Shown: one piece after another, positions 1 through 35,552 of the stretch
Layout of the letters: the number at the start of each line of letters is the position of its first letter
Numbering within the stretch: position 1 is the first letter of the stretch
From: Actinomycetota bacterium
GTDB taxonomy: Bacteria; Actinomycetota; Acidimicrobiia; Acidimicrobiales; Ilumatobacteraceae
Reading direction: 5' to 3'
Assembly (NCBI GenBank): GCA_016870295.1
Contig: VGBY01000002.1
Coordinates: 1 to 35,552, forward strand
DNA: 35,552 nucleotides
The notes under the pieces: generated by a model
The model's database searches: none
What the model saw: the letters and a program-made list of their open reading frames with translations, nothing else
Told to the model about the DNA's origin: nothing
Made by a program: the position numbers and the translations under genes

Positions 1-2
1 GC

Positions 3-131
3 CCGGCCGCGCTCGTGCGCGAACGCTTTGCCGCGTGGTTCGCCACCGGCGTGATGCCGGTGGCCGTGATGTCGGCGGTGGATGGCGGTCAAGCCAAGGG
101 TGTTGCCAACCTGTTTGCGGCGTACGCGTAG
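3..131 (+). CDS. 3' end of a CDS truncated by the window start; possibly an F420-dependent (LLM-class) oxidoreductase C-terminus
   Basis: Frame 3 is open from the window edge to TAG at 129-131, reading ...PAALVRERFAAWFATGVMPVAVMSAVDGGQAKGVANLFAAYA*. The product guess is weak. Confidence 0.45.
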   Translation, partial: PAALVRERFAAWFATGVMPVAVMSAVDGGQAKGVANLFAAYA

Positions 132-140
132 CGCACGGCC

Positions 141-154
141 CCGTCGCGCGACGG
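141..154. terminator. Perfect palindrome between convergent genes, candidate bidirectional terminator
   Basis: CCGTCGCGCGACGG is self-complementary. It lies between the + CDS stop (131) and the minus-strand acyltransferase stop (160). No T-tract. Confidence 0.35.
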
Positions 155-159
155 AGCGA

Positions 160-1047
160 CTAGTAGCCGGGGTCGCTCGGCCAGTTCGGGGAGAACAAAT
201 GCCACTGTTCTGGCGCGCGGCGGATGAGCGTCTCGAGTTCGGCCACCAACAATTGCGACAGTCGTTGGATGTCGTCGCGCAGACCGCCACGCTCGCTGAG
301 CGCGATCGGCGGTCGCACCACGGTGTGGTGGCCATCGACACGACGCGTGAAATACACCGCGGCGGCAATGAGCGGTGCGCCGGTGCGCAATGAGAAGAAT
401 GCCGGACCCGCCGGGATGGTCGTCGTCTCTCCGAAGAAGTTCACCTCTACACCGTTGCGTTGGATGTCGCGATCACTCATCAGACATACGACGTGTTGGT
501 CGCGCAGTGCCTCCTGCACCGCCACACCGGCACGGTCGTCGAGCGGAATCACGTTCACACCGAGCGCGCGGCGCACGTCGAGAAACGTTTCGAACGCCTC
601 CTTGGACTCGAGTTTTTCGACGACGGCACTCACCTTCAGCCCGCGCTGCGCGAGCCACCGCCCTGCCCACTCCCATCCGCCGACGTGCGGCAGCGCAAGG
701 ATGAGCCCCTTGCCCTGCGTGAGGGCCTGTTCGATGTGCGCGTAACCCTCCACGCTGAAGCCGGCATCGATTTCTGCGTTGGTGAGCGAAGCAAGTCGAA
801 ACGTCTCGACGTAATAACGCATGTAACTCTGGAAGGCGTCATTGACGCGGCGTTGCATCTGCAGCGGTGTGAGGTGCGGCGATACGCGGCGCTGATGACG
901 CTCCACGAGGCGTCGCTCACGACGCATCGCCACCGCCCCGAGGCCACCAAGCGACAGTGCTGCAACGTGCGATACCACCGCAGGTGTAGCGGCACCAACC
1001 AAATTGGCGAGGCGAAACGCGATACCGGGGCTGCGATCGTCAGGCAT
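160..1047 (-). CDS. patA: Phosphatidylinositol mannoside acyltransferase-like (LpxL/HtrB-type lysophospholipid acyltransferase)
   Basis: GLILALPHVGGWEWAGRWLAQRG and HxxxxE-type motifs, with C-terminal PEQWHLFSPNWPSD. Adjacent to a pgsA-like gene as in mycobacteria. Start at 1047 (MPDDRSPG) is preferred over 1125 because it overlaps pgsA less. Confidence 0.8.
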   Translation of the reverse strand: MPDDRSPGIAFRLANLVGAATPAVVSHVAALSLGGLGAVAMRRERRLVERHQRRVSPHLTPLQMQRRVNDAFQSYMRYYVETFRLASLTNAEIDAGFSVEGYAHIEQALTQGKGLILALPHVGGWEWAGRWLAQRGLKVSAVVEKLESKEAFETFLDVRRALGVNVIPLDDRAGVAVQEALRDQHVVCLMSDRDIQRNGVEVNFFGETTTIPAGPAFFSLRTGAPLIAAAVYFTRRVDGHHTVVRPPIALSERGGLRDDIQRLSQLLVAELETLIRRAPEQWHLFSPNWPSDPGY

Positions 1048-1729
1048 CGCGACGGCGCGAACCGAGGCGGGCACGACGATCGGCAAACGCGGCGCGGCGC
1101 GATGCGCGGCGCGAGCGTCGGGCATCCAGACGCTCGGCGGTCGACGGTGCGACAGCCGCTTGTCGCCAGATCTTCACGAAGCGTTGCACGGCGGTGACCG
1201 ACACCAGCACGAGCATCGCCCACATCACCCAGTAGAGACCCGAGTCGAACAACAGCCCGACGCACAGGATGACGATGCGCTCGGCACGCTCCATCAGCCC
1301 ACCCTTGGCTTGGATGCCGAGCGATTCGGCCTTCGCACGCTGGTAAGAAATCAGCGACGACACCGCCATCACCGCAAACGGCAACACCGCAGCGGTGCCA
1401 CCGCGCGTCTCGGCGAGATACCACGCGACGCCGCCGAGCATGAACGCGTCGGTCACGCGATCGACGGTGGAATCAAAGAATGCACCGCGCTGGCTGGACA
1501 CGTTCGACGCCTTGGCCAACGCTCCATCGAGCAGGTCGGGCAGCGCCGCTGCGATGACGAGCAGGAGACCGACGCGCAAGTAGCCGGCACCAATCGTGAT
1601 CGCGGCGGCAATCGAGAACAGCAAACCCACGACGGTGAGATGGTCGGGAGTGATCTTGGTGCGGGTCAGTGTGACGCCGATCGGACGCACGTACTTCTCG
1701 ACGTGCACACGAAACTTGCCGTCAAACAC
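1040..1729 (-). CDS. pgsA: CDP-alcohol phosphatidyltransferase, likely phosphatidylinositol-phosphate synthase
   Basis: DLLDGALAKASNVSSQRGAFFDSTVDRVTD motif, multiple TM segments, and synteny with HIT, thrS and patA. Confidence 0.85.
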   Translation of the reverse strand: MFDGKFRVHVEKYVRPIGVTLTRTKITPDHLTVVGLLFSIAAAITIGAGYLRVGLLLVIAAALPDLLDGALAKASNVSSQRGAFFDSTVDRVTDAFMLGGVAWYLAETRGGTAAVLPFAVMAVSSLISYQRAKAESLGIQAKGGLMERAERIVILCVGLLFDSGLYWVMWAMLVLVSVTAVQRFVKIWRQAAVAPSTAERLDARRSRRASRRAAFADRRARLGSRRRDA

Positions 1730-1738
1730 GAGTCAAGG

Positions 1739-2248
1739 CTACTTGTGACGGTCGGGGTTGTCTTCGACGAGACATTCGACGATGCGACCATCGATGGCGT
1801 CGATGAGGACGAGGCCGCGCTGATGCGGTGGCTCCTGCGCGCTGTAACAAAACACGCGCCACGTCGGTCGACTGCGTAACCCACGCCATACCTGCTGCGC
1901 CGACGCGTGCCCCACTGCGAATCCGACTGCTTGGGTGGCGCGCACGAGTGCATCGCGTTCATCCACCTTCATCCGCCACGAAGACGACAAGCCGTACACG
2001 GCGAACGCCGCCAACAACACCGCGGCATACAAAACGCCGTCGTTCACGAGAGCCGTATCGCCGTCTCGATTCATGAACCAGGCGACCATGCACAGTGCGG
2101 CAATCGCCAGGTACAGGTACGCCGGAATCCGACGCCGACTGTTGTCGGGGAACTGGTACGGCCCGACGAACCCCGTTACATCGAGATCGGCCGGCAGTTG
2201 GTCGCGAATTTCGTCGGGGCTCCCGCCCGCACCGTTGTCGTTCGTCAT
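1739..2248 (-). CDS. Uncharacterised membrane protein (about 169 aa, two predicted TM helices)
   Basis: ATG at 2248 overlaps the HIT stop codon as ATGA. MTNDNGAGGSPDEIRDQ... with YLYLAIAALCMVAWF and VLYAAVLLAAFAVYGL hydrophobic segments. Confidence 0.75.
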   Translation of the reverse strand: MTNDNGAGGSPDEIRDQLPADLDVTGFVGPYQFPDNSRRRIPAYLYLAIAALCMVAWFMNRDGDTALVNDGVLYAAVLLAAFAVYGLSSSWRMKVDERDALVRATQAVGFAVGHASAQQVWRGLRSRPTWRVFCYSAQEPPHQRGLVLIDAIDGRIVECLVEDNPDRHK

Positions 2249-2763
2249 CGCTGCTTCGTCGGCCACGCGGCACGCAGTCGCGCAGCAGTGCTGTTGAGGG
2301 TCTCTGAGAGCACTTTCGTGTTCGCGACGGCCACGGTGAAGTTGGTGTCGCCAACCCAGCGTGGCACGAGGTGCACGTGCAAGTGCTGCGACACGCTGCC
2401 GCCCGCCGGCGCGCCGAGGTTGAGACCCACGTTCATGCCTGCTGGCGCATATGCCTTTTTCAGTGCGAGCGTGGCGTCGCGCACCGTCAGCCACAACTCG
2501 TCGCGCTCGTCGTCGGTGAGATCTTCGAGGTTCGCCACCTGTCGGTACGGCAATACGAGACAGTGACCATTCGAATACGGGTAGGCGTTGAGAATCACGA
2601 AGCACAGTGGCCCGCGATGCACGATGTGGGTGTCGACGTCAGGCAATCCACTCGCCAAGATTCGCGCGAAGATCGACTCTCCGCCAGACGGCGGGTTGTT
2701 GCCCTCTGGTCCGAAGCCCGTGACGTACTCGGCGCGCCACCCCGCCCACAGACGCTCCAACAT
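2245..2763 (-). CDS. HIT family protein (Ap4A phosphorylase/hydrolase type)
   Basis: HIT triad region SQHLHVHLVPRW; YPYSNGHCLVLPYR. Confidence 0.92.
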   Translation of the reverse strand: MLERLWAGWRAEYVTGFGPEGNNPPSGGESIFARILASGLPDVDTHIVHRGPLCFVILNAYPYSNGHCLVLPYRQVANLEDLTDDERDELWLTVRDATLALKKAYAPAGMNVGLNLGAPAGGSVSQHLHVHLVPRWVGDTNFTVAVANTKVLSETLNSTAARLRAAWPTKQR

Positions 2764-2771
2764 CGGTGTGC

Positions 2772-4751
2772 CTAGCGGCCCGAACCCTCGAGCACGTCGA
2801 CGCGCAGTCGCTCGACAAACGTTTCGAACGGCGTGTCACGCTGCACTTCGCCGCCGCGCGGATTCACGCCGACGGTTCCGGCCTTTACGTCATCGTCGCC
2901 GACCACCAAGACGTACGGCACGCGCTCCAGCTTTGCCGCCCGAATGCGTTTGCCGAGTTGCTCATCGGCGGCGATCGTGTCCACCCTGAAGCAGTCCTTT
3001 GCCAGACGATCGACGAGGGACGCGGCATGCGCTTCGTGGGCAGTCGTGACCGGAAGAATGCGCACCTGCACCGGCGCCAACCATGTGGGGAACGAACCGC
3101 CGTAGTGCTCGAGCAGCACGCCGAAGAACCGTTCGATCGAACCGAACAAGGCACGGTGCAACATGATCGGGCGGTGGCGCTGGTTGTCCGCGCCGACGTA
3201 CTCCAAGCCGAATCGTTCGGGCAACTGGAAGTCGGCCTGGATCGTAGAGAGTTGCCACTTGCGACCGATTGCATCGCGCACGTCGACGTCAATCTTCGGT
3301 CCGTAGAACGCGGCGTCACCTTCGCCGATGGTGTACTGCACGCCGAGCCGCTCAAGTGCACTGCGCAGCGCTGCCGTGGCCTTTTCCCAGATCTCATCGG
3401 AGCCCACCGACTTCTCCTTGTTGCGCGTTGACAACTTGTAGGAGAAGTCGTCGAACCCGAATCGGCGCAACACCGACAACACGAAGTCGAGCAGCGACGC
3501 GATCTCCTCGGCGAGCTGCTCCTGCGTGCAGAAGATGTGGCTGTCGTCCTGCGTAAAACCACGAATACGCAAGAGTCCGTGCAGCGTGCCGGCGCGTTCG
3601 TAGCGGTACACCGTGCCCAGTTCGAACAACCGCAACGGCAACTCGCGGTAACTGCGCTGACGATCGCGATAAATCAGGCAGTGCATCGGGCAGTTCATCG
3701 GCTTCGGGTAATACGTGCCGTTGTCCATCTCCATCGGCGGGTACATGCCGTCTTTGTAGAAGTGCAGGTGGCCCGAGGTCTCGAACAGTTGGGCATTCGC
3801 GAGATGGGGCGAATAGACGAATTGGTAGCCGCCGTTTTGGTGGCGTTCACGACTGTAGTCCTCCATCAACTTGCGCACGATCGCCCCCTTCGGGTGCCAC
3901 ACCGCCAGACCGCCACCGAGTTCACTCGGAAACGACAGCAGATCCATCTCCGTGGCGAGCTTGCGATGGTCGCGCTTTTCGGCTTCCTCCAAACGCACGA
4001 GATGCTCTTGCAGCGCAGCCTTTGACTCCCACGCCGTGCCATAAATGCGCTGCAGCATCGGGCCCTTCTCGTTGCCACGCCAATAGGCGCCTGCCACCTT
4101 CATCAGTGCAAAGTGCCCCAGCCGACCAGTGCTGGGCACATGCGGGCCGCGGCACAAGTCGACGAATGTGTCGCTGTTGCGGTACACACTGACCGAGTCG
4201 CCGCCCCCGACCTCGCCGGCGTCGCCATCATCGGCGGCACCCGCCGTGACGCGCTGGATGATCTCGCACTTGTAGGGCTGGTCGGCGAAGACGTGTAGCG
4301 CTTCCTTCGGCGACAACTCTGAGCGCACGAACGGCTGGTCGGCGTCGACGATCTGTTTCATTCGCTCGCTGATTGCCACGAGGTCCTCGTCGGTGAACGT
4401 GCGTCCGCCCGGCAGGTCGAAGTCGTAGTAGAAGCCGTCTTCGATCGCCGGACCGATGGTGAACTTGGCGCCGGGGAACAACTGCAACACGGCTTGAGCC
4501 AAGACGTGTGCGGTGGAGTGTCGCAACACGTGGCGTCCAGCGTCACTGTCGGCCGTGATGATCGAAACCCGATCGCCGTTGGCGAGCGGTGCGGTGAGAT
4601 CTGCCTCGTGATCGTTGACCACCGCGGCAACGGCAGCCTTGGCGAGACGCGAACCGATCGCGGCGGCTACATCCAGGGCGTTGGAACCCTCGGTGATCTG
4701 CTTGCTCGATCCATCTGGCAGTCGAACGTCAATCAACGCTGAGCCGGACAT
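2772..4751 (-). CDS. thrS: Threonyl-tRNA synthetase
   Basis: TGS domain, HSTAHVLAQAV, MNCPMHCLIY, GFTQDDSHIFC, C-terminal anticodon-binding domain. Confidence 0.97.
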   Translation of the reverse strand: MSGSALIDVRLPDGSSKQITEGSNALDVAAAIGSRLAKAAVAAVVNDHEADLTAPLANGDRVSIITADSDAGRHVLRHSTAHVLAQAVLQLFPGAKFTIGPAIEDGFYYDFDLPGGRTFTDEDLVAISERMKQIVDADQPFVRSELSPKEALHVFADQPYKCEIIQRVTAGAADDGDAGEVGGGDSVSVYRNSDTFVDLCRGPHVPSTGRLGHFALMKVAGAYWRGNEKGPMLQRIYGTAWESKAALQEHLVRLEEAEKRDHRKLATEMDLLSFPSELGGGLAVWHPKGAIVRKLMEDYSRERHQNGGYQFVYSPHLANAQLFETSGHLHFYKDGMYPPMEMDNGTYYPKPMNCPMHCLIYRDRQRSYRELPLRLFELGTVYRYERAGTLHGLLRIRGFTQDDSHIFCTQEQLAEEIASLLDFVLSVLRRFGFDDFSYKLSTRNKEKSVGSDEIWEKATAALRSALERLGVQYTIGEGDAAFYGPKIDVDVRDAIGRKWQLSTIQADFQLPERFGLEYVGADNQRHRPIMLHRALFGSIERFFGVLLEHYGGSFPTWLAPVQVRILPVTTAHEAHAASLVDRLAKDCFRVDTIAADEQLGKRIRAAKLERVPYVLVVGDDDVKAGTVGVNPRGGEVQRDTPFETFVERLRVDVLEGSGR

Positions 4752-4760
4752 ACCCTCTGA

Positions 4761-4766
4761 ATTCTA
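4761..4766 (-). promoter_or_regulatory. Candidate -10 element for thrS overlapping the plsC stop codon
   Basis: Minus strand reads ...GCGTAGAATTCAGAGGGTATG. TAGAAT lies 9 nt before the thrS ATG, and its TAG is the stop codon of the next gene. Confidence 0.4.
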
Positions 4767-5564
4767 CGCGTGCTGCTTCTCCGCGTAGGCGATGTGCGCG
4801 TCGGTGAAGCGCGGAATCTCGGCCGTCTCGGCGACGATCGTCTCCGTGCGCTTCTTCGTGGCGTACGTGTTGCGGTACTCCTGACCCGTCATCTCACGAA
4901 TCTCGAACATCAACTCGTCGGTGATCTCCCGCAACACCATCGGGTCGTTCCCCCGCGCCGTGTAACGCGACACTTCGATCGGTCGACCAATCGAAATCTT
5001 TACCCGCCCACCGAGTTTGGGCAGCGGAGCGTCGGGCGGCTGAATCTCGCGCGTGCCGACGATGCCGACCGGGAAAATCGGGCAGCCGACCTTCAACGCC
5101 AATCGCGCGGCGCCAGTGTGACCCTTGTACAACATGCCGTCGCGGCTGCGCGTGCCTTCGGGAAAGATGCCGAACAATTCGCCGCGCTGCAACACCCGCT
5201 CGGCGGCATCGAGTGCCGCATGCGATTTTTCCCCACCGCTGCGATCGACGGGGATCATGCCGACCTTCGGGAAGAACCAGCGCGTCTTCCACGAGTCCAT
5301 GTATTCGCTCTTGCCGATGAACGAGATATTGCGCGGCGAGAGAATCATCACGAGTGCGGAGTCGAGAAAACTGATATGGTTCGGGCACAGCAATGCTGCG
5401 CCATGCCGTGGCAGACGATCAAAGCCCGACAATTCGAACTTCCAGGCTCGACGCGCAATCGGCTGCACGATGCTGCGTAGTCGTGCCTGAAACTGCGTGG
5501 CGCCGTCGAACACCCAATCTGGGAATTGCTTCGCTTGGCCCGGCGCGACGAACTTGTCGTTCAC
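4764..5564 (-). CDS. plsC: 1-acyl-sn-glycerol-3-phosphate acyltransferase (PlsC family)
   Basis: PNHISFLDSALVM and FPEGTRSRDG motifs (H-x4-D variant, EGTR). Confidence 0.9.
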   Translation of the reverse strand: MNDKFVAPGQAKQFPDWVFDGATQFQARLRSIVQPIARRAWKFELSGFDRLPRHGAALLCPNHISFLDSALVMILSPRNISFIGKSEYMDSWKTRWFFPKVGMIPVDRSGGEKSHAALDAAERVLQRGELFGIFPEGTRSRDGMLYKGHTGAARLALKVGCPIFPVGIVGTREIQPPDAPLPKLGGRVKISIGRPIEVSRYTARGNDPMVLREITDELMFEIREMTGQEYRNTYATKKRTETIVAETAEIPRFTDAHIAYAEKQHA

Positions 5565-6709
5565 AACACCACCCCCAACAGTGCGGCTGCGTCGCGCACG
5601 TTCACACCTTGCCGCGCAGCCTCGTCGATTGCCGCAACGGCGCTGGGCGTGTCAAGGTCGTCGTCAAGATGATGGCGAACCGACTGCAGCACCCCGAGAC
5701 CTCTTTCTTTGATGCGCGAATTACGACCCCCTGATTCAACCGAAGCAGCCGACCATTTGCCAAGTCGATCGGTGGCTCGGTCGATGAGACCTTCGTCCCA
5801 CTCCCACTCGTGGCGGTAGTGGTTCACGATGAGGCCGAGCCGAATCGCCCGCGGGTCGTACCGTTTCCGCAACTGGTCGACAAAGACGAGGTTGCCGCGG
5901 CTCTTGGACATCTTGTGGCCGTCCATCCACACCATGGCCACGTGCATCCAGTGCCGCACGAATGGCTGGCCCGTCGCAGCCTCTGACTGCGCGCGCTCAC
6001 ATTCGTGGTGCGGGTAGATGAGGTCGGTGCCGCCGCCGTGCAGGTCGATGGTCGCCCCGAGTTCGCGCAGGGCGAGGGCACTGCACTCGATGTGCCAGCC
6101 CGGTCGTCCCGCGCCCCAGATCGTGTCCCACGACGGTTCGTCGGCGGCCGAGGGTTGCCACAGCACGAAATCGAGCGGGTCGCGCTTGTGCGGGTCGTCG
6201 ACGTTGCCCCCACGCTCGCGGGCCAGCATCAGCATCTTCGTGCGGTCGTAGTGCGACACGGAGCCGAACTCGGCGTACCGCCCCACATCGAAATACACCG
6301 AGCCACCGGCCTCGTAGGCATAGCCGCGATCGAGCACCATGCCGATGAATCCGCGGATGTCGGAGATCGCCGACGACGCGCGCGGCGTGGAATACATGGG
6401 AATGAAGTTCATCGCCCGTAGGTCGTCTTCGAGTCGCTGCTCTTCACGCGCCGCCAGATCGAGATAGTGGATGCCGAGTTCGCGCGCCTTGGCAAACAGC
6501 GGATCGTCGACATCGGTCACGTTGCGCACACACTTGACGCTGCGACCCGTGTCGAGCAGTCGACGGATGAGGATGTCGTAGGCCACGAACGTGAATGCGT
6601 GCCCGAGATGCGTGGCGTCGTACGGCGTGACCCCGCAGACGTACATCTTCACATCGTCCCCCGGCGTGAAGTCAACGATCTCGCGTCGCGACGTGTCGTA
6701 CAGACGCAC
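5561..6709 (-). CDS. mshC: Cysteine ligase of the CysS/MshC family, most like L-cysteine:1D-myo-inositol 2-amino-2-deoxy-alpha-D-glucopyranoside ligase
   Basis: MYVCGVTPYDATHLGHAFTF, PGWHIECSALA, GGGTDLIYPHHECERAQSEA, HKMSKSRGNLVFV, then IRLGLIVNHYRHEWEWDEGLI. The HYRxxWEW segment and 382-aa length are MshC-like rather than CysS-like. Confidence 0.75.
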   Translation of the reverse strand: MRLYDTSRREIVDFTPGDDVKMYVCGVTPYDATHLGHAFTFVAYDILIRRLLDTGRSVKCVRNVTDVDDPLFAKARELGIHYLDLAAREEQRLEDDLRAMNFIPMYSTPRASSAISDIRGFIGMVLDRGYAYEAGGSVYFDVGRYAEFGSVSHYDRTKMLMLARERGGNVDDPHKRDPLDFVLWQPSAADEPSWDTIWGAGRPGWHIECSALALRELGATIDLHGGGTDLIYPHHECERAQSEAATGQPFVRHWMHVAMVWMDGHKMSKSRGNLVFVDQLRKRYDPRAIRLGLIVNHYRHEWEWDEGLIDRATDRLGKWSAASVESGGRNSRIKERGLGVLQSVRHHLDDDLDTPSAVAAIDEAARQGVNVRDAAALLGVVL

Positions 6710-6717
6710 TGTTGCGG

Positions 6718-7386
6718 TTAATCAATCCCGGTGAAACGTGGGGCGACGCGCGTCTTGTAGCGCACGTTCAATTGCAACAACACGGCGGTCAGCGCTTCGA
6801 TGGCGAGTGCATTCGACAACAGACCCGCGTTCAGCGGTCGACAGCCCGCGATGCGCGACACCATCTCACTGACGGTCGCTGTCGCGTCGCGGTCGTCGGA
6901 ACAGATGAGCACATCACTGTCGACCTCATGGTCGAGCGCCCCAAGTTCGGTGGCCGGCAAATGCTGGAACGCCGCGACGACCCGCGACTGCGGAATGGCG
7001 GCCTGCACGTGTGCGGCGATGCTGCCGCGCGGTGGAATCAGCGGCTGAAACTCCTTACCCACTCGCACGAGTGCATTCGCCATCGTGATCACCACCTTGC
7101 CGCGCAGGGCATCACGGAGTTCGGTGACCGTGGTGGCGGCGGAATCCCACGGCGTTGCCAGCACAATCACTTCACATTGCGCCGCCGTCGCATTGTCGGC
7201 ACCACTCACGGGCAGGTTGCGGCTCGCCCACTTTGCGCACAACTCTGCCGCAACTTCTGCGCCGCGTTCTTTCGTGCGCGACCCGATGCACACCGGATAG
7301 CCGACCGACGCGAGTCGCGTAGCCAGTGCCGAACCCGCCGGGCCCGTGCCACCGATGAATCCAATGCTCGGGAACGAACCTGACAC
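6718..7386 (-). CDS. npdG: NADPH-dependent F420 reductase
   Basis: N-terminal Rossmann GFIGGTGPAGSALATRLASVGY plus IGSRTKERG and VILATPWDSA. Start at GTG 7386 or GTG 7392. Confidence 0.85.
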   Translation of the reverse strand: MSGSFPSIGFIGGTGPAGSALATRLASVGYPVCIGSRTKERGAEVAAELCAKWASRNLPVSGADNATAAQCEVIVLATPWDSAATTVTELRDALRGKVVITMANALVRVGKEFQPLIPPRGSIAAHVQAAIPQSRVVAAFQHLPATELGALDHEVDSDVLICSDDRDATATVSEMVSRIAGCRPLNAGLLSNALAIEALTAVLLQLNVRYKTRVAPRFTGID

Positions 7387-7392
7387 GTCCAC

Positions 7393-7399
7393 TACCGTA
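7393..7399. promoter_or_regulatory. Candidate overlapping divergent -10 elements for fabI (+) and the F420 reductase (-)
   Basis: TACCGTA reads TACCGT on + (6 nt before fabI GTG 7405) and TACGGT on - (7 nt before GTG 7386). Both fit TAnnnT. Confidence 0.35.
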
Positions 7400-7404
7400 G
7401 CGAC

Positions 7405-8172
7405 GTGGCGATTCTCGCGGGTAAGCGTCTCGTCATCACGGGTGTGCTGACCGACGCATCGCTCGCCTACGGCGTAGCAAAACTCGCGATTGCCGAGGGC
7501 GCCACGGTGCTGCTCACGGGCGCCGGGCGCGGGCTGTCGATCACCGAGCGCACCGCCAAGAAACTCTCAGCCGTGCCGGCCGTCGCCGAATTTGATGTGA
7601 CGAACGCCGACCACGTGGAGTCTGTTCGCGAGGCCGCCCGCCAACATCTCGGCGGCGTCGACGGCGTGCTGCATTCCATTGGATTTGCACCGGCAGCGTG
7701 CCTCGGTGACGATCTCATGGGCGCCACGTGGGAAGACGTCTCCGTCGCGGTGCACGTGTCGGCGTATTCACTAAAGACACTCGCCGACGCATTCGTGCCA
7801 CTCATGAACGACGGCGGCAGCATCGTCGGGCTGGACTTCGACAACACCGTCGCTTGGCCGGCGTACAACTGGATGGGCGTGGCGAAATCGGCACTCGAGT
7901 CCACCAGTCGATATCTGGCGCGCGAACTGGGCCCCCGCAAGATTCGCTGCAACCTGGTGGCCGCCGGCCCGATTCGCACGATGGCCGCCAAGTCGATCCC
8001 GTCCTTTGCCCAGTTCGAGGACATCTGGAATGCCCGCGCCCCGCTCGGCTGGGACATCCACGATTCCACCGCCGTCGCCCGCGCCTGCTGTGCGTTGCTG
8101 TCGGATTGGTTCCCCGCCACCACCGGCGAGATCGTGCACGTCGACGGCGGGTACCACGCAGTCGGCGCCTGA
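7405..8172 (+). CDS. fabI: Enoyl-[acyl-carrier-protein] reductase (FabI/InhA type)
   Basis: [27 protein letters not shown], catalytic Y-x6-K in [28 protein letters not shown] start. Confidence 0.95.
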
Positions 8173-8180
8173 GCACTGCA

Positions 8181-10172
8181 ATGAACCGACTCGCCCACGA
8201 GTCGTCGCCCTACCTGCGTCAACATCGCGACAATCCCGTCGACTGGTGGCCGTGGTGCGACGAGGCGTTCACCGAGGCCAAGCGCCGCAACGTGCCGGTG
8301 CTGTTGTCGGTTGGTTACTCCGCATGCCACTGGTGTCACGTGATGGCGCACGAATCGTTCGAGGATGCCGAGGTCGCCGCGGTGATGAATCGCTTGTTCG
8401 TGAACGTGAAGGTCGACCGCGAAGAACGGCCCGACGTCGACAGTGTCTACATGGATGCGGTGCAGGCGATGACCGGGCGCGGCGGTTGGCCGATGACGGT
8501 GTTCCTCACCCCGCAAGCACACCCATTCTTCGGCGGCACGTACTACCCGAAGCCGACGTTCTTGCAGTTGATGGATGCGGTCGACGACGCGTGGCGAAAT
8601 CGCCGCACCGACATCGACAACAACGTCGACGCGCTCGTCGAGAACATCGGTCGCACGTCACAAATCGAGGCGAATCCGAATCTGCCGACGATCGATGTGT
8701 TCGCCGCCGCCGTGACACAGTACGACTCCACATTCGACGAAGCCTGGGGTGGCTTCGGTGCGGCACCGAAGTTCCCGTCCACGATGGCACTCGAGGTGCT
8801 GCTGCGTTCATACCTCAACGATGAGTCGTCGCGCACGCGCCACATCATCACCACCTCGCTCGATGCGATGGCATCGGGCGGCCTGTACGACCACCTCGGT
8901 GGCGGCTTTGCGCGCTACAGCGTCGATGAACGATGGCTCGTGCCGCATTTCGAAAAGATGCTCTACGACCAGGCGTTGCTCCTGCGCCCGTACCTGCACG
9001 CGTCGCTCGCCTTGCGTGAGCCGCGCTGGCGACAGGTGGTGCACGAAACCGTGGAATACGTCCTGCGGGACATGACCTCACCCGAAGGCGCGTTCTATAG
9101 CGCCGAAGACGCCGACTCGCTCGATGAGGCTGGCCACTCCCACGAGGGTCACTTCTATGTGTTCACTCCCGACCAGGTGCGGCGCATCGTGCCGGAGCAT
9201 CTCGTGCCGCTCGCCCTCGACTGGTACGAGATCACCGACGCGGGCAACTTTGAGGGTGCATCAATCCCCTGCCGACTACACCACCGTGGCGAACTGTTGC
9301 GCAGCGACGACGTCCAAACGATTCGAGATCTACTGTTCGCCGCCCGCAACACCCGCCATCGACCCGGCCTCGATGACAAGGTCATCACCGAGTGGAATGC
9401 GTTGATGATCGCCTCCCTCGCTGAGGCTGCCGGCGCCTACGGAAACGACGCGTGGGCACTCGCCGCCCAGCGTGCCGGTGACTTCGTCGCTACGACGATG
9501 CGGCGCGCCGACGGACGCTGGTTGCGCACCTGGCATCGCGATGCAACGCCAAAGCATCTCGCAATGGCGGCCGACTTGGCGAACCTCGTTGATGCGTTCG
9601 TGCGTCTCTATGAACTCTCCGGAGTCGCGCGATGGGTATCGCTCGCCTGTGAGGCGGCCGATCAGCTCATCACACATCACTGGGATGCAGCCGCTGGTGG
9701 TCTCTTCACCACCCCCGACGACGGCGAACGACTCATCGTGCGGCAAAAGGACCTCATCGACAATGCGACCCCGTCGGCGAATTCCGTCGCCGCGTTCGCC
9801 CTGCAGCGCCTGGCCGCACTCACCGGCAACGAAACGTACCGAGAGCGCTCCGATGACATCTTCAAGTTGCTCGCCCGCATTATCGAGCGTGCTCCGACGG
9901 CCTTCCCGCACCTGCTTTCTGCGCTCCATCTGCGACATGTTGGCGCGACCGAAGTCGCCATCACGGGCAAACGCGGCGACCTCGTGCAGTTCGTGCAGTC
10001 GCAATGGTTGCCGACCGTCGTGCTCGCGTGGGGCGAGCCGCTGGAGTCGCCGCTGTTTGCCGATCGGCGGGATGGGCTGGCCTACGTGTGCCGGCAGTAC
10101 GCCTGCCAGGCCCCGGCATCAACGCGCGACGAACTCGTGGCGTCGTTGCGGTCGGCGCTGTCGGGCGCGTAG
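8181..10172 (+). CDS. Thioredoxin domain-containing protein, DUF255/YyaL family
   Basis: [25 protein letters not shown]...[20 protein letters not shown]...[16 protein letters not shown]. The tracked ORF start at 7728 lies inside fabI and is not used. Confidence 0.93.
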
Positions 10173-10191
10173 CAACGCCAACACCTTGTTC

Positions 10192-10215
10192 GTGCCCCGC
10201 CACATGTGGCGGCAC
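10192..10215. terminator. Perfect palindromic hairpin between convergent genes, candidate bidirectional terminator
   Basis: GTG-CC-CCGCCACATGTGGCGG-CAC. The core 10197-10212 is a perfect 16-bp palindrome between the stops at 10172 (+) and 10224 (-). No T-tract. Confidence 0.45.
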
Positions 10216-10223
10216 TCATCGCC

Positions 10224-10883
10224 CTACCAGGCGCCGTAGTGGATGATGTCGCTCGTCGCCGCGCGCGACCGCGCGGCACTCAGCCCGCGCCCGAATGCGG
10301 GGTCGTTCGTCTCGGCCTCGGTTGGCATGCGTTCGTAGCCGAGCGCAATCGCACCGAGTAACTGCAGTCGCGGCGGCACCCCGAGCGTGCGACGTAGTTC
10401 CTCCTCGCCGCGGAACACTCCGAAAAAGAGCGCCCCCAGTCCTGCATCGTGCGCCGCGAGTAGCAGCGTCATCGTCGCGAATGACGCGTCGATCGTCCAA
10501 TACGGTGCCGGCCAAGCGGCGAGCGATCCGCCGAGATCAGCGCCCGCATCGCCCCGCTGACTGCGCGACTTGTCGGACTCCGAGTAGCGGTCGAGATACG
10601 CCTGCGGATCGGCAAACGACAGAACGATCATCGGTGCCGCGAAGAGATGCCGCCAGCGAAACCCGACTCGCGTCTCATTCGTCATCGTGGCCGACCAGAA
10701 CGTCTCGGTTGCCGCTCCTTCGAGCACGACGAGATTCCATCCTTGCGTCTTGCCTGCCGAGGGCGAGCGCGACGCCGTGTCGACGAGCGCAGCGAGCAAC
10801 GCATGGTCGACGGGGTCGCTACGAAACGCGCGCACCATGCGACGCGACGCGACGAGTTCGCGGAATTCGCTCGCTGGCGACAT
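10224..10883 (-). CDS. Nitroreductase family protein
   Basis: FRELVASRRMVRAFRSDPVDHALLAALVDTASRSPSAGKTQGWNLVVLEG and C-terminal LGALFFGVFRGEEELRRTLGVPPRLQLLGAIALGY. Confidence 0.88.
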   Translation of the reverse strand: MSPASEFRELVASRRMVRAFRSDPVDHALLAALVDTASRSPSAGKTQGWNLVVLEGAATETFWSATMTNETRVGFRWRHLFAAPMIVLSFADPQAYLDRYSESDKSRSQRGDAGADLGGSLAAWPAPYWTIDASFATMTLLLAAHDAGLGALFFGVFRGEEELRRTLGVPPRLQLLGAIALGYERMPTEAETNDPAFGRGLSAARSRAATSDIIHYGAW

Positions 10884-10923
10884 GCCGTTCAGTGGTGCGG
10901 GGTCGCTCACGGCGACGAAACGT

Positions 10924-11577
10924 CTAGCGCTTCTTGCCGAGTTTGGCGAGCGATTCTGCCATCGTCCAGCCGTGCACGATGATGACGCCACCCTTCGCGA
11001 TGTTCACACCCTTGAACATGGCGGCGATATCGGCCGGGATCTTCGGTTTCTTCGCGGGCTCGTAGTCGATGAAACCGGTCTGCGCATTCGACTTGGCGAT
11101 GAACGTTGCCGGGTCGTACTGCGGTTCGATCGCATAACGACGCGCCAGACGTCGGCCCCACGCTCGCTCTTCACCGACGGCGTTGTACTTCGGTCGCGGA
11201 ATCATGCTGGTGAGCGCGGTGAACGCTTCCAGGCCTTCAGGTTTGATGAACCGCGCACCAACGACCACGTCTTCGTCGGGGAACGCCATCAGCGAGCGGT
11301 GATAGGCCTCGGTCATGAGACCCTTCATCGCCACGTCGCGCTTGGGCGTCCGCTTCACGCTGAGCAAACCCATCACGACGCAGGGCGTGCCACCGAGGCG
11401 CTCGAGCGTGAGGAACATGAAGCCCACCAGCGTCTTGCCCTCGTGGGCAGTTGTCGCCAGCACCCATGTGTCTTTCGCCTTCGACACCGCACCAATGCCG
11501 AACGCGCCACCCATCGCCGCGAATTCATCGAGGTCGGCGTCGGTCAGCGCGCTCGCATCGCGAGTAGCAACTTTCAC
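10924..11577 (-). CDS. Uncharacterised protein (217 aa)
   Basis: Continuous ORF on the coding strand between the nitroreductase and dnaE, GTG start. Possible acetyltransferase-like fold, not established. Confidence 0.75.
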   Translation of the reverse strand: MKVATRDASALTDADLDEFAAMGGAFGIGAVSKAKDTWVLATTAHEGKTLVGFMFLTLERLGGTPCVVMGLLSVKRTPKRDVAMKGLMTEAYHRSLMAFPDEDVVVGARFIKPEGLEAFTALTSMIPRPKYNAVGEERAWGRRLARRYAIEPQYDPATFIAKSNAQTGFIDYEPAKKPKIPADIAAMFKGVNIAKGGVIIVHGWTMAESLAKLGKKR

Positions 11578-11619
11578 CCCTCCATTCTGCCAGCGGTTTT
11601 TTGGATTCGCACCGCGACT

Positions 11620-14600
11620 TCAGCGAATGGAAACGCCGTCACCAAACTTGGCGCGCAGCAGGCCAATCACTTTGCCGATGTCCACCGCAAACTCGGCGCC
11701 AAGCGCCACGGTCTTGTCTCCGAACGACAGATACACCGGTGAGTCACCAGGATGCTGCTCGAGCAATTCGCGAATGACGTTGACCTCCGCGGCACCCACT
11801 GTGCGGCGAGCGAAGTCGATGTAGAGCGACTCAATACCGTTTTTGGGCACGTCGACGACGCTCACATCCGACGCCATGAAGATCGAGCGCGATTCATCGC
11901 GTCGGTCGAGTCGTCCACGAATCACGACGATTTGATCATCGACCACGAGGTGGCCTTGCGTCGCGAACAGTTTGGGAAACATCGTCACTTCGATCGAGCC
12001 GGCAAGATCTTCGAGCATAAAGGTGGCCATCTGTTCGCCCTTGCGCGTGAACTTGCGGTCGACGCCCGAGATCACGCCGCCCAACGTGAGGTTGTCTTCG
12101 TTGCGCTCGGGCACGTCGACGATCGGGCATGTCACGCGCCGCTGCAGAACCGTTTCCAGACCTCGCAGCGGATGGTCTGACACGTAGAACCCGAGCATCT
12201 CTTTCTCGAGCCGCAACTGTTCGGCCTTGTCAAAGTTGAGCGCCGGAATCTCCGCACGGTCGCTGAACCCGCCTTCGACCTCTTGCGCATCGCCGAAGAG
12301 GCTCATCACACCTTGGTCACGTTCGCGGCGGCGGATGAGTGTCTGGTCGACGAGCGCCTCGAAGACGACCAGCAATCCGCGCCGGGGATGACCGAGCGAG
12401 TCGAATGCACCGGCCTTGATCAGCGACTCAAGGGTTCGCTTGTTGAGTACCGGCTCGGGGGCACGCTCGATGAAGTCGTAGAAGGAGAGAAACTTCCCCT
12501 TCTCGTCGCGGTGCGCCACGAGCATGCTCGCCGCACCATCCCCCACGTTGCGAATGCCCGAGAGCCCGAACGACACTGCCTTCTCGCCGGGAATCGGCTC
12601 GAAGTCGACACCCGATGTGTTGACGTCGGGCGTGCGCACCGCAACATGGTTGCTGGCAGCGTCAGCCAGATACAAAGCCGCGCGATCGTTGTTGCCTTTT
12701 ACCGACGTGAGCAAACAAGCGAAGTACTCGACGGGGTGATGCGCCTTCAACCAGGCGGTTTGATACGTGATGAGCCCGTAGCCGTAGGCATGGCTCTTGG
12801 TGAATGCGTAGTCGGCGAACTTCTCGATGATGCCGAACAGTTCGCGACCGAGCGGCTCGCCGTAATTTTTGGCCGCACATCCACCGACGAACTTTGGTCG
12901 CTGCTCGGCCATCGCCTTCGGGTCCTTCTTGGCACACGCTTTGCGCAACGAGTCGGCCTCGGCGAGCGTGTACCCGGCGAACTTCTGCGCCACACGCATG
13001 ATGCTCTCTTGATAGATCATGAGACCGTAGGTGTCGCCGAGCACCTCGCTGGCGTCGGAATGGAAGTAGCGCACCGGCTTGCGCGAGTTCTTGAAGTCGG
13101 CGTAGTCGTTGTGCATGTTCTCGGCCATCGGGCCCGGACGATAGAGCGCGATGACGGCCGCCACGTCTTCGAAGCGTTTGGGCACCAGCGAACGCAGCAA
13201 CGCGCGCATCGGCGCAGATTCCAACTGGAACACGCCGATCGTGTTGGCATTGGCCAGCAACTGATAGGTCGCGGGGTCGTCGAGCGGGATGTCGTCAATA
13301 CGGAAGTCGGGTTGCATCCGCCGCAACAACTTCTCCGCATCGGTGATCACGTCGAGGTTGCGCAAACCGAGGATGTCCATCTTCAACAAGCCGAGCGACT
13401 CCACCCCGTGCATTTCGTACTGGGTGACGGTCGGTGCCTCCTCAGACTTCTGGCCCGCTTCGGCCTTGCGTTGGATTGGCAGGTATTCGGTGAGCGGATC
13501 CTTCGTGATCACCACCGCCGCGGCATGGATGCCGACCGAACGCTTGAGGCCCTCCAACCCGCGCGCTACGTCGACCACACGCTTCACGTCGGCATCACGC
13601 TCGTACTCGGTTCGCAGTTCGGCGGCCGCCCGGAACCCGTCGGCGTGCTTCTCGTTCTGCTCGAAGCAGTATCGCAACGGGGTGTCGCGACCCATCACGA
13701 CCGGCGGCATGAGTTTGGCGACACGATCACCGAGCGCGTACGGCTTGCCGAGCACACGCGCCGCATCGCGCACCGCGTTGCGCGCCTTGATGGTGCCGAA
13801 CGTGATGATCTGCGCGACGCGATCGCGGCCGTACTTCTCCGCCGCATAGCGGATCATCTCGTCGCGATAGCGCGAGTCGAAGTCCATGTCGATGTCGGGC
13901 ATCGACACGCGATCGGGGTTGAGAAAGCGTTCGAAGAGCAGGTCGTACTTCACGGGGTCGAGGTCGGTGATACGCAACGCGTAGGCGACGACGCACCCGG
14001 CGGCCGAACCACGACCGGGCCCCACGCGGATGCCGTGCTCGCGCGCGTGACGGATGAGATCCCACACGATGAGGAAGTACGACGCGAACCCCATGTCACA
14101 AATGACCTTCAGTTCGTAGGCGATGCGTTCGACGACATCCTTCGGCACGTTCGCACCCCAGCGCATGGTGGCGCCTTCCCGCGCGAGGTGCGCGAGATAC
14201 GCGCGATCATCGGCGAACCCGTTTGGAATCGGGAAGTCGGGCAACACGTAGTTGCCGAACTCGATGGTGGTGTTGGCCCGCTCGGCGATCCACAACGTGT
14301 TGTCGCAGGCGTCGGGGGTTTCGGCGAAGAGTTGCCGCATCTCTGCGGCCGTCTTCAAGTAGTGCTCTTGGCCCTCGAACTTGAATCGATTCGGATCATT
14401 GATCGTGCAGCCCGTCTGCACGCAGAGCAGCGCGTCATGGGCCTCGGCATCGTGGCGGTGCACGTAGTGCGAGTCGTTGGTGGCGAGCAACGGAGCATTG
14501 ATCTCGCGGGCGATCTTGATCAGGTCGGCCATCGTGCGACGCTGTTCGGCGAGGCCGTGATCCTGCAGTTCGACGAACAAGTTGTCGCGCCCGAAGATCT

Positions 14601-15132
14601 CCTGCAGGCGGGCCGCAGTCTGTTTGGCTTCGTCGTAGTTGCCGCGCAACAGCGCCTGCAGCACATGCCCGCCGAGGCACCCGGTGGTGGCGATGAGGCC
14701 CTCGTGGTGGCGCGCCAACAGTTCCCAATCCATGCGCGGTTGGTAGTAGTAGCCCTCCAAGAACGCCAGGCTCGACAACTTGATGAGGTTGCGATAGCCC
14801 GTGTTGTTTTCGCTGAGCAGTGTGAGGTGGTAGTAGAGCTTGCGACCGGCCTCAGTGTCGCCACCGGAGTCGTCGAGTTTGCCGCGTCGCTGCGGCCGCT
14901 CGAAGCGCGACTCGTACGCCATGTACGCCTCGGTGCCGATGATCGGGTTCAGCCCACCGCTGCGGCACGCCTCATAGAAATCAAGAACGCCGTACATGTT
15001 GCCGTGGTCGGTGATGCCGATTGCTGGCTGGCCGTCGCTCACCGCCCGCTCGATGAGTTCGTCGATACGCGCCGCACCATCCAGCATCGAAAACTCGGTG
15101 TGTACGTGGAGATGGGTGAACGATGAACTCAT
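11620..15132 (-). CDS. dnaE: DNA polymerase III alpha subunit
   Basis: PHP domain FTHLHVHTEFSMLDGAARIDEL; GPGRGSAAGCVVAYAL; PDIDMDFDSRYRDEMIRYAAEKYG; C-terminal OB domain. Confidence 0.97.
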   Translation of the reverse strand: MSSSFTHLHVHTEFSMLDGAARIDELIERAVSDGQPAIGITDHGNMYGVLDFYEACRSGGLNPIIGTEAYMAYESRFERPQRRGKLDDSGGDTEAGRKLYYHLTLLSENNTGYRNLIKLSSLAFLEGYYYQPRMDWELLARHHEGLIATTGCLGGHVLQALLRGNYDEAKQTAARLQEIFGRDNLFVELQDHGLAEQRRTMADLIKIAREINAPLLATNDSHYVHRHDAEAHDALLCVQTGCTINDPNRFKFEGQEHYLKTAAEMRQLFAETPDACDNTLWIAERANTTIEFGNYVLPDFPIPNGFADDRAYLAHLAREGATMRWGANVPKDVVERIAYELKVICDMGFASYFLIVWDLIRHAREHGIRVGPGRGSAAGCVVAYALRITDLDPVKYDLLFERFLNPDRVSMPDIDMDFDSRYRDEMIRYAAEKYGRDRVAQIITFGTIKARNAVRDAARVLGKPYALGDRVAKLMPPVVMGRDTPLRYCFEQNEKHADGFRAAAELRTEYERDADVKRVVDVARGLEGLKRSVGIHAAAVVITKDPLTEYLPIQRKAEAGQKSEEAPTVTQYEMHGVESLGLLKMDILGLRNLDVITDAEKLLRRMQPDFRIDDIPLDDPATYQLLANANTIGVFQLESAPMRALLRSLVPKRFEDVAAVIALYRPGPMAENMHNDYADFKNSRKPVRYFHSDASEVLGDTYGLMIYQESIMRVAQKFAGYTLAEADSLRKACAKKDPKAMAEQRPKFVGGCAAKNYGEPLGRELFGIIEKFADYAFTKSHAYGYGLITYQTAWLKAHHPVEYFACLLTSVKGNNDRAALYLADAASNHVAVRTPDVNTSGVDFEPIPGEKAVSFGLSGIRNVGDGAASMLVAHRDEKGKFLSFYDFIERAPEPVLNKRTLESLIKAGAFDSLGHPRRGLLVVFEALVDQTLIRRRERDQGVMSLFGDAQEVEGGFSDRAEIPALNFDKAEQLRLEKEMLGFYVSDHPLRGLETVLQRRVTCPIVDVPERNEDNLTLGGVISGVDRKFTRKGEQMATFMLEDLAGSIEVTMFPKLFATQGHLVVDDQIVVIRGRLDRRDESRSIFMASDVSVVDVPKNGIESLYIDFARRTVGAAEVNVIRELLEQHPGDSPVYLSFGDKTVALGAEFAVDIGKVIGLLRAKFGDGVSIR

Positions 15133-15146
15133 CGGCAGGACTGCCG
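15133..15146. promoter_or_regulatory. Inverted repeat abutting the dnaE start codon, next to a candidate -10
   Basis: CGGCAG-GA-CTGCCG directly precedes dnaE ATG (minus strand). TACTCT (15147-15152) abuts it upstream. Confidence 0.35.
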
Positions 15147-15217
15147 AGAGTACCAGCGGGCTGTGCGGTACGGCAGGAATTTACGCGCGCACGCACGCCC
15201 GCCGCGACAATCGCGCG

Positions 15218-15721
15218 CTAGATGTAGGTGCCCGGGCGCTCGGGCGGTGTGTTGCCCGACGGTGGCAACTGGCGCATCTGCTCGAGCTGTTGGCGTGCCG
15301 CGAGTTGCTGAGCAAATAGCGTCGCCTGGATGCCGTGGAACAGTCCTTCGAGCCAGCCGACGAGCTGGGCCTTTGCCAGACGCAGCTCTGCATCGCTTGG
15401 CACCTCGCCGTCTTTGAACGGCAACGCCAAGTTCTGCAACTCCTCGCGCAAGTCGGGCGAGATTGCCTCGGCAAGTTCGACGATCGAACGCTCGTAAATC
15501 TCTGCCAGGCGTTCGCGACTCGGCACGTCGAGTTGCATCTGGCGCACTTCGTCGAGCAGCCCTTTGATCATCGAGCCGATGCGCATCACCTTGGCGGGCT
15601 CTTGCACGCTCTCGGTGTTGTCGCCTAGGTCGCCGTCATCAGCGGCGTCACTACCGGACGAAACACTGCCTGGCTGCATACCGCTCAGCACCTCGCCGCG
15701 TTCAGGGGTGGGGTTCGTCAT
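15218..15721 (-). CDS. bpa: Bacterial proteasome activator Bpa/PafE family
   Basis: EPAKVMRIGSMIKGLLDEVR...LPFKDGEVPSDAELRLAKAQLVGWLEGLFHGIQATLFAQQLAARQQLEQMRQ closely resembles remembered M. tuberculosis Rv3780. C-terminus is GTYI with penultimate Tyr. Confidence 0.87.
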   Translation of the reverse strand: MTNPTPERGEVLSGMQPGSVSSGSDAADDGDLGDNTESVQEPAKVMRIGSMIKGLLDEVRQMQLDVPSRERLAEIYERSIVELAEAISPDLREELQNLALPFKDGEVPSDAELRLAKAQLVGWLEGLFHGIQATLFAQQLAARQQLEQMRQLPPSGNTPPERPGTYI

Positions 15722-15757
15722 CGTCCCATTGTTCTATCAGCGATGAACGACGCCGTA

Positions 15758-16924
15758 TCAACGACCGGCAACTGCCAGCAGTGGCACGTCGATTTCTTCG
15801 GAGGTGAGCGACCCGTGTCGGCACTGCAACGCAAAGTACGTCTTGTCGGCGGGATCGTCGAAACTCACGTCGGTGCGGGCCATGACCGCGACATCGCCAA
15901 GCCGCCTGCGCACGACATCCGTCACGCGCGGCCCGAAGTAACCACCATCGATCATTTCGTCGCGGGTCATTACCCATGCATCATCACCGTGATGCAGGCG
16001 AACGGCGGAGACGATGTCCTCGATGCAACCGCCCTTCGAGTGCAGCCAGCGGAAGCGGCCCTCACCCGACTGGTGCGTCACAAGTCGGGTGATGTCGGGA
16101 TGCAAGGGTCGCGTGTTGTCGCCCACCATCACCTGACCGTGATCGGCGGTCACCAACAGCACCGCATCGCGCGGCAGCACTGACGCCAGATCGGCAATCA
16201 GGCGATCCGTGGTGCGTAACTCGGAGTCGTAGTAGTCACCGAAGCCTCGCTCGTGCGCAATCTTGTCCACGCAGTCGTAATAGCAGTACACGAACTTCTC
16301 CCCCGCCTGCAGCATCGTGCGCACGTCCACCACCATGCTGGAGACCGCGCGCCAGCTCAGCATCCGCTGGTCTCGCAGATGTGATTCGGTAAAGGCCGTG
16401 CCATCGAAGTCGGCTTTCGACAACACCGGCATACTGCCCCCGAGGAATGGCGGGCAAGGTTGCACATCCCGCGGCGCCAGACGCTTTCGCGCATCCCCTC
16501 GGGAGTCGGCCCACTTCAACATCTGTACGACGTGACCCGCAAAGTCGATGCGGTATCCGACGAGGCCATGCTCGCCGGGTGTCGCGCCAGTCGTGATCGA
16601 GGTGAGAGCAGTGACCGTGGTAGTCGGTGCGATCGTGGTGATCGCGCCGCCTTGCATCGCCGCCAACGTCGGCGCGATGTTGCGATCGGCGGCGAGGCGG
16701 CGCTGCAACTGGTGCCAGCCAAGCCCGTCAACCACGAGCAGCACCACCTGCCGCGCACCACGCGCAACATCGGGAAAGTAGGCGGGCAGCCCATTCGTGC
16801 CGCGCGGCCCGAGCAGCGACGGCACGATGTTTGCGACACACGCACCCGCATAGTCGGGCAGCCGGGGTGATGCTTCCGGCGAGCGCAAGCCACCTCCCGG
16901 TGGGGTGGTCGCCGACGTGTTCAT
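15758..16924 (-). CDS. Alkaline phosphatase family / type I phosphodiesterase-nucleotide pyrophosphatase
   Basis: VVLLVVDGLGWHQLQ, APTTTVTALTSITTGATPGEHGLVGY, VTADHGQVMVG. Confidence 0.87.
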   Translation of the reverse strand: MNTSATTPPGGGLRSPEASPRLPDYAGACVANIVPSLLGPRGTNGLPAYFPDVARGARQVVLLVVDGLGWHQLQRRLAADRNIAPTLAAMQGGAITTIAPTTTVTALTSITTGATPGEHGLVGYRIDFAGHVVQMLKWADSRGDARKRLAPRDVQPCPPFLGGSMPVLSKADFDGTAFTESHLRDQRMLSWRAVSSMVVDVRTMLQAGEKFVYCYYDCVDKIAHERGFGDYYDSELRTTDRLIADLASVLPRDAVLLVTADHGQVMVGDNTRPLHPDITRLVTHQSGEGRFRWLHSKGGCIEDIVSAVRLHHGDDAWVMTRDEMIDGGYFGPRVTDVVRRRLGDVAVMARTDVSFDDPADKTYFALQCRHGSLTSEEIDVPLLAVAGR

Positions 16925-17008
16925 CGCACCTTGTTGTCTAGCGGTGAATCGGTCGTGACGGCGTCTCGCGTGGCGCGGGGCGGATTATCACGCACCGCGG
17001 GAGACGCT

Positions 17009-17014
17009 TACTAT
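17009..17014 (+). promoter_or_regulatory. Candidate -10 element of a leaderless Rrf2 gene
   Basis: TACTAT followed by GGTGTC (6 nt) and GTG at 17021. Confidence 0.4.
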
Positions 17015-17020
17015 GGTGTC

Positions 17021-17491
17021 GTGCGAGTCTCCACACGCGGCGATTACGCGTGTCGGGCGATGCTGTCGCTGGCGTTGCATGCACAAGAGCCGGGCCCGAT
17101 TTCGGTGCGCGACATCGCGACGCGTACCGCGCTGCCCCAGCCCTATCTCGAGCAGATTCTCCTCGCCCTAAAGGGCGCGGGGCTCGTGCATTCCAAGCGT
17201 GGTGTCGGAGGCGGCTACACGCTCGCCCGCCACCCCGACAAGATCCTGCTGTCGGAGATTCTCTCGGCCGTTGATGGCCCGATCTCCCTCGGCGACTTCG
17301 GCGAGCCACACCGTGACGGTGCCTGTGACCACGAAGGCCAGTGCGTGTTGCTCGCGATCTGGCACTCGGTCGGCGATCACATGCGTGATCATCTCGCCAA
17401 GTTCACGCTCGGTTCGGTGCTGGCGGCCGCACGTGGCGAGTCGCCGTGGCCCGACCAAGCGACCGACAGGAAGAAACGCGCGCGGCGCTAA
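17021..17491 (+). CDS. Rrf2 family transcriptional regulator
   Basis: VRVSTRGDYACRAMLSLALH...ISVRDIATRTALPQPYLEQILLALKGAGLVHSKRGVGGGYTLAR. GTG 17021 is the start consistent with the family N-terminus; the tracked ORF begins at 16931. Confidence 0.9.
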   Translation: MRVSTRGDYACRAMLSLALHAQEPGPISVRDIATRTALPQPYLEQILLALKGAGLVHSKRGVGGGYTLARHPDKILLSEILSAVDGPISLGDFGEPHRDGACDHEGQCVLLAIWHSVGDHMRDHLAKFTLGSVLAAARGESPWPDQATDRKKRARR

Positions 17492-18465
17492 CTCAGCGAC
17501 GCCACGAGCGTTGCAAAATCGCCCGGCAAATCGCTCGCGAACTCGCATCGCTCACCAGTGCGCGGATGATCGAATCCGAGTCGATGGGCGTGCAACATCG
17601 GTCGCGCAGCGCGGATTCCCGCCCGCACTCCCCCGTACTGCGCATCGCCGACGACGGGATGACCAATCGACGCCAAGTGCACACGAATCTGGTGCGTGCG
17701 CCCGGTCTCGAGGCGACACTCGACCAGCGACGCATCTTTCGGAACGCGGAACGAGCGTTCGACCGCGTAATGCGTGCGGGCTGGCCGACCGTCGACCACC
17801 ACCGCCATGCGCGTGGGATCCCGCTGATCACGACCGATGGGCGCATCGATCACACCGTTGAGCGACGTCGGCACTCCCCACACGACGACCGAATACACCC
17901 GCGTCACGCTGCGCATCGTGAGTTGTTCAACTAGCGACTCGTAGGCGAGTTGCGTGCGGGCAACCGCAACCAGACCCGTCGTGCCCGCGTCGAGGCGATG
18001 CACGATGCCTGGTCGCATCGGGTCGCCGACCGATGCGATCTCCGGGTAGGCCGCCAACAAGTAATTGACCATCGTGCCCGTCTTGTTGCCGGCGCCAGGG
18101 TGCACCACGAGACCTGCCGGTTTGTTGACGACGAGCACGTCGGCATCCACGTGAATGACATCGAGGGTTTGGCTCGCATCGGCTGCTGGCAACTCCGGGC
18201 CACTCGCAGCTGAGATGTCGACGGTGATGACCTGCCCGGTTGCCACTTTTCCCTTACCGGCGGACACCACGTCGCCGTCGAGCGTCACGGCACCGGACTC
18301 GATCAGCGCTGCCGCTGCGTTGCGACTGATGTCGGCGATCAACGACACCACGCGGTCGATTCGCACATCGGCAAGCGACGCCGGAATCGTCTCGGTGACG
18401 CGCCGCGCAGTGCCCGTCGTATCGTCATGAATGTCGTCGGTCATCGGTGTGCCATCACTCGTCAT
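17488..18465 (-). CDS. rluD: RluD-type 23S rRNA pseudouridine synthase
   Basis: S4-like RIDRVVSLIADISRNAAAALIESG; HRLDAGTTGLVAVARTQLAYESL; RLETGRTHQIRVHLASIGHPVVGD. Confidence 0.94.
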   Translation of the reverse strand: MTSDGTPMTDDIHDDTTGTARRVTETIPASLADVRIDRVVSLIADISRNAAAALIESGAVTLDGDVVSAGKGKVATGQVITVDISAASGPELPAADASQTLDVIHVDADVLVVNKPAGLVVHPGAGNKTGTMVNYLLAAYPEIASVGDPMRPGIVHRLDAGTTGLVAVARTQLAYESLVEQLTMRSVTRVYSVVVWGVPTSLNGVIDAPIGRDQRDPTRMAVVVDGRPARTHYAVERSFRVPKDASLVECRLETGRTHQIRVHLASIGHPVVGDAQYGGVRAGIRAARPMLHAHRLGFDHPRTGERCEFASDLPGDFATLVASLS

Positions 18466-18472
18466 CCGCGAT

Positions 18473-18955
18473 TCAGTTGCTCGCCGCAGTCGTCGCCGAC
18501 TTGGCGCGCAGTGAGGCGAGAACCATCAACGCTGCGCCGATCGTGATGCACGAGTCGGCGACGTTGAAGATCGGGAACCACTGCAAGTCGACGAAATCGA
18601 CGACCGCGCCCCGCAACCACGCATCGTTACGGAAGAGCCGATCCACGAGATTGCCGAGCGCGCCTCCGACGATGAGCCCGGCGGCGACTGCCGAAACTCC
18701 GGTTGCCGAACGACGCATCCACAACACGATCACGATGATGATGACGAATGCGAGTGCACCAATGATCGGTCCTGCGCCCGTTGCCTGCGAGAACGCCATG
18801 CCCCTGTTGAACGCCAGGTTGAAGCGCAACGAGCCGATGATGTCGATGGTGCGCCCGCCAGACAGGCGGTTGAGTGCCCAGTGCTTGGTGAGTTGGTCAA
18901 CGACGACGATTGCAGCGATGAGCAACCAGAGTTTGCGCGTCGCTACCTGGCTCAT
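18473..18955 (-). CDS. lspA: Lipoprotein signal peptidase II
   Basis: VVDQLTKHWA, FNRGMAF, GALGNLVDRL, VDFVDLQWFPIFNVADSCI. ATG at 18955 overlaps the upstream TGA (ATGA). Confidence 0.95.
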   Translation of the reverse strand: MSQVATRKLWLLIAAIVVVDQLTKHWALNRLSGGRTIDIIGSLRFNLAFNRGMAFSQATGAGPIIGALAFVIIIVIVLWMRRSATGVSAVAAGLIVGGALGNLVDRLFRNDAWLRGAVVDFVDLQWFPIFNVADSCITIGAALMVLASLRAKSATTAASN

Positions 18956-20157
18956 CGATTGCCCAGACCGCCGGCGCGTTCGGTGACGAGCTCGGTGGTC
19001 CACGGCAACACTTCAAGTCGCTCGCGCGGAATCGGCAAACCGGAGTACGACGAGTAGCCATACTCGCCGATCTCCATGCGTTTCAGCGCCGCGTCGATGG
19101 CTTCAACCTCCAGGCGCGCCTGTTCGGAGAGAATGAGGTCGCGTTCACGCTCGACCACCATCGTGTCGCCCTCGCCCCCCTCTTCGCCGAAGTCGACATC
19201 ACCCATCTCTTGGTTGTCGACGATCTCCATCGCGTCCTGCTCGAGACGCTTGGCCTGCCCGAGCAGCTCCACGCGCTTCTCAATGAGCAACTGGCGTTGT
19301 GAACGCAAGAACGCAACGTCGAAGTCCTTCGTCGGGGTGATGCCGTCGACGGGCTCATACTTGATGATCGGTGGCTTGACCGGCTTGGCCATCGCCTTTT
19401 CTTGCTGTTCGCGGATGCGGCGTTCGTCTTCATCACGAATCGCGCGAATACGCGCGCGCTCGGCTTCGCGTGCTTGACGTTCGGCTTCCTTGGCCTTGGT
19501 GACTTTGTCGCGCTCGCGCTGCTTCTCGCGCCGCTCTTCGTCGATGATGGCGCGCTTGCGGGCCTGCTCACGGCGACGTTCTTCGGTCGCTACCTGACGC
19601 TCGAGGTCGCGACGCTTCTTCTCCGCCAACCTCTCCTTCAGGATTCGCTTACGTTCGGCCAGTTTCTCACGCGCCAGACGCTTGCGCTCACGCTCCGCCT
19701 CGAGTCGGGCCCGCTTGCGATCGCGCTCTGCAGCAAGGCGCGCGGCTTTGCGTTTGCGCTCATCGAGCTTGCGTTGTTGAGCCTTCTTGCGGCGCGCCGC
19801 CTCGGCTTTGGCTCGCGCCGCGCGCTTGGCGGCCTCGGCCTTTTTCTTGGCGGCCTTGCGGCGCTGTTCATCGGCGCGTTTGCGGGCAGCCTTGGCCTTG
19901 GCTTCTTTCTTGGCTCGTGCCGCACGGCGTTTGGCCTCGAGCGCCAGGCGAGCCTTTCGCTTGCGGGCGTCGATGATCTTCTGGCGGGCGGCCTTGCGCC
20001 GCTTTTCCTCCAACAGTCGCTTGGCCTTCTTGCGCCTCAGTTCCTCAAGTTTGCGACGCTTGGCGGCCGCGAGGAGGGCCTTTTTCCTGGCTTGCGCCTT
20101 CTTCTTGGCTTGCGCCCGCTTCTTGGCGGCGGCTTTGCGCTTCGCGGCGGCGTTCAT
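18952..20157 (-). CDS. Highly charged Lys/Arg/Ala/Glu helical protein with a Cys-less DksA/TraR-like C-terminal domain (401 aa)
   Basis: N-terminal MNAAAKRKAAAKKRAQAKKKAQARKK... for about 270 aa, then LLGQAKRLEQDAMEIV...ALKRMEIGEYGYSSYSGLPIPRERLEVLPWTTELV. The tracked start at 20226 lies inside ileS; ATG 20157 is used. Confidence 0.88.
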   Translation of the reverse strand: MNAAAKRKAAAKKRAQAKKKAQARKKALLAAAKRRKLEELRRKKAKRLLEEKRRKAARQKIIDARKRKARLALEAKRRAARAKKEAKAKAARKRADEQRRKAAKKKAEAAKRAARAKAEAARRKKAQQRKLDERKRKAARLAAERDRKRARLEAERERKRLAREKLAERKRILKERLAEKKRRDLERQVATEERRREQARKRAIIDEERREKQRERDKVTKAKEAERQAREAERARIRAIRDEDERRIREQQEKAMAKPVKPPIIKYEPVDGITPTKDFDVAFLRSQRQLLIEKRVELLGQAKRLEQDAMEIVDNQEMGDVDFGEEGGEGDTMVVERERDLILSEQARLEVEAIDAALKRMEIGEYGYSSYSGLPIPRERLEVLPWTTELVTERAGGLGNR

Positions 20158-20164
20158 GACCCCG

Positions 20165-23100
20165 TCAGGGTAGCCGCTCGACACCCACGTGGAGTGGTAC
20201 GTCGTCGAGCGTGGTGTTGGCTGCAAGACCGTTGCCGACGGCCGCGAGCACCACGTCCCGCGCCAAGGTTTCTGATTTCACCATCGACTCGTGCGCGCGA
20301 ACTGCAGCGGCGACATCAGTAGGTGCGCCAACCGTCAACCGGATGCGGTCAGAGACGTGCAGACCCGCGTCGCGGCGGGCCTGCTGCACGAGACGAATCA
20401 CATCGCGTGCCACACCTTCTTGTTTGAGGTCGTCGTTCACCGCGAGATCCAAGACGACGATGCCCGAACCATCGGAGAGTGCCGCGCTGCCCCGTTCACC
20501 CTCGCCGGTGGCGACGAGTTTCAACGAGAACTCCCCGTCGTGCAGTTCGACCCCACCGGCGACGACGCGACCGCCGTCAATCGACCAGTCACCCTGCTTC
20601 ACGGCGCGAATCACCTTCTGCGTGTCGGCCCCGAGGCGAGGCCCGAGGGCGGCCGGGGTGACGAGGAGTTCGCGGCGGGCGTGCTCGTCGACGTTCGCAC
20701 TCAGCACCACGCTGCGCACGTTGACTTCGTCCTTGATGACATCCGCGAAGTCGCCGAGCGTGGTGGCTCGCGCACTGGCCACGACGAGCGAGGCGAGCGG
20801 TTGACGCACCCGCAACTGGTGTGCCTTGCGCACCGACAGCGTGCTCGAGCACACGTCGCGCGCCAAATCCATCGTGGCGACCAATGCATCGTCGGCTGCC
20901 AGTCCTTGCGTCGTCGGCCAACTGGTGAGATGCACGCTTCGCTCGCCCGACAAGCCGCGATACACCTCCTCCGTGGTGAGCGGGAGCAGCGGAGCCGCGA
21001 CACGACAGAGGATGACGAGCACGCTGTGCAGCGTGTTGATTGCCGCCTGGTCGCCCTCCCAGAATCTGTCGCGGCTGCGACGGATGTACCAATTGGTGAG
21101 CACGTCGAGGAAGTCGCGCACCTGCGCGCAGGCATCGAACAGGTCGTTGCGTTCGAATGCCGTCGTCGTTGCGTCGATGAGCGCGCGGGTCTTGGCCAAC
21201 ACATAGCGATCCAACACGTGCGCACTCGACGTGTCAAAGACACCCTTCTTGCCTTCCGCATTCGCGTACAACGAGAGGAAGTACCAAGAGTTCCACAACG
21301 GCAGGATTGTCTGGCGCACCGTGTCGCGAATGCCGGCTTCGGTCACGGAGAAGTCCGCACCGCGCAGGATCGACGACGACAGCAGGTACCAGCGCATTGC
21401 GTCGGCACCGTACGTGTCGAACACTTTCATCGGGTCGGGATAGTTGCGCAGGCTCTTTGACATTTTTTGTCCGTCGTCGCCGAGCACGATGCCGTGACTG
21501 ACGCAACTCTTGAACGCCGGACGATCGAACAATGCCGTCGCCAGCACGTGCAGCGTGTAGAACCACCCACGCGTTTGGCCGATGTACTCGACGATGAAGT
21601 CACCCGGATAGTGGCTCTCGAACCACTCCCGATTCTCGAACGGATAATGCACCTGCGCGAAGGGCATCGACCCGCTCTCGAACCAGCAGTCGAGCACTTC
21701 GGGCACGCGACGCATCATCGACTTGCCGGTCGGATCGTCGGGGTTGGGTCGCACGAGGTCGTCGACGAACGGACGATGCAGTTCCTGCACGTGCACGCCG
21801 AAGTCGCGCTCGAGGTCGGCGATGCTGCCGTACACATCGATGCGCGGGTACTCGGGGTTGTCGCTGCGCCACACCGGGATCGGCGAACCCCAGAACCGGT
21901 TGCGGCTGATCGTCCAGTCGCGCGCGTTCTCCAGCCATTTGCCGAACGACCCGTCGCGAATGTGGTCGGGAACCCAGGTGATCTGCTGGTTGAGCGCCAC
22001 CATGCGCTCCTTCACTGCCGTCACGTTGACGAACCACGAACTCACGGCGCGGTAGATGAGCGGTGTGCCGGTGCGCCAGCAGTGCGGATACGAGTGGTCG
22101 TAGGTTTCGTGGCGCAGCACGACCCCGTTCTCTTTCAACTTCTTGATGACGAGTGGATTGGCCTCGAACACTTGCAGGCCGGCCAAGTCGGTGACTTCTT
22201 GCGTGAACTTGCCGCGCGAGTCGACGGGCACGACGAGATCGATGCCCGCTTCGGCACACACACGTTGGTCGTCTTCACCGAAGCCCGGCGCAATGTGCAC
22301 GACACCCGTGCCGTCTTGCGTGGTGACGAAGTCGCCGGCAAGGACGCGGAACGCCCCGTGCGCGGCGCGGTCGGCGAAGTACGGCAGCAGCGGTTGGTAT
22401 CGGCGACCGACGAGTTCGCTGCCGCGCAGCACGCCAATCTGCTCCGCGCCGGCGAGTTCGCGCTCGTACGCCTCGCGGCGCGCGGCGGCCATCACGTACC
22501 GCGTGCCGTCGAGTTCGTACACGCCGTACTCCACATCGGCGCCGACGGCAAGAGCGAGGTTGGACGGCAGGGTCCACGGTGTCGTCGTCCAGGCGAGCAG
22601 ACGCTCCCCCGATTCCAGCAAGAAGCCGACGGTGAGCGCGGGGTCTTGCACCATCTTGTACGTGTCGTCCATGCGCGTCTCAGAGTTGGAGAGCGGCGTC
22701 TCCAGCGCCCACGAGTACGGCAGCACGCGGAAGCCCTCGTAGATGAGGCCTTTGTCCCACAACGTCTTGAAGGCCCACATCACGCTTTCCATGTACGGAA
22801 GATCGAGCGTCTTGTAGTCGTTGTCGAAGTCGACCCAGCGCGCTTGTCGTGTTACATAGCGCCGCCAGTCGCTCGTGTACTGCAGCACCGACGTGCGGCA
22901 GTGGTCGTTGAACTTGTCGATGCCAAAGTCGGTGATCGCCTGGCGACCGGAGATACCGAGCTGACGCTCGGCTTCTGCTTCGGCGGGCAGACCGTGACAA
23001 TCCCAACCGAAACGCCGCTCGACGCGCTTGCCACTCATGGTGCGATACCGCGGCACCGCATCCTTCACGAAACCGGTGAGGAGGTGTCCGTAGTGCGGCA

Positions 23101-23350
23101 GGCCGTTCGCGAACGGCGGGCCGTCGTAGAAGACGAACTCCGTGTCGTGCACGCCTGTGTGCTGATCGGCTGCGCCGGTCGGCGCGCGCCCAGCGTTCGT
23201 GCGCGGGTGCTGCTCGACGGAGGCCTCAAACGTGCGATCGGCCTCCCAGTAAGAAAGCACTTTTTCTTCGATGTGCGGCAGGTTGGGCTGCGCCGCGACG
23301 TCGGGATACCGGTTCGCCGCCGACAAACCTTTCGTGGTGGAGTCGGCCAT
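20165..23350 (-). CDS. ileS: Isoleucyl-tRNA synthetase
   Basis: [12 protein letters not shown] (HIGH region), [27 protein letters not shown]. Start at MADSTTKG (23350). Confidence 0.96.
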
Positions 23351-23363
23351 TAGTTGGCGTCGC

Positions 23364-23609
23364 TCACAGTCCGGCGTTTTGCAGCATTCGTTGCACGAAT
23401 CCGAGGGCAATCACCACGACGATGGGCGAGATATCGATCGGCCCGAGGCTCGGGATGAGTCGGCGTGCCGGACCGAGCACGGGCTCGGTGACCTGAATGA
23501 GCACGCGGTTCACCGAACCCAGTGCACCACCCGGCTGACTCGGGAACCAACTGAGGATGATGCGTACGAAAATGACGAACGTGTAGAGGGAAATCAATTG
23601 GCTGATCAT
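23364..23609 (-). CDS. YggT family membrane protein
   Basis: [23 protein letters not shown]...[36 protein letters not shown] Shine-Dalgarno-like sequence upstream. Confidence 0.92.
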
Positions 23610-23660
23610 GGCTGTGCCTCTCTTCCATTCAACATGGCGACTCGGTGATGGTGTCGCCGG

Positions 23661-24176
23661 TTAGTCGCGCGGAATTCGCACACCGTTGGGGGTGAGGCGA
23701 AACACGCCGCGCGAGATGCGCTCGAGCGAACCGTTCAGTGCGAACGTGAGGCCTGATGCAAAGTCGATGATGCGACGACCTTCTTCGGCGTTGGTAGCGA
23801 TCATGTTCATGATCACCGGCTGGCCGCTCTTGAATCGCTCGCCGATTTCTTTGCAGTGACCGAACGACGTGGGCTTCAGCGTGACGGGCTCGACGCTCGC
23901 CGTGTCGAGCGGCTTCACCGTCTTGGCCGGTGGCTGACCGACGGGCCCGCGCACCGTGACTCCGGAGTCGTCGCGCGCTCGCCCACGGCGCACGGGTGCT
24001 GGCTCGTCGTACCCTTCGTCGTCATCGACGATGTCATCTTCTTCGTCGTCATATCCAATGTCGGCTTCGGCGCGATTGCGCACCGGTCGCCGAGAGCGCA
24101 CCGACTGGTCGCTGTCGTCGTACACGTCGTCAGACCCGAGACCCAAGTAATCCATCGCTCGGCGGAACATCGACAT
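23661..24176 (-). CDS. sepF: Cell division protein SepF
   Basis: MSMFRRAMDYLGLGSDD...IGERFKSGQPVIMNMIATNAEEGRRIIDFASGLTFALNGSLERISRGVFRLTPNGV. Confidence 0.94.
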   Translation of the reverse strand: MSMFRRAMDYLGLGSDDVYDDSDQSVRSRRPVRNRAEADIGYDDEEDDIVDDDEGYDEPAPVRRGRARDDSGVTVRGPVGQPPAKTVKPLDTASVEPVTLKPTSFGHCKEIGERFKSGQPVIMNMIATNAEEGRRIIDFASGLTFALNGSLERISRGVFRLTPNGVRIPRD

Positions 24177-24182
24177 ACCGTC

Positions 24183-24188
24183 AGATTA
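24183..24188 (-). promoter_or_regulatory. Candidate -10 element of a leaderless sepF transcript
   Basis: Minus strand: TAATCT-GACGGT-ATG, that is TAnnnT, 6 nt, start codon. Confidence 0.4.
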
Positions 24189-24207
24189 CCCCACGAAATA
24201 GCACGGT

Positions 24208-24891
24208 TTAGGGACGCTCGCCGAACAGTGCCGTTCCGATGCGCACGAGGGTGGAGCCCTCGTGCAACGCGATTTCGAGATCGCCCGACATCCCCATTGA
24301 GCACCCCGCCAGGCCGAGGTCATCGGCTTGCCGGCGCACCAGGCGAAACGCCGCCCGCGTGCGCTCGTCATCGGCATCGGTCGGCCCGACCGTCATGAGA
24401 CCGTCAACGACGAGCCCGACACTCCGCGCCCGCTGCACGAGCGCGGTGGTCTCGGCGGGTTGGCAACCACCCTTGTCGGCCTCCCCGGTGGCGTTCACCT
24501 GCACGTAGATGTGCGCCCCACCGGCCCGCTTCCCCAGTTCGGTAATCAGGCTCTCGCGATCGACGCTCTGCCACACGTCGACGAGCCCGACGAGCGACCG
24601 AATCTTGTTCGACTGCAGCCGCCCGATGAAGTGCACCGGCGGATGCGTGGCGCGGCGGTGTCCGCCACTTGGGCTGGCCTCGCCAGCAGCGTGAATCTCG
24701 GCAAGTTTCGTCGAGAGTTCTTGCGCATAGTTCTCACCGATGGCGTCGCAGCCGAGTCGCTGGGCGATCGCGATGGCGTCGGCGCCGAACCCTTTCGTCA
24801 CCGCGCAAAGAGTGACGGGCCCGCGAGTTGACGACCGCGCAATCGTGCTGCGCAGATGCGCGAGTCGTGCAGCAACTGTCGCTTCGTTCAT
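24208..24891 (-). CDS. YggS family pyridoxal phosphate homeostasis protein
   Basis: VTLCAVTKGFGADAIAIAQRLGCDAIGENYAQEL, HFIGRLQSNKIRSLV, LSMGMS-type CSMGMSGDLEIALHEGSTLVRIGTALFG. Confidence 0.93.
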   Translation of the reverse strand: MNEATVAARLAHLRSTIARSSTRGPVTLCAVTKGFGADAIAIAQRLGCDAIGENYAQELSTKLAEIHAAGEASPSGGHRRATHPPVHFIGRLQSNKIRSLVGLVDVWQSVDRESLITELGKRAGGAHIYVQVNATGEADKGGCQPAETTALVQRARSVGLVVDGLMTVGPTDADDERTRAAFRLVRRQADDLGLAGCSMGMSGDLEIALHEGSTLVRIGTALFGERP

Positions 24892-24923
24892 CCGACGAGG
24901 CCTCGGCGACGATTCAACAGCCG

Positions 24924-24958
24924 CGCGCTATCTGCGCGATTGCGCCAGGTTGTGGCGC
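24924..24958 (-). terminator. Two tandem hairpins just downstream of ftsZ; candidate attenuator or processing site
   Basis: GCGCCA-GGTTG-TGGCGC (24942-24958) and CGCGC-TATCT-GCGCG (24924-24938) in the 69-nt ftsZ-yggS gap. Confidence 0.35.
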
Positions 24959-24960
24959 GT

Positions 24961-26070
24961 CTACTTGAGAAAGTCGGGGACGTCGAGATCATCGTCATCG
25001 CCGCCGTCCGCCGAACCGAAGATCTCGCGCAGGCGCGAACTGCCCTTGCCATCGGGGCGCGGCTCACCGCGCGACGAAGAACCATCGCCGCGCGTGGCGA
25101 CGCGACCCGCACCGGCATCCCAGCGCTCGAAACCCGAAGCGATCACGGTGACGCGCACTTCATCGCCAAGATCGTCGTCGATCACGGTGCCGAGGATGAT
25201 GTTGGCATCCTGATGCGCGACGCGCGACACCGTCTCGGCGGCTTCGTTCAATTCGAACAGGCTCATGTCGCTCGGGCCAGCCACGTTCAGCAAGATGCCG
25301 CGGGCGCCCTCGATCGCCGACTCAAGCATCGGTGAAGTGATGGCCGCAAGTGACGCGTTGGACGCTCGCTTGTCGCCGCTCGCCACGCCGATACCCATCA
25401 ACGACGAACCGGCATTCGACAAGATCATCTTCACGTCGGCAAAGTCGGTGTTGATCAAACCCGGGGTCGTGATGATGCCGGTGATTCCCGAGACGCCCTG
25501 CATCAGAACTTCGTCGGCCTTCTTGAACGCGTCGAGCAAGGTGGTCTTGTCGGTGGCGATCGAGAGCAGTTTCTCGTTGGGGATGACGATCAGCGTGTCG
25601 ACCTTCTCCTTCAACTTGGCGATGCCGGAGTCGGCTTGCACCGAACGACGACGGCCCTCGAATGAAAATGGTCGCGTCACGATGCCGATGGTGAGCGCAC
25701 CCTCGCTCTTGGCAATCTCCGCGACGATGGGGGCTGCACCCGTGCCGGTTCCGCCGCCTTCACCAGCGGTGATGAACACCATGTCGGCACCAGCGAGGTG
25801 CTCTTGAATCTCATCGCGGTGTGCTTCGGCTGCTTGACGACCCACTTCCGGGTCGCTACCCGCGCCGAGACCGCGCGTGAGTTCGCGACCGATGTCGATC
25901 TTGAAACTCGCATCGCTCATGATCAACGCCTGAGCGTCGGTGTTGATGGCGACGAAGTCGACGCCGCGTAACCCTGCGTCAATCATGCGGTTGACGGCGT
26001 TCACACCACCGCCGCCGATTCCGACGACTTTGATGACGGCGATTGGCGAATTTTGCGAGTTGCTTGGCAT
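24961..26070 (-). CDS. ftsZ: Cell division protein FtsZ
   Basis: [37 protein letters not shown] (tubulin signature), C-terminal [13 protein letters not shown] at 26070; an in-frame alternative start exists at 26106. Confidence 0.97.
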
Positions 26071-26123
26071 GTTGTGTCTGACCCCCAAGTTGAACTTTAC
26101 GCTCAACCTCTACTGTAGGCACA

Positions 26124-28334
26124 CTAGCCGTTGTTGATGATCGGCTGTCCACCCGATACATCGATGCCAACGATGAACTCTGGGTCTTGGCGGGTGAGCA
26201 CCGTCTGCACGATGGTGAGCTTGTTGCGAATGTCGACGGGCGCCCCGAGGTTCACCACGGTGCCGGTCTTCAACACGAACCCCAGCGACTCAGGGCCATT
26301 CACCGTCACATGCTTCAGGCGCTTCAACGTGTCGGGTGGCAATGCGATCGCCACTTGCGCGGCCGCTTGGTAGACGGGCGTCGTGACGGTGCCCGCCGGC
26401 AGGTTCGGGCCGACGCCCTCAATCTTCACGAACTGCGTGGGCTGACCATCCAACACATCGAGTACTCGTCCGGTGAAATCGAGCACTCGCGCGCGGTTGT
26501 CGACACCGACGAACCAGGCGACGGGTGTTCGTTCGTCGATTTCGATGACGACGCGATCGGGCAAGTACCAACTCAGCCGCGCCCGCTCGACCCACGGGTC
26601 GCCCTCCAGGCGACGCTGTGCGCCATCGAGATCGGCCGTGAACACGCTCGCCCCGCGCAACGAATCCCGCACTTTGTCGAGCAGCAGCGGATCGGTGTAC
26701 GTGGCTCCCGAGACCTCGATGTCGCGCACCGCAAAGATTGGCGACGCCAGAACGACGAGCACCAGCGAGACGCTGCCGATGAGCGCGGCGAAACCAATGA
26801 GCGGCGAGATTCGCACCCGCGCGATCCGCTTCCACCAGGCGCGCCGACCGAGGCGACGATCGCTGATGACATCGGCAAGACCCCCAGCACCCGGCACGGC
26901 CGTGCTCGCGTCGGAGAACGGGCTGGTCGGGTCGAGGGTGAGCGTGGCTGAACCCTCTGGTCGTTCGTGGGGCAACAAGTGGTCGGAGTCATCGATGACG
27001 ATCGGTGACGGCGTTGAGTCGCCGACGGTGGCCCCACGACTGGTCACCGACGAGATGTCGACTACATCTGCGACTGGGGTGTCGCCGCTCGGTGTCGGCG
27101 AGTCGCTCGGTGTCGGCGAGTCGCCCGGTGTCGCGTCGGTAGGTGCCTCATCACTCGGTGTCGCATCTGCCGGGCGCGCGATCGCGCCCGTGTCGGCAAA
27201 CAGCTCGCGCAACTCCGCCACGGCATCACCGGGGAGCGGTGGTGCAATCGTCGCGCTGCCGAGTGTGTCGTCGGTGACGAGCGGGCCGAACACCTTGTCG
27301 AGGGCGGTCAGCGATCGTGTGGTGCCGAGCGTGGTCTCCACGTTTCCTGCAGTCTGTGCCCCTGCATCAGCGGCGATCTCGTCATCGAAGCCGACGAGGC
27401 GCACTTCACTACGCAAATCGATGCCGAGCTCGCCCTTCACGCGCTCGCGCACCTCGGCCATCAGGTCCGCAACATCCGCCGCGCTACCGCCCTCATCGCA
27501 TTGGATGAAGTTGGCGTGCTTGGATGACACTTCCGCCGTGCCGATGCGCAACCCGCGCAGACCAATCCGATCGATGATCGCTCCGGCCGACCCGCCGCCG
27601 GGTTCCGGGTTGACGAACACCGAGCCAGCGTTTTGTCCGCCCGGTTGGTGTTCGCGTCGCCAACGCACGATGTCGGACATCTCGGATTCGCTCGCCGACT
27701 GATCACCCCAGGACAGCGCAAAGGTCGCCGACAAGACGACGTGATACGACTGCAGGTCGCTCCCGCGAAACCGCAGACCGAGGTCGCGCGCTGCAACATT
27801 CGCGATGATTCCTTTGCCGAGATGGAAGATCTTTGCCGACTCGATGCTGGACGCAATGTCACTGCCGTGGCCACCGGCGTTCATCCGCACGGCACCACCG
27901 ACCGAGCCCGGCACGCCGACGCCCCACTCGAAACCGGTCAGCGAGTGAGACGCACATTGGCGCGCCAGCACGGGCAGCGGCACGGCGCCACCAGCCATGA
28001 CCCGCGATGGAGCGGGACGCTTCGGCCACACGATCTCCTCGGCAAAGTCGCCGAGTTGCAGCACCAAACCATCGAAGCCCTCGTCGGCGACGAGCAGGTT
28101 GCTGCCGCGGCCGATTACGAGCACCGGCACCTTGTGTTCGCGTAGCGCGTTGCTGACGGCGTGTAAGTCGTCGATCGAGTGTGCCGTCACGAACAAACTC
28201 GCCGGACCACCGACCTTGTAGGTGGTGTAGGTCGCCAGATCGACGTCGCGTCTCACCCGTGGGCCGAGCAGGATGCCGAGGCGGTCGATGGCCCGCGTGC
28301 GACGCGCGTAGTCGTCGGTGTCGTCAGGCGCCAC
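26124..28334 (-). CDS. murB-ftsQ: MurB-FtsQ fusion: UDP-N-acetylenolpyruvoylglucosamine reductase, linker, and divisome protein FtsQ (about 736 aa)
   Basis: MurB: TTYKVGGPASLF, IGRGSNLLVADEGFDGLVL, GVPGSVGGAVRMNAGGHG, QNAGSVFVNP. FtsQ: TM IGFAALIGSVSLVLVVLASP, POTRA FAVRDIEVSGATYTDPLLLDKV, WVERARLSWYLPDRVVIEIDERTPVAW. Same frame with no stop. Likely GTG start at 28334, overlapping the murC stop. Confidence 0.9.
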   Translation of the reverse strand: MAPDDTDDYARRTRAIDRLGILLGPRVRRDVDLATYTTYKVGGPASLFVTAHSIDDLHAVSNALREHKVPVLVIGRGSNLLVADEGFDGLVLQLGDFAEEIVWPKRPAPSRVMAGGAVPLPVLARQCASHSLTGFEWGVGVPGSVGGAVRMNAGGHGSDIASSIESAKIFHLGKGIIANVAARDLGLRFRGSDLQSYHVVLSATFALSWGDQSASESEMSDIVRWRREHQPGGQNAGSVFVNPEPGGGSAGAIIDRIGLRGLRIGTAEVSSKHANFIQCDEGGSAADVADLMAEVRERVKGELGIDLRSEVRLVGFDDEIAADAGAQTAGNVETTLGTTRSLTALDKVFGPLVTDDTLGSATIAPPLPGDAVAELRELFADTGAIARPADATPSDEAPTDATPGDSPTPSDSPTPSGDTPVADVVDISSVTSRGATVGDSTPSPIVIDDSDHLLPHERPEGSATLTLDPTSPFSDASTAVPGAGGLADVISDRRLGRRAWWKRIARVRISPLIGFAALIGSVSLVLVVLASPIFAVRDIEVSGATYTDPLLLDKVRDSLRGASVFTADLDGAQRRLEGDPWVERARLSWYLPDRVVIEIDERTPVAWFVGVDNRARVLDFTGRVLDVLDGQPTQFVKIEGVGPNLPAGTVTTPVYQAAAQVAIALPPDTLKRLKHVTVNGPESLGFVLKTGTVVNLGAPVDIRNKLTIVQTVLTRQDPEFIVGIDVSGGQPIINNG
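27087..27122. repeat. Two perfect tandem copies of an 18-bp unit in the MurB-FtsQ linker, with a degenerate third
   Basis: GCTCGGTGTCGGCGAGTC x2 (27087-27104, 27105-27122), encoding the SPTPSD-type repeat. Confidence 0.8.
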
Positions 28335-29700
28335 GTGACAATTCTCGCCGACGGGCCACCACTTCATCGGGGAATGTCTCGATATCGCCGCAACCCATTG
28401 AGATGCACAGGTCACCGTCGCGACATTCACGCGCCACGAACTCGACGAGGTCAGCGCGCTCCTTGCGCCACTCAACCCGCGCGTATGGGTGGGCGTTGCG
28501 AATCGCATCGACGACAAGTTGACCCGTGACTCCCTCGATGCGATCGGTGCCCGATGCATAAATATCGGTGATGACGACGACATCGGCGTCGATGAAGGCA
28601 TCGCAGTAGGCATCCGACATCACCGCCATGCGATTGAAGCGATTCGGCTGGAAGACCGCGATGACCCGCGCGAAACCGGCGGAATCTGCGCGCACGGCGG
28701 CAAGCACCGCGGCAATCTCGGCGGGCAGATGCGCATAGTCGTCGATGAATGTGGTGCCGCCGTCGTGCGCACGCACTTCGAATCGACGGTGCACGCCCAC
28801 GAAATCGGCCACGGCGCGGGTGGCTGATTCGACAGAGACACCGAGCACGCGTGCCATCGCGAATGCGGCGAGAAAGTTGCGCACGTTGTGGACGCCGCGC
28901 AACGGCAGCGACACCTCGTGTCGACCGTCGGGGTGCTCGACCATGAATCGCGCACCACCTGCAACGAATTGCACGTTCGTCGCCCGATACATCGCCGCGC
29001 CGAGACCGTAGGTGATCGCCGAGTGTTCGTGGGCGAGACGCGCGGTCGTGGGGTCGTCAATGCACAGCACCTTGGGGCCCCGGATTTCCGCGAGGTATTC
29101 GTCGAACGACGCCACGATGCCGTCGTACGAGCCGTGCTCATCGAGATGGTCGACATCCACGTTGGTGAGAATCGTCGCGTACGGCTTGATGGCTCGATGA
29201 CTCGAGTCACTTTCATCGGCTTCGACGACGAAGTTCTCGTCGCCCCAGTGCGCGCTCGCCGGCAACTGCGGCACGTCGGCTCCGATCAGATACCCGGGAT
29301 CACGCCCAGCTTCGCGCATCATCATGGTGAGCAACGTCGTGGTGGTCGTCTTGCCGTGCGTGCCCGCCACCGCGATGGTCGTTGCCTGGGTGGCGATCCA
29401 GCCGAGTATCGCCGCCCGTGTCAGCACTCGCACACCTCGCTCAGCCGCAGCGACCAACTCCACGTTCGTCTGGCGAACCGCAGCCGAGTAGGTGACGATG
29501 TCGCAACCGTTGACGACGAGCGGGTCATGCGGCACATTGACCGCAACACCGGCGGCTCGCAGACGGTCGAGCACCTGCGACTCGCGCACGTCGCTACCGG
29601 AAACTCGATGACCCATCTCGGCGAGGATGATGGCAATCGCGCTCGTGCCGGGTCCACCGACACCGACGATGTGAATTCGCTGTGCCGAAGTGGTGGTCAT
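28324..29700 (-). CDS. murC: UDP-N-acetylmuramate--L-alanine ligase
   Basis: IHIVGVGGPGTSAIAIILAEMGHRVSGSD; AGTHGKTTTTTLLTMMM; FIDDYAHLPAEIAAVL. Confidence 0.95.
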   Translation of the reverse strand: MTTTSAQRIHIVGVGGPGTSAIAIILAEMGHRVSGSDVRESQVLDRLRAAGVAVNVPHDPLVVNGCDIVTYSAAVRQTNVELVAAAERGVRVLTRAAILGWIATQATTIAVAGTHGKTTTTTLLTMMMREAGRDPGYLIGADVPQLPASAHWGDENFVVEADESDSSHRAIKPYATILTNVDVDHLDEHGSYDGIVASFDEYLAEIRGPKVLCIDDPTTARLAHEHSAITYGLGAAMYRATNVQFVAGGARFMVEHPDGRHEVSLPLRGVHNVRNFLAAFAMARVLGVSVESATRAVADFVGVHRRFEVRAHDGGTTFIDDYAHLPAEIAAVLAAVRADSAGFARVIAVFQPNRFNRMAVMSDAYCDAFIDADVVVITDIYASGTDRIEGVTGQLVVDAIRNAHPYARVEWRKERADLVEFVARECRDGDLCISMGCGDIETFPDEVVARRRELSRGA

Positions 29701-29701
29701 C

Positions 29702-30850
29702 TCAGGGCGCGACTGACTCGATGATTGAGCCGATTGCCGACGAACGATTCAGCGCGCCGAGCGCATACGACTTTGCCGACAACCGCTCGCGCAAGACCGC
29801 ATCGTCGACCACGCGGCTCAGTTCCTTTGCGAACCGAGTGGCGACATCTGCTTCGTCGACGACGATCGCCGCCCCGGCATCCGACAACCAACGTGCATTA
29901 CGGCGCTGGTGATCATCGGCGGCGGCGGCCCAGGGCACCACCACTCCTGCTGCACCCACTGCGACAAGTTCGGCGATGGTGCTGGCCCCAGCGCGACACA
30001 CGACGACATCGGCGATCAGCCACACATCGGCCATGTTGGCGTGACTCGCACGCCGTACGTAGTGGATTCCGGTCGCACCGAACGAACCGCCTGGCAAGTC
30101 AACGAATCGCTCGCCGGCGAGGTGCAGCACGGCAAGATCGTCACGTTGTTTGTTCTCGGCAACCCATCCCTCAATCGCCGCGTTGATCGTCTGTGATCCG
30201 AGCGACCCTCCCATGGCCACGACGATGCGTCGCGATGGATTGATACCAAAGCTCGCTGCCGCTCGTGCCCGCGCCGAGTCATCGGCGGCGGTGTTGCGCA
30301 CGAGTCGACGCACGCTGTTGCGCACGGGGGCTCCGGTGTGCTTGGCACCCGGCAACACCGAGCCGGCGAATGCCGTCGCCACCGCCGCGGCCTTTCTTGC
30401 TTGACGTCGTGTGGCCAAGCCCGGCTGCTGGTCGTAACTGACGACCACGACCGGGATACCGAGGGCTCGCGCGGCGCGTACTGCTGGTTCGCTGGCGAAC
30501 CCGCCCACACTGACCACAACCCGCGGTTGCCACAATCGCAGCTGCCGCGTAGCGATTGCCGTTGCAATCAGCAGTTTCGGCACCGCTATTGCGCTGCGAA
30601 CGAGGGCCCGCGGCGATGCACTGCGCTGCAAACCATCGACGTTGAGCAGCAGACGCGGATGATCCGTGTCGGCAAGCAACTGCGCATCGACGGGTCGTTG
30701 TGACGCAACGAAGGCCACGGAGCGTGCCGAGCGTCCACGATCGACGAGCTGTTCGGCGATGGCGAGCGCCGGAATCATGTGACCCGCCGTTCCACCGCCG
30801 GCAATGACGGCAAAGACTCGCGGTGACGAAGGTGCGCTGTTTGTCGTCAC
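29702..30850 (-). CDS. murG: Undecaprenyldiphospho-muramoylpentapeptide beta-N-acetylglucosaminyltransferase
   Basis: AGGGTAGHMIPALAIAEQL; MGGSLGSQTIN; ADVVVCRAGASTIAELVAVGAAGVVVPW. GTG start. Confidence 0.95.
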   Translation of the reverse strand: MTTNSAPSSPRVFAVIAGGGTAGHMIPALAIAEQLVDRGRSARSVAFVASQRPVDAQLLADTDHPRLLLNVDGLQRSASPRALVRSAIAVPKLLIATAIATRQLRLWQPRVVVSVGGFASEPAVRAARALGIPVVVVSYDQQPGLATRRQARKAAAVATAFAGSVLPGAKHTGAPVRNSVRRLVRNTAADDSARARAAASFGINPSRRIVVAMGGSLGSQTINAAIEGWVAENKQRDDLAVLHLAGERFVDLPGGSFGATGIHYVRRASHANMADVWLIADVVVCRAGASTIAELVAVGAAGVVVPWAAAADDHQRRNARWLSDAGAAIVVDEADVATRFAKELSRVVDDAVLRERLSAKSYALGALNRSSAIGSIIESVAP

Positions 30851-30877
30851 GAGAACACGCCGAACGCTATCTCAGGG

Positions 30878-32080
30878 CTACTGAATCTTTCTGGCGATGT
30901 TGAGCAACAAGCCTGCTGCACTCAGCGTGATCAGCAACGAACTGCCACCGTAGGAAATCAACGGCAGCGTCAGACCCGTTACCGGCATCGCACCGACCAC
31001 ACCGCCGATGTTGATCATCGCCTGCACCGAGAACCACACGGTGATACCCGCGGCGAGTAGCGCACCCGAGTAGTCCGGGGCGCGCATCGCAACGACGAAA
31101 CCAAAGAAGGCGAGCGTAAAGAAACCGCCGATCACGATCGTCGAACCGATGAAGCCGAACTCCTCGGCGATCACCGTGAAGATGAAGTCGCTGTGGGCGA
31201 GCGGCACGTATCCCCACTTGCTGGTACCCGCACCAGGTCCCGTTCCCAGAATGCCGCCGTTGGAGATGCTGAGCATCGACTGCCACACCTGATAGCCGCT
31301 GTGCTCACGATTTGCCTCGATGTCAAGGAACGCAGTCCAGCGACTGATGCGCGAGGCCGAAGTGAGGATGTAGCCGATTCCCGCCAGTGAGGCAAAGAAT
31401 GCCGACGCCAGGATCCATTTCGTCGGACTCCCCGCCATGTACAACACGGTGAAGGCGATTCCCGACAACACCACTGCTGCACCGAGGTCCTTTTGCATCA
31501 TCGCGACACCTGCCGCCCCAATCCACGCGAACAACGCCGGGCGAAAGGTGCGCACGAAGTTGGTGAGTTCGCGCTGACGTCGACCGAGGTTGTTCGTCAG
31601 ATAGATGATGAGGGCAAACTTGAGCAACTCCGACGGCTGGAAGCGCACGAACCCGATCTCCACCCAGGCACGCGCACCATTGACGGAGATCCCGAGCGGG
31701 GTGAACGGCAACATATTGAGGCCGAGCACGACGAAGAGGATCGGTTTGTTGAGTTTCTGCCACGAGTGATACGGCATGCGATACATGCCGAACGCCGCCA
31801 CCACACCGACGGCGGCCCACAGCAGCTGTTTGCGGAACATCGTGAACGCCGAGCCACCGTTGTTCACGGAAATGATCGACGATGCCGACAGCACCATCAC
31901 CAGGCCGAGCGCGACGAACACGCCGACGATCAACATGATGCCGAAGAACACCATGTGCGGCTCGGTCTTGCCCTCAGACTGCGCCGGGTTGACGCGCCGA
32001 CCGGCGAGCGCCGCCTCACGCCGCGCGGTGAGCGACGGAATCACGAATGCGCCGCTGTCGTCGAGGTTCACTGCCGTCAT
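30878..32080 (-). CDS. ftsW: SEDS peptidoglycan glycosyltransferase FtsW
   Basis: GARAWVEIGFVRFQPSELLKFALIIYL; AHSDFIFTVIAEEFGFIGS; TGLTLPLISYGGSSLL. ATG at 32080 overlaps the murD stop (ATGA). Confidence 0.95.
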   Translation of the reverse strand: MTAVNLDDSGAFVIPSLTARREAALAGRRVNPAQSEGKTEPHMVFFGIMLIVGVFVALGLVMVLSASSIISVNNGGSAFTMFRKQLLWAAVGVVAAFGMYRMPYHSWQKLNKPILFVVLGLNMLPFTPLGISVNGARAWVEIGFVRFQPSELLKFALIIYLTNNLGRRQRELTNFVRTFRPALFAWIGAAGVAMMQKDLGAAVVLSGIAFTVLYMAGSPTKWILASAFFASLAGIGYILTSASRISRWTAFLDIEANREHSGYQVWQSMLSISNGGILGTGPGAGTSKWGYVPLAHSDFIFTVIAEEFGFIGSTIVIGGFFTLAFFGFVVAMRAPDYSGALLAAGITVWFSVQAMINIGGVVGAMPVTGLTLPLISYGGSSLLITLSAAGLLLNIARKIQ

Positions 32081-33414
32081 GGTTGTTGCTCCTTTGTCAT
32101 TGCCCGAACACAGCGGGCGAAGTCGTCGCCGCGCTCGCCGTAGTTCGAATACCAGTCGTAACTCGTGCAACCCGGCGACAGCAGCACGACATCGCCGGTT
32201 TCGGCCAGTTGTCGGGCGGTCTTCACCGCGGCCTCCATCGATTCGGCCCGCTCGGTGCGGCACACCCCAGAGAATGCGGCCTCGATCAGCGCTGAGGAGT
32301 GACCAATCGCCACCACGGCACGCATCCGCTGCGGCTGACTGGCGAGCGACGAAAGATCGAGGCCCTTGTTCTTGCCGCCGGCGATCAACACGATGCGGTC
32401 GAACGACGTGAGAGCGGCCTGTGCGGCATGCGGGCTGGTGGCTTTGCTGTCGTTGTAGTACGACACACCGTCCACCTCGGCCACGAACTGGATGCGGTGC
32501 GGTGCGTGGTGGTAGCGCGCGAGCGCATTCGCGACCCCTTCGATCGTGCCGAGCCCAGACTCCAACACGAGCGCGCTCGCGGTGAGTGCGTTGGTCATGT
32601 CGTGCGGCAGCGCACGACTCAGTTGCCCCACGTCGATGATGCGGCCGTGTGGCCCGACGAGCGCGCCCGATTCCACCCGATAGTCGCCCGCCTCGAGACC
32701 GAACGTCACGACTCGGGCCGCCGTGGAGTGGGCGCTCTGCTGAATCGACTCATCACGGATTGGGGCGACGGCGACATCGCCCACCCGCGCCGCCGCCCAA
32801 ATGCGTGCCTTCGCGTTGCGGTACGACTCGAGGTCGCGGTGCCAGTCGAGGTGGTCGGGCGCGAGATTGAGCCAGGCGGCAGCCTGCGCGCGGAAGTCGC
32901 GCGTGTAGTGCAGACGAAAACTCGAGCACTCCACTGCGAAGCAGTCGTGCGGTTCGTCGAGCACCTCCACCCACGGTGTCTCGGTGTTGCCGACGGCGGC
33001 CGCCTTGCGACCAGAGGCAGCGAGCATCGCCGCTGCCATCAACGTGGTCGTGGTCTTGCCGTCGGTTCCGGTGACGGCGACGATGGGTCGTGCCCGACCA
33101 CTCGCCTGTTCGTGCCGATAGGCAAGTTCGATTTCTGACACCACTTCGATGCCGGCGCGCAACGCGCTTACGATCACCGGATGCGCCTCGGGCACGCCGG
33201 GGCTCGGCGCGAGGCGCGCGAACTCCCCCATTCGTCGCGCGCACGCCATTGCAGCGTCCGGACCCTCGAGCAGCTCCGCACCGATCGACGCAGCGAACTC
33301 GACGTTGCCCACCGACGGGCGATCGTCGGCGACGACGACTCGTTCACCTCTCGCCGCCAGGAACTTGGCGGTGCTCCGCCCCGCAACGGCCAGACCATAG
33401 ACGAGCGTCGTCAT
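32077..33414 (-). CDS. murD: UDP-N-acetylmuramoylalanine--D-glutamate ligase
   Basis: VAVTGTDGKTTTTLMAAAML; NLAPDHLDWH; YYNDSKATSPHAAQAALTSF; LIAGGKNKGLDLSSL. Confidence 0.95.
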   Translation of the reverse strand: MTTLVYGLAVAGRSTAKFLAARGERVVVADDRPSVGNVEFAASIGAELLEGPDAAMACARRMGEFARLAPSPGVPEAHPVIVSALRAGIEVVSEIELAYRHEQASGRARPIVAVTGTDGKTTTTLMAAAMLAASGRKAAAVGNTETPWVEVLDEPHDCFAVECSSFRLHYTRDFRAQAAAWLNLAPDHLDWHRDLESYRNAKARIWAAARVGDVAVAPIRDESIQQSAHSTAARVVTFGLEAGDYRVESGALVGPHGRIIDVGQLSRALPHDMTNALTASALVLESGLGTIEGVANALARYHHAPHRIQFVAEVDGVSYYNDSKATSPHAAQAALTSFDRIVLIAGGKNKGLDLSSLASQPQRMRAVVAIGHSSALIEAAFSGVCRTERAESMEAAVKTARQLAETGDVVLLSPGCTSYDWYSNYGERGDDFARCVRAMTKEQQP

Positions 33415-34478
33415 GGCAATGCATCGCCGATCAGACGTATCTCGTTGGTGAAGTCAGCGATGAAGAGGGCGACTCCGGCGGCGACGCACAGCGCCGCCAG
33501 CAACCAGAAGCGAATGATCACGGTGGTCTCCGGCCAACCCGACAGTTCGAAGTGGTGGTGGATCGGCGACATCTTGAAGAGACGTTTCTTGCGACCACTC
33601 GCCTTGAACACGCCCATCTGTACCGCCACCGATCCGGCCTCCATCACGTTGATGCCGCAGATGATCGGCAACAAAAAGTGCGTATTCGTGGTGACGGCGA
33701 GCAATCCGAGCGCCGCGCCGATGCCCAGCGCCCCGACGTCGCCCATGATGATGCGGGCAGGTGCGGCATTCCACCAGAGAAAGCCGCCGCACGCACCGGC
33801 CATCGCCGCCGCGAGCACCGCCAAGTCCAGTGGGTTCACGATTGCCGAGTAGATGTCGGAGTTGCGGAACGCGAAGTATGCGATCAACCCGAACGCACCG
33901 AACCCGAACATCGCCGAACCCGCGGCGAGACCATCGAGCCCGTCGGTCACGTTCACCGCGTTCGTCGTGGCCCACACCATGAGCGCCGTCCAAAGCACCC
34001 ACACCGGCGTACTCACATCCCAACCCGGCACCTCGGCACGGGTGAATGAAATGGTCTCGCTGACTCCGGTCTGTGCGGCGAGCAGCCACATGAGTAACAC
34101 GACGATGCCGAACGTGATCCAGCCCTTTTTCTTCCAGAAGATTCCGCGGTTGTGTTGACGCCGCACCTTCAGGAAGTCATCGAGGAACCCGATTGCGGCG
34201 AGCACCGCAACGGCGACCCACATGATCATCGCTTGGTCGGAGAACGCAAGACCGTCACGCATATGCGGCAACAACCAGCCGATGAACGCCGCCGACAAGA
34301 TCGCGATGCCGCCCATTGTCGGTGTGCCCTGCTTGTGCATGTGATGCGTCGGGCCGCGGTCTTCGGCACCGAGAATCGGTTGCCCCTTACCGAGACGCGT
34401 GAAGTACGAGATCAGCAGTCGCGTGAAGGTGATTGAGGCGACGATGGAGATGGCGCCCGCCATGAGAATTGCAATCAT
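33411..34478 (-). CDS. mraY: Phospho-N-acetylmuramoyl-pentapeptide-transferase
   Basis: HHMHKQGTPTMGGIAIL; FLDDFLKVRRQHNRGI; NAVNVTDGLDGLAAG; PIHHHFELSGWPETTVIIRFW. Confidence 0.96.
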   Translation of the reverse strand: MIAILMAGAISIVASITFTRLLISYFTRLGKGQPILGAEDRGPTHHMHKQGTPTMGGIAILSAAFIGWLLPHMRDGLAFSDQAMIMWVAVAVLAAIGFLDDFLKVRRQHNRGIFWKKKGWITFGIVVLLMWLLAAQTGVSETISFTRAEVPGWDVSTPVWVLWTALMVWATTNAVNVTDGLDGLAAGSAMFGFGAFGLIAYFAFRNSDIYSAIVNPLDLAVLAAAMAGACGGFLWWNAAPARIIMGDVGALGIGAALGLLAVTTNTHFLLPIICGINVMEAGSVAVQMGVFKASGRKKRLFKMSPIHHHFELSGWPETTVIIRFWLLAALCVAAGVALFIADFTNEIRLIGDALP

Positions 34479-35552
34479 CGACTGCCCCGCAGGAGTGCTC
34501 GAGCAACTTCGGCGTCACTGAAGGGAATCTCTCGACCCGCCACCGATTGCACCGTCTCGTGCCCGCGTCCGGCAATGATCACGACGTCGCCCGACGCTGC
34601 GTCGTTGCAGGCCAACTCGATGGCCCGACGCCGGTCGACCTCGGTGCGCAACTTACGGCGTTCGTCCGCGGGGATTCCGCGCACGATGGCAGCAATGATC
34701 GATTGCGGATCCTCGTGACGAGGATTGTCGCTCGTCACGATGATGGTGTCGGCTCCGCATGCCGCAGCTCCCATGTCGGCCCGCTTGCTCGGGTCGCGAT
34801 CACCGCCGCAGCCGAACACGATGATCACTCGTTTCGCCACCTCGCGCACCGACGCAACGACATTGCGCAACGCTTCCGGGGTGTGTGCATAATCAACCAG
34901 CACCGCGAATTCGCCACCCGCATTGACGTTCTCGAATCGCCCGGGAATCAGCGGCATCGTTGCCAGCCCGTCCGCGATGTGAGCGATGCTCACGCCCAAT
35001 TCGGCAGCGGTGGTGGCAGCGGCCAGGGCGTTCATCACGTTGAAGTCGCCACCGAGTGGGCAGCGAATCTCGGCGCCACGCCACACGAAACTGCTCGCGG
35101 CAGCGTCAACGTGAATCCGACTTGCATCACTGCGACCGAACGCCGTGACGGCAACTTCGGTGGATTCGGCGATCTTGCGACCATTGGCATCATCACGGTT
35201 GACGATGGCGCGGTGTGTGTATGCGCGCGTGAACAGACTTGCCTTCGCGGCAAAGTATGCGTCGTGGGTGCCGTGGAAGTCGAGATGGTCGTGGCCGAGG
35301 TTGGTGAAAACGCCAGCAGCAAACTGCATTCCCGCAACGCGCTGCAGGGCCAGGGCATGCGACGACACCTCCATCACCACGGTGGCAGTGCCATCGTCAC
35401 GCTCTTTGGCAAGTGTGCGCTGCAGCTCGGGGGCTTCGGGCGTGGTGCGGGCACCCGACAATGTGCCAAGCACCGTGGTGCGGCGACCCGACTGTCGCAG
35501 CATCGCACCGAGCATGTGCGAAGTGGTCGTCTTGCCGTTGGTGCCAGTGACA
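34475..35552 (-). CDS. murE: UDP-N-acetylmuramyl-tripeptide synthetase MurE (5' end beyond the window)
   Basis: Frame stays open to the window edge, reading VTGTNGKTTTSHMLGAMLRQSG; FTNLGHDHLDFHGTHDAYFAAKASLF; VTSDNPRHEDPQSIIAAI; GRGHETVQ. Confidence 0.94.
   Translation of the reverse strand, partial: VTGTNGKTTTSHMLGAMLRQSGRRTTVLGTLSGARTTPEAPELQRTLAKERDDGTATVVMEVSSHALALQRVAGMQFAAGVFTNLGHDHLDFHGTHDAYFAAKASLFTRAYTHRAIVNRDDANGRKIAESTEVAVTAFGRSDASRIHVDAAASSFVWRGAEIRCPLGGDFNVMNALAAATTAAELGVSIAHIADGLATMPLIPGRFENVNAGGEFAVLVDYAHTPEALRNVVASVREVAKRVIIVFGCGGDRDPSKRADMGAAACGADTIIVTSDNPRHEDPQSIIAAIVRGIPADERRKLRTEVDRRRAIELACNDAASGDVVIIAGRGHETVQSVAGREIPFSDAEVARALLRGSR

Follow-up and report, generated by a model that had tools for sequence, protein, structure and literature searches.

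The locus considered here lies in a contig (VGBY01000002.1) assigned to the Ilumatobacteraceae, within a stretch of 35,552 nucleotides that was analysed as a whole and is called the window below. Between ileS and lspA it encodes a protein of 401 amino acids without a single cysteine, in which a long basic tail precedes a C-terminal part reminiscent of DksA. The question that it raises is whether such a protein may still act on RNA polymerase when its zinc ligands are gone, and what the tail contributes. A literature search turned up no study of DksA in Acidimicrobiia.

The gene begins with an ATG at 20157, its product starting MNAAAKRKAAAKKRAQ, and ends with a stop codon at 18954-18952 (Table 1); for reasons given below it is called DdbA-like. 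It is separated from ileS by 7 bp and its stop codon overlaps the ATG of lspA in the sequence ATGA (18955-18952), an arrangement that suggests a single operon of ileS, the DdbA-like gene, lspA and rluD. No RNA families were found across the whole window. In the window's family ileS is codirectional with the other three genes (loci L106-L115 and L148-L166); most of the other families read have a divergent ileS (L059-L063, L066, L069, L077, L080). The IleRS of the window's family shares only about 36-46% identity with most class members' IleRS, and 56% with that of L079, and ileS looks inverted or replaced in the window's lineage.

Table 1. Coordinates of the DdbA-like gene, the parts of its product and its neighbours in the window.
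Feature	Coordinates	Strand	Basis
CDS of the DdbA-like protein	18952..20157	minus	ORF list, orthologs, dN/dS
Residues 1-140, K/R/A-rich, net charge +52, without Pro or Gly	19738..20157	minus	composition; fastest-evolving part
Residues 141-258, E/R/K-rich rod (R/E/A/K), net charge +16, without Pro or Gly	19384..19737	minus	composition, AlphaFold, dN/dS
Residues 259-276, Pro-containing linker (PVKPPIIKYEPVDGITPT)	19330..19383	minus	low pLDDT; sequence
Residues 277-401, DksA-like domain: antiparallel coiled coil, globular part, C-terminal helix	18955..19329	minus	profiles, AlphaFold, Foldseek
Residues 319-331 (GDVDFGEEGGEGD), acidic coiled-coil tip	19165..19203	minus	57-sequence alignment
Residues 366-372 (YGYSSYS), former proximal zinc ligands, now S369 and S372	19042..19062	minus	alignments
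ileS ORF, upstream neighbour	20165..23410	minus	orthologous neighbours
lspA, downstream neighbour	18473..18955	minus	orthologous neighbours
rluD-type pseudouridine synthase, downstream of lspA	17488..18465	minus	orthologous neighbours
Overlapping ORF on the opposite strand to the DdbA-like gene	19402-20322	plus	ORF list

The resemblance of the C-terminus to DksA is real and far beyond chance. When the C-terminal 144 amino acids were compared with NCBIfam, they matched TIGR02890 (yteA; 7e-15, 55.4 bits against a curated cut-off of 134.4), NF033459 (DksA; 6e-7, 29.8 bits against 105) and TIGR02420 (dksA; 7e-7, 29.6 bits against 115.5), all three scores being below the cut-offs. This single-sequence search is the independent test, because the 57-ortholog profile includes orthologs that retain all four cysteines (C4); that profile matched, among PDB structures, the DksA proteins of Chlamydia trachomatis (6ptg; the best profile match, 7e-21), Agrobacterium (3e-15) and Escherichia coli (1e-13) and DksA2 of Pseudomonas aeruginosa (7e-15). 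The Pfam model PF01258 (DksA/TraR C4 zinc finger) does not match the window protein, as expected since the cysteines are gone. An AlphaFold model of the C-terminus built on the ortholog alignment (pLDDT 88.7, pTM 0.79) places long helices at positions 24-61 and 72-106 of the fragment, together with a small globular part and a helix at the C-terminus, giving the antiparallel coiled coil and globular domain of DksA proper in the 125 residues of the domain. The top eight Foldseek matches of this model in the PDB are all DksA proteins (E from 1.6e-4 to 1.3e-2), headed by the zinc-free DksA2 of P. aeruginosa (4ijj, E 1.6e-4), and no non-DksA structure appeared below E = 1. It is the model to use for the domain rather than that of the run on 11 genus sequences, in which confidence in the C-terminus is low because the alignment is shallow. 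Profiles and structure prediction thus bear out the DksA-like C-terminus proposed in the sequence-only reading. The best family model, TIGR02890, describes the YteA/YlyA group of Bacilli, in which we know of no H1-like tail. The ylyA gene adjoins ileS in B. subtilis (PMC5282499), and it is named among transcription factors acting in germination (PMC6568419: a factor for germination genes).

The C-terminal motif reads YGYSSYSGLPIPRERLEVLPWTTELVTER, with serine at both proximal zinc positions and, by alignment, leucine and glutamate at the distal pair (S/S/L/E over the four positions); the sequence-only reading had likewise seen Ser at the first two positions and no distal pair. Its further suggestion that the loss of cysteine is special to this protein is not supported: the proximal positions are S/S or S/T in all 62 family genomes in which the domain was read, a single-cysteine YGICxxSGxPIP prevails in the sister families of the order, and C4 is mostly retained in the remaining families of class and phylum. 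Among the 57 aligned sequences, 18 have C/C at the first two positions and both distal cysteines, 2 have C/A and the distal pair, 10 have C/S (8 of these lack any distal cysteine), and 27 have S/S or S/T and no cysteine. The apparent loss of zinc is shared and graded along the lineage (C4 to CxxS to SxxS) and therefore not peculiar to the window gene. In one lineage of the class (L080, L081, L085, L086, L089, L095) the proximal pair reads CxxA, the distal CxxC is intact and an additional cysteine stands just ahead of the domain (for example TCRLSGFEV in L080 and ATCPLSGIFV in L089); this cysteine might be a replacement zinc ligand.

Zinc-poor DksA proteins are already known. DksA2 of P. aeruginosa does not coordinate zinc yet functions, replacing DksA1 (PMC9213440), so the loss of zinc need not imply a loss of function; unlike the window protein, DksA2 keeps two cysteines, lacks a basic tail and accompanies a C4 DksA1 as its zinc-starvation paralog. 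The DksA of Chlamydia reads YGICDVSGEEIP, that is, CxxS without the distal pair, as in the sister families of the window's family, but it keeps one cysteine and the tail is absent.

The fusion of an H1-like to a DksA-like part has already been published as well. Three citing papers (PMC9043899, PMC11942623, PMC11229371) portray DdbA of Streptomyces as a nucleoid-associated protein whose N-terminus is H1-like and binds DNA and whose DksA-like C-terminus is able to modulate RNA polymerase. DdbA of S. coelicolor (SCO2075), which shares the basic H1-like N-terminus and the DksA-like C-terminus, is compared here by that description, and the sequence comparison was made with the copy at locus L058, from a genus with genomes of 8-10 Mb that we infer to be Streptomyces. 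The L058 copy lies at the ileS-lspA locus common to the DdbA type and the window gene and has four cysteines and a long K/A/G tail, whereas the window protein has none and its E/R/K-containing tail is free of Pro and Gly. By architecture, locus and homology the window protein is the positional ortholog of DdbA and a protein of the same kind; the Lys/Ala-rich DksA-like proteins near lspA and ileS that the sequence-only reading mentioned for Streptomyces were evidently of this type.

At the search thresholds used, homologs were found in 13 of 13 genomes of the genus, 114 of 121 of the family, 279 of 296 of the class and 82 of 119 of the phylum. Where the flanks are readable, the best homolog lies mostly between ileS and lspA-rluD, and most class sequences read at this locus have a basic tail. 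A chance ORF or decayed frame is ruled out by the homologs in every genome of the genus together with low dN/dS, and recent horizontal acquisition is not supported, the locus being constant and the gene present family-wide. In the window's own genome (76% complete) the DdbA-like gene is the only DksA-like gene found, and a search with PF01258 found no canonical C4 DksA elsewhere in the genome in 12 of the 13 genomes of the genus. One genus member, G406 (a 64%-complete assembly), has a PF01258 match of 2.7e-12 at L168 (G406:C4:3434-3541), which may come from a foreign contig or from a second, rare gene of DksA type. Twelve of the 13 genomes contain RelA/SpoT.

The window protein is probably its family's version of DdbA, a two-part protein of chromatin and transcription for which we infer both modulation of RNA polymerase and binding of DNA. 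The acidic coiled-coil tip of the DksA fold would most likely enter the secondary channel of RNA polymerase and modulate initiation, with the globular part of the domain stabilised by packing and not by zinc. The charge of the N-terminal 258 residues would most likely let them bind DNA (or RNA) irrespective of sequence, as DdbA does with its H1-like tail. In place of a flexible Lys/Pro/Ala tail, this genus is predicted to have a continuous charged helix; its strongly basic distal half (1-140) would be borne on the stiff E/R/K half (141-255), and a short Pro linker would lead to the polymerase-binding domain. Such a protein would tether polymerase to DNA in its vicinity, compact DNA, or do both. 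In favour of a DdbA-type protein are counted the presence of RelA/SpoT, the standing of the gene as the sole DksA-like gene found in its own genome, and the constancy of locus and architecture through class and phylum orthologs. Against it are counted the ppGpp-site and tip substitutions described below and a tail that differs from DdbA's in having no Pro and 16% acidic residues overall.

Residues 1-258 have a net charge of +68 and contain neither Pro nor Gly; the basic K/R/A and then E/R/K rod-like extension seen in the sequence-only reading is evident in the composition and the predicted helix, although it is 258 residues long and not about 270. AlphaFold, run on 11 sequences of the genus, gives one continuous helix from residue 3 to 255 with a pLDDT of about 90 over most of it, which stays a prediction because AlphaFold tends to draw such charged sequences as helix. 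At 1.5 Å per residue, 253 helical residues would by arithmetic span about 380 Å. Opposite charges at i/i+3 and i/i+4 are above those of shuffled sequences (z = 7.1 for residues 1-140 and 2.5 for 141-258), and the charge period of residues 113-256 falls outside the classical 6-9 residues for a charged single alpha-helix. A coiled-coil rod, the other option considered earlier, is unlikely for residues 41-258 because hydrophobic heptad positions are sparse and too few.

The KER of CAF-1, a Lys/Glu/Arg-rich single alpha helix, binds DNA and serves as a spacer (PMC10335832). Since a charged single helix can bind DNA, the helical tail of the window protein may, by analogy, be a stiff DNA-binding arm. 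The KER and the rod have a similar residue make-up and i/i+4 pairing, but the KER measures 128 Å against the length predicted here and belongs to an unrelated eukaryotic histone chaperone, so the likeness is a resemblance of kind only. The analogy can be taken further: in this clade the flexible H1-like tail would have stiffened into a single alpha helix that binds DNA and, as a ruler or tether, links the nucleoid to RNA polymerase with the zinc-free DksA-like domain held at a set distance, the protein being the only DksA-like factor of the cell and in kind a bacterial counterpart of the KER. To this stronger form we give a modest chance at best.

In the coiled-coil tip, E326 and E329 match D71 and D74 of E. 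coli DksA (ungapped hand alignment via C4 orthologs) and are acidic (Glu/Asp) in 55 and 56 of the 57 sequences, respectively; such near-invariant acids are in keeping with binding in the secondary channel of RNA polymerase. The position of E. coli A76 in the tip is Asp. By alignment, E. coli R91 is replaced by Q, K98 by A, R129 by L and K139 by R, the four residues that we take to be ppGpp site 2 of E. coli DksA. Because these residues are largely not kept, it is doubtful that the window protein acts with ppGpp or depends on it. With all zinc ligands and most ppGpp-site residues lost, and with a highly charged tail that exceeds it in size, the domain might have ceased to act on RNA polymerase and become the structural head of a mainly nucleoid-compacting or scaffold protein; the low dN/dS of the domain (about 0.06-0.12 within the genus), the conservation of its acidic tip and the precedent of a functional zinc-free DksA2 (PMC9213440) make this unlikely.

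The putative operon with ileS in the window's family would suit a tail that binds RNA or ribosomes and not DNA and in this way links the DksA-like domain to transcripts or translation. Many RNA-binding proteins, too, have K/R/A-rich helices. Such a role seems improbable all the same, given that DdbA, the only studied ortholog, is reported to bind DNA (PMC9043899).

The DdbA-type reading also gains from the way in which the tail evolves. The rod is under strong purifying selection, its dN/dS within the genus (0.05-0.16) being as low as that of the folded domain, and residues 1-140 are looser (0.19-0.64, with dS saturated in several pairs). Tail length and repeats differ widely from genus to genus and the first 140 residues evolve fastest, but a freely drifting low-complexity expansion with little function is very improbable in view of the constraint on the rod, the basic tail common at this locus through the class and the long Pro/Gly-free runs in every genus member with a complete tail.

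Most family members read have Lys/Pro/Ala repeat tails, in which Pro/Gly-free runs span 7-42 residues. Four genera, all with small assemblies, have proline-poor tails (g1, which is the window's, g6, g12 and g232); when complete, these have Pro/Gly-free runs of about 130-276 residues and are roughly 9-23% acidic. On a FastTree tree of IleRS, LspA and RluD, some nodes of which are weak, the four cluster with g9, the sister of g12, whose tail is of the Lys/Pro/Ala form in g9. The helical tail therefore arose either by two gains or by one gain and a reversal. The contigs of several relatives end or hold runs of N within the repetitive tail (L008, L009, L018, L031, L126/L127, L128, L084); Lys-rich repeats seem to break assemblies, and tail lengths in draft genomes are therefore lower bounds.

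Of the two features that the sequence-only reading took for novel, the non-Pro helical tail stands, being confined to a few genera, and the loss of cysteine falls, being the rule in the family. The architecture is a common form in the class with a known function, and so, largely, is the cysteine-poor domain; the proline-free helical tail is not. The predicted charged-helix tail is possibly a new element; combined with the total absence of zinc ligands, it is what keeps the protein of interest.

A single class thus offers a graded natural series from C4 to wholly cysteine-free DksA-like domains. With the cysteine-free form as the only DksA-like protein found in a genome, comparison can test the need for zinc (and thiol sensing) in DksA. 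As a Lys/Pro/Ala tail gave way to a predicted charged helix while locus and partner domain stayed the same, the lineage also provides a natural experiment on flexibility versus charge alone in bacterial nucleoid proteins.
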